Positions 1 through 64,000 of a stretch of 64,000 bases of DNA are shown here, in pieces. This DNA comes from Methanolobus tindarius DSM 2278 (GTDB taxonomy: Archaea > Halobacteriota > Methanosarcinia > Methanosarcinales > Methanosarcinaceae). The position numbers were made by a program, and so were the translations under genes. Within the stretch, counting starts at the first letter, position 1. Each line of letters starts with the position of its first letter. The notes below the pieces were generated by a model that had not been told where the DNA came from, searched no databases, and was given only the letters and a program-made list of their open reading frames with translations. Location: positions 1,214,879 through 1,278,878 of the forward strand of contig NZ_AZAJ01000001.1 of NCBI RefSeq assembly GCF_000504205.1, written 5' to 3'.

Positions 1-333
1 CATATTAAGACCGGCACGGCTTACGCCGAAAGTTAGTCCGAAAATATCAAATGAAAACAGTTTGGCACCTTCACCAAAGAAAAATGCTATAATTACAGCA
101 CTTACAAGAACAAAACCAGCCGGAGCAGCTAATATCCTTAAATAAAAAGAAGCTGGTATCTTCCCAAAATAAATGGTTGCAAAACTCATACAGATAGCTA
201 TTATAAAAGGAACCAGCGGAGAATTTGAAGAGACTCCTGCAAGAAGACCAAAAGTAACAATGGCTATCTTAAGCCAGTTGTTCCTGTACCTGAGAGGGCT
301 CAGGACAGCATAGTCATCAAGTATATGTGCCAT
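1..333 (-). CDS. cbiQ: Cobalt ECF transporter T component CbiQ, C-terminus cut by window edge
   Basis: The reading frame runs from an ATG at 333 to the left edge without a stop, giving the first 111 residues. The start (MAHILDDYAVLSPLRYRNNWLK) followed by several hydrophobic helices matches the N-terminus of CbiQ/EcfT transmembrane components, which couple the substrate subunit to the ATPase in cobalt uptake. It lies directly downstream of cbiM-cbiN on the same strand, as expected for cbiMNQO. A terminator-like hairpin and about 270 bp separate it from cbiN, so it probably also has its own promoter; a TATA-like stretch lies near 413-422. The conserved C-terminal coupling motif is outside the window. 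Confidence 0.88.
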   Translation of the reverse strand, partial: MAHILDDYAVLSPLRYRNNWLKIAIVTFGLLAGVSSNSPLVPFIIAICMSFATIYFGKIPASFYLRILAAPAGFVLVSAVIIAFFFGEGAKLFSFDIFGLTFGVSRAGLNM

Positions 334-544
334 TTTTAAATCCAACCAATTATAAAACAATTCAAATTGTGTAAATATTAGCTGTACAAGTGTAATGGAA
401 TACGATAGAGAGCTTTATACATAAGCATTTCGTTATTAAGTTCCAAGATAATAATCATACTCATAAAAAAAGAAATACATAAATCAATTTACATAAGATA
501 CATCGAAAACTACTAAATTAAATCAAAATAAATTGTTTCCAAAA

Positions 545-593
545 AATCAATTTTAAAAAGAAAAGAAAAATGGTGTGCTTCCAGAAGAAGCAC
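545..593 (-). terminator. Intrinsic-type terminator after cbiN
   Basis: On the minus strand a perfect 7-bp stem (arms 575-581 and 587-593, five-base loop) starts a few bases after the cbiN stop and is followed by a T-rich run (plus-strand A-rich 545-570). It implies at least partial termination between cbiMN and cbiQ. Confidence 0.6.
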
Positions 594-601
594 GTTAAGA
601 A

Positions 602-895
602 TTATTTGTTACTCTGTCCTTTGCCCTTATAGTATCCGAATGTGTAACCTATCACGATTGCACCGAATGCAGCCTGAAGTGCAAAGAGCAGACTTTCTGT
701 TTCTCCTCCAGGTGGTTCAAAGAGATACTTCTGGAACCATGGTGTAAAAGGTTCATAGCCGAAATTCTCTGAGACAAAATCTCCTGCTGCACCATCTGCA
801 CCACCAAATTCAGAATCCGGATTTGCTGCTGCTCCGTAGAAGAACTGTGCAGCAAAAAGAATGACAATTAAACCTACAATATATTCTAGTTTCAT
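602..895 (-). CDS. cbiN: Cobalt transport protein CbiN
   Basis: This 97-residue protein has the CbiN layout: an N-terminal membrane helix (residues 3-22), a polar extracytoplasmic loop containing GYEPFTPW and FEPPGGETESLLFALQA, and a second helix ending in a basic tail. Full-length CbiN proteins are about 90-110 residues. It assists CbiM in cobalt uptake through the CbiMNQO ECF transporter in the cytoplasmic membrane. Its ATG overlaps the end of cbiM by four bases, indicating translational coupling. Cobalt is needed for the corrinoid proteins of methanogenesis. Confidence 0.9.
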   Translation of the reverse strand: MKLEYIVGLIVILFAAQFFYGAAANPDSEFGGADGAAGDFVSENFGYEPFTPWFQKYLFEPPGGETESLLFALQAAFGAIVIGYTFGYYKGKGQSNK

Positions 896-1587
896 TCCAT
901 TGCCTCCTTAAGTTTTGTAACTGCAGAGGTTGTAAGCACATTAAGATCAACAAGAACATCGCTCTTGATCTGAACAACATACTTCATGATGAGTGCTGTA
1001 AGAGCTCCTTCCATAATCGCAAGTGGAACCTGGGTTGCTGCGAATATTGTGGCAAATGCTGTGAATGATGCCAATATTCCACCCTCTGCCGAAGGGAATG
1101 CTACTGCCAGTTGCAAAGATGTCACAACATAAGTGACCCAATCCGCTATTGCTGTTGCAAGGAAAACGTTCAGATAAAAGTTCATACCTGATTTTGACGC
1201 TGCCTTATAGAATATGTACGCAACAAAAGGACCAATTATTGCCATGGATGCAGCGTTTGCACCAAGTGTGGTTATACCACCGTGTGCCAGAAAAATAGCC
1301 TGATAAAGAAGAACTATTACACCAAGAACTGCTGTAATTGCAGGACCAAAGAGGATGGCTGCCATTCCCGTGCCTGTCGGATGTGAAGAACTTCCTGTTA
1401 CTGAAGGAAGTTTAAGAGATGAGAGAACGAATATAAAAGCACCTGCTACTGCAAGCAGAGGAACAACTTCCCTTCTTTCGCTTACAAGCTTATTCAATTT
1501 ATACATACCATACAGTATTACCGGAATAGAGAATACAAACCATAACTGCCACCAAGGTGATGGTAAGAAACCCTCGAATATATGCAT
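892..1587 (-). CDS. cbiM: Cobalt transport substrate-binding membrane protein CbiM
   Basis: The 231-residue protein begins MHIFEGFLP; a histidine at position 2 is the hallmark of CbiM, where the N-terminus helps bind Co(II). Family-typical SSSHPTGTGMAAILFGP and HGGITTLGANAASMAIIGP segments follow, with about seven membrane helices. It is the S component of the cobalt ECF transporter. A GGAAGGTGA ribosome binding site precedes the ATG. It is first in a cbiM-cbiN operon, with cbiQ downstream. Length and motifs look intact. Confidence 0.94.
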   Translation of the reverse strand: MHIFEGFLPSPWWQLWFVFSIPVILYGMYKLNKLVSERREVVPLLAVAGAFIFVLSSLKLPSVTGSSSHPTGTGMAAILFGPAITAVLGVIVLLYQAIFLAHGGITTLGANAASMAIIGPFVAYIFYKAASKSGMNFYLNVFLATAIADWVTYVVTSLQLAVAFPSAEGGILASFTAFATIFAATQVPLAIMEGALTALIMKYVVQIKSDVLVDLNVLTTSAVTKLKEAME

Positions 1588-1921
1588 TATTTGTCACCTT
1601 CCATTTTTAAATTATAATTATCTATTGAACCATACCCCCATCAACCATGTTAAACAAATACATTAAACAACTAAAGTTGATTTGGATACAAAGTGTAATA
1701 TGTTATGGTACTTAAACATAACGATTCCCATTTGAGGTTAATGCTGTTTTCATGTTAACTAACAACCATAGGGTTTTAAAAAACACTACTACTCAAACAA
1801 TCTAAATAATATCATCTAAACCACCAGTTAAAGAATGCAGATGTAATGACAGAACCAGGGTTTAAGCAAAAACAGAATTAATTGATTTAATATAAAAAAA
1901 ATAGAGAAAACAATGACAGAG
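1588..1921. other. Intergenic region between cbiE and cbiM
   Basis: No gene is visible in this 334-bp AT-rich stretch. It must hold the cbiM promoter; on the minus strand a TATA-like TAATTATAATTTAAA lies at about 1608-1622. I saw no B12-box-like sequence that would support a cobalamin riboswitch. The left end (about 1890-1921) is T-rich on the minus strand downstream of cbiE and may terminate it. Confidence 0.5.
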
Positions 1922-2503
1922 TTATTGCACAACCATGATGCAATACACATCAGAATTATTCTCAGGTGGCTTTTCTATAGTCCCACATACAGCACGTTCA
2001 TAGGAATAACCAATATCTTCATAGATACAGAGCTTACCGGTTACACCCATTCCACGAAGTAGTGCGCCAACCTCTTTAACACCAAAATTCTCTGCGGGTA
2101 ACATGAAAATATTTTTTCCAAGACCAACCTCCCTGATGAGAGCATCCTTTGCAGGAGCAGGATCCCTTCCATGAGCAGTGATTATTGCAAGAGTTGACAT
2201 ATCTACATGAAAACGTGAACATGTGGCTTGAACAGATGAAACGCCTGTAACAACCCTGTCCTTTTCGGTTGCAAATTTCCCAAGTCCTGAAAACATTGGG
2301 TCACCGGTGGAAAGTATAACCGCATCTTCCGGCAGAAGATGAAGATTCTTATAATCTTTAATAATATGAGAATCACATTTGATGAACTCTTCTGCAAGCT
2401 CGATTGAACGTTTTGAACCATACACAACAGGAGCATTGATGATAACTTCTATGGCTTCCTGGGTCAACATATTCGGACCAACGCCAACACCCACTACTAT
2501 CAT
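1922..2503 (-). CDS. cbiE: Cobalt-precorrin-7 C5-methyltransferase CbiE
   Basis: This 193-residue tetrapyrrole methylase starts with the glycine-rich SAM-binding strand (MIVVGVGVGPNMLT) and carries the second family motif LSTGDPMFSGLG near residues 64-75. CbiE methylates C5 of cobalt-precorrin-7 in the anaerobic cobamide pathway in the cytoplasm. Length fits stand-alone CbiE rather than a CbiET fusion; no CbiT domain is attached. It begins three bases after the cbiD stop on the same strand, so the two form an operon near the cobalt transporter genes. Confidence 0.9.
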   Translation of the reverse strand: MIVVGVGVGPNMLTQEAIEVIINAPVVYGSKRSIELAEEFIKCDSHIIKDYKNLHLLPEDAVILSTGDPMFSGLGKFATEKDRVVTGVSSVQATCSRFHVDMSTLAIITAHGRDPAPAKDALIREVGLGKNIFMLPAENFGVKEVGALLRGMGVTGKLCIYEDIGYSYERAVCGTIEKPPENNSDVYCIMVVQ

Positions 2504-2506
2504 TGA

Positions 2507-3517
2507 TTATTCCCCGCTGTCCATTAAAACAGTACCGTCCCTGTCAACAACAACAATACGTGCACCATTGCCTTTCTCTACAGCCATGTTAAATGCCTGT
2601 TTAAGGCGCTCATTCTCAGGATCAAGTTCTATCATCTCAACAACAGTGGCAAAGCCGCTTTCTTTGAGCATATCAGGATTTCCCCATTTCAAAACAAGAC
2701 CTGGAAGTCCGCAGATTACCACATCACCATGTGCTGAATCAAGAGCTTCAGATATTCGACTTCCTGCAAGCACAACAGTATGATCCGGGAAAAGCATGGT
2801 TGAGTAACGAATACCTACTCTGCCTGTGGTGAGTACTACTTTATCAGAACATCTGATGAGATCACCTTTCATCTCACCAAGGTGATCATTCCATGGCTCA
2901 ACAAATCCTGTACTGCCAAGAATAGAAATCCCGTCAACAATACCAATACGACTGTTCAGTGTCTGCTTTGCGATTTCCTTGCCTCTTGGAAGATAGATAG
3001 TTACTTCAGCACCTTTAAGCCCAAGCTCATCCACAGCCTCTTTGATGGATTCTTTAATCTGCTTCATTGGACCAGGATTTATGGCAGGATGGCCTTTCTT
3101 GGACTCAAGACCACTACGGGTAACAATTCCAATTCCTTCACCTGCGTAGACATTAATACCTTCAGCTTCCCTTGCATCAGCAACGAATTCAAGACCCCTT
3201 GTAATATCAGATTCGTGATCGTTATTCATTTTCACTGCAACAGCATGTCCCTTGCTTCCTGTAACATCCATTTCTGCCCTTAGTCCTACAGATGTTGGAA
3301 CTGAAATGTGCTTCACATCGCCACCCAGGGAAAGAACAGCTGCCTTTGCAGCCATTGCTGCAGTGGTTCCGGTAGTATATCCTCTCTTTAGTACAGAACC
3401 ATCGCTCAGAACTACAAGAGTTCCGTTCTTTATACCTTCTTCAAGCTCTTCACGTGGCATTTTAGAACGATCCAGCCATTCGTCTGGAATCTTGGATTTG
3501 TTTACCGGGTCAATCAT
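2507..3517 (-). CDS. cbiD: Cobalt-precorrin-5B C1-methyltransferase CbiD
   Basis: The 336-residue protein carries the CbiD N-terminal signature [16 protein letters not shown] at about residues 45-60 and later GITRGLE-like and [12 protein letters not shown]-type segments. CbiD methylates C1 of cobalt-precorrin-5B during ring contraction in anaerobic cobamide synthesis. The length is slightly below the bacterial average but complete. It is upstream of and almost touching cbiE. The gap to mutL upstream is only 41 bp, so read-through from mutL is possible. Confidence 0.92.
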
Positions 3518-3558
3518 CTCTGGTCAATTGTAAGTAATACTTTTAAAATCTACCGACT

Positions 3559-5637
3559 CTATCCGGTCCTTTTGAAGAGCTTTGCCAGTTCATCCTTAGT
3601 AAAAGAAATCATAGTTGGACGGCCATGCGGACAGGTGTAGGGGTTGTTGCAGTTCATGAGTTGACGAATGAGTTCTTCCATTTGTTTAATGTTACATATG
3701 GCACCTGCCTTGATAGCTGCACGACATGCCATGGTACTGCACAAAAGGTCATAGCGTTCCGTATCTTCCTTTACCCTTCCGACTGAAAGAAGGTCTGAGA
3801 TTATATCATGAATCACATCAGTATCCTCAAGCTTTCCAAATATACTTGGAACTGTGGTCACAACATAACTCTTCGGACCGAATTCTGAAATAGAAAAACC
3901 CATTTCCTCAAGCTGCGGAATGAAATCCTCAATAATTGCTATCTCTTTCTGGCTCAAATCAAGAGTAATCGGAGTTATTAGCTCCTGCCATCCCATATCC
4001 TGCATTCTTAACACCTGCTCATACATGATACGTTCATGTGCTGCATGCTGGTCAATAAGAACGAGCTTGCCATCCATTTCTGTAAGAATATAAAGATCGG
4101 CATACTGACCGAATACCTTCACTCCCGAAGGATTAAATGAAGCTTTCAGTTCTTCCAGCTCTGCTGCTCCTTCCGAACTCACACTTGTCTGTAGCCTCTC
4201 GCTTCTTTTCAGACGGCGATGTGTATCTATAGCAGGATAATGATAAGGCTCTTTTTCCTCTTTTACAACATTCGTTTTTGTTTTTCCAACTGGTTCTTCA
4301 TCTGAAATTATAATTGGAGATGAACTTTCAGACTCAAATTCAGAGGTTGGTTTTTTGGGAGCTTTTTCTTCTTTATGAGTAAGATCAGAATCCCGGTAAT
4401 CATAAGATGAAACTGATGATCCTGAAGAAATTGATGCGGACTGTGAAGAGGAAACATATCCATCAGAAGGTTTTCCGGATTCTACAGAACCATATGCTGC
4501 TTGTTTGTCTTCAGGAGTACTTGAAGAAGGAGAAGGAGACGAAATTGTTTTAGTTCCTGAAATATTTAAACGTGACTGGACAGGAACATCTTTTTTGTCC
4601 AGCTGGACTTCAGGAACAAGAGACTCCTTTGCAAGTGCTTCCTCTACAGCAGCTATAATCATGACACCAATTTCTTTTTCATGACTTAGCCTGACTTCTC
4701 TCTTTGCAGGATGTACGTTCACATCAACGTTCACAGGATTGATAATAAAGTTAAGGAAAGCTGCCGGATACCGACCTTTTGGAAGCAGCGTATAATAACC
4801 AAGTCTTACAGCATTACTAAGCTGATTTGAATATATAGGCCGTCCATTGATGAAAAATACCTGAAAATCCTTTCCACTCCTTGTAAACTCCGGTTTTGAT
4901 ACATATCCGGAGATTGTAAGGAGATCTGATTCATATTCCAGTGGAACAAGAGAACGTGCAACATCAGCACCATACAAATGAACTATGCTGTCAAGCATCT
5001 TTACAGACGATGGAGAACGCAGGTTCACTTTTCCATCTATAACAAGAGTAAAGGAAACATCTGGATGTGACAAAGCGTTTCTTGAGACCACATCAATAAT
5101 ATGTGCCAGTTCGGTTCTGGCACTCTTGAGATATTTCCTGCGTGCAGGTGTGCTGTAGAAGAGATCATTGACAAGTATACTGGTTCCAACCGGAGCACCG
5201 GTTGAAGTTATGTTCTTGATTCCACTTGTGTCAACCACAACTTTGGTGCCCTCAATATCCACTTCCTGTCTGGTTACTAGTTCCACACGTGCAACGGAAG
5301 CAATGGAAGCAAGAGCCTCACCCCTGAATCCCATGGTGAGAATACTATCAAGATCCTCGATTCGGTTAATTTTACTTGTAGCATGCTTTTTAAAGGCCAT
5401 TGAAGCATCCGTATGACTCATACCTATGCCATTGTCAATAACTAACATGCTTTTCGTGCCATACCCCCCTATTTCCACTCGAACATCGGTAGCGTGTGCA
5501 TCAATTGAGTTTTCAATTAGCTCTTTTACTACTGAAGCAGGGCGTTCAATTACTTCTCCTGCTGCTATTTTATTGATGGTGGATTCATCCAGTAATTGTA
5601 TTCTGGAACCTTTAATATCACACGATTTCTCAGTCAT
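3559..5637 (-). CDS. mutL: DNA mismatch repair protein MutL (endonuclease type)
   Basis: The N-terminal GHKL ATPase shows the IAAGEVI, DNGIGM and GFRGEALASI motifs within the first 110 residues. A low-complexity Ser/Glu/Lys-rich linker occupies roughly residues 350-480. The C-terminal dimerisation/endonuclease domain has DQHAAHERIMYE, ACR and CPHGRP, the metal-site motifs of nicking MutL homologues, so this is predicted to be an active endonuclease in strand-discriminating repair. I start it at the ATG at 5637 because GGAAGTGG sits just upstream; an in-frame TTG at 5670 would add 11 residues. mutS lies 2.4 kb away with an identical upstream box. Confidence 0.95.
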   Translation of the reverse strand: MTEKSCDIKGSRIQLLDESTINKIAAGEVIERPASVVKELIENSIDAHATDVRVEIGGYGTKSMLVIDNGIGMSHTDASMAFKKHATSKINRIEDLDSILTMGFRGEALASIASVARVELVTRQEVDIEGTKVVVDTSGIKNITSTGAPVGTSILVNDLFYSTPARRKYLKSARTELAHIIDVVSRNALSHPDVSFTLVIDGKVNLRSPSSVKMLDSIVHLYGADVARSLVPLEYESDLLTISGYVSKPEFTRSGKDFQVFFINGRPIYSNQLSNAVRLGYYTLLPKGRYPAAFLNFIINPVNVDVNVHPAKREVRLSHEKEIGVMIIAAVEEALAKESLVPEVQLDKKDVPVQSRLNISGTKTISSPSPSSSTPEDKQAAYGSVESGKPSDGYVSSSQSASISSGSSVSSYDYRDSDLTHKEEKAPKKPTSEFESESSSPIIISDEEPVGKTKTNVVKEEKEPYHYPAIDTHRRLKRSERLQTSVSSEGAAELEELKASFNPSGVKVFGQYADLYILTEMDGKLVLIDQHAAHERIMYEQVLRMQDMGWQELITPITLDLSQKEIAIIEDFIPQLEEMGFSISEFGPKSYVVTTVPSIFGKLEDTDVIHDIISDLLSVGRVKEDTERYDLLCSTMACRAAIKAGAICNIKQMEELIRQLMNCNNPYTCPHGRPTMISFTKDELAKLFKRTG

Positions 5638-5743
5638 TTTCCACTTCCTGTCCACGGCAAGTATAGACAATTAAACAATAAATAAAGACAATATGAAGAC
5701 AATAAATTCTGCTCTCCAACCCATCAAGGCAAAAATATCTTGT

Positions 5744-5763
5744 TGTTAGTATTTTTGTGTTTT
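5744..5763 (-). promoter_or_regulatory. 20-bp box upstream of mutL, identical to one upstream of mutS
   Basis: The plus-strand sequence TGTTAGTATTTTTGTGTTTT occurs here, 107 bases before the mutL ATG, and again at 10704-10723 before mutS. Flanking bases also partly agree. It lies in the promoter region of each gene on the same strand, so a shared promoter core or regulator site is likely. Confidence 0.55.
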
Positions 5764-5901
5764 CATTGGAAAATGTTCCAGTCAATCACTACAGGTCACT
5801 TCCTACCGTAATTCAATAGCCATGAAAAATTATGAGTAACGAACAACAGAGTTATATCGTTTTATGCTATCAAAAAGCAACATCAATTAAGAAGGCTTTA
5901 C

Positions 5902-7089
5902 ATGGACAATTCCGGTAAACTAAAAAATATAGTTCCTTTATTAGCTCTTTTGACAGCATTTCCAGCATTTTCTACTGATATGATACTGCCAGCGATACCG
6001 TCACTGGCACTACTCTGGAACAAACCACTTTCCGTAGTTAATCTCATACTTATCGGTTTCTTTGTAACCTATGGATTTTCACTGCTTTTCTATGGCCCGA
6101 TATCTGACAGGTACGGACGCAAGAAACCGCTGATTGCAGGTATCGTTCTGTACATAATTGCCAGCATACTCTGTGCCACAGCCAACGGTGCAACCGCATT
6201 GATAATATTCAGGATAATGCAGGCTGCCGGTGCTGCTGCCAGTGCATCCCTGTCAATGGCAATGACAAAAGACATTTTTGCAGGAAACGAGAGACAGAGA
6301 ATACTTGCATATATCGCAGTCATAATGGCGCTTGCACCTATGTTCGCACCAATTGTCGGTGGATGGATTCTGGCATACCTAACGTGGCACTGGATTTTCA
6401 TTGCCCAGGGTGCAATGGGACTTATAGGATTGCTCGGTGTTATCAGAACACCAGAGACATTAAAAGAGCCAACAATAGTTCCGATATCAAAGGTTATGAA
6501 CTCTTATTGGGGACTGTTGCTCAATACAAATTATATAATTATGGTACTTGTAATGTCCGTCAGCCTGTTGCCACTTTACAGTTTTATTGCCGGATCTTCA
6601 GCCCTTTACATCAACAAATTCGGAATGACTGAACAGACTTTCAGTTATTTCTTCGCATTCAATGCCCTTGCACTCATGGCAGGATCAATGTCATGCCTGA
6701 AACTCACAGACAGAATAAATCCAAAACACCTGATGACAGCCGGCTTTGCAGGAATAGCAATCGGAGCCGCACTTATCCTCACCGTAGGACATTATGGACC
6801 CTGGGCATTTGCATTTCCAATGGCACTCATAACCTATTCCATAGGAATCAGCCGACCTCCAAGCAACCACCTTGTACTTGAACAGGTACACAAAGATGCA
6901 GGAGCTGCATCTTCCCTTCTTATATTCACATATTTCACTCTGGGTGCAGTAGGTATGTGGCTGGTATCACAGGAATGGATGGAACGCATGCAGATACTTG
7001 GAACAATCACCCTTGTGTGCGGAGTAATTGTTTTTGCAGCATGGATGCTCTTGCAGAAAAGAGGAATTGGTTCTGAAAGCCATCACTAA
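5902..7089 (+). CDS. MFS multidrug efflux transporter, Bcr/CflA type
   Basis: The 395-residue protein has about 12 membrane helices. The MFS loop signature is visible as GPISDRYGRKKPL (residues 65-77), and the N-terminus FPAFSTDMILPAIPSL matches the Bcr/CflA drug:H+ antiporter family (TDMYLPA motif). The likely role is proton-driven export of small toxic compounds; the substrate cannot be told. The ATG is preceded by AAGG. It points away from mutL and is followed within 10 bp by the IS element, which inserted downstream of the stop codon and left the gene intact. Confidence 0.88.
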   Translation: MDNSGKLKNIVPLLALLTAFPAFSTDMILPAIPSLALLWNKPLSVVNLILIGFFVTYGFSLLFYGPISDRYGRKKPLIAGIVLYIIASILCATANGATALIIFRIMQAAGAAASASLSMAMTKDIFAGNERQRILAYIAVIMALAPMFAPIVGGWILAYLTWHWIFIAQGAMGLIGLLGVIRTPETLKEPTIVPISKVMNSYWGLLLNTNYIIMVLVMSVSLLPLYSFIAGSSALYINKFGMTEQTFSYFFAFNALALMAGSMSCLKLTDRINPKHLMTAGFAGIAIGAALILTVGHYGPWAFAFPMALITYSIGISRPPSNHLVLEQVHKDAGAASSLLIFTYFTLGAVGMWLVSQEWMERMQILGTITLVCGVIVFAAWMLLQKRGIGSESHH

Positions 7090-7098
7090 ATAATAAAA

Positions 7099-7978
7099 GA
7101 GCCTATTTCAAAACCTTTCCCCTATCTTTTTCCAGCATAACAAGAAGCATGCAATATCTAATAACCCTTTGAAAACAATATTCAGTCTTTCATACCTACT
7201 TGCTATTTTCCTGAATCCCATCTTCAACCATGCAAAGAATCGTTCTATAGTTCCTCTTTTATGATATGACTCATACTCGAATCTTGTAGGTCTTCCTCTT
7301 TTTCTGTGTTTTTCATTCCTGCTGTTGACTGGAATGTTACTTTTTATAGCTCTGGATCTTAGATACTTCCGTATAGCAACATTATCATAAGCTGAATCTG
7401 CAAGTACTTCTAATGGTCTTGTTCTTGGTTTTCTATCAGTCTTAACCTTGATACTTTCCATGATCTTGATAAATTGTTGACTATCATGTTCCTTTCCAGA
7501 AGCAATTTGGATCGTCAATGGAAAACCGTCACAACTTACACAAACATGAATCTTTATGCCTTTCCTTTTTTTATGACCGTTGTATGTGGAGTCTTCTCCC
7601 CTTTTTTAGTTTCAATGAAACTGCTATCAACACATACAACATCCATAGAGAACTTACCATTCTGGTAAGCGGAATCCCGAAGGGATTCCATTATCCTGTT
7701 CCATATACCTTCCTCTGACCATCTTTTCAGCCTTCTCCAGGCAGTTGCCTGGGAACCATAAATAGCTGGCATATCTCCCCATCTGCAACCAGTTATCAGA
7801 ACAAAGAGAATACCATTGATGACCTTACGGTCATCAGCCCTCTTTCTTCCGGTTATTGGTTGTGGTGGTAAATGTGGCTTAATAAATTTCCATTGATCAT
7901 CAGAGATTTCTCTGAATTCCATTCATATCCCCATAATAACATTCAGAGAGATAGTATTTATAGTTTTGATATGGGTTC
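7099..7978 (-). mobile_element. IS5-family insertion sequence, about 880 bp, apparently intact
   Basis: Imperfect terminal inverted repeats of about 19 bp bound the element: GAGCCTATTTCAAAACC reads inward at 7099 and GAACCCATATCAAAACT reads inward from 7978 on the other strand. Runs of A flank both ends (7095-7098 and 7979-7981), compatible with a short AAA target duplication, though poly-A makes this uncertain. The element carries one transposase gene split into two frames on the minus strand. It sits between the MFS gene and mutS and interrupts nothing visible. Confidence 0.8.
7108..7922 (-). CDS. IS5-family transposase, two frames joined by a -1 frameshift
   Basis: The first frame (7922 to 7554) encodes the N-terminal domain with the first catalytic Asp in VVCVDSSF. 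The second frame (to 7108) carries the second Asp in LADSAYDN and the catalytic Glu in YHKRGTIERFFAWLK, the Y-(2)-R-(3)-E signature. The frames overlap at A-AAA-AAA-G near 7575-7585; slipping back one base joins ...TVIKK to RKGIKIHVCVSCDG and on to the catalytic part, giving a full-length DDE transposase. Such slippage is usual in the IS427-like group of IS5. No other lesion is seen, so the element may be active. Confidence 0.85.
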
Positions 7979-8013
7979 AAAGATAAAACTGAAAGAAAAA
8001 GGTGCATTTAACA

Positions 8014-10665
8014 TTATGAAAGCTTACCTTTTATTTCATTCAATTTGTTCAAAGCCTCAATTGGAGTCATTGAATTAATATCCAGTTTTTTCAGCTCTTC
8101 AAGAACAGGGTCCGGTGTAGATTCACCATAAGATGCATCCTGATCAAACAATATTACCTGGGTATATTTGGAACTGCTGCGCTGTTTCTTTTTACTACCC
8201 TTGCGGTCCTCTTCACTAAGCATACACTCATCCTCAATATCCTCGAGAATCTCCTTTGCCCTGGAAGTAACTGCATGGGGAACACCGGCTATTCTTGCAA
8301 CATGGATACCATAACTCCTGTCTGTTGCACCCGGAACGATTTTACGCAGGAAGACAAGGTCCTCACCATCTTCCTTTACGGCAATATGATAATTCTTAAC
8401 CCTCTTTAGACTGGCAGCAACTTCTGTAAGCTGGTGGTAGTGCGTTGCGAAAAGTGACCTGACACCGACACGTCCCTTGTTGTGAATGTACTCAACAACG
8501 GCCTTTGCGATGCTGTAACCATCGTAAGTACTTGTACCCCTGCCGATCTCATCCAGCAGTACAAGGCTTTTAGGTGTCGCATTGTTCAGGATATTGGCAA
8601 GTTCCACCATTTCAACCATGAAGGTACTCTGCCCACTTGCAAGGTCATCAAAAGCACCGACCCTTGTGAAAACCCTGTCAACAATTCCGATGGAAGCATG
8701 TGATGCAGGTACAAAAGAACCGGACTGCGCCATGATGACTATCATAGCAATCTGCCTCATGTATGTGGATTTTCCGGCCATGTTCGGTCCGGTTATGAGC
8801 TGGAACTGGTTTTCACTGCAATCCATTTCGGTATCATTTGGAACAAAACCACCCGGAACTGCATTCTCCACAACCGGATGCCTGCCATCCCGGATAAGCA
8901 ACCTGCAATCAGGAGTTATCGCAGGTCTTACGTAATTGTTATTGGCTGCAACTTCAGCAAGGTTTGCAAGCACGTCCAGCGTGCCAATAAGAGCTGCAGT
9001 TTCCTGCAACTGTCTGGAATGTGATGCAACAATAGAATTTAGCTCTGTGAGAAGTTCGTATTCAAGAGCCACCATTTTCTCATCAGCCGAAAGTATGGCA
9101 CTCTCACGCTCTTTCAGTTCAGGAGTATAGAACCTTTCAGCATTGGTCATTGTCTGCTTCCTGATATAATCATCAGGAACCTGTGAGATGTTGGCCTTTG
9201 TAACCTCAAGGTAATAACCAAAAACCTTGTTATAACCTACTTTCAGGGACTTTATCCCGGTCCTGTCACGTTCTTTCTGCTGGAACTTTGCAATCCATTG
9301 TTTTCCGTTCTTTGAAAGATCGAACAGTTCATCAAGCTGCTCATTGTAACCGGGTTTTATCATTCCTCCATCCCTTACACTAAGAGGAGGTTCCTCCACA
9401 ATTGCGCTGTCAATTAGTTTTGCAAGCTCATCAAGTTCTGCAAATGATGAAAGCTTTGATGAAGTGCTCTCAAGCAATTTTATGTCTTTGCATCCCTGAA
9501 GAGAATCAAGCAAAAGAGGAACGGATTCAAGGGATTTCTTCAGGGATACAAGGTCCCTTGCATTGGAGTTTCCATACATGACCCTTCCAACAAGACGTTC
9601 CATGTCCTTTACATAGGAAAGATGAGCACGAATGTCGAATCTAACAAGTGTATTATCATGAAGCCATGAAACAGCATCCAGACGGTCATTGATAGCATCC
9701 ACAGAAATCAGTGGTTTCAGCAGCCATTTCTGCAATTGTCTTCTGCCCATTGGAGTTTTTGTTTCGTCAAGGACACCGATAAGAGATGCATCGTTTCCTT
9801 CTCCCCTGACATTTCTGACAATTTCCAGATTCCTGAGGGTAATGGCATCAAGAACCATGAACTCCGAATCAAAATAAGTCTTTAGTGTCTGAACCTGGGA
9901 GAGTTCCCTCATCTGGGTGTCTGTCGCATAACGCAATGCTGCACCTGCAGATGAAACTGCTGCCAGTAGTTCACTGCAACCCATGCCCTCTAAAGTGGAC
10001 ACTTTAAAGTGATCAAGGAGAACTTTTTCAGCAATTTTACTATCGAATAAATCCTCATCAAACTCATGAATAATTATCCTCAGGTCTTTTATTCTCTCTT
10101 TAAGGTGAGTATCTTTTAGCAGAGACGGAGGCATAATGCACTCTGAAGGACCCATGCGTGCAAGTTCACTTATGATGCGGTCATATGGATGCTCATCCGT
10201 AAGCTGGGTTGCAAGAAATTCTCCCGTAGAAATGTCCAGGAAAGACAAACCAAATTCGCCTTTATCGGCATACAGAGCCACAAGATAGTTATTAGAAGAA
10301 TCCGAGAACATGGAAGAGTCCATAGCAGTACCCGGAGTTACAACCCTTACAACTCCTCTTTTGACAACTCCTTTGGCCTTTTTCGGGTCTTCAAGCTGCT
10401 CGCATATGGCAACCTTATAGCCTTTTTTGATAAGCCGGGGAAGATAATTGTCAATTGCATGATAAGGAATGCCTGCAAGTGGCATCTTTTCCCCATCCTT
10501 ACTTTTACCGCGGGTTGTCAGGGTAATCTCAAGTTCCTGAGCAATTGTTTTAGCATCCTCTCCAAAGGACTCGTAAAAATCCCCCATTCTGAAGAATATG
10601 AGGGCGTCCTTATGCTCTTCCTTTGCTGCATAATACTGTTGCATGGCAGGGGTTACTTTACTCAT
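8014..10665 (-). CDS. mutS: DNA mismatch repair protein MutS
   Basis: This 883-residue MutS1 protein has the mismatch-reading F-x-E motif in GDFYESFG (Phe30, Glu32), the connector, lever and clamp domains, then the ABC ATPase with Walker A GPNMAGKST near residue 625, Walker B LVLLDEIGRGTS and the ATHYHQL segment. It recognises mispairs and recruits MutL in the cytoplasm. The C-terminus ends in a short helical dimerisation tail. It is a full-length bacterial-type MutS, known in many Methanosarcinales. It is unlinked by operon to mutL but shares its upstream box. Confidence 0.97.
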   Translation of the reverse strand: MSKVTPAMQQYYAAKEEHKDALIFFRMGDFYESFGEDAKTIAQELEITLTTRGKSKDGEKMPLAGIPYHAIDNYLPRLIKKGYKVAICEQLEDPKKAKGVVKRGVVRVVTPGTAMDSSMFSDSSNNYLVALYADKGEFGLSFLDISTGEFLATQLTDEHPYDRIISELARMGPSECIMPPSLLKDTHLKERIKDLRIIIHEFDEDLFDSKIAEKVLLDHFKVSTLEGMGCSELLAAVSSAGAALRYATDTQMRELSQVQTLKTYFDSEFMVLDAITLRNLEIVRNVRGEGNDASLIGVLDETKTPMGRRQLQKWLLKPLISVDAINDRLDAVSWLHDNTLVRFDIRAHLSYVKDMERLVGRVMYGNSNARDLVSLKKSLESVPLLLDSLQGCKDIKLLESTSSKLSSFAELDELAKLIDSAIVEEPPLSVRDGGMIKPGYNEQLDELFDLSKNGKQWIAKFQQKERDRTGIKSLKVGYNKVFGYYLEVTKANISQVPDDYIRKQTMTNAERFYTPELKERESAILSADEKMVALEYELLTELNSIVASHSRQLQETAALIGTLDVLANLAEVAANNNYVRPAITPDCRLLIRDGRHPVVENAVPGGFVPNDTEMDCSENQFQLITGPNMAGKSTYMRQIAMIVIMAQSGSFVPASHASIGIVDRVFTRVGAFDDLASGQSTFMVEMVELANILNNATPKSLVLLDEIGRGTSTYDGYSIAKAVVEYIHNKGRVGVRSLFATHYHQLTEVAASLKRVKNYHIAVKEDGEDLVFLRKIVPGATDRSYGIHVARIAGVPHAVTSRAKEILEDIEDECMLSEEDRKGSKKKQRSSSKYTQVILFDQDASYGESTPDPVLEELKKLDINSMTPIEALNKLNEIKGKLS

Positions 10666-10703
10666 GATGATTCACACAAAATTGGTGCTGCAAATTATCT
10701 GGC

Positions 10704-10723
10704 TGTTAGTATTTTTGTGTTTT
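10704..10723 (-). promoter_or_regulatory. 20-bp box upstream of mutS, identical to one upstream of mutL
   Basis: This copy of TGTTAGTATTTTTGTGTTTT begins 39 bases before the mutS start. Similarity to the mutL copy extends beyond the 20 identical bases: GCAAA, then ATCT, precede it and CAT follows it at both sites. Its closeness to the start codon favours a promoter or operator. Confidence 0.55.
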
Positions 10724-10837
10724 GCATCACAAAAATGAAAACAATAGATATATCTACTAAATTAGTCTTAGAATAGATAGAAAGTATTTATAATTCAGTA
10801 AAATACTTTCCATGATTTTCAATAGAAGGGTGATGTT

Positions 10838-11161
10838 GTGGAATCAAATATAGTAGATGATAACGAAAAATATTGTACTAAATGTGGTGCAGTGATAAAC
10901 AAAGAAGCTGTAATCTGTCCAAAATGTGGTGTCAGACAACCTGCATCCAGCACTCCGGGCTCAAGGAATAAAGTTGCGGCAGGTGTTCTTGGAATACTTC
11001 TTGGAGGATTAGGAGCACATAAATTCTATTTAGGCCAGGTTGGAGTGGGAATACTATATCTATGTTTTAGCTGGACTATGATACCTGCCATCATTGGTCT
11101 TGTGGAAGGAATAATATACCTCACAATGTGTGACGAAGATTTTGATATGAAATATAACTAG
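10838..11161 (+). CDS. Zinc-ribbon and TM2-domain membrane protein
   Basis: The 107-residue protein has a zinc ribbon (CTKCG...CPKCG, residues 13-32) and a TM2 domain: NKVAAGVLGILLGGLGAHKFYLGQ followed by a second helix. TM2 proteins are small membrane proteins of unknown biochemical role. The start is a GTG supported by GGGTGAT six bases upstream. The next gene begins 10 bp after its stop, so they are probably co-transcribed. Confidence 0.8.
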   Translation: MESNIVDDNEKYCTKCGAVINKEAVICPKCGVRQPASSTPGSRNKVAAGVLGILLGGLGAHKFYLGQVGVGILYLCFSWTMIPAIIGLVEGIIYLTMCDEDFDMKYN

Positions 11162-11170
11162 TATTTCAAA

Positions 11171-11644
11171 ATGTCCGGCACTAATTTGCTCAAAGATGAA
11201 ATAATCAAAGGACTAAATGAAACTTCAAAATATTTGCTGTCTCATCACTCATGTGAAGAGTATTACAAATGCCTGAAATTAGAGTATGGCAAAAAAACGT
11301 ATTATTTTTGTTCCAGGTGCCTTGGGATATATATTGGCCTGATAGCTAATTGTTTGTATTATATTTACATCTCGAAAACAAGCCTGCCTTATTCTATGAT
11401 ATTTTTGCTTCCCGCATTTGCACTCATTGACTGGACAATCACTGCATTTGGATTCAATAAAAGTAGCAATAGCTTAAGAATCTTATCGGGGTTCCTGCTT
11501 GGAATTGCATATTTCAATGGGGTACTGGTATTTCTCAGAGATTTTCCAGATTACAATGTAGCTGCAATAGGAGTATTTTATGCATTGTTTGCATTAATTC
11601 TTCTATATCTAAAGGAAAGAAAGAGGAAGCACACTATTCTGTAA
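11171..11644 (+). CDS. DUF2085-like membrane protein
   Basis: The 157-residue protein has about four membrane helices and the motif CSRCLGIYIG at residues 45-54, which resembles the C-x-R-C-x-G-(Y)-G signature of DUF2085 proteins. An upstream HHSCEEYYKC cluster may add metal ligands. Function unknown. It follows the TM2 gene closely on the same strand and ends 11 bp before the convergent methyltransferase gene. Confidence 0.7.
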   Translation: MSGTNLLKDEIIKGLNETSKYLLSHHSCEEYYKCLKLEYGKKTYYFCSRCLGIYIGLIANCLYYIYISKTSLPYSMIFLLPAFALIDWTITAFGFNKSSNSLRILSGFLLGIAYFNGVLVFLRDFPDYNVAAIGVFYALFALILLYLKERKRKHTIL

Positions 11645-11655
11645 CTAATTGGAAA

Positions 11656-12339
11656 TCAGATAGTCTGAATTTTCAACATCGTGTTCCCGCCCTTCTGGAA
11701 CTCATATTCCACTTTATCCTCACTGACAACATAACCCTGTGAAACTAGTTCCCCTATGATTTCATCCAGATGTATGGATTTTCTTGAATTCAAATCAACC
11801 AGTGGAAATATCCTGACTTCTCCGGCAACCCTTAAAAGTTCATTAATTGCCCGTACATGAAAATCATAAGATAGCTGCTCTGAGTATAAGAACAGCAAAT
11901 GTGATACAAGTACCAAATCAAAAGAAGCATCTTCTAATGGTAGTTCAGGCAACCCGCCAGCAACATACCTTCCCTGCTTTTTGCCTTTCTCAAAATCATC
12001 AAGGAAGAGGCTCATAGAACTCATGCGGATTTTACCCAATTCTTCAACCGAGGATATGTTCTTCCAGATGAACTTGTCCTGGTTTGCCCTTGTCTGCTCC
12101 AGCACCTCCAAATAAGTTTCATCAATCCTTTTTTGAATCCTTTCCCTGTCCAGCTCATAGAGAGGATCAACTGAAACAACCGATTTACCTTTCCTGTTCA
12201 TCTCGCAATTAAAACTGGCAGGGCCATCACCACATCCCAGAATGGATTTGTCCAGGTCTTCATCATTAAGACTGAACATGTCGACATATTCCTGAAAAGA
12301 ACGTCCCCAGGGGACAACATTCTGATAATGGACTGACAT
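11656..12339 (-). CDS. Class I SAM-dependent methyltransferase
   Basis: From the ATG at 12339 the protein has 227 residues. The SAM-binding motif I is seen as ILGCGDGPASF near residues 33-43, followed by an acidic motif II (VVSVDPLYEL) and a motif IV-like segment ASFDLVLVSHLLFLY. The target is unknown. The frame is open to 12438, but the residues upstream of MSVHYQNVVPWG do not look like part of the family, and TTTTATATTA near 12400 is a plausible TATA box. No clear ribosome binding site is seen. Confidence 0.78.
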   Translation of the reverse strand: MSVHYQNVVPWGRSFQEYVDMFSLNDEDLDKSILGCGDGPASFNCEMNRKGKSVVSVDPLYELDRERIQKRIDETYLEVLEQTRANQDKFIWKNISSVEELGKIRMSSMSLFLDDFEKGKKQGRYVAGGLPELPLEDASFDLVLVSHLLFLYSEQLSYDFHVRAINELLRVAGEVRIFPLVDLNSRKSIHLDEIIGELVSQGYVVSEDKVEYEFQKGGNTMLKIQTI

Positions 12340-12471
12340 GAGAAAAATTATGGTTTTTATGTCAGATAAATGTGGTGAAAAACGTGGTGAATGTGATGAA
12401 TAATATAAAAGAGAAACATTGAGAGAAACATCGTGCAAAAGTATAATAATTTACAAAATTAATTATGATTG

Positions 12472-12960
12472 ATGTTTGGGATTGAATCACTATACTCTGC
12501 AGAAGGTATGTTTACCTATGCGCTGGTATTTTTGCTGGCAGCTACACCGTGGATAGAAATACTTGTTGTAATCCCGGCAGGAATAGCTCTTGGATTAAAT
12601 CCTCTGGCAGTTTCCATACTTGCTTTCACTGGAAATCTTACAACTGTTTATTTACTGATTTTTGCATATCATCAGTTGTCATCTGCATTTGAGAAACGCA
12701 AATCAGGTGAGAACAAAAAGCCACCTACAAAGAGAAAAATGAAGGCAATTCAGATATGGAACAAATACGGTTTGCCAGGGCTTGCATTTATTTCCCCGAT
12801 GACAGTTGGCACACATTTTGCCACATTTGTTGCCCTTAGTTTCAAATCAAAAAAATATATGGTGACAATGTGGATCACCTTGAGTATTTTTGTCTGGACT
12901 GTTATTGTCACGGTTCTATCCTATTACGGAATAGAAAGTCTGAAATGGATGTTGGGATGA
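12472..12960 (+). CDS. Small multidrug export protein family (COG2426-like)
   Basis: The 162-residue membrane protein has four or five helices with ATPWIEILVVIPAGIALGLNP near the N-terminus, typical of the family named putative small multi-drug export proteins. A basic cytoplasmic loop (KRKSGENKKPPTKRKMK) lies in the middle. Transport activity is not proven for the family. I start at the ATG at 12472; a TTG immediately before it is in frame. Confidence 0.75.
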   Translation: MFGIESLYSAEGMFTYALVFLLAATPWIEILVVIPAGIALGLNPLAVSILAFTGNLTTVYLLIFAYHQLSSAFEKRKSGENKKPPTKRKMKAIQIWNKYGLPGLAFISPMTVGTHFATFVALSFKSKKYMVTMWITLSIFVWTVIVTVLSYYGIESLKWMLG

Positions 12961-12967
12961 AGATATT

Positions 12968-13354
12968 TCAATTTTCCCGCTGCATCAGCACATATCCCAT
13001 CCCTATAGTGTAAATCGGCATGGAAAGATAACGCATTCCGATATCAGTAAAATACTGCATAACAGTCATCTGGAAAAATCCACCGTACACCATTGAGAGA
13101 TCCAGTGCAAGATTGACAAGCAGCCAGATTAGGCCAAGAACGATTCCCTCGTTCCGATAATCATATTCAACATCCCTGAAATACCTCACTGCAAGAACCA
13201 CACCTACAAGCGCACCTGTAACTACCATTATGGATTTGAAGAATGTCTCATCTATGATGAAATTTCCCTGCCTGTCCACGAATGCAAAAGATATGATAAA
13301 AGGAACCAGCCATACTATCAGTCCGTAAAGGACCATTTTGAGATATTTGTTCAT
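12968..13354 (-). CDS. Four-helix membrane protein, function unknown
   Basis: The 128-residue protein has four predicted membrane helices (about residues 5-25, 40-57, 70-88 and 98-123) with short charged loops such as RYFRDVEYDYRNEG. No family was recognised. An ATG preceded by GAGAGGATTCC on the minus strand supports the start. It converges with the export gene upstream in coordinates, with stops 8 bp apart. Confidence 0.65.
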   Translation of the reverse strand: MNKYLKMVLYGLIVWLVPFIISFAFVDRQGNFIIDETFFKSIMVVTGALVGVVLAVRYFRDVEYDYRNEGIVLGLIWLLVNLALDLSMVYGGFFQMTVMQYFTDIGMRYLSMPIYTIGMGYVLMQREN

Positions 13355-13393
13355 TTGGAATCCTCTCTCAGCTTATAGTTTATAATATCTGGA

Positions 13394-13438
13394 TTTGACT
13401 GAAATAAATACTTGCTGTTTCTGAACTATTTCCTGCAA
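13394..13438. repeat. 45-bp imperfect direct repeat, left copy
   Basis: This sequence downstream of the MerR gene matches 41531-41575 at 39 of 45 positions in the same orientation, including GAAATAAATA and TGTTTCT. Together the copies bracket the island. They could be a diverged attachment duplication or related 3' ends of two genes. Confidence 0.5.
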
Positions 13439-13447
13439 AATGTTACA

Positions 13448-14251
13448 TTACAATGGTTTTACAGGAATCTGGACCTCAGTCAGTAATTCCTCTTCGGAAA
13501 CTTCATTCGGATCGTTCAGGTATAATGATCTGGAAGGACCTGCAGCCTTAAGATCGTTATTTTTGATGTATTCAAAAAGACGGGTATATGCTACTCCCAC
13601 TTCCTCATAGGGTCCCTTATGGATAGCCGATACAACATTAGCAGCCGGCAATGTTACCATTTCAACGTCAAAATTATCGGTAGTAATGCTACCTGATACC
13701 GGAAGAGCAACTTCAATATTTGCTTCTGTTTCTTTGTATTCCTCATCATGGCAGATGAACATACAGGGTCCTGTCAACCTGAGATTGTTTCGGGGATTAT
13801 TTTGTGATTCTACGAACCCGAATAATTCTCCTATGAGTTTCCCTATTGTCACTTCATAGTTTCCAATCTCTTTTTTGCTTAACACACGCATCTGCGGGAC
13901 TTCTTTAATTGCTGGTTCTGATACTGACATACTATACAACTCCAATGTGTCTTTTTGTCTGAGCAAGACCTGTTGTACTCTCTGCAGTTTGAGAATTTCC
14001 TTCTCTGTGTGTGCGCATCTTTTCTGCATAAGTACACTGATAGTGGCACTGTCACTTTTTTCCTCTGCATCCAGCAAGGTAGCTATCTCATCAAGAGAGA
14101 ATCCCATCCAGGAAAGAGTTCGTATCTTTACTCCTCTTTCTATCTGATCATAGGTGTAGCAACGGTAATTGGTGAATGCATCTTTTGCCTCAGGTACAAG
14201 AAGACCTTTCTTGTCATAGAGACGAAGGGCTTTCTGCGTCAGGTGCGTCAT
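13448..14251 (-). CDS. MerR-family regulator with GyrI-like effector domain
   Basis: The N-terminal MerR helix-turn-helix is followed by a coiled-coil linker and a GyrI-like small-molecule binding domain ending in TEVQIPVKPL, the layout of BmrR-type multidrug-sensing regulators. The last unambiguous start is the ATG at 14251 (MTHLTQKALRLYDKKG), but the homology begins earlier, at CTIGKFSL, in a frame with no good start. An ATG at 14276 (MYN) is one base out of frame; deleting one A would give a normal MerR N-terminus. The gene may be frameshifted at its 5' end next to the island boundary. Confidence 0.75.
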   Translation of the reverse strand: MTHLTQKALRLYDKKGLLVPEAKDAFTNYRCYTYDQIERGVKIRTLSWMGFSLDEIATLLDAEEKSDSATISVLMQKRCAHTEKEILKLQRVQQVLLRQKDTLELYSMSVSEPAIKEVPQMRVLSKKEIGNYEVTIGKLIGELFGFVESQNNPRNNLRLTGPCMFICHDEEYKETEANIEVALPVSGSITTDNFDVEMVTLPAANVVSAIHKGPYEEVGVAYTRLFEYIKNNDLKAAGPSRSLYLNDPNEVSEEELLTEVQIPVKPL

Positions 14252-14264
14252 CAGGGAAAATTTT

Positions 14265-14298
14265 CCAATTGTACATTTATTATAAACGATAATATATC
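14265..14298. repeat. 34-bp sequence repeated in inverted orientation at the other island end
   Basis: The promoter and start region of the MerR gene matches the reverse complement of 41417-41450 at 30 of 34 positions. It contains CCAATTGTACA and GATAATATATC. On the minus strand GATATATTATC is a good TATA element for the regulator gene. Confidence 0.5.
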
Positions 14299-14347
14299 GA
14301 TACCTATAAATTGCCTTGAGGTATACAGATATTAAGAGGTATCTTTC

Positions 14348-15985
14348 ATGGCTGCACCAAAAACGGCAAACCATTTTCTATCCATTGACGAAATCGAAGC
14401 AGACCGAAAAGTAAAGCTCTGGTTCAAAAAGAAGGAGCTGAAACCAAAAACAAAAATAAGCTATTTGCACGCAATGCAACAATTCTGCGACCTTTGGGAA
14501 ATGACGCCATCAGAGCTTTTCAGGGAAGCAAAAGCAGATGTCAAAGACCCCGACCTTTGGGTAAATGAATACTGTCACATCGAAAAAATCATCGAGTTCA
14601 AGGACCATTTGAACAACTTCAAGATAGGCGTTAAGGGTGGTAAAGGATACGCAAGACAGACCATCAAAACCAAAATGAATGCCGTTGTGGAATTCTACAG
14701 GAAAAATGGCATTGAGATTGGAAAAGATGAACGATATGTCAAGGACGGTACTCTAGTTCAGCCACAAAACAGGAAAATTCCTGATGAAGCGGTCATGTCT
14801 GATGTCACTGCATGTAAGTTGGACGAGTTCGAAGAAGCGTTCATATTAGGTCAATCGTCAAGTGGATTGGCGAATGCTGACATGGCAAACATCACAATAG
14901 AGCAGTTCAAGAAAGGATTCAGACCTGAGACCGGTGTGACTTTGTTGCATGTGACGAGGGTCAAGACAGGAGTTGAATTCCGTACTTTCTTCTCGATTGA
15001 GGCCACAGATTCCATCAATCGATATATACAGAAACGCCAACTTAAGCCGGACTCTTACAACAGATGTGTCCTCACAGGTCATGAAAAGCAGAAAATAACC
15101 AGTGATGACAATTATCTGTTTTGTCAACGTTCCATTGCAAAGCAGTACCTTGAACCCGAATCTGAGTATATGGGAAAGCATACTAAATATGCTGAAGCTC
15201 AAGACAAATTCGAAAAAGCAATGGCACGTGGCGATATTGAAGCAATGCAACAACATAAACTTGTAATGGAAGAGTGGCGAAAATACAAGTATGAGACCCA
15301 AGAGGACATCCGAAAGCTCACCAATGCGGTTATCATGAAGATGTACAGGAAAATTGCCACCAAATCCGGCCATGGCGGTGAAAAATGGGAATGGGATGAT
15401 GTCAGGGGTCACAAGGTAAGAGCCTTTTTCGGCAACAGCCTCCTGAATTTTACCAATTCAAAAGACAAAGTAAAATACTTGATGGGTCACAAGCAATCGG
15501 TAGTGGATGACGCATATTTTAAGTACACTGATGAAGTGCTCGAAGACTTCTATGTGTCTCAATGTCTCCCTAGATTGCATTTCAGTGATACCAAGGTGTA
15601 TGAACTTGATGCACCTGCAAAGAAGAAATTACTTGAGGAAAATGAAGCCCTCAAAGCCAAAGTCGAAGCACAGGACCAACAACAGGCCGAAATGTCCGAA
15701 AGGCTCTCAAAGCTCGAAATTCTTGCTGAGATGCGTCAAAGGTCCGTGGATTCCGTGACTGAAATATGGGATAATCACATTGAAGAGACAAAACGAGACA
15801 GTGAAGCAGAGCCAATATCAAGTCAAAACCTGCCTCAATTGCCTGCAAAGTTCGAAATTAAGCCACAGTCAAAGGAAAGCATAGAGCGTGAAATCAAAGA
15901 CCTCGAATGGCATCTTTCGAAGTATCCAAGTGAGGAAGGAAACACAATGCTTGCAAAATTGCGTGAAAAGCTTGCAGGGATGTAA
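14348..15985 (+). CDS. Tyrosine recombinase/integrase with C-terminal coiled coil
   Basis: The 545-residue protein has an N-terminal SAM-like DNA-binding region (about residues 20-130), a catalytic domain with RGHKVR (HxxR, near residue 355), YLMGHKQ and a DDAYFKYTD tyrosine segment near residue 390, and a coiled-coil tail from about 425. The usual first catalytic Arg box is divergent (SSSGLANADMANI, no Arg), as in some archaeal integrases. It probably inserts and excises the element that makes up at least the left part of the island. GAGGT seven bases before the ATG is the ribosome binding site. It diverges from the MerR gene. Confidence 0.82.
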   Translation: MAAPKTANHFLSIDEIEADRKVKLWFKKKELKPKTKISYLHAMQQFCDLWEMTPSELFREAKADVKDPDLWVNEYCHIEKIIEFKDHLNNFKIGVKGGKGYARQTIKTKMNAVVEFYRKNGIEIGKDERYVKDGTLVQPQNRKIPDEAVMSDVTACKLDEFEEAFILGQSSSGLANADMANITIEQFKKGFRPETGVTLLHVTRVKTGVEFRTFFSIEATDSINRYIQKRQLKPDSYNRCVLTGHEKQKITSDDNYLFCQRSIAKQYLEPESEYMGKHTKYAEAQDKFEKAMARGDIEAMQQHKLVMEEWRKYKYETQEDIRKLTNAVIMKMYRKIATKSGHGGEKWEWDDVRGHKVRAFFGNSLLNFTNSKDKVKYLMGHKQSVVDDAYFKYTDEVLEDFYVSQCLPRLHFSDTKVYELDAPAKKKLLEENEALKAKVEAQDQQQAEMSERLSKLEILAEMRQRSVDSVTEIWDNHIEETKRDSEAEPISSQNLPQLPAKFEIKPQSKESIEREIKDLEWHLSKYPSEEGNTMLAKLREKLAGM

Positions 15986-16095
15986 TAACCCTGCAACCTT
16001 TCACCCTTTCACCTTTTTATGCGGCAACTCTACGAATTCATTGCAAAACCCCCTAAAAAATCCCCCATTTATTTTAATTTCCGGTTGTACATTAT

Positions 16096-16131
16096 ATATT
16101 TAGTTACTATATTTTTACTAGTTCTAAATAT
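16096..16131. repeat. Inverted repeat between integrase and RHH gene
   Basis: Perfect 8-bp arms ATATTTAG and CTAAATAT are separated by 20 bp. It lies about 130 bp before the ribbon-helix-helix gene and could be an operator or recombination-accessory site; nothing in the sequence decides. Confidence 0.35.
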
Positions 16132-16259
16132 CAAATTCCCGGATACCACGTGACTTTTAAACTTTTTTAACATCGCTATCGGGTACAGCATTGGATAGAA
16201 AATGTATTTATACTACAATACTTTTGTTATTTTTGTTATTAATTGAAAGAGGTCAAAAA

Positions 16260-16412
16260 ATGTACAAAGAATATGGAACAAAAACCAGCAGCGTATCGTT
16301 CAAACCTGATGTATGGTCAGTCATGGAATCAGAAAGGGGAGATATCCCGAGAAGTGTAATCATTAATCGAGCACTTCGCTCATATTATGGCATTGAACCA
16401 GTGCAAGCCTGA
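16260..16412 (+). CDS. Ribbon-helix-helix DNA-binding protein
   Basis: The ATG at 16260 follows GAAAGAGGTC and gives a 50-residue protein whose strand-helix-helix pattern (SSVSFKPDVWSVMESERGDI, then SVIINRALRSYYG) fits MetJ/Arc/CopG regulators. Such small proteins control copy number or repress early genes in plasmids and viruses. A longer frame from 16191 would add an implausible Leu-rich segment. It lies between the integrase and a helicase-like gene. Confidence 0.65.
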   Translation: MYKEYGTKTSSVSFKPDVWSVMESERGDIPRSVIINRALRSYYGIEPVQA

Positions 16413-16426
16413 TGAAGAACAGAAGC

Positions 16427-16457
16427 GGCCACCGGCGAGATGATAAGACCGGTGGCC
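16427..16457. repeat. Strong hairpin after the RHH gene
   Basis: Perfect 9-bp stem GGCCACCGG/CCGGTGGCC with a 13-base loop, 15 bp after the RHH stop. No T-run follows directly, so it is not a classical terminator; a replication or regulatory structure is possible. Confidence 0.55.
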
Positions 16458-16531
16458 AGAGATGTACCCATGAGAACTTAGAATAAGAAGCTTATAAACA
16501 TTTTCATGAAATATTAAAAAAATAGTGCGCC

Positions 16532-16555
16532 GCCATTGTTCACCACAACAATGGC
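16532..16555. repeat. Second strong hairpin before the helicase-like gene
   Basis: Perfect 9-bp stem GCCATTGTT/AACAATGGC with a 6-base loop, flanked by GCGC on both sides. It lies 33 bp before the next start codon and 75 bp after the first hairpin. Confidence 0.55.
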
Positions 16556-16588
16556 AACGAGCGCCTTAACGATAGAAGTTGTATATAC

Positions 16589-18391
16589 ATGAATACAGAT
16601 GCAGAAATATTTAAACATTTCGGGCTACCGCAGGTTATTCCTGAGTTTCCGTCCCGGTGCATATCTCACGATGATAATCCACTCTTCCAAAACATAATCG
16701 ATTGCCGTCAGCCCGGAAGTGGGAAAACGCAAAACGCAGTTGAATATGTTGCTGCACATCCCGAGATGAAGTTCTTGATAACTGGGAACACTCATTTGCT
16801 GCTTGAGGAAATCAATAGCAGGATAGCGGAAATCAATCCAAATGCCAAAGGCCGAGTCATCAAAGGATTTTCAAAGGCATGCCCAAAATATCAAACACAT
16901 GACGACATTAAAGACGCACACGAGGCAGGAGTGCCCCCAAAGGCTATTTGTATCAGGATGGAATGTCAAAATTCGCCCGGAAGGCCATGTGGATACAGAA
17001 CACAATATGAGGGTCTCTTCGATGAATTTGGCAATCCTCAAATGAATTTATTGATTCCGATTAATTTGATTCCTGCATTTGATTTTTCAGTTTTTGATGC
17101 TATCATAATCGAAGAATCGACAGCTACAAACGGGAAATACGAAAGAGATTATGATTTTGCCTTCATCAAAAAAGAGATGGGAAAGATGCTGTATTCAAAG
17201 GGCTACGGTAGAGATGGTTTTCTGAAAATCGAGGACCATTACAAGTTCATCCGGGCCATCAATGCAAGAGATGCAAAGGCAATCCGAAGCATGGAGCCGA
17301 TGCTTCAGGAAGCCATCGACCAGCACAATATGTACACGGCTGTGAGACATAAGAAGCGGAAACCGAACTCTGACTTCATAGATGATGTTGTCAAAGTTCG
17401 ATTGCAATCCTTGATTATGTGCCTCGAATTCACTGACCGAAGAAAGAAAGCGAGACTTGCAAAGATAGAAGAAGAATTCAGCACAAAGTCATCAGGTGTA
17501 TTGGTAGAGATGAAAAACACCTTTCAAGAGGCTCAGAATCTGACATACGATGATGCAAAACAGCTTTCATACTACCACCTGATACAGATGAAGGAAATCA
17601 CAGCGAACTACAATGATGAACTCGAAAAATACCAATCCACTGTTGATATGTATAAATTGACGAAAATAGACCATTTCCAAGCAACATGGCAAGAAATTAT
17701 CTTTTACAAGCAACTCAGAGCATGCTGCGACATCCGGTACAATAACACTATTTTCCGTGAAAGTATGTTCATGAGACAAATGCGAAACTTCCAAACACTA
17801 TTTCCTGAATACAAGCAGGAATCTATCGTCTACGAATCACACTTTACCAACAAGGAAACTGTCATCAAGGTAGAGAAAACGAATGACGGCTTTTACAAGG
17901 GATTTATACATGAATATTATACTAGGCATAAAGGGCGTCTGCGGAGTTTAATTAGATATTACAAAGGAAAATTAAATCTTAAAGTTTTGATTCTTACGTT
18001 TAAACAACTTGTTGAGAAGTATAACGGCAAACTTTGCGGCGTTGATGCTTACTGGTATCACGCTTTTGGTGGTGTTAATAAATTCAGAGATTACGATGTT
18101 CTCATAGTCTTTGGTACACCTCTTCCCCCTGAAGACTGGTATGAAGAAAAGTGGGAAACCATGTACCCTAATGAAACCATTCCAAAAACAGTTGAATACG
18201 ATAACTCGGACCCGGAATGGTTCTTACCCATGAATGAAAAATTACGAATCTTAGTTGAAGAGCTTTGGTTACCGGAAGTCTACAACTCAATTCATCGGCT
18301 TAGACCCCTTGAACATAATATAAAAATAATATGGTTCGGCAAAAATATCCCTAACGAATTGAAATGTGAATTTACCCTTAAATATAATTAG
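16589..18391 (+). CDS. Helicase-like P-loop protein with four clustered cysteines (probable replication protein)
   Basis: The 600-residue protein has Walker A QPGSGKT (residues 41-47), a four-cysteine cluster (Cys98, Cys121, Cys126, Cys134) between motif I and a Walker B-like IIIEES (about 173-177), and near the C-terminus VLIVFGTPLP and IHRLRP (about 568-573), which resembles helicase motif VI. Four cysteines inserted after Walker A recall the Fe-S domain of XPD/DinG-type helicases, but spacing differs and the assignment is inference. With the integrase and RHH gene it looks like the replication module of an integrated plasmid or virus. Confidence 0.6.
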   Translation: MNTDAEIFKHFGLPQVIPEFPSRCISHDDNPLFQNIIDCRQPGSGKTQNAVEYVAAHPEMKFLITGNTHLLLEEINSRIAEINPNAKGRVIKGFSKACPKYQTHDDIKDAHEAGVPPKAICIRMECQNSPGRPCGYRTQYEGLFDEFGNPQMNLLIPINLIPAFDFSVFDAIIIEESTATNGKYERDYDFAFIKKEMGKMLYSKGYGRDGFLKIEDHYKFIRAINARDAKAIRSMEPMLQEAIDQHNMYTAVRHKKRKPNSDFIDDVVKVRLQSLIMCLEFTDRRKKARLAKIEEEFSTKSSGVLVEMKNTFQEAQNLTYDDAKQLSYYHLIQMKEITANYNDELEKYQSTVDMYKLTKIDHFQATWQEIIFYKQLRACCDIRYNNTIFRESMFMRQMRNFQTLFPEYKQESIVYESHFTNKETVIKVEKTNDGFYKGFIHEYYTRHKGRLRSLIRYYKGKLNLKVLILTFKQLVEKYNGKLCGVDAYWYHAFGGVNKFRDYDVLIVFGTPLPPEDWYEEKWETMYPNETIPKTVEYDNSDPEWFLPMNEKLRILVEELWLPEVYNSIHRLRPLEHNIKIIWFGKNIPNELKCEFTLKYN

Positions 18392-18730
18392 TAAACTTCT
18401 CTGATAATCCAAAAATGATACAAAACCATTATGAAGAAAAATATTTTTAACACAAACAATACCTTCCAAGTGGTTTACAATTAATTATTTAGTACAATCT
18501 CGGGTTTTGAAGGCACTTCCAAGCCTACTGATGTTGAGACCCATATCATGGTAGTCAAAATGGGTCTTTCAATAATCACTATGCTGCGATCACTTTTTGA
18601 CTTCAAAAGTAACTGTATAAAGAAAAAAATAACGCTATCAATAGGTGGTAACGTTTTGTATATAATATATCTTTATTTTGATTCCCCCAAATCCCCCAAA
18701 TGGCACAATTAATTAATGAGATTTATTATC
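18392..18730. other. Intergenic region after the helicase-like gene
   Basis: No convincing gene is seen. A perfect 7-bp inverted repeat GACCCAT...ATGGGTC (18538-18566) with a 15-base spacer is the only clear structure. TATA-like TATATAATATAT lies near 18660. Confidence 0.4.
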
Positions 18731-18859
18731 ATGCCTGAAATGCTAAAAACCCTGCAACCGCTATCTTCTGAGGATGAAAATCCCGACACACAAATAACCT
18801 ATAATCCACCGAAGCACAGTGTTTTTGAGGAGTATGAAGGTAACTTTTGCACCCTCTGA
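18731..18859 (+). CDS. Possible 42-residue protein
   Basis: An ATG at 18731 opens a 42-codon acidic frame (starting MPEMLKTLQPLSSEDENP). There is only a weak GAG upstream, no recognisable family and no size advantage over chance, so this is tentative. It ends just before the 25-bp repeat. Confidence 0.25.
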   Translation: MPEMLKTLQPLSSEDENPDTQITYNPPKHSVFEEYEGNFCTL

Positions 18860-18863
18860 TAAT

Positions 18864-18888
18864 TGTTCAGGATACCGGTTACCTGATT
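18864..18888 (+). repeat. 25-bp direct repeat, first copy
   Basis: Matches 19279-19303 at 24 of 25 positions (core GATACCGGTTACCTGATT). The two copies lie on either side of the gene at 18970-19269. Confidence 0.7.
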
Positions 18889-18969
18889 CTACCAGAAAAT
18901 AACCATATACCAAAAATTATATTTCCCACTGAATATATAATGTGTATATTGTATTTAGATGGTGAAAAA

Positions 18970-19269
18970 ATGATTGATACTCTTCCATGTTTCGTAATAA
19001 AACAATATCTGCATGACAATCAATATCTGCATACTAATCATAATCAATATCTTTTCTGCTTGGCTGAAAGTAAGTCTAGAAATGATGGATACGTAGATGT
19101 AATTGATTTAACTAAACTGCCTCTAAGAAATCATAATCAACTCCACATAATAGAACTCGGTCGAAAGCTGGAAAATCATTTAAATTCATTGAGTAAAGAA
19201 GAAGCTGAAGAACTTATCACAAAAATAAGAAGTCAATACAAGCACAGAAGGTCATTCAGAGCAGTTTAA
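18970..19269 (+). CDS. Hypothetical 99-residue protein flanked by direct repeats
   Basis: An ATG at 18970 with GGTGA five bases upstream and a TATA-like GAATATATAATG near 18930 supports this start; the frame is open back to 18847. The protein has a His/Asn-rich middle (YLHDNQYLHTNHNQYLF) and a helical, charged C-terminus. No family was recognised. Near-identical 25-bp repeats flank it, as for a cassette or a regulated single gene. Confidence 0.5.
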   Translation: MIDTLPCFVIKQYLHDNQYLHTNHNQYLFCLAESKSRNDGYVDVIDLTKLPLRNHNQLHIIELGRKLENHLNSLSKEEAEELITKIRSQYKHRRSFRAV

Positions 19270-19278
19270 ACATGTAAG

Positions 19279-19303
19279 TGTTCATGATACCGGTTACCTG
19301 ATT
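19279..19303 (+). repeat. 25-bp direct repeat, second copy
   Basis: Second copy of the repeat at 18864-18888, one mismatch. It begins 10 bp after the stop of the flanked gene. Confidence 0.7.
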
Positions 19304-19756
19304 TCAACCTTTAATTTACTTATTTTATCAATTTCCGAGCAAGGCCATTTCCGGGCTTGACGTCATAGAGTGGCATAATTACCCTCTTAACCCTGTGAAA
19401 TCTACTCACAGGCCATATTTGACCATGTTTCAGTCGAGTATTGCATGAAAGACCGGCTTAAGGGTTTCAGCCTGAAATACTGCCAAAATCCCACATACTA
19501 TTCTAATTTATCATGCATTTTAATAAATAATTGCATAAATTATACAATTTAATCTATGTAGTTTCCCCGGTGTCAAGATTTTAACATATCTTCGTCTAAC
19601 ACTGCTTTTTTTACTCACGTCCCTTGCGTGTATGGATTTTTCAACGTCATTTTCACGGGCGAATTGATAACAAACCAGATACCATACACTCATTGACGCC
19701 TATGAGCTTGACCGTGCACGAAAATGTTTATAACTACACTTTCCAACGTGCGTATC
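19304..19756. other. Intergenic region with a short hairpin
   Basis: No gene is visible. A perfect 7-bp hairpin CCTGTGA/TCACAGG lies at 19392-19412, and TGACGTCA is present near 19358. A TATA-like TTTATAAC at about 19724 probably drives the next gene. Confidence 0.45.
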
Positions 19757-20305
19757 ATGAAGAAAAATACCTACATTCTAAGGACGCTTGCACAGCATGA
19801 GTCGATGACAGAAGAGCACATTCAAATCAGAATCATGAGAATGTTACAGAATCAGAGTATGAGACATCGAGACCTTGCAACTGAAACAGGCAACAGGAAC
19901 CTGTATTGGCATCTTCAAAGGTTGATGTCATTCGGCTACATCGAACGCAGGAAGCAAGGCAAGATACCATATTACACCATTACTGATGCAGGATATGAAT
20001 GCTTGAATCAGGATGATTTCTCGCAAATAAGGCAAATACAGCCATTCGTGGAGATTGCCACGGCCTTCATGGCAAGGGATGACTATGAACCCATGACCGC
20101 ACGTGAGCTTCATGGAGCATTGCAAGACCCTAGACCGATTGAGCAGTTCAATTCACTGCTTGCACATCTCATTCAGCGAAAGTATGTGAAATCGAACAAA
20201 ATCGGCAGGCTGCTGACTACTTATGAACTCTCTATCTTAGGACGGGAATATGCGTCAAATCCAGCGGCATTCAGACATAAGAAGCTAATGACAAGATTCC
20301 ACTGA
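19757..20305 (+). CDS. Winged-helix DNA-binding protein (two tandem wHTH domains)
   Basis: The first winged helix (about residues 10-80) contains HRDLATETGNRNLYWHLQRL and the wing RKQGKIPYYTITDAGYE. A second, similar unit (about 90-170) contains TARELHGAL and LLAHLIQRKYV. It is therefore likely a transcriptional regulator of the mobile element. The ATG at 19757 is preferred to 19724, because the earlier ATG falls inside the likely TATA box. No ribosome binding site is seen, so translation may start near the mRNA 5' end. Confidence 0.6.
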   Translation: MKKNTYILRTLAQHESMTEEHIQIRIMRMLQNQSMRHRDLATETGNRNLYWHLQRLMSFGYIERRKQGKIPYYTITDAGYECLNQDDFSQIRQIQPFVEIATAFMARDDYEPMTARELHGALQDPRPIEQFNSLLAHLIQRKYVKSNKIGRLLTTYELSILGREYASNPAAFRHKKLMTRFH

Positions 20306-20456
20306 TATCAGGACACCGTAGAATTATTGAAGGATATAAAAAGCTTAAAATCCGTATACCTGATAGCAAATGATTTTGAATTGCAAAAAAATAAGTACTA
20401 TTTGGTCTTATTCAGAATAGAGTCAAAACCAGAGCTTTTTATTGAGAGGTCTTATT

Positions 20457-21329
20457 GTGAAAGTATTCAAGGATGGAACACTAAAATTTGCGATTTTGAA
20501 CTATATACTCAACCATCCTGAATGCACCAGTCAGGATATTGCTCAGCACGTTCAACATGAGAGCATCCAAGTACTCCGGTCTGAAATCTATTATTTGAAA
20601 AGACAATCCTATCTCACAGTGAATGACAGAAAGGAAAGACCTCTAAGATATTCCACCACGAAGTCAGGTCAAAAGGAAGCTCTTCAAGGTCCACATTCGG
20701 TGCAGATTAAGCGTCAAGAACGCCAAGAGCGTGTGCATGCAATGGTTATGTCAATCCTGAATGATGATGAACGTTTTTCGGCTGCTGTTGCGGATTCTGT
20801 CAAGACACAACTCAGAGAGATAGCCACAGGTACAAGAGAAGCTCCAATCATTGAGACCGTGGAAAAGCCTGTGGATGACAGTGCACTCATACAAGAATTG
20901 AACGAAAAAGGCTTGCGTATTCAGGAATTGGAAGCTCAGGTGCAGCATTTGAAATTGCACAAATCAAATGTCCCAACCCGTCCACCACCTGTGGAAAAGT
21001 CGCCTGAAGAGCAGAAAGCAGAGAATGAAAGAAGACAACGCAGGGAGCAATTAGCGATGAGGTATAGAGGAATGTTGCTGGATGCTCCTTTCTTCCACCA
21101 TTGGAAGGACATGTTTCCTTTCAAAATGAAACATATGGAATTGTACAAAACTGGAAGTGTAGAAATCATGTCACCATCAAATCCAGAGCACCGAAGAGGT
21201 CATGCACGCCGTCCATTGTCTCCGGCTGAGGTTATAGGGGCACAATTCCACATCACAAAGATGACGAAAGCGGGGATAGTCATTCAAGGTAAGGGTCTTC
21301 CCGGTGGTCAGGTTTCACTTAGATGGTAG
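20457..21329 (+). CDS. Winged-helix protein with coiled coil
   Basis: A GTG at 20457 preceded by GAGAGGTC gives 290 residues. The N-terminal part (LKFAILNYILNHPECTSQDIAQHV...RSEIYYL) is a winged helix. A central coiled coil (about residues 150-180) and a Pro/Lys-rich linker follow. The basic C-terminal third (HWKDMFPFKMKHMELYKTG) matches no family I know. It is probably a DNA-binding accessory protein of the integrated element. Confidence 0.55.
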   Translation: MKVFKDGTLKFAILNYILNHPECTSQDIAQHVQHESIQVLRSEIYYLKRQSYLTVNDRKERPLRYSTTKSGQKEALQGPHSVQIKRQERQERVHAMVMSILNDDERFSAAVADSVKTQLREIATGTREAPIIETVEKPVDDSALIQELNEKGLRIQELEAQVQHLKLHKSNVPTRPPPVEKSPEEQKAENERRQRREQLAMRYRGMLLDAPFFHHWKDMFPFKMKHMELYKTGSVEIMSPSNPEHRRGHARRPLSPAEVIGAQFHITKMTKAGIVIQGKGLPGGQVSLRW

Positions 21330-21479
21330 CCTTGAATTGGACGAACACTCTTTTCAATATCGTCCTATCAAGTTTCCACAATAATAACGTCTATTATAAA
21401 TCACTATCAAGTAGTTAATTATATATGCAATAATACCATTATATTTCCTATAAAAGAAATTATATGATTGGTGATAAAA

Positions 21480-21767
21480 ATGCCTCGATTGAAAGATGTT
21501 AATAGTGAAAGTACAAAAATCAGAAGAAAGTTTTTAGAATCCCTGTCTAAGGAAGATAAACTAGACGAAGGTATGGTAAGGTCTGAACTTCGTGCTGAGC
21601 ATAAAATAAAGCCAGAAGAAGGCAAAACTCATGTGATGTTTAAAGAAATGGGTGATAATGGCTTGATTATAGAAAAAAATGAAACTGACGGTCAGATAAG
21701 GGCTATTATTACTGAACAAGGTATTGGATACCTAAAGTGCATGAAAGATTTTGGAATTGGAAAATAA
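21480..21767 (+). CDS. Small winged-helix-like protein paired with a nuclease gene
   Basis: The ATG at 21480 follows GGTGAT. The 95-residue basic protein ends in GLIIEKNETDGQIRAIITEQGIGYL, a plausible wing and recognition region of a winged helix. It lies 18 bp upstream of the PD-(D/E)xK nuclease gene on the same strand, so the two are probably one operon in which this protein is the regulator or DNA-targeting partner. No family was recognised. Confidence 0.55.
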   Translation: MPRLKDVNSESTKIRRKFLESLSKEDKLDEGMVRSELRAEHKIKPEEGKTHVMFKEMGDNGLIIEKNETDGQIRAIITEQGIGYLKCMKDFGIGK

Positions 21768-21785
21768 TATAGGAGAGTGAAAAAC

Positions 21786-22505
21786 GTGGCAGAAGCAATG
21801 ACAGTGGAAACGGTAATTCAAGCATACTGGGACCTGAAAGGCTATTGGACAAAGTTAAGAGTTCCTCTTAAACTCGGCGGATGGACTGATATTGATGTTG
21901 TGGCCTACAATCCATTGAAAAAAGAGCTTGTTCTTGCAGAATCAAAGGTTCGAAGTACTAAACATACTGTTAGAGCCTATACCGAAGACTTGAAAGATAG
22001 TGGTGTGAGTTTTCTTGATTTTGATAAAAAGTATGGAAATTCGCATGGTACATCCGGGAAATTATATTATCTGTCTTTTATTGATAACATCAACAATGAG
22101 TTCCTAGACTTACTATTTGAGACCCTGAACTTGCCAAAGGATGATGTGAAAATAATCGTGCATTTTGTGAGCAACTATCATGTTGATGAAGGCTTACTGG
22201 AATCCGCTCAAAATGAAGTAAAGAAGAGAATTGAAAAGCAGATTAGCAGTCCATATTCCGTTGATAATGTAATAATTCAAACTACGTTTGATGTACTATG
22301 TGACGTTATCGCAGAAGAAGAAATGAGTGAGCAAGGAAGAAGGTATGGACATCCTGTACTTGATATTGCACGAGAATTCAATAGGTATATGCATCCCGAT
22401 ATTCACTTAATTGGTTCAAGAGAAGTTGCATACAAAAAGGGATGTAAAGAAGAAATCAAACAGAAACTCAGAGATAAAATCTCAAAATCCTTTGGAATTC
22501 TTTAA
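21786..22505 (+). CDS. PD-(D/E)xK nuclease-like protein
   Basis: The 239-residue protein has a nuclease-type core near its N-terminus: GGWTDIDVVAYNPLKKELVL followed by AESK, giving D...ExK with the expected hydrophobic strands. The helical C-terminal half (including REFNRYMHPD) is not recognised. The start is a GTG at 21786 about ten bases after AGGAG; an ATG at 21798 is possible. Position next to a winged-helix gene and before hsdRMS suggests a defence role. Confidence 0.55.
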   Translation: MAEAMTVETVIQAYWDLKGYWTKLRVPLKLGGWTDIDVVAYNPLKKELVLAESKVRSTKHTVRAYTEDLKDSGVSFLDFDKKYGNSHGTSGKLYYLSFIDNINNEFLDLLFETLNLPKDDVKIIVHFVSNYHVDEGLLESAQNEVKKRIEKQISSPYSVDNVIIQTTFDVLCDVIAEEEMSEQGRRYGHPVLDIAREFNRYMHPDIHLIGSREVAYKKGCKEEIKQKLRDKISKSFGIL

Positions 22506-22536
22506 GGAAAAAGGTATCCAGTTAAGTGAATACCCA

Positions 22537-22938
22537 TCATTTTCTATTTTTAAGCAAAAACTTGAGCAGGTCTGTGCTCATATGGAGTTCACGTTCCATT
22601 TTTGCTCCAATTTCATCGTCAGAAAGGCCATCTTTTCTATACTGGTCAATACTTTCATATACAGTATCAGAAACCTCTGAATAGTCGTTTATGTCCTTTC
22701 TGTGACCCCATACATCGCCTTCGATGAGTGCTATTCCTTTCATATCCAAGAACATCTGAGTGGATTTGGAAATTGTTCTCTTGTAGGAGGTTGGTATATG
22801 AAGAGCTTTTACATTTGGACATTTGGTAACAAGGGTTAAGATATCTGTGTTAGATGGTCTGAATGCGAGATGTACCATCTCTTCATTTGTCCCAAGGCTT
22901 TCTATTTCTTCTTTTGAACTTACAACTCTGATTTTCAT
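22537..22938 (-). CDS. DUF1699 family protein
   Basis: The 133-residue protein starts MKIRVVSSKEEIESLGTNEE and contains HLAFRPSN, IPTSYKRT and IEGDVWGHRKDINDY, segments I associate with the DUF1699 family of Methanosarcinales. Function unknown. It is on the opposite strand to its neighbours, in the middle of the island, and converges with the nuclease gene. It may be a core-type gene carried as cargo. Confidence 0.75.
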   Translation of the reverse strand: MKIRVVSSKEEIESLGTNEEMVHLAFRPSNTDILTLVTKCPNVKALHIPTSYKRTISKSTQMFLDMKGIALIEGDVWGHRKDINDYSEVSDTVYESIDQYRKDGLSDDEIGAKMERELHMSTDLLKFLLKNRK

Positions 22939-23114
22939 GTTTGTACCCCAAATATTTTAATAGCAATGTTCTCTCCAAAAGATTGCACTATATTTAAAAT
23001 TTTGTATATACAGTTAATCGTCTAGTACAATATAATATTAAAAATCCGAATACCGGAGACTGATTGCGAAAATAGGTAGAAATGTATTTAAATGAATTGA
23101 ACTAATTTGGAATT

Positions 23115-23594
23115 ATGACAAATGAAGGAATCCACCAAGACAATTTCCGCCGGGCGGAACAAGAACTCATTGATTTGAAGAAATATTGGCATATGCTCGC
23201 TTGGTGGGAGCGAGATGTGTCATTAGAAGCTGTTTTTGATTATATTTCTGACATCGAAGAGCTTCCTGAGTATGCGGCTAGATGTGCTATAGTGCAGGAG
23301 GTTGCTGAGGAATTGGCATTTCAAAATGAGGCAAATTATCCCTCAGATGAAGAACTTGCAGCAGACAAGAATATGAGCCTCTATTATCTGGGAAAACTCC
23401 GACTTCCTCATGGTCAAGCAGTTAAAATCCTGAAAGCATTCACGCCAGAACAAGTTGAAGCCATTTGTTTTGATGAAGTTGACTATACCGTTGATACCAT
23501 CATTGATGCAATGTTCCGGTCCACTGCTGCGTTTTTCGCTGTGAGAAACTCTATTGGGCATGTAGCTCAGAGTAGCCATGTGGCATACATATAA
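23115..23594 (+). CDS. Hypothetical 159-residue acidic protein
   Basis: The ATG at 23115 follows a TTTAAATGAATTG promoter-like stretch. The protein is strongly acidic and helical (EEVAEELAFQNEANYPSDEELAAD), with Trp-rich YWHMLAWWERDV near residues 24-35. No family was recognised. It stands alone between DUF1699 and the hsd operon. Confidence 0.5.
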   Translation: MTNEGIHQDNFRRAEQELIDLKKYWHMLAWWERDVSLEAVFDYISDIEELPEYAARCAIVQEVAEELAFQNEANYPSDEELAADKNMSLYYLGKLRLPHGQAVKILKAFTPEQVEAICFDEVDYTVDTIIDAMFRSTAAFFAVRNSIGHVAQSSHVAYI

Positions 23595-23721
23595 TGCCTG
23601 TAATTCCCTTGCGTACATGTTTTTTGACTCACTTTGACCAAATACACATTTATGAGTTCTTTGTGACCAAATACCAATCGCTGCCACCGCCCACCGCCCA
23701 AAGGGCTTTCCTTCCACTTCA

Positions 23722-23745
23722 GTGCGTTCATGTCATGAGACGCAC
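23722..23745. repeat. Inverted repeat upstream of hsdR
   Basis: GTGCGTTCATG and CATGAGACGCAC pair over 11 bp around a single T, with one extra base in the right arm. It lies about 130 bp before hsdR, downstream of two copies of TGACCAAATAC (near 23636 and 23666). It could be an operator for the restriction operon. Confidence 0.4.
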
Positions 23746-23875
23746 TTCGTTGCACTCACTACAAATAGAATTTCATTTTATCGAGAGGTAATGTTGATTT
23801 AAACCAACTTAAATCATAAAGTTTATCTGTTTTTCTGGGATATATATAATAAATTTCTGAATGAGGTATCAGTGT

Positions 23876-26161
23876 ATGGATGAGGTTAACAAGCAGGAAC
23901 TCAGCGAGAGAGATATCTGTACAAAGTATATCACACCTGCAATCAAAAAATCAGGTTGGGACATTCATACTCAAATGCGGGAAGAAGTCTACCTCACAGC
24001 AGGTAGAGTCCTTGTTCATGGTCAGAAAGCTACTCGTGGTGAAAGAAAGCGTGCTGACTATGTTCTTTACTATAAACAGAATATTCCAGTAGCCGTTGTT
24101 GAAGCAAAGGACAATAAGCATACTGTTGGTGATGGTATGCAGCAGGCCCTATCATATGCTCAGATGCTCGATGTTCCCTTTGCATTCAGTTCCAATGGTG
24201 ATGCTTTCCTACAGCATGACAAGACAGGATTATATGATGCTGTAGAAAGAGAAATCTCATTAAATGATTTCCCTTCACCTTCTGAACTATGGGAGTACTA
24301 TTGCCGTTGGAAAGGGATTACCGATGAGAACAGCAAGATTGTTACTCAGGATTACTATTCATTCCTAGGCAAAGAACCCAGGTACTACCAAACAATTGCT
24401 ATTAACAGAACCATTGAAGCCATCGCAAAGGGTCAGGACCGTATATTGCTTGTAATGGCGACAGGAACTGGAAAAACATACACAGCATTCCAAATCATAT
24501 GGCGTTTATGGAAATCTCGTACAAAGAAGCGCATATTGTTCCTTGCAGACCGTAATATATTAGTCGACCAGACAAAAAAGAATGACTTCAAGCCGTTTGG
24601 GTCAGCTATGACCAAAGTCAAGGATAGGCAAGTGGACAAGTCATATGAGATATACCTTTCACTATATCAGGCTGTAACTGGTTCTGAAGAAGAGAAAAAT
24701 ATCTATAAACAATTCTCTCCTGATTTTTTTGACCTTGTGATTGTAGATGAATGTCACCGTGGAAGTGCAGATGAAAACTCAGCATGGAGAGATATTCTTG
24801 AATATTTCTCATCTGCGACTCAAATAGGTCTGACTGCTACTCCTAAAGAGACTGAAAACATATCTAATATTCACTATTTTGGAGAACCTATCTATACCTA
24901 TTCACTTAAACAGGGAATTGATGACGGATTCTTGGCACCTTATAGGGTCATCAGGATTGATATTGATAAAGACCTTCAAGGATGGAGACCGGAAAAAGAC
25001 AAGGTCGATAGGTACGGAAGGGTCATTGAAGACAGGATTTATAACCAGAAAGACTACGACAGGTCTATTGTCCTTGATAAGCGTACTCAACTTGTTGCAA
25101 GGGAAGTTACAGAATTTTTGCAATCAACTGACCCATTTTCCAAGACTATTGTGTTTTGTGAAAACATTGACCATGCAGAAAGGATGCGTAAAGAGCTTGT
25201 CAATGCAAACCCGGAACTTGCAAGGGATAGCAAGTACATAATGAGAATAACCGGTGATGAAAAAGAAGGTAAGGCTGAAATTGACAATTTTGCAATGCCT
25301 GAAAGCAAATATCCCGTAATTGCAACTACTTCAAAGTTATTGGGTACTGGTGTTGATATACAGACTTGCAAGTTAATTGTTCTCGACAAACGTATTCAGT
25401 CGATGACCGAATTCAAGCAAATAATAGGACGTGGAACTCGTATTCAGGAAGAATATGATAAACTGTATTTCACTATTATGGACTTCAAAAAAGCAACTGA
25501 GCTTTTTGCGGACCCTGATTTTGACGGCGATGCTGAAGAAGTGTATGTAGGTCCGGGTGTAAAAGCTTTAGCACCTCAAATATTAGGCAACAAGGTAAAA
25601 CCATATATGGTTGATGATGTTGATGCTAAAGTGGTTGCTGTACGCAAGCAGTATTATGGTCCTGATGGCAAACTGATAACCGAGTCGTTAACAGATTACA
25701 CTAAAAGAACCGTTTTAGATGAGTTCTCATCTCTTGATTCTTTCCTGAAATATTGGAGTGAAGCTGACAAAAAGCAAGCCATAATGGAAGAACTTATCGA
25801 AAAAGGACTTTTGTTGGAAGACCTTGCTGAAGAAGTTGGCAAGGAATATGACCCATTTGACTTAATCTGTCACGTGGTATACGACCAGCCACCTTTGAGC
25901 AGACGTGAAAGAGCAAACAAGCTTAAAGGTAGTGGATATTTTGCTAAATACGGGGACAAAGCCCGTGCTGTCCTTGATGCATTGTTACAAAAGTACTCTG
26001 ATGAAGGTCTCGAAAACCTTGAGAGCCTTGATGTTCTCAAAGTTGAACCTCTCAGCAAATATGGCACTCCTATTGAGATTATCAACATGTTCGGGGGTAA
26101 ATCTAATTACCTCGAAGCCATAAGGGCAATGGAATCTCAATTATACATGGCTGAAGCATAA
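23876..26161 (+). CDS. hsdR: Type I restriction enzyme, endonuclease/translocase subunit HsdR
   Basis: The 761-residue protein has an N-terminal PD-(D/E)xK nuclease (RADYVLYY...[10 protein letters not shown], then QQALSYAQ), a SF2 motor with [18 protein letters not shown] and QIIGRGTR, and a C-terminal helical domain. It translocates and cleaves unmodified DNA as part of an R2M2S complex. I start at the ATG at 23876 because GAGGT lies eight bases upstream and TATATATAATAA at 23840-23852 would place the transcript start near 23870; an ATG at 23861 is in frame. First gene of hsdR-hsdM-hsdS. Confidence 0.93.
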
Positions 26162-26188
26162 TTCAAACATGAAGTGCAGGTTAAAAAA

Positions 26189-27637
26189 ATGTCATTAAGT
26201 GCCACTATAAAGAGTATACAGGACATAATGAGAAAAGATGCGGGTGTAGATGGTGATGCACAACGCATAAGTCAGTTGGCTTGGATGGTATTCCTTAAGA
26301 TTTTCGATGACAGAGAAAAGGAATATGAAATAATGGATGATGGTTATACATCGTCTATTCCTGAACGACTTCGCTGGCGAAACTGGGCTGCTGATGAAGA
26401 AGGTATCACTGGTGACGAACTACTTGATTTTGTGAACGATGACCTGTTCAAAACACTAAAGGACCTGCAATTTGCACCTGATGCAGACCCACGTGGATTT
26501 GTTGTACGTGATGTTTTTGAAGATTCTTACAACTATATGAAGAATGGTACTCTGATACGTCAAGTCATCAATAAAATAAATGATGTGGATTTCAATAGCT
26601 CTGATGATAGGCATCTCTTTGGGGATGTATACGAAAAAATATTGAAAGACTTGCAAAGTGCTGGAAATGCCGGTGAGTTCTACACACCACGTGCTGTCAC
26701 CGAATTTATGGTGCAGATGGTCAACCCTCTGATTGGTGAAAAGATACTTGACCCTGCATGTGGAACTGGTGGTTTCCTTACCTCATCAATTGAACATCTA
26801 CGCAAGCAGGTTAAGAGTGTAGAAGACGAAAAGAGACTTCAGGATTCAATCAATGGTATTGAGAAAAAACCTCTACCTCACTTGCTCTGTGTAACTAACA
26901 TGTTACTTCATGGTATAGAAGTCCCTTCACAAATACGGCATGATAACTCACTTGCACGACCATTAAGAGACTATAAACCTTCAGACCGAGTTGATGTGAT
27001 TGTTACTAATCCCCCATTTGGTGGAATGGAAGAAGATGGTATCAAAACAGGATTTCCCGCAAATTTACAGACAAGCGAAACTGCTGATTTGTTCCTTGTG
27101 TTGATTGTACACCTGCTCAAAGATGGCGGACATGGTTCCATAGTCCTTCCTGATGGGACTTTATTCGGTGAAGGTGTGAAGACTCGTATCAAAGAAAAGC
27201 TGCTTACTGAATGTAATCTCCACACCATTGTACGCCTTCCTAATGGTGTGTTCAGTCCATATACTGGTATTAAAACCAATCTTTTGTTCTTTACAAAGGG
27301 CGAACCTACTAAAGAAGTATGGTACTATGAGCATCCATATCCCGAAGGATATAAGTCATACTCCAAGACAAAACCCATGCGGATACAGGAGTTCGAACCT
27401 GAGAAGGAGTGGTGGAATAAACGCCATGAGAATGAGTTTGCTTGGAAGGTTACTATTGATGAGATTGAAGCTAACAATTACAATCTTGATATCAAAAACC
27501 CTAATGTGGAAGACATTGACCACGGTGACCCTGAAGAACTACTTTCTAAGTACAAACATCTACTGTTGCAGATAGACGAAACACGCAATGCTTTGAAAGA
27601 TGAACTTAGGGCAGCATTGGACGGTAAAAACGCATGA
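26189..27637 (+). CDS. hsdM: Type I restriction enzyme, methyltransferase subunit HsdM
   Basis: The 482-residue protein shows the helical N-terminal domain (SIQDIMRKDAGVDG...ISQLAWMVFLKIFDD), SAM motif I ILDPACGTGGF and the adenine methylation motif NPPFGG. It makes N6-methyladenine at the site chosen by HsdS. The ATG at 26189 is used; a GTG at 26174 is in frame. It follows hsdR by 27 bp and overlaps hsdS by four bases, so the three genes are one operon. Confidence 0.93.
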   Translation: MSLSATIKSIQDIMRKDAGVDGDAQRISQLAWMVFLKIFDDREKEYEIMDDGYTSSIPERLRWRNWAADEEGITGDELLDFVNDDLFKTLKDLQFAPDADPRGFVVRDVFEDSYNYMKNGTLIRQVINKINDVDFNSSDDRHLFGDVYEKILKDLQSAGNAGEFYTPRAVTEFMVQMVNPLIGEKILDPACGTGGFLTSSIEHLRKQVKSVEDEKRLQDSINGIEKKPLPHLLCVTNMLLHGIEVPSQIRHDNSLARPLRDYKPSDRVDVIVTNPPFGGMEEDGIKTGFPANLQTSETADLFLVLIVHLLKDGGHGSIVLPDGTLFGEGVKTRIKEKLLTECNLHTIVRLPNGVFSPYTGIKTNLLFFTKGEPTKEVWYYEHPYPEGYKSYSKTKPMRIQEFEPEKEWWNKRHENEFAWKVTIDEIEANNYNLDIKNPNVEDIDHGDPEELLSKYKHLLLQIDETRNALKDELRAALDGKNA

Positions 27638-29328
27638 ATACTTCTTTGTTCTTTGATAATTTCTCCATAGTTGCCGACTCACCCAATGGAGTCCAGAAAT
27701 TACGAGAAATGATACTACAACTTGCGGTGATGGGTAAACTTGTACCACAGAACCCTAATGATGAAACTGCAAGTGTATTGGTGGAAATGATTAAGGCTGA
27801 GAAGACAAGCTTGGCTAAGCAGGGCATCATCAAGAAAACTAAGAGCTTGCCATTTGTTCAGGCTGATGAAATTTCATATGAAATTCCAGAAAGTTGGTAT
27901 TGGACAAGACTTGGAAACATAGGAATAGTAAATCCAAGGAATAATGTTTCAGATGACTTGGATGTTTCATTTGTTCCTATGAATTTAATATCAGAAAAGT
28001 ATGGAGAGGACGCTGAATCTGAGAATAGGATATGGAAAGATATCAAAAAAGGATACACACACTTTGCTGAAAATGATGTTGTAATGGCAAAAATTACGCC
28101 ATGTTTTCAGAATGGTAAGTCTACTGTTATGAAGGGACTATGCAATAGTATTGGAGCAGGTACAACAGAACTACACGTGTTTAGGTCAGTGACAGACTAT
28201 GTAAATCCTGATTATGTAGTGTTGTACTTGAAAAGTCCTCATTACATTGAAACAGGAATCACTAAAATGACAGGTTCAGCAGGTCAAAAAAGGGTTCCAC
28301 GTGATTATTTTGCACATAATCCATTTCCACTTCCACCTCTTGAAGAACAAAAGCGCATAGTAGCCAAGGTTGACCAGCTTATGGCTATGTGTGGCGAACT
28401 GGAAGCCTTTCAGCAGCAGAAGAATGAAAGCCGTATTCATCTCAATAAGGCTGCCCTCAATGGATTGCTTAATGCAGACAGTGCAGATGAGTTCAATGAA
28501 CTATGGCAGTTGATTTATAGCAACTTCGACCTGCTCTATGATAACCTTGACAATGTAGCCAAGTTTAAGGAAGCCATACTACAGCTTGCTGTGATGGGGA
28601 AGCTTGTGCCACAGGACTCAAACGATGAGCCTACAAGTGTGTTATTAGAGAGGATTGAGGATGAAAAAAAGAGGTTGATGAAGGAAGGTATCATCAGTCT
28701 AAAAAACTTAGCAACAAATATTGTAGTCGATGATATTCCATATCAAATACCACATAATTGGGCATGGTTTAAGCTGAATGACCTTGTTTACAATTTTGGA
28801 CAAAAAAAGCCAGATTCTAAATTTACATATATTGATGTTGCTTCTATAAATAAAGAAAAGGGGTTAATTTCAGACAATGTGAAAACCATTCTTCCTGATG
28901 ATGCTCCATCAAGAGCAAGAAAAATAGTCAAGAGAGGATGTGTAATTTATTCAACTGTCCGTCCCTATTTATTAAACACTGCTATTGTTGATGATGATTA
29001 TTCACCTGAACCTATAGCAAGTACTGCATTTGCAGTACTCAATCCATACTCAGGTCTATTAAATAAATATCTTCATTACTACCTTCGAAGCCAACATTTT
29101 GTAAACTATGTAGAATCCCAAATGATGGGGATGGCATATCCTGCAATAAACGACACTAAACTTTACAAGGGATTAGTGCCGCTCCCACCACTTGAAGAAC
29201 AAAAGCGCATAGTAGCCAAGGTTGACGAGCTTATGGCTATCTGTGATGAACTGGAAACAAGGATAAGTAAGGCTCAGGAAAATAGTGAAAAGTTGACCAA
29301 TGCCGTGGTCAATTCTGTTGTTGAATAG
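27634..29328 (+). CDS. hsdS: Type I restriction enzyme, specificity subunit HsdS
   Basis: The 564-residue protein has two half-subunits, each with a helical entry segment (LQLAVMGKLVPQ), a target recognition domain and a conserved coiled coil starting PLPPLEEQKRIVAKVD (about residues 231 and 516). The two recognition domains differ, giving a bipartite asymmetric DNA site. The ATG overlaps the hsdM stop. The central repeats are nearly identical at DNA level, a substrate for domain exchange. Confidence 0.92.
   Translation: MNTSLFFDNFSIVADSPNGVQKLREMILQLAVMGKLVPQNPNDETASVLVEMIKAEKTSLAKQGIIKKTKSLPFVQADEISYEIPESWYWTRLGNIGIVNPRNNVSDDLDVSFVPMNLISEKYGEDAESENRIWKDIKKGYTHFAENDVVMAKITPCFQNGKSTVMKGLCNSIGAGTTELHVFRSVTDYVNPDYVVLYLKSPHYIETGITKMTGSAGQKRVPRDYFAHNPFPLPPLEEQKRIVAKVDQLMAMCGELEAFQQQKNESRIHLNKAALNGLLNADSADEFNELWQLIYSNFDLLYDNLDNVAKFKEAILQLAVMGKLVPQDSNDEPTSVLLERIEDEKKRLMKEGIISLKNLATNIVVDDIPYQIPHNWAWFKLNDLVYNFGQKKPDSKFTYIDVASINKEKGLISDNVKTILPDDAPSRARKIVKRGCVIYSTVRPYLLNTAIVDDDYSPEPIASTAFAVLNPYSGLLNKYLHYYLRSQHFVNYVESQMMGMAYPAINDTKLYKGLVPLPPLEEQKRIVAKVDELMAICDELETRISKAQENSEKLTNAVVNSVVE
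28339..28374 (+). repeat. hsdS internal direct repeat, copy 1
   Basis: These 36 bp are identical to 29191-29226; after one mismatch another 13 bp agree. They encode the start of the conserved coiled coil in each half of HsdS. Confidence 0.85.
29191..29226 (+). repeat. hsdS internal direct repeat, copy 2
   Basis: Second copy of the 36-bp repeat, 852 bp after the first and in the same frame. Recombination between the copies would remove one recognition domain. Confidence 0.85.
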
Positions 29329-29350
29329 TGGTGTTTCAACCTATGGAGAC

Positions 29351-29563
29351 TCACCATTCAATATAAGCAGTCCCACCAGAATCCTTGCCACCTTTGCAGT
29401 ACCCTGTGGATTTGCCACAATTCGTGCATGCTCTTCCATTGCGATGTAGCAGACCACTAACAATGAAAGTGTTACCACAGACCGGACACTTAAATGCTGC
29501 ATTGTTTCCTATCCAGTCTTCATCTGTACTGAGGTTGTTTGGTTCTAATTGTTTTATAGACAT
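29351..29563 (-). CDS. Small zinc-ribbon protein
   Basis: The 70-residue protein has CPVCG (residues 26-30) and CTNCG (46-50) and ends GGKDSGGTAYIEW. GAGGA precedes its ATG. Small proteins of this kind (WIGNNAAFKCPVC...) are recurrent in archaea and bacteria but have no assigned role as far as I know. It converges with hsdS, stops 23 bp apart. Confidence 0.75.
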   Translation of the reverse strand: MSIKQLEPNNLSTDEDWIGNNAAFKCPVCGNTFIVSGLLHRNGRACTNCGKSTGYCKGGKDSGGTAYIEW

Positions 29564-29970
29564 TTTATTCCTCTATATTAGTAATCAAATCAATGAACAT
29601 CCCTGCGTGACACGGGTAGCAGACCCCGAGCACATAAGTACTCTATAATTGTCACTCATTGTTGACTTTTTGATATGCAAACAGTGCCCTGTTAATCTCT
29701 ATTTTTCCCATGAAGCAAAGTTAATTTAGGAGGTATTTACACCTTTTCATTTAGTCCTGCTTTATGCATTCTGTTTCTCCATTTTCTTATTTATTTTCGC
29801 ATTCTTAAGGCGCATTTTGTGTGCTACGCCATTATTACTATTTCATTCTATAGTAGATAATTTCTCCTGATATGCGTTAGTTTTAAATATTATTAAACAA
29901 ATGTATTACATGCTGTCATACAAAAAAAGTATGAATAGAAAATGAAAAACATCAAAACGGAGTAATAAAA
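29564..29970. other. Intergenic region, no gene seen
   Basis: This 407-bp AT-rich segment has stops in all frames. It must contain the promoters of the two flanking divergent genes. TTAAATATTATTAAAC near 29880 is TATA-like for the plus-strand gene. Confidence 0.45.
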
Positions 29971-30681
29971 ATGCCAGAATATAAAAGAATTGTGAAAACA
30001 CTATGTATAGATGAAAATGCAAAAAAATTCATGGACAATTGGGATGGTAACAAGAATCTTGAAGACCGTGAAGAATGGACCAGTAAAATACAGATACTTG
30101 ATACCAACTATGGAAATCGTATACTATTAACATGCGAATTTGTTGCTGATACACAAGAAGAACTCTATGAAATATCACACGATGCTGAATATCTTAGTCA
30201 GTTGTTTTTTATGCAGCATAAAACTAGGTGTAATTTATGTTATTACATGGTACATGAGAGAATTAAACCTGTTTATGGCAACACATTTACTGATGCTGAA
30301 CTTGAAGTCTTGACTGAGAAAGACCTTTTGTATGGTAATGCACTGAATGAAGGAGTACCAAATGAAAAGGTGGATAATAAACGTGTGGTGTCCGTATCAT
30401 TAAGAATGGACAAAAACGAAAAAAAACTTATTGACAACATTGTATGGTGCTTCATTCATGACAATAAGGTTTATGGCAGGTATGCTAATGAGGATACTAC
30501 AGTATCATCATATATTCGTACAGCAGTTCGAGAAAAGATTCTCCGTGATATTAGTAGAATAAATGAGGATTGGGCATACGATTCTGACATTTATCATACA
30601 GATGAAGAGTTCATTCAACTATTGCTCTCAGAAGACTATGCAACAGAGCATGCATGGGAAATGCCAGAAAATGATGAATAA
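29971..30681 (+). CDS. Hypothetical protein with ribbon-helix-helix-like C-terminus
   Basis: The 236-residue acidic protein is preceded by CGGAGTAATAAAA. Its C-terminal part (VVSVSLRMDKNEKKLIDNI...TTVSSYIRTAVREKIL, about residues 138-190) looks like a ribbon-helix-helix unit with an insertion between strand and helices. The N-terminal half is unrecognised. It is likely a DNA-binding regulator in the island. Confidence 0.5.
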   Translation: MPEYKRIVKTLCIDENAKKFMDNWDGNKNLEDREEWTSKIQILDTNYGNRILLTCEFVADTQEELYEISHDAEYLSQLFFMQHKTRCNLCYYMVHERIKPVYGNTFTDAELEVLTEKDLLYGNALNEGVPNEKVDNKRVVSVSLRMDKNEKKLIDNIVWCFIHDNKVYGRYANEDTTVSSYIRTAVREKILRDISRINEDWAYDSDIYHTDEEFIQLLLSEDYATEHAWEMPENDE

Positions 30682-30705
30682 TGTAATCTAGCTTCAAAAC
30701 CTAAT

Positions 30706-30851
30706 TTATTCCCTAATGGCAAATTCAGCAAATATGGGATTAAAGTCTAACACATAAGTTCCTCATCGAGCCCAAAATCAAATTGAAACCCAAACATATC
30801 TAGTTCGCCGATGAGTATACTGAATTTAGTAAAGATATAATAATAAGTAGA
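30706..30851 (-). pseudogene. Decayed 3' end of a DNase I-like (EEP) nuclease gene
   Basis: Translation on the minus strand gives TYYYIFTKFSILIGELDMFG then FGLDEELMC before a stop, and after a frame change DFNPIFAEFAIRE and a stop. This parallels the end of the intact protein at 32379-33335 (ITGELGVFRFDLVYGLDEEL, then SDHYPVYAEF). Only the last 40 or so codons can be followed; the rest has decayed or is missing. Confidence 0.7.
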
Positions 30852-31430
30852 ATTTCCGAACCTTCCTATGATGATAGTATGCAAAATCATCGACCTTTTG
30901 AACGTTTTTTCCTTTGTTCTCTAGTCTTTTTCTTAAGCCTATGCTGCCAGTTATCCACGAATATTTGCTCTGAAGGTTCCATGAATAAAAATTCATTTGA
31001 CAATATATGCCTATGAGCCTAGCATGGTGAAAGTGATGTTCATTTCATAGCTCGACATATTCATAGAAAGGCAAGTATGCCCTCTAATTCTTCTTCTGTG
31101 CCAATTTCTGCCCTTTAGACTTACATTGACACGGCTGGTAAAATATCGAGGCTTAAAACATTCTTTAGAAAGTCCTTTGAATTTCAAACAGCAGTAACAC
31201 TTGTGGACGGTGTAGATGGTGTGGATTTAGGCTGATTGAGTGGACTGCTTATGCATCTCCTACAAGGTTAAATATAGTGATATTATCCACAGAAATGTTA
31301 TCATCATACTCTATGTAGATACTCAATTAATTTGAGATTAAATCGCATTAATTTTTATTAGATGCTCTTCATTATGTTAATAATCTAGTAATAATCATTA
31401 TTCAGTTACAATAACAAAGGTGGGTAATAA
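30852..31430. other. Apparently decayed sequence, no gene seen
   Basis: About 580 bp with no frame worth calling. It lies just upstream (minus sense) of the EEP remnant and may include further degraded coding sequence, but I could not align it to anything here. Confidence 0.4.
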
Positions 31431-32342
31431 ATGGGTGATATCAGACTGTTCAGGACATCTGGTGAGAAGGCAGAAGAATTATCAAGTTCCTCTGTTGCAC
31501 TTGAGAAGTCACTTCAAACGTATATGGAAAGAAATCTTGAAACCTTGCTGGGCATTAAGCTAATAGCAAGCGAATACTCTACTGGCAAAACACATGGTGG
31601 AAGAATTGATACACTTGGGATTGATGAAAACGGCTGTCCTGTCATTATCGAGTATAAAAGGTCTCTGAATGAGAACGTTATCAATCAAGGTCTTTACTAT
31701 CTCGACTGGCTATTGGACCACAAAGCTGAGTTCCAGTTGAAGGCAATGAATGTTCTGGGCATGAATGGAGATGATATCGAGTGGATTCCTCGGCTTTTAT
31801 GCATTGCTGGTGATTTTACCAAGTATGACATACATGCAGTTCAGCAAATTAATAGGAATATTGAACTTATAAAGTATCAGAAATATGGTGATGAATTATT
31901 GCTTTTGGAGTTAATCAATGCAACAAACGTTCAAAGCAGTGATGATTCAACTACAAAGATTAAGGATATTTCTAAGAGTTCAAATTATAAGACATTTGGA
32001 ATGAACTACAATCAATGTGACGATGAACTTAAGGACTTGTATGAATCATTAAAATCCTTCATCGAAGCATTGGGTGATGATGTACAGGTAAAGGAATTAA
32101 AGTTTTATACTGCATTTAAAAGACTTAGCAATTTTGCTTGTGTGGAGATTCGTCCTCAAATACGACACATAGTTGTATATGTAAAACTCAACCCTGTAGA
32201 CGAAGTTAATGAAGGCGGATTTACTCGTGACGTCCGGAAAATTGGTCATTATGGAACAGGTGACCTTGAAATCACAATTAAATCTGAAGAAGACTTGAAA
32301 AAAGCTGAAGGTTTGATTGCCAAAAGCTATGAAAATAGCTAA
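31431..32342 (+). CDS. NucS-like PD-(D/E)xK nuclease with C-terminal DUF5655
   Basis: The 303-residue protein has a nuclease core GRIDTLGIDENGCPVIIEYKRS at about residues 57-78 (Asp, then E-x-K) followed by NQGLYYLDWLL, as in DUF91/NucS-type endonucleases. The C-terminal third (HIVVYVKLNP...RDVRKIGHYGTGDLEI) fits DUF5655, often fused to such nucleases. GGTGGGTAATAA precedes the ATG. It probably acts on DNA in defence or repair; the target is unknown. Confidence 0.75.
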   Translation: MGDIRLFRTSGEKAEELSSSSVALEKSLQTYMERNLETLLGIKLIASEYSTGKTHGGRIDTLGIDENGCPVIIEYKRSLNENVINQGLYYLDWLLDHKAEFQLKAMNVLGMNGDDIEWIPRLLCIAGDFTKYDIHAVQQINRNIELIKYQKYGDELLLLELINATNVQSSDDSTTKIKDISKSSNYKTFGMNYNQCDDELKDLYESLKSFIEALGDDVQVKELKFYTAFKRLSNFACVEIRPQIRHIVVYVKLNPVDEVNEGGFTRDVRKIGHYGTGDLEITIKSEEDLKKAEGLIAKSYENS

Positions 32343-32378
32343 TCAAGTATTGGTTTGGTGTTGAAGGAATCACTTCCT

Positions 32379-33335
32379 TCAATCACTATCTCCATTAATC
32401 ATAAATTCTGCATAAACCGGATAGTGGTCCGATACATCAGTTGTTAGCTCCTCATCAAGACCATACACCAAATCAAACCTGAACACACCTAATTCACCTG
32501 TAATGTCACTATCATCAGTCAGAATTATCCTGTCATAAGTGTAATCTGTGGACTTTGTCGTTGTGTCCTGGCTGTCATCGATAATCCAATAGTATTCATC
32601 AAGGTCCGATGTTCCATCCTCATCGAAATAACTTCCATCAGCATTCAGGTCTCCCATGATAATGAAATCACTTTCTTCTGGATTCTGTGACTGTGCATAG
32701 GATAGCACATCATCGAGTGCATTAATCTCCTCAGTGGCTTCATCAGGGTCAGTATGGATAACAATGAGAGTTGCATCATAATTGCCTTGTAGAGCTTCTA
32801 TGGACGCAATATAGGGTTGTCTGTGGAATGGGTCAGTACCATTTGGTTCAGGATAAGTATAAGCGTCATTGACAGACACAGTGGCAGTGTTGTAGATGTA
32901 AGCATACTGCTCCTTTGAGGTCGTCCTGCCAAGCCTTTCACTTACTACGTAATCATATTCAGAGCCATCTGAATTCACAAGGTCTACAAGTTCAGGAAGA
33001 GCGGTCTGTGATTTATCCCGGATTTCCTGTATTGCAATTACATCGTAGGTTCTAACTATGTCAGCAAGTACATCCATGACCTCAGGTTTATCGGCTTTTG
33101 TGACACCGAAGACCTGAACATTGAATGCACCTATTCGCAGTGTATCTGATGTTGGCACATTGACTTCATCCGGCGTAGATTCTTCAGTGGTGACTATTTC
33201 ATTGACAACAGGCATTTGTTCCGGCATTTGCTGTTCGATTTCAGTAACCACATCACTGATTGTTTCAGTGCTATCAGAAATACAGCCAAAGGTTAGCGAA
33301 ATAAGTATGAGTATTGCAAGTATTTTCGTTTTCAT
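32379..33335 (-). CDS. Secreted lipoprotein of the endonuclease/exonuclease/phosphatase (DNase I-like) family
   Basis: The N-terminus MKTKILAILILISLTFGC is a signal peptide with a lipobox (Cys18). After a Ser/Thr/Glu-rich spacer the EEP domain starts at about residue 65: RIGAFNVQVFG, AIQEIRD (catalytic Glu), IVIHTDP, GDLNADG and C-terminal SDHYPVYAEF. It is predicted to be a lipid-anchored extracellular nuclease or phosphodiesterase. A decayed relative of its 3' end lies 1.5 kb away on the same strand. Confidence 0.82.
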   Translation of the reverse strand: MKTKILAILILISLTFGCISDSTETISDVVTEIEQQMPEQMPVVNEIVTTEESTPDEVNVPTSDTLRIGAFNVQVFGVTKADKPEVMDVLADIVRTYDVIAIQEIRDKSQTALPELVDLVNSDGSEYDYVVSERLGRTTSKEQYAYIYNTATVSVNDAYTYPEPNGTDPFHRQPYIASIEALQGNYDATLIVIHTDPDEATEEINALDDVLSYAQSQNPEESDFIIMGDLNADGSYFDEDGTSDLDEYYWIIDDSQDTTTKSTDYTYDRIILTDDSDITGELGVFRFDLVYGLDEELTTDVSDHYPVYAEFMINGDSD

Positions 33336-33560
33336 TGTGTCCCCCTCTAAGAGATAGATAAAACTATTAGAATATTCATAGTTTTAATCATTCACTACAT
33401 TTCAATTATAAGGTGGAAATTAATTAAAAATATTTATGTAGATGTAATTGATAGTGATGTCTGTGGCATGCATACAATATGGTAAAAAATCACCAATTTT
33501 GAACCAATCAACCTACATGCCACCTGTTATTAATCACATGTAAAAAATCTAATCAGCATA

Positions 33561-34517
33561 TCAATTAAGTTTATTCAAGATATTATTCACTGTTTCTTCT
33601 GTAGTTTCACATCTTGCTTTCTGTTCTACTAAGAATGATTTTTGCTGCATGTACATTTGTGAATTATAGTCCTTTAGTGAATTTTTGTTTTCTTCCATGA
33701 AAGCAAGCATATCATTGATATGCGTTTCAAATACTTCACATTCAACTTGCAAATTTCTTCCTGCACTTCTAACTTCACTTGCTTTTAAACTCAGTTCATT
33801 TTGAGTTGCAGATGATGTTCTCGTTGCATAGGACATTGCATTAACTTTTGCCATGTAGTCATTGTATTCCGTTAATTTAGCGTTCCAATTATCTACATCT
33901 TCATTAAAAGCATCTACACGTATTTTGTACTGCGAAGAATATGCGTTATATTCGTCAATAACTTCTTGATTTGGATTCTTTTGAGATGAAATCACACTAA
34001 CTGAATTTGTGCTTGAAACACCGCTTGTCCAATACCTATCAACAAGGACATTCATATAATCCTCAGAAACACTCTCCACAGAAATAAAAGTTCTATCGGT
34101 CAAAACTTGTACATCATATGTTTTGGTGAAAAAACCTCTTTCTCCAATTAACCAAATATGCTCTACAACCTTTACGTCCGAAAAGTAAGCAGTATCTGAT
34201 TTTAATTCACCCCATCCATTTATAGAACCTGTATCATTGGACATATCAATAATTAAAGGTGCAAATGTCCAATAGCAAATAAGTAAAGAAACTATTACAA
34301 TAGGAGTTAAAACAAATTTGTTGTTGAAGATTGATTCTTTTTTCTTAGTTTTTCTATTGGAATCTTCTGAGTAGTAACTGTTCCATTCATTAGGTGGAAA
34401 ACCTTGATACCTATTCTTTTCAGCTTCTTTTGCAGCATTGTAAAGCTCATTTTCGATACGGTTTCCCATCTCTGCATCACTTATTCGATAATTTGGTCCA
34501 GCTTGACCATTACTCAT
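33561..34517 (-). CDS. Single-pass membrane protein with long coiled coil, function unknown
   Basis: The 318-residue protein has a soluble Asn/Tyr-rich N-terminus, one membrane helix (FVLTPIVIVSLLICYWTFAPLII, about residues 68-90) and a C-terminal part predicted to be largely helical and coiled-coil. No family was recognised. The AT-rich composition is like the rest of the island. Confidence 0.6.
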   Translation of the reverse strand: MSNGQAGPNYRISDAEMGNRIENELYNAAKEAEKNRYQGFPPNEWNSYYSEDSNRKTKKKESIFNNKFVLTPIVIVSLLICYWTFAPLIIDMSNDTGSINGWGELKSDTAYFSDVKVVEHIWLIGERGFFTKTYDVQVLTDRTFISVESVSEDYMNVLVDRYWTSGVSSTNSVSVISSQKNPNQEVIDEYNAYSSQYKIRVDAFNEDVDNWNAKLTEYNDYMAKVNAMSYATRTSSATQNELSLKASEVRSAGRNLQVECEVFETHINDMLAFMEENKNSLKDYNSQMYMQQKSFLVEQKARCETTEETVNNILNKLN

Positions 34518-34910
34518 GAAATTCTCTCCACAATTTTATCACTTGAATACCAACTATTTTTATCAAATAATATACTTTTTAATTGTATAAAAGTATCGCA
34601 TATATTCAATTGTTAAAATTCGAAAATACCTGAAGGTTTGCATAAGATTATCAAAATACTCGCATGCTGTATCAGATAACACATACAAATTATTTGCATG
34701 GTAACTTCTGATGCTATTATGACGGTATGTTAGAATTATCTAAAATGTAGACAAGCTCATTATTTTGTAATAAATCGATATCAATAGCCTGTCATATACG
34801 ACTATATACAAAGATATCGTATAATAAGCTAGTGGGAATTGATACAAATACAGCTGCCATAATCAACTGATTGTAAAATATCGATTGCATCATAAATGGG
34901 GGTATTTTTG
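34518..34910. other. Intergenic region between divergent genes
   Basis: AT-rich, no gene. It should contain the promoters of the two divergent membrane-protein genes; several TATA-like stretches are present (e.g. GACTATATACAAAG near 34800). ATCGAT-containing short inverted repeats occur but none is strong. Confidence 0.4.
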
Positions 34911-36032
34911 ATGATAAACTTTATTTTAAGGGAAATTAAGACTGAAGCTGATTTATTAAATCATATAAGTACAGGCAATTTGTCTCACTTATTTATCAAT
35001 ATTAAAGAGCTCAAAAAGCTCAAGATGTCATGTTGCAAAATTAATGATGTTGTGTTTTTTAAAACAGAGCTTGAAAATATAGACTTTCCTGACAGTGAAA
35101 AAATAAGTTTTCAAGGCTGCCAATTAGTAAATTGCAACTTTAATAACACAAAACTAAAAGACTGCAACTTTACAACTGCTAAGTTAATTGATTGTAGGTT
35201 TGAAAACACTAAATTAAGTACTTGCAGATTCCGTGGTGCTGCAATCTCAAAAAGTAATTTCAAATATGCTCAAATAAACATGGTAACATTTGAAGATGCG
35301 AAAATTAATTGTTGTGATTTCTACAGAGCATCATTTTTAGGTGTAGTTGTTTTTAGAGATTGTGAGATGGAAAATAGCAGTTTACATTATACTCTTTTTG
35401 CTGATGGTGCAATTATCAGAAGAGATAACCTCAAAAATGATAAGATTTTACAGCAAAATAATGGGATATATAAGGATTTTTTAGAGGATGCTAGGGACAA
35501 AGCAGTGAATAAAGTAGGATGGGATGTAAAAAAGTCAATGTCTGAAAGATTCCGAGATGCTGAAGATATTTACCGAGCTTTAAGTGCACTATGGTTGAGT
35601 AAAGGGTATATGAGCGATTCAAATTGGGCATATGTACAAGCTAGAAGAATGGAGTGTGAAAAGCTAAAGCTTGAATTAAAAGAAATACCCAAAAATGAAC
35701 GCACTTCTACTAAAATATTAATAAAAAAAATAGTCATTTTTCAGAATGAATTAGTTGGGTTCCTTTTTGGTTATGGCGAAAGTCTGAGAAAAGTGGCATT
35801 TACATATCTACTCATATTTGTTTTATTTGCAGCAGCATATTTCATATCGCTTCCCGATGCAACTTTTAAAGAAGCGTTAGCATTGAGCTTTTATTCTATG
35901 CTTCCTTCGTCGTTAGAATTGAGTCTTAGTTATTCCCTAACAAATGTACTCATCACAGTTCAAACAACAATGAGCATAATATTAGCTGGAATTCTTGGGT
36001 TTGTACTAGCAAACAAAATAAGATGTCAATAA
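34911..36032 (+). CDS. Pentapeptide-repeat protein with C-terminal membrane (channel-like) domain
   Basis: Residues about 50-170 form pentapeptide repeats of the A(D/N)LXX type (CNFNNTKLKDCNFTTAKL, CRFRGAAI). A helical linker (RFRDAEDIYRALSALWLSKG) follows. The C-terminal 90 residues have two membrane helices separated by DATFKEALALSFYSMLPSSLEL, reminiscent of two-helix ion-channel proteins. The ATG at 34911 is chosen because GGGGGT lies just upstream; 34896 is in frame. Function unknown; a membrane effector role in defence is inference from context. Confidence 0.62.
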   Translation: MINFILREIKTEADLLNHISTGNLSHLFINIKELKKLKMSCCKINDVVFFKTELENIDFPDSEKISFQGCQLVNCNFNNTKLKDCNFTTAKLIDCRFENTKLSTCRFRGAAISKSNFKYAQINMVTFEDAKINCCDFYRASFLGVVVFRDCEMENSSLHYTLFADGAIIRRDNLKNDKILQQNNGIYKDFLEDARDKAVNKVGWDVKKSMSERFRDAEDIYRALSALWLSKGYMSDSNWAYVQARRMECEKLKLELKEIPKNERTSTKILIKKIVIFQNELVGFLFGYGESLRKVAFTYLLIFVLFAAAYFISLPDATFKEALALSFYSMLPSSLELSLSYSLTNVLITVQTTMSIILAGILGFVLANKIRCQ

Positions 36033-36062
36033 TTGGTATTTTATGTAGCAAGCATAGAGATT

Positions 36063-36386
36063 TCACATATTGAAGACCTGAAAGTGTCTGAAAGCCTGCA
36101 TGTGGTTCTCGAAATGCTCACAGGCAATATCATAGCTTCCCCATCCACAGGCATTCCCTAGGATGATGTGCTTAAGTACAATATCAGGAAGCAAGTCAGT
36201 TGATTGTGTTTCAATGAAGGACTGAACGTCAAGTGAGGTCAATGCACCTGTTCTCAGAGTTTTGCGATATTCATTGATTCTGTTGTAGAGGTCTTCTTCA
36301 CTTTGGATGGGTGTGTCGTTCATAGAAGTTGGTATGTAGGCAGTATATATGCTGATACTCCAAGCAGGTTGAAAGTATTCATTCAT
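36063..36386 (-). CDS. Hypothetical 107-residue protein
   Basis: An ATG at 36386 opens a 107-codon frame with no recognised domain. The middle (SEEDLYNRINEYRKTLRTGALTS) is helical, and a Cys/Trp/Gly cluster GNACGWGSYD lies at about residues 77-86. No ribosome binding site is obvious, so it may be a minor or remnant gene. Confidence 0.42.
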   Translation of the reverse strand: MNEYFQPAWSISIYTAYIPTSMNDTPIQSEEDLYNRINEYRKTLRTGALTSLDVQSFIETQSTDLLPDIVLKHIILGNACGWGSYDIACEHFENHMQAFRHFQVFNM

Positions 36387-36564
36387 CTATCAAACAGATT
36401 TCACATTCTCATGACAAAAATACCGGCAACACATCACAATTCCAGAAGATGCATATATTTATCGTTTAGCTATCTGCAACAACAATCCTATAATCTCGGA
36501 TTAGATATCTTTAACATATATAATTTTATAGAGTATATATTCCTCATTATAGGTGATGATTAAA

Positions 36565-37236
36565 TTGTCTGAAGATGAAAGAGCTTATTTAGATTTCGAA
36601 AGAATCCGTAATGAACATATTGATTTTTATAAAGACTATACTTCATTTGATGATTTCAATGACAAAAAGAAGGAATGTTTCTTCACTGATAATTTAAAAA
36701 TCTTCTCTCAATACATATATCTAATTAATTCTCTGAGAAATGAAAATATAATAGACATGAAAATCAACTATTCATTGTTTGGTATGGCCTATGAATTTCT
36801 TCTAAAAATATGTGCCTTAAAGATAAATTGGGATGAATATTTTGAATCCTATAAAACAAACCATAGAAATCGAAATTATAACTATGTAAAAGAATATGTA
36901 TTGGCAGATTTGGATAACAAATTAAGTTCGGAACAATATCAGCGTTCTGAAGAAATAATGACATTTGTTCAACTTCAAAGAAATCACTTTGTTCATAATC
37001 TTTTTAAAGGCATGGACCACTATGCAATTCCAAAGCAAATGTATGAATTAATAGCGGTTTTAGTTGTTATTTACAAATTGAGTTTACCTAAAGAAGTTGT
37101 AGCTTACATACAAAATGGCATTAATAACAATAGTTTTTCCCATGGAATGGACTTTAAAGAAGTAGGATTTGAAGTCTACACTGATAAATTGAGTGACTAT
37201 GCCCTAGATATACCACTTTTCAATGATTATTGGTAA
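36565..37236 (+). CDS. HEPN-like protein
   Basis: The 223-residue helical protein contains QRNHFVHN (about residues 138-145), an R-x4-H motif as in HEPN RNase domains, preceded by a long helix ending QRSEEIMTFVQL. HEPN proteins act in toxin-antitoxin and abortive-infection systems by cutting RNA. No nucleotidyltransferase antitoxin is next to it. I use TTG at 36565 because GGTGAT lies seven bases upstream; ATG at 36556 overlaps that site. Activity is inference. Confidence 0.55.
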   Translation: MSEDERAYLDFERIRNEHIDFYKDYTSFDDFNDKKKECFFTDNLKIFSQYIYLINSLRNENIIDMKINYSLFGMAYEFLLKICALKINWDEYFESYKTNHRNRNYNYVKEYVLADLDNKLSSEQYQRSEEIMTFVQLQRNHFVHNLFKGMDHYAIPKQMYELIAVLVVIYKLSLPKEVVAYIQNGINNNSFSHGMDFKEVGFEVYTDKLSDYALDIPLFNDYW

Positions 37237-37305
37237 AATAATGTTGTTTACTTTCCCATAAAGGCTTCCACATATAATTGCAAAGAATAGACTCAAAACC
37301 AGCAC

Positions 37306-37647
37306 TCATTGAATCTTAGTAAGCTTGTACTTTACTGGTTTTTCGATTACTTCTAACTTTGCTCTTTTGATATTGTTTTTATCAATCCATTCATGTAGAT
37401 AATTAGTTCCTTTCACATTTTTGTTATCGTAGGCTGTCCGTAAATGCTTACATTTAGAAAAAAAGGAGTCAGGTAGATGAGAATAGAATGTTTTGCCATC
37501 AATTTCAATCTCTATGTCCCTATTAGTTTCATCGAACAAATTATGTGCATCTTTTCCAATTTCAACTTGATATCTTTTATTTGGACCATGCCAGCTTATC
37601 CCACAATCACGATACATTTTGAACACCTTATGCTCTATATTGTTCAA
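37306..37647 (-). CDS. Hypothetical protein, possibly N-terminally truncated
   Basis: The 113-residue frame has no good start: the first candidate is TTG at 37647 without a ribosome binding site, and the homologous-looking frame continues upstream (EFL) to a stop about 40 bases before it. The basic protein contains a strand-rich segment RDIEIEIDGKTFYSHLP. No family was recognised. It may be the 3' part of a broken gene. Confidence 0.38.
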   Translation of the reverse strand: MNNIEHKVFKMYRDCGISWHGPNKRYQVEIGKDAHNLFDETNRDIEIEIDGKTFYSHLPDSFFSKCKHLRTAYDNKNVKGTNYLHEWIDKNNIKRAKLEVIEKPVKYKLTKIQ

Positions 37648-37951
37648 GAATTCAGATAAATCCTGCTGTCTGTGGAGATTTCAGGCACTTTTCCTTGCAT
37701 TGATAGCTCTGATACATTCAGGGTCTGAAACCCAACATTGCAAACATTGCAAATCACATCAGTAGGTCTCTTACTGTTGGTTTTGTGGTTCTATGTTGTT
37801 CATTGTCGTTGCTGTAGATGAGTGTTGTCACTGTAGTCAGCGTCCAAATCAACGACACCTAAATACACACAGCCCGATTGCATGCGATAAAATCTTAAAA
37901 TCGAGGACAGCAGCATTAACCACTAAGGTCACTTTTCACTCTTAGTAGATT
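37648..37951. other. Intergenic region, no gene seen
   Basis: A 304-bp stretch with no supported frame. A segment near 37900-37925 looks superficially like a tRNA D-arm on the minus strand, but no acceptor or T-arm pairing follows. Confidence 0.4.
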
Positions 37952-38368
37952 TCAAAAATTGCAGGTCAATTCTCCGATAACTTCACCATTCTTTCGTATC
38001 AGATTGCAATTTACCATTCGTGTTGTTCTTGCAGCCCTTTCACTGCTCCTAGATGGTTTCATATGCTGTTTGTACCACTCAACAGGAACTTTATAGATGG
38101 TATAATTGTGAATATCATCTTCCTGTTTCTCTTTGTTTTCGAGTACTGCAACAATGCTCTGAATATTTTCAAGAACGTTTAGTGTTACACCTACAGCTGA
38201 AGTCTTCTTATGTGCCGACTTCAATACAACCCTTTGACCGTCCAGAATGACTTCATTGCTCTTTGTTCCAGTATTCAATAGTTCTGTACCAAGATTTTGA
38301 GCTGCATATACAGCCATACGATGACCGAAATTATTCCCAGCTCTGCCCGTATTTTTATTTTGTCCCAT
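37952..38368 (-). CDS. Small partner protein coupled to the SIR2-like gene
   Basis: The ATG at 38368 lies 11 bases after the SIR2-like stop and is preceded by GAGGGTG, so it is probably co-translated with it. The 138-residue basic protein has an N-terminal helix (GHRMAVYAAQNLGTELL), a strand pair SNEVILDGQRVVLKSA and a C-terminal basic tail (RSSERAARTTRMV). The D...K pattern on adjacent strands could be a divergent nuclease core, but this is weak. No family was recognised. Confidence 0.55.
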   Translation of the reverse strand: MGQNKNTGRAGNNFGHRMAVYAAQNLGTELLNTGTKSNEVILDGQRVVLKSAHKKTSAVGVTLNVLENIQSIVAVLENKEKQEDDIHNYTIYKVPVEWYKQHMKPSRSSERAARTTRMVNCNLIRKNGEVIGELTCNF

Positions 38369-38379
38369 ATATCGCACCC

Positions 38380-39516
38380 TCACAAGTATTGTTCTAAATT
38401 TCCTGCAAACTCTTCGAAGCCTATTGGACAGTATTTAACATCACCGAATAATCTCTTATATCTGTCATGGACACCCTTGCTTGCCATGTTTTCTTGTACG
38501 TTTTCATCCATATTTTCATCATTGTCATTTTCGCTATAATGTTCGTTTTTTTTGTCAATAATGATAATTTTAGGATGAATTCCATTTTGTCTAAACAATG
38601 ACCTTTTCAGCAAGTATTGAATATGTATATCAGCTTCAGGCATAGAATATCCAATGAAGTATATTCGTGTAGCATTTTGGAGCACCTTTTCTGCTTGGAG
38701 CCAAATAGACACAAGGAATGGATTCTCATAAGCTTTTGTAAAAGTAGGTGGGACAACTATTGGTTTTTGTTCAGATGCACCATCTTTACAAAAAGGAGAA
38801 TCACAGGGTTCTGAATCTTTGAATATATCATCCACGATACCTTTCCTTTTTGGTGTTATTTTTATTGAATTGCATGTTGGACAATATATCCAATTCAGGC
38901 TCCCATGTAGTTTCAGCAAAGGAACATTTTTTACCCTTGGAACGGACCAAGTATCATCATTTTGATGCCTACTTCTTCTATGTTTTTCATTTCGAAATCT
39001 TATTCCATAGTTAAGGTCAATATTAGAAGCTCCTCTATCGCCGAGTTTTGTCAATGCATTGTCAAGTAATATGTCATAATTTAAGCTTATAAAACTGCAT
39101 TTATTCCATCTACCAGGATACATGGTTAATAAATTGTCAACAAAATCATGATGATAGCCTCGTGGATTTTGTAATTTTTCGTATAAAACACTACATATGC
39201 AGTAAATTAAATTATCTCGGAGGGAGCTAAGTTTTTTAACATCCCACTTAGGTGACATGTTTTCCTGTTTTTGTAATGCAATATCAATTGGTCCAAGAAC
39301 TTCTTCAAAAGTAGGGAGATTTGAAATCTCACAGTTGTTGTGGTAAATATCACTTAAGTATTCTTTCACCATTTTCACTTTATTATTACGAGGAAATTGC
39401 CTAAATGATTCCTCTAATAATTGATTAGTAATGATTCCTCCTTCAGGCTTGGATGCCCCTGCTCCAAAGAAGAAAACAACTTTCTCTTCATCCCAATTTA
39501 TTACCCCATCATTCAT
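38380..39516 (-). CDS. SIR2-like domain protein (probable defence NADase)
   Basis: The 378-residue protein has VVFFFGAGAS near the N-terminus (residues 13-22), SLNYDILLDNA, LLKLHGSLNW and the C-terminal FIGYSMPEADIHIQYLL, the usual set of motifs of stand-alone SIR2-like domains in antiviral systems. A four-cysteine knuckle (CPTC...C...C, about residues 200-245) follows the LHGS motif. Such proteins usually deplete NAD+ on infection. The ATG at 39516 is used; an upstream TTG is in frame. It forms a two-gene unit with 37952-38368. Confidence 0.78.
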   Translation of the reverse strand: MNDGVINWDEEKVVFFFGAGASKPEGGIITNQLLEESFRQFPRNNKVKMVKEYLSDIYHNNCEISNLPTFEEVLGPIDIALQKQENMSPKWDVKKLSSLRDNLIYCICSVLYEKLQNPRGYHHDFVDNLLTMYPGRWNKCSFISLNYDILLDNALTKLGDRGASNIDLNYGIRFRNEKHRRSRHQNDDTWSVPRVKNVPLLKLHGSLNWIYCPTCNSIKITPKRKGIVDDIFKDSEPCDSPFCKDGASEQKPIVVPPTFTKAYENPFLVSIWLQAEKVLQNATRIYFIGYSMPEADIHIQYLLKRSLFRQNGIHPKIIIIDKKNEHYSENDNDENMDENVQENMASKGVHDRYKRLFGDVKYCPIGFEEFAGNLEQYL

Positions 39517-39724
39517 AATATGGATTATATTAAACAATGGTATTTACGTATGCCGAAATAATTTTACTCGGTATTTATCTTCTTTCCAATAAGCTGAAGC
39601 ATTTGGAATAGTAAGGTTCTTGGCAGTATGTAGAAAGTTATATTCCATCTTTTTAGTCGTAAGTATCAATTCGAAAAATACTTAATGAATATGTAATTTG
39701 CTTTATTGTAAGGGGGTTTCCAAA

Positions 39725-40546
39725 TTGAATTATTGGAGAATGTCTTTTAGATTGGGAAGCAATGGTGTCGAGGTATGGGAGCAATGTAGGAAGCAAGGAA
39801 TTGCTGCTATGGGTTACTACTACAATGGTGAACCTGTTGTAGGCGATTGCAGAAATATCACTGAAAAAGAATTTGATGCTATATGGAGAGAATCAGGTGT
39901 TAGGTCAAGAACCGGTAAAAGCAGTCTCAAACATGTTGTGTTCCATATGAAGGAAGGCGATGTAATCTACGCTAAGAAAGGAACTGAAATCGTTGGCAAA
40001 GGCAAGATTGCTGAAGAATATGACTATAAACCGGGTATTGTAAAGCAAGATGGTGTTAGATGGGAACATTATGTAAAAGTGGATTGGAACACCGATTTCA
40101 AACCGTTTGTTCTTGACCTTAGTGCCAATCAACATACAGTGCTCAAAATCAATCAAGAACGCCTTGCAAGAATTCGTGAAAAAGAATATGGTACTGATAT
40201 TAATTTAACTCCTGATATTATCGATGAAGTGGCGAGTGCAGAGGAAGGCAAGAAGTATATCAGGGAAGCAAGCTTCAGGCAAAGGAACCGTAAGCTCATT
40301 GAGCAAAAGAAAGCCAATTCAGATTATCGGTGTGAAGTATGTGGAATGCGTTATGAAGATGTTTATGGCGAAATTGGAAAGGATTACATTATTGCTCATC
40401 ATCTAGAACCAATAGGTAATAGGGACGAAGCTGCCAAGACGACACTTGATGATATTGCTCTTGTCTGCTCAAACTGCCATGATATGCTTCATAAGACTAA
40501 TCCACCAATGAGTATAGAAGAACTACGAACTCAATTATATCAGTGA
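39725..40546 (+). CDS. EVE-like domain fused to HNH endonuclease
   Basis: The 273-residue protein starts NYWRMSFRLGSNGVEVWEQCRKQ and continues with MKEGDVIYAKKGTEIVGKGKI, the pattern of EVE/PUA-like modified-base readers. The C-terminus is an HNH nuclease: CEVCG...IIAHHLEPIG...LVCSNCHDMLHK. This is the layout of modification-dependent (type IV-like) restriction enzymes. GGGGG eight bases upstream supports TTG at 39725; an ATG at 39740 is the alternative. It diverges from the SIR2-like gene. Confidence 0.75.
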   Translation: MNYWRMSFRLGSNGVEVWEQCRKQGIAAMGYYYNGEPVVGDCRNITEKEFDAIWRESGVRSRTGKSSLKHVVFHMKEGDVIYAKKGTEIVGKGKIAEEYDYKPGIVKQDGVRWEHYVKVDWNTDFKPFVLDLSANQHTVLKINQERLARIREKEYGTDINLTPDIIDEVASAEEGKKYIREASFRQRNRKLIEQKKANSDYRCEVCGMRYEDVYGEIGKDYIIAHHLEPIGNRDEAAKTTLDDIALVCSNCHDMLHKTNPPMSIEELRTQLYQ

Positions 40547-40707
40547 ATTAAAGGGTTCCAATAATGCAACATTCCGTATCTTTCGTTTCATTTTTGCGTA
40601 TAGGATGATTTTAGCCATATTTTAAAACCCGGATACCTTAGAGCCTTTGGATTTTAAATTAAAGCACGCAGGAAACGTTTTTAAAGAAGATGTTTCATTT
40701 TCAAATT

Positions 40708-41274
40708 ATGAAGTATTCAAAAGAATGGTTGCGCCCGGATGAGGCAAAGAAGATACTCAACATACCTGACCTCGAAGAAAAGTATGAAATTTGGGTCATT
40801 CTCATGTATTTCCCGGCCCTCCGTGTGACTGAGGCCATACACATTAGACCCAGAGACCTAGATTTGAGGGGTGAATGCGTGGAAATCTGGAAGGGTAAGG
40901 GTAAGAAAGGTGAACTACAGAAAGCACCCTGTGAACTGCATATCCTGAAGAGGATAAAGAGATATTGCGAACACCATGACCTCAAAGACACCGATTACAT
41001 AATGTTCAGCAATAAGTCCGACAAGGTTACACGGTCACATGTCTATAAGGTCGTCAATAAACTCTGTGAACGTGCCGGAATCGACAAGAGAATAGGCACA
41101 CACACTTTCCGCAGGTCAAGGGCTGAACACCTGTTGGATAATGGCCTCGAACTGACCTATGTCAGTAAGTTCCTGAGACACAAGAACATCAGCACAACTA
41201 TGGCTTATCTCGATATCAGTGTTGCAGATATTCAGAGAGAATTAGAGAAAATAGAGATGCCTGTGATTGTTTGA
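40708..41274 (+). CDS. Short XerC/D-like tyrosine recombinase
   Basis: The 188-residue protein contains only the catalytic domain: Arg in ALRVTEAIHI, Lys in KGKGKKGE, HTFRRSR, LRHKN and the Tyr in TMAYLDIS. The N-terminal core-binding domain of full Xer proteins is missing. Similar short recombinases are common in archaeal mobile regions. It marks the right end of the island. An ATG at 40690 is in frame; I prefer 40708 from the position of TTTTTAAAG. Confidence 0.82.
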   Translation: MKYSKEWLRPDEAKKILNIPDLEEKYEIWVILMYFPALRVTEAIHIRPRDLDLRGECVEIWKGKGKKGELQKAPCELHILKRIKRYCEHHDLKDTDYIMFSNKSDKVTRSHVYKVVNKLCERAGIDKRIGTHTFRRSRAEHLLDNGLELTYVSKFLRHKNISTTMAYLDISVADIQRELEKIEMPVIV

Positions 41275-41416
41275 TGTCGTGCTGAGCAGGGTAAATTCGC
41301 CCAGAGAGCATCTTTTTTTGACATCTTGAAGGTTGATTGCTTCAACTGGAATAAATGCCTTAAAACGAGTTTTGCGGTTTCATTATCAGCGGATTTAGTA
41401 CCTTTTGTATATTATT

Positions 41417-41450
41417 GATATATTATCGAATATTATAATTGTACAATTGG
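41417..41450. repeat. 34-bp sequence matching the MerR promoter in inverted orientation
   Basis: The reverse complement agrees with 14265-14298 at 30 of 34 positions. Here the sequence has no regulator gene behind it. It lies 143 bp after the recombinase stop in a gene-free 283-bp gap. Confidence 0.5.
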
Positions 41451-41530
41451 TATCCGATCGAATTTCATCTTGGTCAACACAGAATTGAGTTGTAAATATT
41501 TAATGTGATTTTTTCTGACACGGGTCAGAG

Positions 41531-41575
41531 TTTGACAGAAATAAATAATTGATGTTTCTAAACTATATTCTGCAA
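41531..41575. repeat. 45-bp imperfect direct repeat, right copy
   Basis: Matches 13394-13438 at 39 of 45 positions. This copy overlaps the last codons and stop (41558) of the adjacent minus-strand gene, the kind of place where integrases often act. Confidence 0.5.
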
Positions 41576-42145
41576 TATTCTGTAAGTAGCTTTTACTTCC
41601 TCACTGATATTTTCAACACGCTTTCCTGAAGGAACGAACATTACATGTGTCCCGTTGGATTCAATTGTATAATTTCGCCCGATTTTCTCTGCCAGAGATT
41701 CATCCATAAAAGAAGAATCTCCGTCCAAGGAGAAGTATTTGTTATAAGCATTTTTAGAGAGCGGTGAACGAGGCTGCAACTCAAAAACAGGAGCATTTTT
41801 CTTAAAAATAATACCAGATGACTTAAAAGTACCTCCATGAGAACTTGCAGAACCGGTTATAAAATAACCAATAACTATTGTGATATCAAAAAATATCACC
41901 TGCAAGCCATCATATGTACCTGTGAAAACATTGTACACTTTTTGTTTGTTTCCAAGCTGAGTCTGTTCAAAACCAAGAGATGTAACCATTTCTTTTGAAT
42001 CTGGTTCAAGTCCCATCTCTTTTGCCTGTTTTATCAGGTTTTTTGCTCTGCGTTTCTCATTAAGAATTGTAATGACAATTGCCAGCAGGATAACTATAAC
42101 AACAAAGCCTGCAAATCCAATAATGAAAATTAGTCTGAAGTCCAT
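41558..42145 (-). CDS. Membrane-anchored protein, function unknown
   Basis: The 195-residue protein has one strong N-terminal membrane helix (residues 5-28) followed by a basic stretch and a soluble domain of mixed strands and helices (YNVFTGTYDGLQVIFFDITIV). No family was recognised. Its composition is more like core genes, so it may mark the right flank of the island. Confidence 0.65.
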   Translation of the reverse strand: MDFRLIFIIGFAGFVVIVILLAIVITILNEKRRAKNLIKQAKEMGLEPDSKEMVTSLGFEQTQLGNKQKVYNVFTGTYDGLQVIFFDITIVIGYFITGSASSHGGTFKSSGIIFKKNAPVFELQPRSPLSKNAYNKYFSLDGDSSFMDESLAEKIGRNYTIESNGTHVMFVPSGKRVENISEEVKATYRILQNIV

Positions 42146-42240
42146 TTCACCCAGCTCTAAAAATTAATTATTATCCTATATAATGCTACTTTTTTACATA
42201 CACGTAATGTTTTTTAAATGTGATTGCTAATTGATATGTG

Positions 42241-43245
42241 ATGTTTGCTGAAAATGAATTTCAAAACATTGAAATTGAAATATATTCAGATGAAATACAT
42301 TCATTTAAAGATGAGAAAACAGGCCATGAATGGCTTTTCATGGGAGCTCTAATAGTTCCAATTCAAAACAAAAATGAGATATTAAATGATCTAAAAAACT
42401 TGAGATGTTTAGGTAATAATAAAGACTATGACAACGAAAATTGTCCCTACAAATGTAAATTCCATAAAAAAAACAATACTGAAATCCATTTTAAGGAATT
42501 GGACAACCACATGATAAGATGTATGATATCTAAAAAATGGATTAGATACCTTCGACTTCAAACCAAAAAGAGCCCTAAGTTCTACTTAAATATTTTAGGA
42601 ATAAATATAACAGGTTTTGACAAAGATGGCTTTGGAGGTAAAAACGAAAAATGGTATCTAAATTTATACAACCGATTCTACAGAACATTGTTGGAAGGTG
42701 CTTTTAGCCATAATTTGAAAAAGTACAACCAAATTACAATCTCTAAAATTTGCCATGATGTTGGGCCCCAAGAAAAGCATGATTATTTTAATTATCATAT
42801 TTTTCAAAAACTAATGGAAAAAGATCGCTATATTATTTCTGAAGACGGCTGCAATAAAGTGTTTGTCCCAACTATTGAGTTTATAGAATCTGATCACAGG
42901 AAAAGTGAACAGGAAGAATCAAATTTTATACAACTTGTTGATATCATTCTAGGTTCTACAAAACAATGTCTGTTCAATACATCTAAGAAGAAAGAGAAAA
43001 GAGAAGTGGCTTTTGAGTTTACTCCAATATTGGAGTCAATAATGTATGAAGAAAACAAAAGATATCTTTACAATCAGAGTAATTTTGAAAGATTATTTAG
43101 TATTTCTTTTTTCAAAAAAGGACTTGATTTGGATTTTCAAGAGAGATTTGCTGACGACGGAGATAAGTATAATAGTAAATTTTTCAATTATTTGCCAATA
43201 CGCAATAAAGATCCAAAAATGAAAACATTAGACGATTTTTACTAA
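42241..43245 (+). CDS. DUF3800-like protein
   Basis: The 334-residue protein has an early acidic strand IEIYSDEIHSF followed by WLFMGALIVP, then EIHFKEL and a late IQLVDIILGSTKQ, which resembles the RNase H-like DUF3800 family (SDES..., HxxEL, LADxxxG). DUF3800 genes are frequent in defence and mobile regions; function is unknown. AT-rich codon use resembles the island, so this may be cargo outside the right recombinase. Confidence 0.55.
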   Translation: MFAENEFQNIEIEIYSDEIHSFKDEKTGHEWLFMGALIVPIQNKNEILNDLKNLRCLGNNKDYDNENCPYKCKFHKKNNTEIHFKELDNHMIRCMISKKWIRYLRLQTKKSPKFYLNILGINITGFDKDGFGGKNEKWYLNLYNRFYRTLLEGAFSHNLKKYNQITISKICHDVGPQEKHDYFNYHIFQKLMEKDRYIISEDGCNKVFVPTIEFIESDHRKSEQEESNFIQLVDIILGSTKQCLFNTSKKKEKREVAFEFTPILESIMYEENKRYLYNQSNFERLFSISFFKKGLDLDFQERFADDGDKYNSKFFNYLPIRNKDPKMKTLDDFY

Positions 43246-43253
43246 AAAAAAAA

Positions 43254-43273
43254 GAAGAGAAAAAAATCTCTTC
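43254..43273. terminator. Bidirectional terminator between convergent genes
   Basis: GAAGAGA and TCTCTTC pair around an A-rich loop, with A-run upstream and T-rich sequence downstream, so it could serve both the DUF3800-like gene and the macroglobulin gene. Confidence 0.55.
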
Positions 43274-43283
43274 CTTTCTTCGA

Positions 43284-46200
43284 TCAAACTACAGTCACAT
43301 TCATTCCCTTCACCTCAGCCACAACCTCCGGATTATAATACGAGTAAGCCTTGCTCTCTGACACAACAGCTTTCACCGGGAAGAGAGCCTGTACCTGCAT
43401 GCTGAAGTTCAGTTCTTCTCCGGCCTGCATGTCATCAATGTAGAAAATAACTTTCCTTCCGGCGATCTCGTAGAGGGTTATCTTTTCCTCTGATGCTTTT
43501 GTTGCTTCAAGGCTTGATGTTACAGGGCTGAAGCCAGTCGGGACAGCAAGGTCAACTATCATCATACCACTTGAACTTGTAGTGCCATCGATACCGGTGA
43601 TTCCGTTGTACTTGATGTGAGCGTTCACTGTTACAATATCATTAACTGAAACATCAGTTGAATCATATTCGACATCAAGTTCAATCTCATTCTGCTCAAC
43701 GACATCCGGGAGAATGACATTGAAACGCCTCACAAGCTGATAGTTCAGGTCGCCTGTGCCTTCAAGTGAAAGCGTGACAGTTGATACATCGTCAGGAATC
43801 TCAATTATCTGGACAACATCGAAGTTCTGCTGATTCACTTCAACTGAACTTATTTCTGTACCGTCAGCAATCACATGAACTGTTGCATCGATATCCCTCC
43901 CAGCAGATGCTGCTGCACTCATCAAAGCTCTGAATGCCATGACAGTATCCTGGGTACTTGAGAAACCACCGTTTGAATTACGCTGTGCAGCAATCCATTT
44001 CAGTGATGATGTTGCTGATGGGTTATTTGCCTCGATGAGGGCAAGGGTAGCGTATGCAGTTGTTTCCACATTCTTGCTTGAAGGAGCTATAAATCCATAG
44101 CCACCGTGTTCGTATGGGAGTCTGACATCACCGTCACCATATCCCCAGTACATACCATCTTCATCCTGTTTTGAGATTGCCAGCAGCTCAATAAGAGCTT
44201 CATCAGCCATAGAACTGTCAAGTTTCTGCAATGCAAGAGTTCCGATTGCAAGAGCATAAGGATCATCCTGGCCTGCAAGATTATCTTCAAGGTACTGCTG
44301 GGCTTTTGACATGACAACAGGGTTCGCTGAACCATATTCCTCCAGTGCAAGGGTTGTGTATGCTGTAAGAGCATAAGTGCCACTAACACCACCCATCATG
44401 TCCTGATGAATCACAAAACCGACCTGCTCCCATGAACCATCTTCCTGCTGGTAGGATTCTATCCAGTCTGCAGCCTCAGAAAGAATATTCTCATCAATTG
44501 TGGTAACATCCCTTGCAGCACTGAACTGGGACAGCACAAATGAAGTTAGCCATAGACTGCCGTTTTCATCACTTTCACCGAATGCTGAGAAGGAGCCATC
44601 GCTGTGGCGGTATGTAAGTTCACGCTGGTACCCTGTTATTATGTACATCTCAGCCTTTGCACGGACTTCCGGATTATCCTGTCCGGTTGCTTTGAGGTAT
44701 CTCAATACCTCAACGTCAGTTGAGAATAGCATCATATTCTGTTCACCACACCCATAAGGCATACCAAGCAGATCGTCCACACCGCTTATGCTCTGGGCAA
44801 CAATACTTGGAGTGAAACTCACAAGAATCTTCTCTGAATCTGAAACAATGTCTGCCGGAAGTGTTGTATCAAGCTCCACAGAACCACTACTGAGTACTCC
44901 GTTATCAACAATCTCACGGGTTGTACCTTCAGCTTCAACAATGATGTCCTTTCTCACCGCATCGGCTCTTTCTGTTGTCTGGCCTGTTATCTCAACGATC
45001 TGTTTTCCAACTTTCGTAGGACTGATTGTAAAGCTGATATATCCCGCACCATTTCCATCCACGGTGACCGTCTGGACATCATCACCGATGATTTTGAACC
45101 AGTTGGCACCGCTTAATGTGAGCTTGACATCCTGCTCAGTATCAAGATAATTGTAGACCTGTACCTGTACAGGGAATTCTTCTCCCCTTGTCACAGAATA
45201 TGGAAGATCCGGATCAACGAAGAAGTCCTGGAAAACCGTGAGGCTGGATTCAGAAATACCAATTCCTTCCGGTCCGGTTGAAACTGCATGCAATCTCCAT
45301 GTAGTGATGCTGTCCGGTGCATTCAGGTCAACACTTGCAAGACCATCCTCATCGGTGAGGAGTTCAGGCATCCAAACCCATGTTTCTGGGAAGAACTGAC
45401 GCACACGCTGCACTTCGGCAAGTTCGCCATCGTCAGCACTATCTGTCACTGTTACGCTCTTTGCCGAATCTGCTTCCATTGCCATTGCGGGCATTTCTTC
45501 ACCCATTTCTTCATCTACATCCATCATGAAACCTGCAAAGTTTGCACCGTCAATAACAACTTCACGACCTGTTAACTGATAAACGTCTCGAGATTCAGGA
45601 ACATCAATTCCCGGCGATGACATAACTACCACACCCTCATTGTAAAGAGCATCATAAGCACCTATCATGTACCTTGGATGTGATTCTGCCTGAGGTTCCA
45701 TGAAACGAATTTCGAGTTCATCGAAGACCTGCTTGAGATTGAGCCTGCCTTCGCTGAGAGCATAGACTGACTCATCAACTATGGAGAATCCAATCATTGA
45801 TTTGCTGCCTGTATCGAAATCAACTGTAACATCATCCCCCGGTTCAGCGGATTCACTGCTGAATGAGCTGGAAAAGTCAACCTGAGTAGAGAATTCTACA
45901 TCGAATGGAAGCACATCCACTGAAACTTCGCTGTTGGGGTTTATCATGTAAGCAACAACCTTTGCCTGTGGGCTCATCTGCGGCGTTACTGGAATGCTAA
46001 TATCAGCTTCATCGCTTGTTGCTGAATAAACTGTTCTTCCATTGGCAAACACATCATAGAATACAGTTCCCGGATTTGTAGAATAGACGTGGAATGAAAT
46101 CGTGTCACCAACTTCCGGCACTCCGTCACTTGTCTGGGTGATGTGAATGAAACTGGCACTTGGAGAGTAAGCTGCATACAGATACTCACTAGCCCAGGCA

Positions 46201-47507
46201 TCGTCTGCATGTGCTGAAATGTCCAGACTTGTACTATTTTCAGGAATATCCAGTTCAAGCATTGAAACACCGCCTTCGGTGTTCAAGGTGAACTCGTCAC
46301 TTGTGTAATCATAAGTGTCATTTCTCAAACCAGTCTCTACTGTTACTTCAGCATCAACAGGATTTCCTCCTGGATCTTTTGTAACAATAAGAACCTGAAG
46401 AGGCATTCCGGGTTTTATTGTACTTGATTCGGGAATAAGCTGGATAACAAGCGGAGATTCTGCAATTGTCAGAAGCTTGTTTGTGGATTCACTGTGATTG
46501 CCTGTGTCTGTTACAGTCACATTGAGCATGAGACTTGCCTGTCCACCTGCACCGTATGTCCCGGCTGCGTATTCTACTTCAGGAAGCTCAAACTCAATTG
46601 AACCGTTCTCAAGTGTGCCGGAAAAAGTTGCGTATTGTTCCCACTTACCAACATAGCGTGAAGCCTCCACAAGAACATCACCTTCAACTACTTTTCCAAA
46701 GAAATAATTGGCTGAAACGGTGCCTGTAATTTCATCAGATACAAGGAACCATTCCTGCGGGGTTTCAAGTGAAACATCAAACTTAGGAAGTACATATTTG
46801 TCCACCTGGATGTCAACCATGGAAGAAGAGTCACCGGCTTTTGCAGTTATTTTCCACGTACCAAGGTTCAATTCTGATGCAAGAGGCAGATCAAAGGAAA
46901 CAACACCATACTCATTTGAGTTTAATTCTTCCTTGAAGACCTTGATACCTTTTGCATCTGTTATTTCAACGGTTATATCCTCCTGAACAGGTACGAGGTT
47001 GTTGTTCAGGGAAACAATTCTTCCGTTAATTGTTTGTCCCGGCTTGTAAATTGGTTTATCGGTTTCTATGAACAGAGGGTTGTTATTTACCACTGTTACT
47101 GTTGCCTCAAATTCTGTATCATAACCTGTGGGCTTTGCTGTAAGTGTATAAGTTCCTTCTTCAACATCGGGCACTTCAAAGGAAGCAACGACATTTCCAG
47201 ATTCTGATGTTGATGCCTGTACAAGACTTATCTCGTTGTTGTTCTCATCGGTAAGAGTATATTCAACACACCGCTCAACCGGTTCATTGTCTGAGAAAGC
47301 TGCCATGGTGATTGAGCTTTCACCGCCTGAAAAGAGCATTTTTGGTGCAAGTATCAGAAACTCATCACCTGATGAAGCTACCTGACCACCACACTGACCG
47401 GCTATATTGGAAGAAAGATCATCACTTCCGACACAACCTGAAATTATCACTGCAAACAACGATACTATAATTATTAACGAGCCTGTTTTTTTCCCTTTTA
47501 AGTTCAA
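43284..47507 (-). CDS. Alpha-2-macroglobulin family lipoprotein with intact thioester
   Basis: The 1407-residue protein begins with a signal peptide and lipobox (VIISGC, Cys about 24). MG domains follow with TDKPIYKPGQTI and VDKYVLPKFDV. The alpha-2-macroglobulin domain has FPETWVWMPELLTDEDG. The thioester domain has PYGCGEQNM (Cys about 918), GYQREL, DGSFSAFG and NGGFSSTQDTV, and a receptor-binding-like domain closes the protein. About 114 residues after the thioester Cys is VIHQDMMGG, like complement C3 rather than human A2M. It should trap proteases or attach covalently to targets at the cell surface. The TTG at 47507 is chosen because GGAGTGG lies six bases upstream; the frame opens at 47591. 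Confidence 0.92.
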   Translation of the reverse strand: MNLKGKKTGSLIIIVSLFAVIISGCVGSDDLSSNIAGQCGGQVASSGDEFLILAPKMLFSGGESSITMAAFSDNEPVERCVEYTLTDENNNEISLVQASTSESGNVVASFEVPDVEEGTYTLTAKPTGYDTEFEATVTVVNNNPLFIETDKPIYKPGQTINGRIVSLNNNLVPVQEDITVEITDAKGIKVFKEELNSNEYGVVSFDLPLASELNLGTWKITAKAGDSSSMVDIQVDKYVLPKFDVSLETPQEWFLVSDEITGTVSANYFFGKVVEGDVLVEASRYVGKWEQYATFSGTLENGSIEFELPEVEYAAGTYGAGGQASLMLNVTVTDTGNHSESTNKLLTIAESPLVIQLIPESSTIKPGMPLQVLIVTKDPGGNPVDAEVTVETGLRNDTYDYTSDEFTLNTEGGVSMLELDIPENSTSLDISAHADDAWASEYLYAAYSPSASFIHITQTSDGVPEVGDTISFHVYSTNPGTVFYDVFANGRTVYSATSDEADISIPVTPQMSPQAKVVAYMINPNSEVSVDVLPFDVEFSTQVDFSSSFSSESAEPGDDVTVDFDTGSKSMIGFSIVDESVYALSEGRLNLKQVFDELEIRFMEPQAESHPRYMIGAYDALYNEGVVVMSSPGIDVPESRDVYQLTGREVVIDGANFAGFMMDVDEEMGEEMPAMAMEADSAKSVTVTDSADDGELAEVQRVRQFFPETWVWMPELLTDEDGLASVDLNAPDSITTWRLHAVSTGPEGIGISESSLTVFQDFFVDPDLPYSVTRGEEFPVQVQVYNYLDTEQDVKLTLSGANWFKIIGDDVQTVTVDGNGAGYISFTISPTKVGKQIVEITGQTTERADAVRKDIIVEAEGTTREIVDNGVLSSGSVELDTTLPADIVSDSEKILVSFTPSIVAQSISGVDDLLGMPYGCGEQNMMLFSTDVEVLRYLKATGQDNPEVRAKAEMYIITGYQRELTYRHSDGSFSAFGESDENGSLWLTSFVLSQFSAARDVTTIDENILSEAADWIESYQQEDGSWEQVGFVIHQDMMGGVSGTYALTAYTTLALEEYGSANPVVMSKAQQYLEDNLAGQDDPYALAIGTLALQKLDSSMADEALIELLAISKQDEDGMYWGYGDGDVRLPYEHGGYGFIAPSSKNVETTAYATLALIEANNPSATSSLKWIAAQRNSNGGFSSTQDTVMAFRALMSAAASAGRDIDATVHVIADGTEISSVEVNQQNFDVVQIIEIPDDVSTVTLSLEGTGDLNYQLVRRFNVILPDVVEQNEIELDVEYDSTDVSVNDIVTVNAHIKYNGITGIDGTTSSSGMMIVDLAVPTGFSPVTSSLEATKASEEKITLYEIAGRKVIFYIDDMQAGEELNFSMQVQALFPVKAVVSESKAYSYYNPEVVAEVKGMNVTVV

Positions 47508-47649
47508 TTTTAACCACTCCAGACTTAGAGTCTTATGTTTCTTATTACAGAGTTTGGGAATAGGAATGTATATACTTTGCTTAAACTTCAAAGATGTTTG
47601 AAGTTATGTTATGGGACGCAGGTGGATTTTGAAAATTGGAAAATAAAAG

Positions 47650-48984
47650 TTAAATTTCTGTTATTTCCCAATGATCATACATTTCAGTAATACTCACTGA
47701 CACTCCATCGCCCCTTACTGCTGTTGTATCGTTTATCATTGTGAATTTGCCCTGATAACCGCTTGTAACGGTCATTTCATCCCTTCCGGATTTCCAATTC
47801 AAAAAAAGCAGGACTTTTTCACCATATTCAAATGATGGACTATCCTCAACCCAGATAGAATCATTACCTACCGTTCCGCCATCAATTGTAATTTGCAAAT
47901 CTCCTGTGTCCAATGGATTTTTTAGATATTTGTTAACATGCACCCCAATATCAGTATATATCATATCTTCAGTTCCAATATTCAGTTCATCATTAGATTT
48001 GTCAGGTCTCTGCCCATCCGCAGTATTCCATCTTGAGGGATAAGCACCTGTAACGGTTCCTGCAATTATGATGTCTGACTGGGAAACTAAATCTTCGATG
48101 CTTAAAGCTTCCATTGATATCGAAATGCCTACATTCAAACCATCATTTCCCGGGGTTAATGCAGAATTAGAAGAAGAAGAAGAAGAAATTAATTTTTTAA
48201 ACTCAGCTAAATCTATTGATTGACTATCTACTTCATAAAGAACCCTATCAATTTGCACTGTGTTATTGTCTACTATGCAAACCCTGGAAACATCGCCATT
48301 AACTGTATAAAAATAAATAAAGTACTGATATCCATTCAAAAGGAAGTCATTTGAAGGGGCTTCTAGTGGATATTCATCAAGGTAGGAAATTACATCTTTA
48401 ATCTTTGTTGAATTCTCTATAACACTTGATTCCAGACTAAATCCGTTTTTTATTGATATTTTATTAATGTCAGAAGAATTATTTATGAGGGAACTTACAT
48501 GGAGATTAGTTTTCTTTACAGTTTCTTCATCTGAAACTATTCCGGATTCAATAAGTTCCTGAACATAAATTATGTTGATAGGCGTGCCATCGACCTGATA
48601 ATAAACATTATCGATATTAACCATGTCCTCCCCCACAATAGTTATTCCTGCAATCTTACCGGAGTCATCATAAAAATCCATAGAATAACGGAAGCCACCT
48701 CGGTCAGTTTGGTCGTCCATTTTTTCAAAGGAGTATTGATCCAGATGAGAAATCAGTTTCCCTATTGTTGCCCTGTCTTCTATTGTGCCTGAATCACCAC
48801 TCATCCCATTAAAGACAGATATGTTGGTGATACCAGAACCATCGAGATCAGCAATTGCGATAGCACTTTTATTATTGGTTGATTCTATGACGTAACCATC
48901 TGTTGAATCTGCGATGCAACCTGAAAAAAAGAGTGAGCTGCATAAAAGAAAACATAAGATCAAGTGATTTGTTATTTTGTTCAT
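47650..48984 (-). CDS. Lipoprotein of unknown function
   Basis: The 444-residue protein has a signal peptide with lipobox (SLFFSGC). Two related units of about 110 residues follow, each with a strand-rich segment and D-x-VYY/LYEVD ending (DNVYYQVDGTPINI; DRVLYEVDSQSIDL). A Ser-rich linker coded by GAA-type triplet repeats leads to a C-terminal domain with IAGTVTGAYPSRWNTADG and GEKVLLFL. That last domain is shared with the frameshifted gene at 49676-50346. Function unknown; extracytoplasmic. Confidence 0.7.
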   Translation of the reverse strand: MNKITNHLILCFLLCSSLFFSGCIADSTDGYVIESTNNKSAIAIADLDGSGITNISVFNGMSGDSGTIEDRATIGKLISHLDQYSFEKMDDQTDRGGFRYSMDFYDDSGKIAGITIVGEDMVNIDNVYYQVDGTPINIIYVQELIESGIVSDEETVKKTNLHVSSLINNSSDINKISIKNGFSLESSVIENSTKIKDVISYLDEYPLEAPSNDFLLNGYQYFIYFYTVNGDVSRVCIVDNNTVQIDRVLYEVDSQSIDLAEFKKLISSSSSSNSALTPGNDGLNVGISISMEALSIEDLVSQSDIIIAGTVTGAYPSRWNTADGQRPDKSNDELNIGTEDMIYTDIGVHVNKYLKNPLDTGDLQITIDGGTVGNDSIWVEDSPSFEYGEKVLLFLNWKSGRDEMTVTSGYQGKFTMINDTTAVRGDGVSVSITEMYDHWEITEI

Positions 48985-49147
48985 TCCAATCATCAATGCC
49001 AATGTTAAAAGAAAACAATTCTAATAGTTCGCATCATCATACAATAAAAATTAGATTATTGCTTAAATTAATTATGGTCATCCATCCAACTGAAAAATTC
49101 AATCGGTTTCTGCAAAGCCACAAAAACAAAGATATCACATTTTAAAT

Positions 49148-49609
49148 CTACAGAACAGTGATCTTGTCAATTCTAGCAAAACGATACCGTGATACTTTGT
49201 ATTTTATTCCATCACCAATCTTCACTTTGTTGAAATCTTCCAGACTGACTAAATAAGTGTATGCCTCACCTTCAAAAACATCATTTGCAGAGTCATCAGA
49301 GATGAGCCTTACTCCAACGCAGTAATCAACATTCGAATATTTCCGTACCAAGAGCTCTTTCAGTGAACCAGTTACATACACATCCTTATCATCTTGAGTG
49401 AAAAACTGTTCAAAGTCTTTATTGTCTACAAGTATCCATGGTTCACCAGGATGTGGTGCGTTGAATATGCTCTCGCAGGTGTTTCCATAATATCCATTGA
49501 TAACTTTGTGTTCAACCACACCTTCCACTTCAACCGGAGTTACGTAATAGATAGATGATATGAGGAAAATAGCAAGGAACAAAAATAGCGTTTTATTAAA
49601 AGCTCCCAT
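49148..49609 (-). CDS. Membrane-anchored or secreted protein, function unknown
   Basis: The 153-residue protein has an N-terminal hydrophobic helix (residues 5-23) without a lipobox, then a small strand-rich domain with two conserved-looking Cys (NTCESIF, VDYCVGV). GCAGGTTGG precedes the ATG at 49609. It lies between two related lipoprotein genes on the same strand, so it is probably part of the same surface-protein cluster. Confidence 0.6.
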   Translation of the reverse strand: MGAFNKTLFLFLAIFLISSIYYVTPVEVEGVVEHKVINGYYGNTCESIFNAPHPGEPWILVDNKDFEQFFTQDDKDVYVTGSLKELLVRKYSNVDYCVGVRLISDDSANDVFEGEAYTYLVSLEDFNKVKIGDGIKYKVSRYRFARIDKITVL

Positions 49610-49675
49610 AACCAACCTGCCCCTAAAAATACTGCTAACTGTATTTTAATTACTCTATATATACTGATTTTTCTA

Positions 49676-50346
49676 TCAAGAAATCATTTCGACTAATTCT
49701 TTCTGATTTATAGTTCCATGTACACCTACGGCGTTTCCATCATCATTTAACGTTAATTTCCCTTGAATCGAGCCAAGAGTAAAATAGTGATCAGGTCCAA
49801 GGTCCTTTGTGTACTCCCACTCATCCTCGATCAAATAGAGAAAAACCTTTTCATCCGGCTGAAATGAAGCTTCATAATCGGCAGTACTGACATCATTGCC
49901 AACTGTTCCTGTAAAAACCCTAACTATAACTTCATCTTCAGGCAATGGGTTTTTAAATATTCATCAGCAGTTATCACAACATCAGTGTAAATCATATCAT
50001 ACCATTCGAAGTCATCAACAGAATCATGAGGTCTTTTTCCATCTACAGTATTCCATTTACTTGGGAGAATCTCTTTTACAGTACCTATGAGAATCACATT
50101 CGAATTCTCTGTGAGATATTCATAGCTAAGGAACTCCATTTCAGGGTTTGAACCTATAATAAGTCCATCCGACCCGTTATCAGAGATAAACAGTTCCCCA
50201 TATCCTCCAAAGGTATAGTAAGGATCATCGCTGGCTTCCTGCTTATTGGAATCATTAAGGAAGTCGCCAGCATAGATCAGGCCTACCAGCACCAGTGAAA
50301 ATAAAATAGAGAGAATCAAAATAGACTTAATCTTCATTTCTTTCAT
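49676..50346 (-). pseudogene. Frameshifted surface protein related to the C-terminal domain of 47650-48984
   Basis: Two overlapping frames encode one protein. The first (50346 to 49924) has a signal helix and IGTVKEILPSKWNTVDGKRP, then runs out of frame at TTTAAAAACCC near 49950. The second (to 49676) continues with NPLPEDEV-type sequence and FTGTVGNDV, matching the paralogue's KNPLDTGDL...GGTVGNDS. Adding one A to the A-run restores the frame. It is either a recent pseudogene or a sequencing error. Confidence 0.75.
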
Positions 50347-50457
50347 AGAACATATTAAACACTTGAATCAATATGAACTTTTGCAGATAATAGTTATAAA
50401 AAATATAATAGTTAAGATGTTGTTTGATGATTACATGAACCATAAAAATGTCTGGTA

Positions 50458-51075
50458 TTATTCACCAACCAGCTTCTTCGTAATCTCCGCAACGTGCCTG
50501 CCCTGAAACCTCGCAATTCCAAGCTCATTCTCACTTGGATGTCTGGTATCGGGACCGCTGCCTGCAATTGTGGAAGCACCATACGGACTTCCGCCTGTAA
50601 TCTCATCAAGTGTTGACTGTCTTGTCTCTGAATACGGAACACCTACTATAACCATTCCATGATGCAGCAGCGTTGTGTGGAAACTCAGTATTGTAGATTC
50701 CTGACCACCGTGCTGAGTGCTGCTGGATGTGAAAACACTGCCCACTTTACCGATAAGTGCACCCTGGGACCAGATGCCACCTGTCCTGTCAAGGAAAGCT
50801 CGCATCTGTGCGGCCATCATTCCAAATCTTGTTGGAGTTCCGAAGATGATGGCATCTGCTTCGGAAAGATTATCAACTGTTGCAACCGGGAGGTGCTCAA
50901 AGCTCTTTTTGGATTCAGTACCACCCATTTTTTTGAGAATTTCAGCAGTAAAAGTTTCCTGAATCTGGAAAAGTCCCACTTCTGCGCCTTCAACTTCCCT
51001 GGCTCCTTCGGCAACAGCCTGAGCCATCCTGTAGTTGTGTCCGTACAAACTATAAAAAATAACATTAATTTTCAT
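50458..51075 (-). CDS. wrbA: NAD(P)H:quinone oxidoreductase WrbA
   Basis: The 205-residue flavodoxin-like protein has [15 protein letters not shown] for the FMN phosphate loop, [23 protein letters not shown] and [12 protein letters not shown], all typical of WrbA. It reduces quinones by two electrons using FMN and protects against oxidative stress. Start at the ATG at 51075 after GGTGG; a GTG at 51084 is in frame. It stands alone. Confidence 0.92.
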
Positions 51076-51240
51076 TATTCCCACCTACAACCCTAATATG
51101 GAATTTACTCTGTACAAATAATTTTCGGCAGCTTCAACTGAAACCAAGGTTATAAATAATTGATGTTAGATATAGTTCTCATAATAAGAGCAATACATAA
51201 CATAATGTTAGAATTAGACATAATTACTACAGTGATATTT

Positions 51241-51636
51241 ATGGAAAAACTGGAAAAATACACAAAGACAACCTATGCCCTTGCCTTAGTCCTTATTGTC
51301 GCAGGAATATCTTTAATCGCAATGGTTGAAGAGTATCAGCAAACAGGAATCGGTCTTGTAAACATAGGTACAATTGTTATTTTTATAACATTCGTAAAAG
51401 CAAGAAGATATCGCAACGGCCCTGTAAAAGATGAAAGGACTATCAAAATCGGTGCTTACGGACTTTCATATTCATGGCTCATAACATTCGTTCTGATATC
51501 CCTGCTATTCTGGATAGATGAATTTGAAATTACACAATTGACGGTCAAGCAAGTACTGGCAATACTCATGATAACAATGCCTGTAACTGCAAAAGGAATC
51601 CAATGGTATCTTTTCAGGAAAGGAGATATAGAATAA
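51241..51636 (+). CDS. DUF2178-like membrane protein
   Basis: From ATG 51241 the 131-residue protein has four membrane helices with the loop [15 protein letters not shown] between helices 2 and 3, which fits DUF2178. Such genes usually sit directly upstream of a small XRE-type regulator, as here (start 24 bp downstream). The open frame begins at 51160, but the extra residues look like promoter sequence read through. Function unknown. Confidence 0.7.
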
Positions 51637-51659
51637 ATCCACAAATGCAGGATGATAAG

Positions 51660-51866
51660 ATGAAGACAAGGATCAAGGAACTCCGGGCCAGATATGACCT
51701 TACCCAGGAAGACCTTGCAAACAAAGTTGGAGTAAGAAGGGAAACCATCGGTTTTCTGGAAAAAGGGAAATATAATCCCTCACTAAAACTTGCATATAAA
51801 GTCGCAATAACTCTTGAGACAACAATAGATGAACTGTTCATCTTTGATGAATCTGATCTCAAATAA
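51660..51866 (+). CDS. Small XRE-family helix-turn-helix regulator
   Basis: The 68-residue protein is a single HTH domain: [21 protein letters not shown], then [16 protein letters not shown] and TTIDELF. GGATGAT precedes the ATG. Proteins of this size paired with DUF2178 membrane proteins are common in archaea and are thought to control their partner. The next gene follows 14 bp later. Confidence 0.85.
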
Positions 51867-51880
51867 CCTTGGAGATAACT

Positions 51881-52426
51881 ATGGAAGCGAAAACAAAAGT
51901 CTGGCTTACAGAGGATGGAAAACCAATAATTGGCGGTGGAAAAGTAGAACTTCTCAAGACAATCGATGAAGAAAAATCACTTCGAAAAGCCTGCATGAAA
52001 ATGGATATATCCTACAAGCATGCATGGAATGTCCTCAATAAAATAAGTGAGAGACTTGGAAAGGATGTAGTAACAACTGTGAGGGGTGGGAAAAGCCAGG
52101 GAACTTTTCTTACAGACGAAGGCCGCAGACTTATAAAAGAATATGAGATGAACAGGAAATTCATCAACAATACAATGGAAGATGAAGGGTCCTGGGAAAA
52201 ACTGGGTCTTGCCATTTCAGCTCGTAATAAAATTCCTGCAAAGGTCGTAAGTGTTGAAAAAGAAGGTCTTGTTGCCAAAGTGAAACTGGAAATCGATCCA
52301 TCTGCGCTTACTTCAATTATAACTTCCGAAGCTGTAGAGAGACTTGGTATAGAAGAAGGAGACAGTGTATTTGCAATAATCAAGTCAACGGAAGTTCTTA
52401 TCGGAAAAGTGCAAAAACAGGAATAA
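51881..52426 (+). CDS. ModE-like regulator with one TOBE/Mop domain
   Basis: The 181-residue protein has the LysR-like winged helix of ModE (LLKTIDEEKSLRKACMKMDISYKHAW) and a C-terminal Mop/TOBE domain (NKIPAKVVSVEKEGLVAKVKL...DSVFAIIKSTEVLIG). It likely binds molybdate or tungstate oxyanions and controls their uptake or use, important for formylmethanofuran dehydrogenase. GGAGATAACT supports the ATG at 51881. E. coli ModE has two Mop units; archaeal versions often have one. Confidence 0.85.
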   Translation: MEAKTKVWLTEDGKPIIGGGKVELLKTIDEEKSLRKACMKMDISYKHAWNVLNKISERLGKDVVTTVRGGKSQGTFLTDEGRRLIKEYEMNRKFINNTMEDEGSWEKLGLAISARNKIPAKVVSVEKEGLVAKVKLEIDPSALTSIITSEAVERLGIEEGDSVFAIIKSTEVLIGKVQKQE

Positions 52427-52561
52427 GAGAACATCAGGGATTAAATTTAACATTTAACCTTTCAAAAACAGTATATACTTTTAAGACACATATTATTCTG
52501 GTTAGAAACAAGAATAACAATCAAATTGTTGATATTTGTTGTTTTACTCGGGACGGGAATC

Positions 52562-52792
52562 ATGAAAAGTAAAGGAGATTTTTCGTGGGAGAACGGCAAG
52601 ATCAAAAACGGTGACACCCTGGGGAAAATTGTGGCAATTCCCACCCAGGAAGATTTAGAGCCGGAAGTTTTCGACGATATTAAAGCTAAGCATACTAAAC
52701 AAAACTTTGATGAAGAAGCTGACATCGTAATTGATGAATTCAAAGAGAAAATGACAGAAGTCCTCTCCAGAGAATTACATCGTAGAAGATGA
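52562..52792 (+). CDS. Hypothetical 76-residue acidic protein
   Basis: The ATG at 52562 follows GGGAAT. The protein is rich in Glu/Asp/Lys with FSWENGKIKNGDTLGKIV at the start and a helical end (ADIVIDEFKEKMTEVLSREL). A TATA-like AGTATATACTTTTA at about 52470 fits a transcript. Its 3' end overlaps the convergent permease gene by 18 bp. No family recognised. Confidence 0.55.
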   Translation: MKSKGDFSWENGKIKNGDTLGKIVAIPTQEDLEPEVFDDIKAKHTKQNFDEEADIVIDEFKEKMTEVLSRELHRRR

Positions 52793-53914
52793 AGTCTTAC
52801 CTTTCTTCAATTTTCTTTGTTTATAGATACCATTGATTATAAAAGGAATTAGCAATAGTGCAAACGCTGTTTTTACCATTGGATCCAGCACTTCACTTGC
52901 ATTTCCCACAATAGATGAAGCTTCAATGCCCAGTCTGAAATAAATCATGTCAAGCAGCAATCCAAAAGCCAGTGAACATACTGCAATCATTGAAAGATAC
53001 AATGCTGCACTTCTTTTGCCCAGGAATCTTGTTACCATAGTAATTGTGGCTGCATTTGTTGCCGGACCAGCCAGCAGGAATACAAATGCTGTGCCTGGAC
53101 TCATTCCTTTTGAAACAAGGGCAGCAGCAAGCGGAGTTGAAGCCGTTGCACAAATGTAAAGTGGAATTCCTATTACCAGCATGAGAATCATAGAGAAAAC
53201 TCCACCTCCAAGATAATCACCTACCATTTCATCCGGGATTGCAAAGGATATAATCCCGGCAATCAGGATACCTACCATAAGCCAACCTGAAATATCACCA
53301 AGAAGCTCTATAAAGGAATATTTCAGAGCTTTTTTTATTTTGATAAGAATGGAAGCATTTTCATCAATATCTGTTTCAGAGTGGCATGAACATGATGAAT
53401 CACTGCATGCAGGAGCCTGCATCAAAGCAATTGAACCGTTTTCCGATGACAAGAGAGATTTCTTTGACTCCCTTTTCTCACCAATTATGTTTTCTGCAAG
53501 TCCTGTAAACAATGCCGTTGTCATACTGGCAATTGGACGGAAAACTGTCATAATGGGATCAAGAAGAGCGTATGTAATGGCAATCGAATCAACACCTGTT
53601 TCAGGAGTTGATATGAGAAAGGAAAGAGTTGCTCCTTTTGTTGCACCCCTGTTCTTTAGTGAAAGTGCGGTTGGAACTACACCACATGAACAAAGCGGTA
53701 GTGGAATACCAATAATTGAAGCATTCAAAGCCGATCTGAACTTACCTGCGGATTTACCAAGATATTTGAGGATTTTCTCATCGGAAACAAGCGCATGCAG
53801 TAGTCCTGCAACTACAAATCCAAGGAAAAGGTACGGTGCAGCCTCTTCAAACAGACCCCATGACTCTGACAGAATTCCCAGCACAACAGAGAAAATAAAA
53901 TCGATAAACGTCAT
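52775..53914 (-). CDS. SO_0444/ArsP-type metal efflux permease
   Basis: The 379-residue permease has two related halves of membrane helices with LPLCSCGVVPTAL and STPETGVDS in the first and CATASTPLAAALVSKG and FLLAGPATNAATI in the second, typical of DUF318 permeases. A Cys/His-rich cytoplasmic loop (CSDSSCSCHSE) may bind metal. It starts four bases inside the upstream ArsR gene, so the pair is a metal or metalloid resistance operon. Confidence 0.85.
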   Translation of the reverse strand: MTFIDFIFSVVLGILSESWGLFEEAAPYLFLGFVVAGLLHALVSDEKILKYLGKSAGKFRSALNASIIGIPLPLCSCGVVPTALSLKNRGATKGATLSFLISTPETGVDSIAITYALLDPIMTVFRPIASMTTALFTGLAENIIGEKRESKKSLLSSENGSIALMQAPACSDSSCSCHSETDIDENASILIKIKKALKYSFIELLGDISGWLMVGILIAGIISFAIPDEMVGDYLGGGVFSMILMLVIGIPLYICATASTPLAAALVSKGMSPGTAFVFLLAGPATNAATITMVTRFLGKRSAALYLSMIAVCSLAFGLLLDMIYFRLGIEASSIVGNASEVLDPMVKTAFALLLIPFIINGIYKQRKLKKGKTSSSTM

Positions 53915-54264
53915 TTTTTAACCTCCTCAACGTGTTCCCGACACATGGATACCAGTAATTCAACATGCTGATCCGCAAGATAATAAACAGCAAACCGGCC
54001 TTCTTTCCTGACCCTTACAAGATCAAGCTGCCTCAGGTTTTTCAGACTATGGGATATTGCAGACTGGGTGAGTCCCAGAGAATCCTCAATTGCTTTTACA
54101 CAAAGGTCACCCTGCAACAGAAGAAAAAGTATCTTCAGGCGGGTTGTGCATTGGAGTGCATTGAATATTTTGCACATTGAATAAATGGAATCTTCTGAAG
54201 GAAGGTGCCTGACTCTGTCGTCAAGGCAAGTTGAATCTGCACAAACATGTTCTGAATTGTCCAT
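53911..54264 (-). CDS. ArsR-family metal-sensing repressor
   Basis: The 117-residue protein is an ArsR winged helix: FNALQCTTRLKILFLLLQGDLCVKAIEDSLGLTQSAISHSLKNLR, with wing RVRKEGRFAVYYLAD. Cysteines near the N-terminus (HVCADSTC) and in DLCV are candidate ligands for soft metals or As(III). Two in-frame ATGs exist (54270, 54264); the first overlaps the operator palindrome. It is the first gene of an operon with the efflux permease. Confidence 0.9.
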   Translation of the reverse strand: MDNSEHVCADSTCLDDRVRHLPSEDSIYSMCKIFNALQCTTRLKILFLLLQGDLCVKAIEDSLGLTQSAISHSLKNLRQLDLVRVRKEGRFAVYYLADQHVELLVSMCREHVEEVKK

Positions 54265-54268
54265 GAAC

Positions 54269-54288
54269 ATATGAACACATGTTCATAT
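54269..54288. promoter_or_regulatory. Perfect 20-bp operator palindrome at the ArsR gene
   Basis: ATATGAAC-ACAT-GTTCATAT, with perfect 8-bp arms, lies at the start codon of the ArsR gene. It resembles known ArsR-family operators (TGAA...TTCA inside AT-rich arms), implying autorepression. Confidence 0.8.
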
Positions 54289-54305
54289 ATCAATGTGACC
54301 CTTTT

Positions 54306-55076
54306 TCAAATACAAATAAAAAATAACAGGACGAGATAGAAAATAAACAATACATAATCCATAAAACTGAATTTCAGAACATACATGGAACTGCGTGAAA
54401 CACCGGTATAACATCTGCTTTCCATGGCAAGAGCAACTTCATCAACAGACCTTAAAGACATCTTCACAAGCGGAACGGTCAGAGACATGATGGCTTTTAC
54501 AGGTTCCCTTTTTATATCCAATCCACGTGAGATTTGAGCGTCCCTGAGATCCCTGAAACTATCAAACAACATTGGTACAAAATAAAGAGATAGTGACATC
54601 ATCATTGCAAGGTCATGAGAGGATATTCCCATGTATTTTAATGGCAAAGGCCTGAGAAGCCTTTCAACACCTGCAGTAATTCCGGCAGGTGAAGTAGTGG
54701 CTGTTACCAGAGCGGCAAAAAGGATCAGGAAAATAAATCTCAAAGAAAGGATGCTTCCATGGAGAAATCCTTCGTAACTGCCTTTCAGCAATCCGAATTC
54801 AAAAACAGGTGTTCCTTCTGTGAATAGAACCTGCATGAGAAATATGAATGAGAAAAAAGGAATCATTGGACGCACAGACCTTACGAAATGAATGACAGGA
54901 AGCTGACAAGCAACTATGATTGTTACAAAAATAACAGCCAGCAATGCCATTATTTCAACGGATGATACTCTGAGAATACAAAAACTAATGGCCATCAGTC
55001 CTACTATCTTTGTCCTCGGGTCAAGCCCATGAAGGAAAGATTTGCCCGGCACGTAAGAGAGAAAAAGATCATTCAT
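54306..55076 (-). CDS. ecfT: ECF transporter transmembrane subunit EcfT
   Basis: The 256-residue protein has about five or six membrane helices and the coupling segment RDAQISRGLDIKR (about residues 180-192), like the A-R-G signature that contacts the ATPases. It energises BioY encoded upstream. GAGGTG places the start at the ATG at 55076, overlapping the end of the second ATPase gene. Confidence 0.9.
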   Translation of the reverse strand: MNDLFLSYVPGKSFLHGLDPRTKIVGLMAISFCILRVSSVEIMALLAVIFVTIIVACQLPVIHFVRSVRPMIPFFSFIFLMQVLFTEGTPVFEFGLLKGSYEGFLHGSILSLRFIFLILFAALVTATTSPAGITAGVERLLRPLPLKYMGISSHDLAMMMSLSLYFVPMLFDSFRDLRDAQISRGLDIKREPVKAIMSLTVPLVKMSLRSVDEVALAMESRCYTGVSRSSMYVLKFSFMDYVLFIFYLVLLFFICI

Positions 55077-55902
55077 TCTCATGCACCTCTTTTAATTTGA
55101 AAAACCTTATAATCTCATTGAAAGCATCATCTACAGAACAAATATTATTGGTTACATCAAACCCGCATTCCTGTAATTCTTTCATCAGGGAGCTTATATC
55201 AGGAATAGGAAAAGACACTGACTTCAGGTAATCCTCAGGTCTTCCGCAAAAGTCAACGCAGCCGTCATTTAGAAGAAGTACCTTATCAGCAAATGGAAGA
55301 AAATGGTCTACCTGATGCGATACTACAATTACTGAGATTCCTGAACTATGAAGCTTTTTAAGAGTTGAGAAAAGAGATGATCTGTTATCAGGATCAAGAC
55401 CTGATGTAGGTTCATCAAGAACAAGATATTCAGGCCTCATGGAAAGAACACCTGCAAGAGCGACAAGACGCATTTGGCCACCACTAAGGGAAAATGGTGA
55501 AAGGTCCTTGATATCCAGACTGAGACCTGCAAGGATGAGAGATTCATTTACACGTTCTTTAAGCTCATCACCTTTCAGACCAAAATTTGAAGGTCCGAAA
55601 GAAACATCTTCAAAGACGGTTTTTCCAAAAAGCTGCCTTTGTGGATACTGCATTAACAGGCCAATTTTTGAACGCAGCTTTTTATTTGTAGAATCAAGCC
55701 CGTTTATTTTTACAGAACCGGCTTGTGGTTTTACCAACCCGTTTAAATGACGGATAAGAGTTGATTTTCCTGAACCTACCTCTCCGGTAATAAGGATAAA
55801 CTCACCCTTTTCAATAGAGAAACTTACCTTATCAAGAGCCTTTTTTTCAAGGGATGTACCTTTGTTATAGAAAAAACTGACATCCTTCACTTCAATCGAC
55901 AT
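55069..55902 (-). CDS. ecfA: ECF transporter ATPase EcfA (second)
   Basis: The 277-residue ABC ATPase has Walker A GEVGSGKST (about 41-49), signature LSGGQMR, Walker B YLVLDEPTSGLDP and the SHQVDH switch. It pairs with the ATPase encoded upstream to power biotin uptake. GGGAGGC precedes the ATG. The gene overlaps both neighbours. Confidence 0.92.
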   Translation of the reverse strand: MSIEVKDVSFFYNKGTSLEKKALDKVSFSIEKGEFILITGEVGSGKSTLIRHLNGLVKPQAGSVKINGLDSTNKKLRSKIGLLMQYPQRQLFGKTVFEDVSFGPSNFGLKGDELKERVNESLILAGLSLDIKDLSPFSLSGGQMRLVALAGVLSMRPEYLVLDEPTSGLDPDNRSSLFSTLKKLHSSGISVIVVSHQVDHFLPFADKVLLLNDGCVDFCGRPEDYLKSVSFPIPDISSLMKELQECGFDVTNNICSVDDAFNEIIRFFKLKEVHENE

Positions 55903-56702
55903 AAAGCCTCCCGAAGTTCATCTTTTGATAAAGGTAAAAAGGAAGGAGGAATTATTCCGGCATCAAGGAGCTTTTTTGATAATTCAATAATTGGAGGAGC
56001 ATCAAAACCAAAACTGCCAGAACTTATCTTCGCGATAATCTCCCGTGGATTTCCATTCTGGATTATGTGACCATTTTCCATTAGCAACAGCCTGTCTGCA
56101 AGGACAAGTTCCTCAACAAGATGAGTCACATAGATTATAGTAGAACCTGCTTCATGCAACTGTTTTAACAAGAAAAGTATGTCTTTTTTGGATTTAGAAT
56201 CAAGCATGGAGGTCACTTCATCAAAAAGTATTACCTCCGGCTCCATTGCAAGAATTGAAGCAAGAGCAACTTTCTGTTTCTGACCGCCACTGAGAGTCCT
56301 GGGAGTTTTGTGCCTATATGCTGACATCCCAACAGATTCAAGTGCTGTGGATACACGTCTTTTGATCTCAGAAGATGGAAGACTAAGGTTTTCAGGACCG
56401 AATGCGATATCATCCTCAACTGTCATTCCAATGAATTGGGATTGAGGATCCTGAAATACCATTGCTGCTATCCTGCGAATATCCTGAAGTTTTGACTTAT
56501 CTGAAGTATCCATTTCTTTTACTGACACGGAACCTTCGGTAGGTAGTAAAAGTCCGTTAATATGTCTCAACAGGGTTGATTTACCACAACCATTCTTTCC
56601 GGCAATGGCTACAAATTCACCTTTGCGGATGTTCAGAGTTATAGAATCAAGGGCCAGTGTGCCACTTGGGTACCGATAACTCAGGTTTTCTATTTGAATC
56701 AT
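55887..56702 (-). CDS. ecfA: ECF transporter ATPase EcfA (first)
   Basis: The 271-residue ABC ATPase has Walker A GKNGCGKST, signature LSGGQKQKVALAS and Walker B VILFDEVTSMLD, in which the residue after Glu is Val where Pro is usual, a variation seen in EcfA proteins. It overlaps the bioY stop by the ATG at 56702. Together with the downstream ATPase it forms the heterodimeric energy module. Confidence 0.92.
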   Translation of the reverse strand: MIQIENLSYRYPSGTLALDSITLNIRKGEFVAIAGKNGCGKSTLLRHINGLLLPTEGSVSVKEMDTSDKSKLQDIRRIAAMVFQDPQSQFIGMTVEDDIAFGPENLSLPSSEIKRRVSTALESVGMSAYRHKTPRTLSGGQKQKVALASILAMEPEVILFDEVTSMLDSKSKKDILFLLKQLHEAGSTIIYVTHLVEELVLADRLLLMENGHIIQNGNPREIIAKISSGSFGFDAPPIIELSKKLLDAGIIPPSFLPLSKDELREALCRLK

Positions 56703-56703
56703 G

Positions 56704-57258
56704 CTACTTGTCAAGTGAATATCCGGAGGAAATTACTGCAGCGGCAATAAGTTTCAAAACCGCACCGGGTAAATATGGCACCATTCCAAGAGCTATTGCC
56801 TGTGTGAGACTCAGGTCTGCAACATTCATAAGCTGAAGTATTCCGAAAACATAGATAACCAGAAGTCCTGATAACATAATAGCAATGTTCAGACCTATAT
56901 TTTTTGTTCCTAAGCGGTCGGACAGATAGCCTATGATAAAAGCCCCAAACATGAACCCAATAAGAAAACCACCTGTTGGACCAAAGATCATACCCAGACC
57001 TGAACTACCACCGGAAAATACAGGCAGACCTGCAATTCCAAGAAGCAGATACACAAGCACACTGATTGTTCCCCATCTGGCGCCTAATATAGCACCTGTC
57101 AGTAATACGAAAAAAGTCTGCAATGTAATTGGGACGGGACTTATGGGCACAGGTATCTCAATATATGCACCCACAGCCATCAAAGCAGCAAAAAGAGAGG
57201 CAAAAACCATTTTTTTGATGTTGTGACTGTCATTATAGTGGAAATGATTTTCTTCCAT
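56704..57258 (-). CDS. bioY: Biotin transporter substrate-binding subunit BioY
   Basis: The 184-residue protein has six helices with the BioY signatures IEIPVPISPVPITLQTFFVLLTGA and GLPVFSGGSSG...GPTGGFLIGF. It binds biotin in the membrane. The four-gene unit bioY-ecfA-ecfA-ecfT shows a dedicated rather than shared ECF module. GGTGGT supports the ATG at 57258. Confidence 0.95.
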   Translation of the reverse strand: MEENHFHYNDSHNIKKMVFASLFAALMAVGAYIEIPVPISPVPITLQTFFVLLTGAILGARWGTISVLVYLLLGIAGLPVFSGGSSGLGMIFGPTGGFLIGFMFGAFIIGYLSDRLGTKNIGLNIAIMLSGLLVIYVFGILQLMNVADLSLTQAIALGMVPYLPGAVLKLIAAAVISSGYSLDK

Positions 57259-57384
57259 ATGTACCACCATTCGCTTTTAATATATATTGTTAACTACTGG
57301 AAGAGCCCTTTGGTTTACAATAAATAATAATCTTATATGAAATGGTAAGCAAGCGAAAGAAAATAAGAGCAAAAATAGAATTGC

Positions 57385-57405
57385 TGTGCAGGAAAAGCCT
57401 GCACA
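57385..57405 (-). terminator. Thermosome gene terminator
   Basis: An 8-bp perfect stem (TGTGCAGG/CCTGCACA) with a 5-base loop starts nine bases after the thermosome stop and is followed on the minus strand by a T-rich stretch. Confidence 0.7.
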
Positions 57406-57413
57406 AAAAAGAT

Positions 57414-59027
57414 TTACATATCCATATCAGGCTGTGGCATACCTGGTGGCATTGCGCCGCCTCTGCCGGTTGCAGCCACAACATCGTCGATCCTGAGGAT
57501 CATTACTGTTGCTTCTGTTGCTGCATTAATTGCCTGGGTCTTAATTCTGAGTGGCTCAAGGACATTGTTCTCATACATGTCTACAACCTTTCCGGTGTAA
57601 ACATCAAGACCCATGTTCTTGTTACCCTGCTCGTGCTGTGCACGGAGGTCAATAAGCTTGTCTATTGGGTCAAGACCTGCATTTTCTGCAAGAGTCTGTG
57701 GGATGATCTCAAGTGCTTCAGCAAACTTACCGACTGCAAGCTGCTCTCTGCCCTTAAGTGTTGCTGCATAATCCCTGAGTCTGAGTGCAAGCTCGATTTC
57801 AGGTGATCCGCCACCAGCTACAATCTTTTTATCTTCCAGTGCTACACCGATAACACAGAGTGCATCGTTAAGTGCACGTTTAAGACTGTCTACAATGTGT
57901 GTTGTACCACCGTGGAGAATGAGTGAAGCGGTCTTGACTTCCTTGCATCCAAGCAGGAATGTCATCTTTGAGCCGTGGATTTCACGCTCTTCTACAACTT
58001 CAGCTGCACCGAGGTCTTCTGTCCTGATATCAGTTACATCCTGGAACAGGGTTGCACCGGTTGCTTTTGACAGCTTCTTGAGGTCACTCTTTGTGATCCT
58101 TCTGCATGCGTAGATACCAGCCTTCTCAAGGTAGTACTGTGCAAGGTCATCGATACCTTTCTGACAGAATACTACATTTGCACCGCTTGCAACTATTTTG
58201 TCGACCATTTCCTTGACCATCTTTTCTTCCTGCTCAACAAAAAGGTTCATCTGATCAGGTGAGGTAATCTTAATCTCTGCACTCTTTTCTATCTTCTGGA
58301 ATTCAATAGCAAAGCTTGCAAGGAGAATCTTTGCATCCTCGATCTTCTTTGGCATGTTTGGCCTTACTCTTTCCTTGTCAATCACAAGACCTGTGACAAG
58401 TTCTGTGTCAAGAATACTGCCACCATCACGCTTTTCGATTGTGATATCGTCAACATCTACCTTGATACCTTCTTCTGTTTCTTCAACAACTGAAAGTACC
58501 GCATCAAGAGCTTTCTCTGCAAGGAAGTCTTTGTATTCACCTGCTGCTTTTCCTGTGAGAGCTGTCTTTGCCAGTTTCATCAGGGTTTCCCTGTCATCTG
58601 TGGAAACGTCGATTGTGATGGTCTTCAGGATCTCAACAGCCTTTTCTGCTGCATGTCTGTATCCTGCTGAGATGATTGTTGGGTGAACACCTTTATCCAT
58701 AAGCTCTTCTGCCTTTGTAAGAAGTTCTCCCGTAAGTACCGCTGCGGTTGTTGTACCGTCACCGACCTCATCATCCTGTGTCTTTGAAACCTCAACTACC
58801 ATTTTTGCAGCTGGGTGTTCAATATCCATTTCCTTGAGAATTGTAGCACCATCGTTTGTGATGACGATATCTCCAAGTCCGTCAACAAGCATCTTGTCCA
58901 TTCCTTTTGGACCAAGTGTTGTCCTGACTGCTTTTGCAACTGCTTTTCCTGCAAGGATGTTAATGCTCTGTGCATCCCTTGCACGGGACTTGTTTCTGTT
59001 CCCTAAAGCGTAAGACTGTCCTGCCAA
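57414..59027 (-). CDS. thsA: Thermosome (group II chaperonin) subunit
   Basis: The 537-residue protein has the chaperonin signatures [32 protein letters not shown] and ends in a Gly/Met tail ([15 protein letters not shown]). It folds proteins in the cytoplasm in an eight-subunit double ring. The start is TTG at 59027, with an ideal TTAGGAGGT upstream; an ATT or later Met does not fit the family start MAGQ. Single gene with its own strong promoter. Which of several paralogues it is cannot be told from this window. Confidence 0.97.
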
Positions 59028-59128
59028 TTTTTAACCTCCTAATAATCATAACGTTCTGTAAGTTAGAAGTAAACATTAGTTTGATTTTAGTACTCTCTAT
59101 GGTACTGCTCAATCTAAATGCAGGCAGT

Positions 59129-59138
59129 TCTATATAAA
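59129..59138 (-). promoter_or_regulatory. TATA box of the thermosome gene
   Basis: TTTATATAGA on the minus strand, preceded by a purine-poor TTAGC element, 102 bases before the start codon. This leaves a leader of about 75 bases, consistent with a regulated highly expressed gene. Confidence 0.55.
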
Positions 59139-59236
59139 GCTAACTGCTTGATTTTTGACTTTCAACACAAAAATAAGAATACAAATAAAGACAGGCTTAT
59201 CTATAAATTTAATAATATCAAATAAAAGAAGAGAGA

Positions 59237-59653
59237 TTATTTTCTCCCATAAATCTTGTTTAAATGTGCAAGCAGCATATAATAGAAATGATTCTTGTAA
59301 ATAATTTCATCGGGTATATCAAAGATTGCCATTCCACCTGCATTCCACGAGACTGTCGTTACAATTTTTCTTTTTTCCATTTCATCCATTACCTGTTTTA
59401 GCAATGATAAATCATCAACTGTTTGCCGCCAGTCGCCTGCATGAACATCCGATGATGCGGAATTTTTTGCAAGTTCCAGTTGCTGGAAAAAGAACATGTA
59501 AACCTGAAAGAGATGAATATCATCCTTAGAAAGCTCAATTAGTCCATTTTTTGCGTCCTGCCGTAATACTTTAAGAATTAACGGAATGTCAGAGGATTGA
59601 AGAATATTCTTTTCTATTTTTTCAAAATATATGTTGATCTCCTGCATACTCAT
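59237..59653 (-). CDS. Hypothetical 138-residue protein
   Basis: The largely helical protein has FQVYMFFFQQLELAK in the centre and a short GGMAIFDIPDEIIYKNHFYYML segment near the end. GGGTGTGA supports the ATG at 59653, and a 5-bp stem CCGGG/CCCGG lies just upstream (59664-59680). No family recognised; it stands between the thermosome and asd. Confidence 0.65.
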   Translation of the reverse strand: MSMQEINIYFEKIEKNILQSSDIPLILKVLRQDAKNGLIELSKDDIHLFQVYMFFFQQLELAKNSASSDVHAGDWRQTVDDLSLLKQVMDEMEKRKIVTTVSWNAGGMAIFDIPDEIIYKNHFYYMLLAHLNKIYGRK

Positions 59654-59739
59654 ATTTTCACACCCGGGAAATAAACCCGGTTAAAAGATGAGCTAAATAC
59701 AAATAAGAATTGCCCACATCCAATAATAAAAAAGTGAAA

Positions 59740-59757
59740 CGATGCAAAAATGCATCG
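59740..59757 (-). terminator. Terminator after asd
   Basis: A perfect 7-bp stem (CGATGCA/TGCATCG, 4-base loop) begins 28 bases after the asd stop and is followed on the minus strand by a T-run. Confidence 0.7.
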
Positions 59758-59784
59758 CTAAATAATCTAAATAACTTATGAAAT

Positions 59785-60777
59785 TCAGAGTTTCTCGGCA
59801 ATCTGCACTGCATTGAGTGCTGCACCCTTAAGAATCTGGTCACCACACACGAAAAATTCAAGACCATGGTCACCAAACACAAGGTTCTGCCTGATTCTGC
59901 CAACTTCCACATCATATTTCTTTGTAGCAGTTATTGGCATTGGATAAACATTGTTAGCAATATCTTCCTTAAGTTCAACGCCTTCAACTGAACTTAACAG
60001 TTTCTTTGCATCATCAGGGTTTACAGGCTTTTCAGTTTCAATTACAATGCTTTCAGCATGCACCCTCATGGTTGGAATTCTTACACATGTGCAGCTTATT
60101 GGCATTTCAGGTTCAGAGAAAATCTTCCTTGTTTCCCAGACGACCTTCATTTCCTCACGGGTGTAGTCATTCTCCTGGAAACTGTCAATATGTGGAATTG
60201 CATTGAATGCAATAGGATAAGCGAATACCTTGTTGCCGACTTCTTTACCTTCAAGGTAATTGCGGGTTTCTTCAGTAAGTTCACTCATACCAGCGGCACC
60301 AGCTCCACTTGTAGCCTGATAAGTACTGATAAGAACCTTTTTTACACCGTACGCTTTGTGAAGTTCATAGAGAGGGATTGCTGCAATTGCTGTTGTACAA
60401 TTCGGGTTTGCAATAAGTTTTGAATCTCCGATTGCATCTGCATTAATCTCAGGAACCACCAGAGGAACTTTGTCGTCGTACCTGAAAGCACTGCTGTTAT
60501 CAATAACATAGCACCCTGCACTGGTTGCCTTTTCAGCATTTTCTTTGCTCCATCCACCACTGATTGCGAAAAATGCAATGTCCATTTCGGAGTAATCTGC
60601 CTCATCGGCATTTTCAATGGTAATCTCACCGAATGGAGTTTCCATGACTTTGCCAGCACTTCTTACCGAGGCAAAGAGCCTTAATTTTTCAACCGGGAAA
60701 TTCCTGTCGTTCAATACCTCAATAATTTCTCTACCTACTGCACCGGTAGCACCCATAATTCCTACTTTGTAAGTCAT
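59785..60777 (-). CDS. asd: Aspartate-semialdehyde dehydrogenase
   Basis: The 330-residue enzyme has the NADP-binding loop GIMGATGAVGREI, active-site Cys in NPNCTTAIAAIP (about residue 126) and the substrate-site segment SGAGAAGMSEL. It makes aspartate semialdehyde from aspartyl phosphate for lysine, threonine and methionine synthesis. Length is normal. It is transcribed alone here. Confidence 0.95.
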   Translation of the reverse strand: MTYKVGIMGATGAVGREIIEVLNDRNFPVEKLRLFASVRSAGKVMETPFGEITIENADEADYSEMDIAFFAISGGWSKENAEKATSAGCYVIDNSSAFRYDDKVPLVVPEINADAIGDSKLIANPNCTTAIAAIPLYELHKAYGVKKVLISTYQATSGAGAAGMSELTEETRNYLEGKEVGNKVFAYPIAFNAIPHIDSFQENDYTREEMKVVWETRKIFSEPEMPISCTCVRIPTMRVHAESIVIETEKPVNPDDAKKLLSSVEGVELKEDIANNVYPMPITATKKYDVEVGRIRQNLVFGDHGLEFFVCGDQILKGAALNAVQIAEKL

Positions 60778-61094
60778 AATAATATCATCCGTCAGATTGC
60801 AGGGATTTACTGTAAAACCAATTAGCTAAATAAGTTTCTGATTTACTTGCATCGTTACTGCAAATCGGCTTTTTTCTGACACTATCATATATATTGAGTA
60901 ATATGAAGATTGTCCTTGTTTATATTTAGAAGGCTTTACAGGTTTTAAGATTAAAACTAATATTTAAACCGAAAAAACAGGAAAAGAAGGGCAGAAAAAC
61001 TAAAATAAGCACAAAGCCAGCATTTTCCTGTAACAGTAGATAGCTATTGCTTTGTTAAAGGGCGATAACGCCTGTAATGGACATTATTAATGAT
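60778..61094. other. Intergenic region upstream of asd
   Basis: No gene is seen. On the minus strand TCATATATATT near 60885 is TATA-like for asd. A GGCG/CGCC mini-hairpin (61063-61074) may end the small gene that follows. Confidence 0.4.
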
Positions 61095-61250
61095 TCAATA
61101 AGAAACCAGGGTCTGTATGCAGGCTGTTTTTACGAAATTTATCATGTGGCATCTGAGTTCAAATTCCTGTTCGGAAAGATCATCTGTCTCCATATATCTG
61201 CAGAACATTTCCCTGAACTCATCAAACTTTTCTTCATCTTGTTTCTTCAT
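61095..61250 (-). CDS. Small 51-residue protein
   Basis: An ATG at 61250 with GAGGGGAA six bases upstream opens a 51-codon frame: charged, starting MKKQDEEKFDEFREMF, with three Cys (residues 17, 34, 44) and an amphipathic second half. The strong ribosome binding site and composition favour a real gene over the opposite-strand frame at 61077-61277. No family recognised. Confidence 0.6.
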   Translation of the reverse strand: MKKQDEEKFDEFREMFCRYMETDDLSEQEFELRCHMINFVKTACIQTLVSY

Positions 61251-61374
61251 AAATTCCCCTCGAATTTACGTTCATAGAGCAATTCTTAATAATTAAGATT
61301 TATCTATATTCATTATATAAAAATATTCTGATGCGGGTTTCTATATAGGCATATAGAAATACTGGAGAAAAAAA

Positions 61375-61437
61375 ATGAAAAAAGCAGAGTTTCAGGTGAT
61401 TTTACTCTCCGCCCAAGGGCACAGTTTTTTGAAATAA
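61375..61437 (+). CDS. Possible 20-residue leader peptide
   Basis: ATG at 61375 preceded by GGAG at eight bases and by a TATA-like TTCTATATAGG; the frame (MKKAEFQVILLSAQGHSFLK) stops at 61437. It could be a leader or microprotein, but length alone proves nothing. Confidence 0.22.
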   Translation: MKKAEFQVILLSAQGHSFLK

Positions 61438-61560
61438 ACATATTGCCACAAATCAAATTCTGATTGGACTAAGAACATTCTATTCCAAAAATCATCATTT
61501 AGAGAAATATCCGACCGACTTTATTAAAAATTTATAAATAGCTTGTTTTTCAAGGGATAC

Positions 61561-61580
61561 ATGGTAGTATATACTATCAT
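61561..61580. promoter_or_regulatory. 20-bp palindrome upstream of the SdrD-like gene
   Basis: ATGGTAGTAT-ATACTATCAT pairs at nine of ten positions and contains a perfect TAGTATATACTA. It lies 12 bases before the start codon, a position suitable for a repressor operator or an RNA hairpin controlling translation. Confidence 0.55.
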
Positions 61581-61592
61581 GGTGGTTAAAAT

Positions 61593-62510
61593 ATGATAAC
61601 ATATTTGAATAAAAGTAACTTTGTTTTTAAATTTACCAGAGTCGCCTTTGTGGCGATGGTAATTTTAATGATGCTAGGAGTGCAAGCTTCAGCTTGTGTA
61701 AGTGAACATAAATATAAAATAGGTGACAGAGTCTGGAATGACCTTGATAAAAATGGTGCACAGGACTGGGACTACAAAAAACACTGTTTTGCAGAACCAG
61801 GAATACCAGATGTTACTGTAAAGCTGTACAAATGTGACAATACTTTCGTAGAAAGTACAACAACAAACTCAAGAGGATATTACAAGTTTGAAAATGTGGA
61901 GCGCGGTGACTACTATGTCTTATTTGTGCTTCCGGAAGATTACACATTCAGTCCGAAAGACAAGACAGATTCTCGCTATGACAGTGATGCTTACACAAAC
62001 GGAAAAACAGACTGTATAACGGTATCTCGAGATATATGTACAGTGGATGCTGGAATGTACTGTGAACCAACTCCGGAACCTGCTGGTGTAGGTAACTATG
62101 TATGGAATGACCTGAACCTCAATGGTTTACAGGAAAGTGGCGAGATTGGTATGGAAGGAGTTACCGTTAAACTCTATACCTGTGAAGGGGAGCTGGTAAA
62201 TACAACAGAGACCGACAAAGACGGATATTATGAATTTGATGACCTTGAAGCCGGAAGCTATTATATTCAGTTTGTAAGCCCTTCTGGATATGTATTCACC
62301 ACGGCAAACCAGGGCGATGAAGATGAAGACAGTGATGCCGAAACCGGTGGTGTTACAAGTTGCTTCACACTCAATGCCGGAGATTATTACAATGTTGTTG
62401 ATGCAGGTCTGCATAGTACTGAGCAGGAAATCCCTGAATTCCCAACAGTAGCAATCCCAATGCTTGCAATCGTTGGACTTGCATTTGTCTTCGGACGCAG
62501 GAAAGAGTAA
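61593..62510 (+). CDS. SdrD B-like surface protein with PEF-CTERM tail
   Basis: The 305-residue protein has a signal peptide (to about residue 35), two SdrD B-like/Cna-type domains, each with GDRVWNDLDKNG / GNYVWNDLNLNG, (V)TVKLY and GYY(K/E)F motifs and Asp-rich Ca-binding loops, and ends IPEFPTVAIPMLAIVGLAFVFGRRKE, a PEF-CTERM sorting signal processed by an archaeosortase. It is predicted to be a cell-surface structural or adhesive protein. A palindrome lies just upstream. Confidence 0.85.
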   Translation: MITYLNKSNFVFKFTRVAFVAMVILMMLGVQASACVSEHKYKIGDRVWNDLDKNGAQDWDYKKHCFAEPGIPDVTVKLYKCDNTFVESTTTNSRGYYKFENVERGDYYVLFVLPEDYTFSPKDKTDSRYDSDAYTNGKTDCITVSRDICTVDAGMYCEPTPEPAGVGNYVWNDLNLNGLQESGEIGMEGVTVKLYTCEGELVNTTETDKDGYYEFDDLEAGSYYIQFVSPSGYVFTTANQGDEDEDSDAETGGVTSCFTLNAGDYYNVVDAGLHSTEQEIPEFPTVAIPMLAIVGLAFVFGRRKE

Positions 62511-62545
62511 TTATTACTCATTCCTTTCTTTTTTAATTTTTGTTA
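62505..62545 (+). terminator. Terminator overlapping the end of the SdrD-like gene
   Basis: GAGTAATTATTACTC (62505-62519) can form a short hairpin across the stop codon, followed by a T-rich run. Confidence 0.5.
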
Positions 62546-62598
62546 TTGAATAACCTGCATAGCAGAATATTTATACATTTGATCATTGACTTTAGACC

Positions 62599-62889
62599 AT
62601 GCAGGAAAAAAGATATCCAAAAGGTCATTTTGTAGCAGCCGGTATGCTCATAGGTCTGCCACTTGGTATCCCCATTGGAATGGTGTTGGGAATCTTCGCC
62701 ATTGGACCGGCAATAGGAATTGTTCTGGGTCTTGGAGTGGGGTGGTATCTGGAAAAGAAATATAATCCGGAACCATTGCCACTGGCACCAGAAGATGAAG
62801 ACCAGAGAAATAAGATACTTCTGGTTTTAAGCTGTGTTTTCCTGCTGGGAATTGCTGCTTTTATTGCTTTGTTGCTCATGACTAATTGA
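62599..62889 (+). CDS. Small membrane protein, function unknown
   Basis: The 96-residue protein has two Gly-rich helices (residues 10-48) resembling glycine-zipper segments, a polar stretch and a third helix at the C-terminus. TTTATACATTTGATC around 62570 is a TATA-like promoter. No clear ribosome binding site; no family recognised. Confidence 0.6.
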   Translation: MQEKRYPKGHFVAAGMLIGLPLGIPIGMVLGIFAIGPAIGIVLGLGVGWYLEKKYNPEPLPLAPEDEDQRNKILLVLSCVFLLGIAAFIALLLMTN

Positions 62890-62957
62890 AAGAAAGACAT
62901 AAGCAATATTTCTGAAAACAATTATTTTATTCAGACGAATCAAAAATAAAAAGAGAT

Positions 62958-62975
62958 GGTGTGGCAAATCACACC
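62958..62975 (-). terminator. Terminator after the cytochrome gene
   Basis: A perfect 6-bp stem GGTGTG/CACACC with a 6-base loop, followed on the minus strand by CTCTTTTTATTTTTG. Confidence 0.65.
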
Positions 62976-62996
62976 AAAAGTAAATTTGTTTATTCC

Positions 62997-64000
62997 TTAT
63001 TTGCACTTTAGTATCAGCACTGCGGCAATTAGACCGAACACACCTACAAAGAACTCAAATCCAGGACTTGATTCTGAGCTTTCGGTTCCTGATTCCGTGG
63101 TTTCAGTATCCATAGATTCTATCTCTTCGATCTCCTCTTCTGACATGAACCTCTCACCCACGATCATTGGGTCTCCCTCATAACCAAGAGCTGCAAAGTC
63201 CATGACACCATCATCCAGATGGCACTCTTTACACTGAAGAGCGTCTTCTTTAGGAGCTACTTCGTGGTTTATACTTTCATATAATGAAGTCTCCACAAAT
63301 TCGTACTGACCACTGTATGGCACATCCACATATTCCATTCCTGCTCTGGCTGCTTTATCCCAGTCATAGCTGGCCCAGTAGGAGTTCTCTCCTCCAAACA
63401 GGTCTGGAATTATAAGATAATTGTACTGTGCATCACTAATCTGTTTTGCAATGTGGATCTTGAACGGATATATCTTGGAATCACGGTCATACCGATCTCC
63501 AAGTGGAAGTGTCAGAACTGTGACACCATCGGGATCGACCTCATCTCCAAGGTAGTACTTGTCAAAACTGCCATTGAACCACAAATAGGTCGGTGTGACA
63601 TTCATTCCCCATACGAATGAGCCTTTCTTCTTGTCATAAGTAGCTTTACCATATTCATCCGTTGGAATAGGATCTATATCCTGACCTGCCTGTGACCAGT
63701 CCCAGTACATTTTTGTCGGTACTTCACGGGCAAATTCCGGTATATGGCATGTCTGACATGCTATGGAATCAGAATGACCATCAAGCCTGTCTTTGAAAAC
63801 ACCCTGATGAGGTGTGTCTCCGTGACAATCAGTACATTCTACCCTGCATTCAGATCCTGGTACACCTGCAAATCTTCCTGCTATATTATGTGCCGTTGTC
63901 TTGTGGCAATTCTGGCAATCAAAGTCCATACCACCCATGTGGACATCAAGTTCTCTTGAAGGATCAAGCAATGCAGATGACATGTCACCATGCTTTACAT
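62997..64000 (-). CDS. Multihaem c-type cytochrome, octahaem tetrathionate reductase-like, 5' end outside window
   Basis: The frame is open to the right edge, so this is the C-terminal 333 residues. Four CxxCH haem sites are visible (CQNCH, CTDCH, CQTCH, CKECH), with KHGDMSSALLDPSRELDVHMGGMDFDCQNC-type context like octahaem tetrathionate reductase-family cytochromes. The end, SSPGFEFFVGVFGLIAAVLILKCK, fits a PGF-type C-terminal sorting tail. It is an extracellular, surface-anchored electron carrier or reductase; the physiological partner is unknown. Confidence 0.85.
   Translation of the reverse strand, partial: VKHGDMSSALLDPSRELDVHMGGMDFDCQNCHKTTAHNIAGRFAGVPGSECRVECTDCHGDTPHQGVFKDRLDGHSDSIACQTCHIPEFAREVPTKMYWDWSQAGQDIDPIPTDEYGKATYDKKKGSFVWGMNVTPTYLWFNGSFDKYYLGDEVDPDGVTVLTLPLGDRYDRDSKIYPFKIHIAKQISDAQYNYLIIPDLFGGENSYWASYDWDKAARAGMEYVDVPYSGQYEFVETSLYESINHEVAPKEDALQCKECHLDDGVMDFAALGYEGDPMIVGERFMSEEEIEEIESMDTETTESGTESSESSPGFEFFVGVFGLIAAVLILKCK

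What the first reader, a model, noticed from the sequence alone, without database searches (positions are those of the whole stretch)
43284..47507. Eukaryotic-type alpha-2-macroglobulin with thioester and complement C3-like catalytic histidine in a methanogen
Seen: GCGEQNM thioester, GYQREL, DGSFSAFG, NGGFSSTQDTV and, 114 residues after the Cys, VIHQDMMGG. Known: human A2M has Asn at that place, while C3 has VIHQEMIGG with the His that directs the thioester to hydroxyl groups, at a spacing of 116. Inference: this lipid-anchored archaeal protein may bind covalently to sugar hydroxyls (for example on viruses or competing cells) rather than only trap proteases. At about 1407 residues it is of animal size and lacks the extra domains of most bacterial forms, suggesting transfer.
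Basis: partly seen in the sequence, partly recalled or inferred. Interest (0 to 1): 0.75.

Follow-up and report, generated by a model that had tools for sequence, protein, structure and literature searches.

The report
CD109-like thioester protein in methanogen
A methane-making archaeon carries a membrane-tethered relative of the animal protease-trap and complement proteins; it is an old, genus-wide prokaryotic gene with a conserved chemistry-tuning histidine rather than a recent borrowing from animals, and some of its bacterial cousins appear to use selenium in place of sulfur at the reactive bond.

Summary
One 1407-codon gene (43284-47507, minus strand) encodes MG1-MG6, a bait region, MG7, a thioester domain (CGEQ) and MG8. 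His1062 lies 114 residues after the thioester Cys. The histidine is invariant in 27 of 27 aligned prokaryotic CGEQ relatives and occurs in human CD109 and A2ML1 at the same spacing (114; C3 has 116). It marks hydroxyl-capable thioester chemistry in general, not complement; A2ML1, which has it, is a protease inhibitor. A hypervariable bait loop, an invariant VRQFFPETW plug, and a lipobox in all 33 methanogen copies point to a membrane-tethered, cleavage-triggered covalent protease trap. Transfer from animals is disfavoured: the gene is in all Methanolobus sampled, in a conserved neighbourhood; the nearest outside relatives are Planctomycetota and Hydrogenedentota; an AU test rejects grouping these methanogens with the animal proteins (p 0.007-0.017). 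An A2M in Methanolobus was published in 2021. Side result: in 27 Planctomycetota homologues the thioester Cys codon is TGA, with a covarying hairpin downstream and SelB in 21 of 24 genomes, suggesting an internal selenoester.

The parts
43284..47507 (-). alpha-2-macroglobulin / TEP-family lipoprotein gene, 1407 aa, TTG start
47517..47520 (-). GGAG ribosome-binding-like site before the TTG start
   Evidence: sequence shown
47433..47507 (-). signal peptide with lipobox ISGC, Cys53 (frame numbering); [SA]GC after a hydrophobic stretch in all 33 methanogen copies
47082..47366 (-). MG1 (residues about 76-170), placed by model and fold match to complement beta chains; no extra MG domain before it
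46821..47075 (-). MG2 (173-257)
   Evidence: Pfam PF01835
46584..46799 (-). MG3 (265-336)
   Evidence: Pfam PF17791
46200..46427 (-). MG4 (389-464)
   Evidence: Pfam PF17789
45756..46145 (-). A2M_BRD region, MG5/MG6 (483-612)
   Evidence: Pfam PF07703
45432..45611 (-). hypervariable bait region (661-720), identity 0.22-0.32 among 33 copies; low-confidence (probably disordered) in both models
45387..45404 (-). plug VRQFFP (730-735); Arg731 and Phe734 equivalent to Arg730 and Phe733 of A2ML1
   Evidence: PMC9156758
45114..45383 (-). A2M domain, MG7 (737-826)
   Evidence: Pfam PF00207
43920..44804 (-). thioester domain TED (930-1224)
   Evidence: Pfam PF07678 E 2.9e-76; fold match
44739..44750 (-). 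Cys948-Gly-Glu-Gln951 thioester
44406..44408 (-). His1062, predicted acyl-imidazole former, invariant in 27 of 27 aligned relatives
43320..43574 (-). MG8 / receptor-binding domain (1340-1424)
   Evidence: Pfam PF07677

Best explanation
A lipoprotein on the outer face of the methanogen's membrane that acts as a monomeric, cleavage-triggered covalent protease trap, working like human A2ML1 and tethered as CD109 is. Steps supported by sequence: secretion signal and lipobox; MG1-MG6 ring; hypervariable bait loop ending in the conserved plug; TED with CGEQ; His1062 aligned with the catalytic His. Inferred steps: a protease attacking the cell surface cuts the bait, the plug is released, the TED swings out, His1062 forms an acyl-imidazole with Gln951, and the protein becomes covalently joined to the protease through its amines or hydroxyls.
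For: Domain order; bait identity 0.22-0.32 against 0.98 around the thioester and 0.82 for the block that contains the plug; Arg731, Phe734, Cys948, Gln951 and His1062 invariant from methanogens to bacteria; lipobox in 33 of 33 methanogen copies; models match native CD109 and A2ML1 (TM 0.70-0.71), native C3 (0.63-0.65) and complement beta chains; a single Cys, the thioester one, after residue 108, so no inter-chain disulfide of the tetrameric A2M kind there. Mechanistic precedent: A2ML1 His1084 (PMC7864068) and the plug-in-channel mechanism (PMC9156758).
Against: No biochemistry. The His-to-thioester distance was not measured on a model (no coordinates available). The target protease is unknown and no conserved partner gene was recognised. 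How archaea lipidate such proteins is unsettled (own knowledge). Bait hypervariability would also fit relaxed constraint or an arms race with something other than proteases.
Confidence: 0.65

Rival explanations
1. Complement-like tagging: the activated thioester is aimed at sugar hydroxyls of viruses or competing cells, as in C3 and C4B.
For: His1062 followed two residues later by an acidic residue (VIHQDMMGG against C3 VIHQEMIGG); Makarova et al. 2021 propose complement-like immunity for some archaeal A2M-related loci (PMC8416519).
Against: No anaphylatoxin or C345C/NTR domain in the Pfam scan; spacing 114 as in CD109 and A2ML1; the same His serves protease inhibition in A2ML1; no convertase-like partner recognised in the conserved neighbourhood.
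Confidence: 0.15
2. Surface cross-linker or adhesin: the thioester fixes the protein to the archaeon's own S-layer or to neighbouring cells, a structural role.
For: Lipid tether and constant presence in the genus.
Against: A variable bait and an invariant trigger are not expected for a constitutive linker.
Confidence: 0.1
3. Recent acquisition from animals.
For: Among solved structures the best hits are animal proteins, and the domain order is animal-like; but only animal proteins of this type have solved structures.
Against: Nearest non-methanogen relatives are Planctomycetota and Hydrogenedentota (46-51% identity); AU test p 0.017 and 0.007 against methanogens plus animals as one clade; conserved synteny in Methanolobus.
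Confidence: 0.03

Closest known systems
CD109 (human, GPI-anchored TEP)
   Same: VIH..x.GG at spacing 114, CGEQ, same domain order, membrane-tethered; best fold match 8s3o (E 5e-53, TM 0.70) and best sequence match for the MG7-TED part
   Different: Lipobox instead of GPI (GPI from own knowledge); not one clade with CD109 in the tree; 28% identity in the fold alignment
A2ML1 (human monomeric protease inhibitor)
   Same: His at spacing 114, bait, plug RQxF, presumed monomer
   Different: Secreted, without a lipid tether; shares no clade with the methanogens
Complement C3
   Same: Catalytic His with a nearby acidic residue, CGEQ, MG ring
   Different: Spacing 116; anaphylatoxin and C345C domains absent here; C3 has an anaphylatoxin domain in place of a bait region (own knowledge)
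E. coli ECAM / Salmonella A2M
   Same: Prokaryotic, membrane-anchored (PMC4498604), covalent protease trap
   Different: They carry two extra N-terminal MG domains and an altered MG ring (PMC9156758); the methanogen protein does not
Archaeal A2M homologues, Makarova et al. 2021 (PMC8416519), including WP_015053894.1 of Methanolobus psychrophilus
   Same: Same genus and family; already attributed there to transfer from bacteria
   Different: His, bait, lipobox, synteny and a tree with animals were not found described in the passages read

Membership tests
A2M/TEP superfamily | CxEQ thioester motif in a TED domain | tested here: met
A2M/TEP superfamily | MG1-MG6 ring, MG7, TED, MG8 order | tested here: met
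A2M-type protease inhibitor | hypervariable bait region before the Arg/Phe plug | tested here: met
A2M-type protease inhibitor | covalent conjugation of the cleaving protease | not testable with these tools
   needs purified protein
Complement C3/C4/C5 | anaphylatoxin and C345C/NTR domains | tested here: not met
   absent from the Pfam scan
Complement C3/C4/C5 | catalytic His | tested here: met
   but shared with CD109 and A2ML1, so not diagnostic
CD109 subfamily | VIH..x.GG at spacing 114 and membrane tether | tested here: met
   (tether by lipobox, not GPI)
CD109 subfamily | common descent with CD109 to the exclusion of other prokaryotic relatives | tested here: not met
ECAM-type bacterial A2M | two extra N-terminal MG domains | tested here: not met
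ECAM-type bacterial A2M | lipoprotein or membrane anchor | tested here: met
   lipobox in 33 of 33; lipidation itself not tested

The most novel reading that the evidence does not exclude
The family this protein belongs to includes selenoester members. In Planctomycetota homologues the reactive Cys of the internal thioester is selenocysteine (G-Sec-FEQ), so that an internal selenoester, expected to be more reactive than a thioester, replaces the bond used by complement and A2M. With this goes the weaker reading that animal TEPs, complement included, branch from within a prokaryotic CGEQ/His family of which the Methanolobus protein is a living member. The probability given is for the selenoester.
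Probability: 0.8. Interest if true: 0.75.

Novelty: new member of a known kind. Interest (0 to 1): 0.5.

Why it matters
The protein shows that the full animal-type trap (MG ring, bait, plug, TED, catalytic His) exists in archaea and bacteria. This makes the origin of animal thioester proteins testable and shows that the His is an old, general trait, not an invention of complement. The selenoester relatives, if confirmed, would be a non-redox use of selenocysteine as a covalent warhead and a new chemistry for this superfamily.

Tried and rejected
Viral origin: no relative in IMG/VR by this scan. Plasmid carriage: only distant Deinococcus and proteobacterial A2Ms. Part of a mobile island: the gene is syntenic across Methanolobus, while the 27-kb island beside it is strain-specific. 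Animal origin: rejected by AU tests; 'all prokaryotic CGEQ as one clade' is not rejected (p 0.10), so an old single exchange in either direction stays open. tRNA-Sec alone did not separate TGA from non-TGA genomes, since selenocysteine use is common in the phylum; SelB did. The downstream hairpin is not stronger than the gene's own background in absolute energy; the support is the contrast with Cys sisters, the synonymous-shuffle score and the covariation. TGA as sequencing error: rejected, same codon in 27 genes. The CAGE-complex paper (PMC12485934) proved unrelated.

Full report
Observation. The minus-strand frame 43284-47591 contains all the motifs quoted, with Cys948 of GCGEQ and His1062 of VIHQDMMGG 114 residues apart. 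The start is most likely TTG at 47507 (1407 aa), with GGAG upstream and agreement with the starts of relatives. Pfam finds MG2, MG3, MG4, BRD, A2M, TED and the receptor-binding domain in animal order. The genome has this one TED gene.

Anatomy. Two AlphaFold2 models from alignments of 26-27 relatives (mean pLDDT 75-76) match animal proteins along their length: the C-terminal half matches native CD109 (8s3o, TM 0.70), A2ML1 (0.71) and native C3 (about 0.64) but not opened C3b (0.30); the N-terminal half matches complement beta chains, that is MG1-MG6. No MG domain precedes MG1, unlike E. coli and Salmonella A2M (PMC9156758). Residues 661-720 are hypervariable among 33 methanogen copies (identity 0.22-0.32; 0.98 at the thioester) and are followed by VRQFFPETW, whose Arg and Phe correspond to the plug residues that hold native A2ML1 closed (PMC9156758). 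All 33 copies have a lipobox Cys after a hydrophobic stretch.

The histidine. His1062 is invariant in 27 aligned CGEQ proteins of archaea and bacteria, and His occupies this column in every CGEQ locus examined. Human CD109 and A2ML1 also have His, at spacing 114 like the methanogen; C3 has 116; A2M has Asn. In A2ML1 this His (1084) gives hydroxyl reactivity that is used to conjugate and inhibit proteases (PMC7864068). The residue therefore predicts acyl-imidazole chemistry but does not by itself point to sugar binding.

Distribution and origin. All 20 sampled genomes of the genus have the gene, as do the 8 sampled genomes of a second genus of the family and scattered others: 38 of 393 in the phylum, including a few distant hits. 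Flanking genes are the same across Methanolobus, so it is a core gene. Outside the archaea the nearest relatives are Planctomycetota and Hydrogenedentota at 46-51% identity. In trees of the MG7-TED region, Methanosarcinales form one clade (100/99), animals fall inside the prokaryotic CGEQ diversity next to three other archaeal sequences (91/75 with C3, 99/95 without), and holding the methanogens with the animals is rejected (p 0.017; p 0.007). Animal branches are long and only four animal proteins were available, so the direction of any old exchange is not settled. Makarova et al. 2021 already reported an A2M in Methanolobus psychrophilus and proposed bacterial origin (PMC8416519).

Mechanism. 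The best reading is a tethered monomeric protease trap: bait cut, plug released, TED exposed, acyl-imidazole formed by His1062, covalent capture. Sequence supports the parts; the chemistry is inferred from A2ML1. Complement-like tagging remains possible.

A side result. In 15 Planctomycetota relatives with the CFEQ form of the motif, open frames broke exactly at the thioester Cys, where the codon is TGA; a second fetch raised this to 27 genes, with several paralogues in some genomes. The aligned MG7-TED stretch of the first 15 holds no other in-frame stop. A read-through protein has MG2, MG3, BRD, A2M, TED and MG8 domains. Downstream of the TGA there is a hairpin: folding energy -16.6 against -9.4 kcal/mol in Cys sisters (p 8e-7; synonymous-shuffle z -1.55 against -0.39, p 0.002). 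In nine divergent genes a 12-pair stem at columns 16-53 shows 7 pairs changed on both sides and 15 such cells, reached in 5 and 0 of 500 shuffles, and collapses when slid. SelB above cut-off is found in 21 of 24 TGA genomes and 3 of 14 others (Fisher p 8e-5); a clear tRNA-Sec is found in about two thirds of the TGA genomes. No paper found links selenocysteine with A2M; two papers of Haft and colleagues could not be opened. This is best read as an internal selenoester.

Neighbourhood. The 27 kb next to the gene (about 14.3-41.3 kb) is absent at that place in relatives and is flanked by integrase genes, with a type I restriction-modification system, a SIR2 protein and an HNH nuclease.

Noticed in passing
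L061-L063, L065, L066, L068-L070, L075-L081, L114, L116, L118-L127: In 27 Planctomycetota A2M-family genes the thioester Cys codon is TGA (G-TGA-FEQ or G-TGA-MEQ), with a covarying hairpin just downstream; SelB in 21 of 24 such genomes. Suggests selenocysteine and an internal selenoester.
   Followed up: yes
L072: A Cys (TGC) member has the same 12-bp stem at the place where TGA sisters have their hairpin: a possible recent Sec-to-Cys change.
   Followed up: no
window 14348-41271: Strain-specific island of about 27 kb inserted next to the A2M gene: integrase gene at each end (14348-15982, 40690-41271), type I R-M (23861-29325), SIR2 (38383-39537), HNH (39698-40543).
   Followed up: partly
L104, L105, L106: Three other archaeal CGEQ proteins group with animal TEPs (99/95 without C3): candidates for the closest prokaryotic kin of animal thioester proteins.
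   Followed up: partly
L048 and L112: In one Methanolobus genome the A2M gene is split near residue 1080 into two frames with a TGA: a broken or misassembled copy.
   Followed up: no
window 47650-50346: Upstream genes (some with signal or lipoprotein-like N termini) are present in some Methanolobus and missing in others, unlike the A2M gene itself.
   Followed up: no
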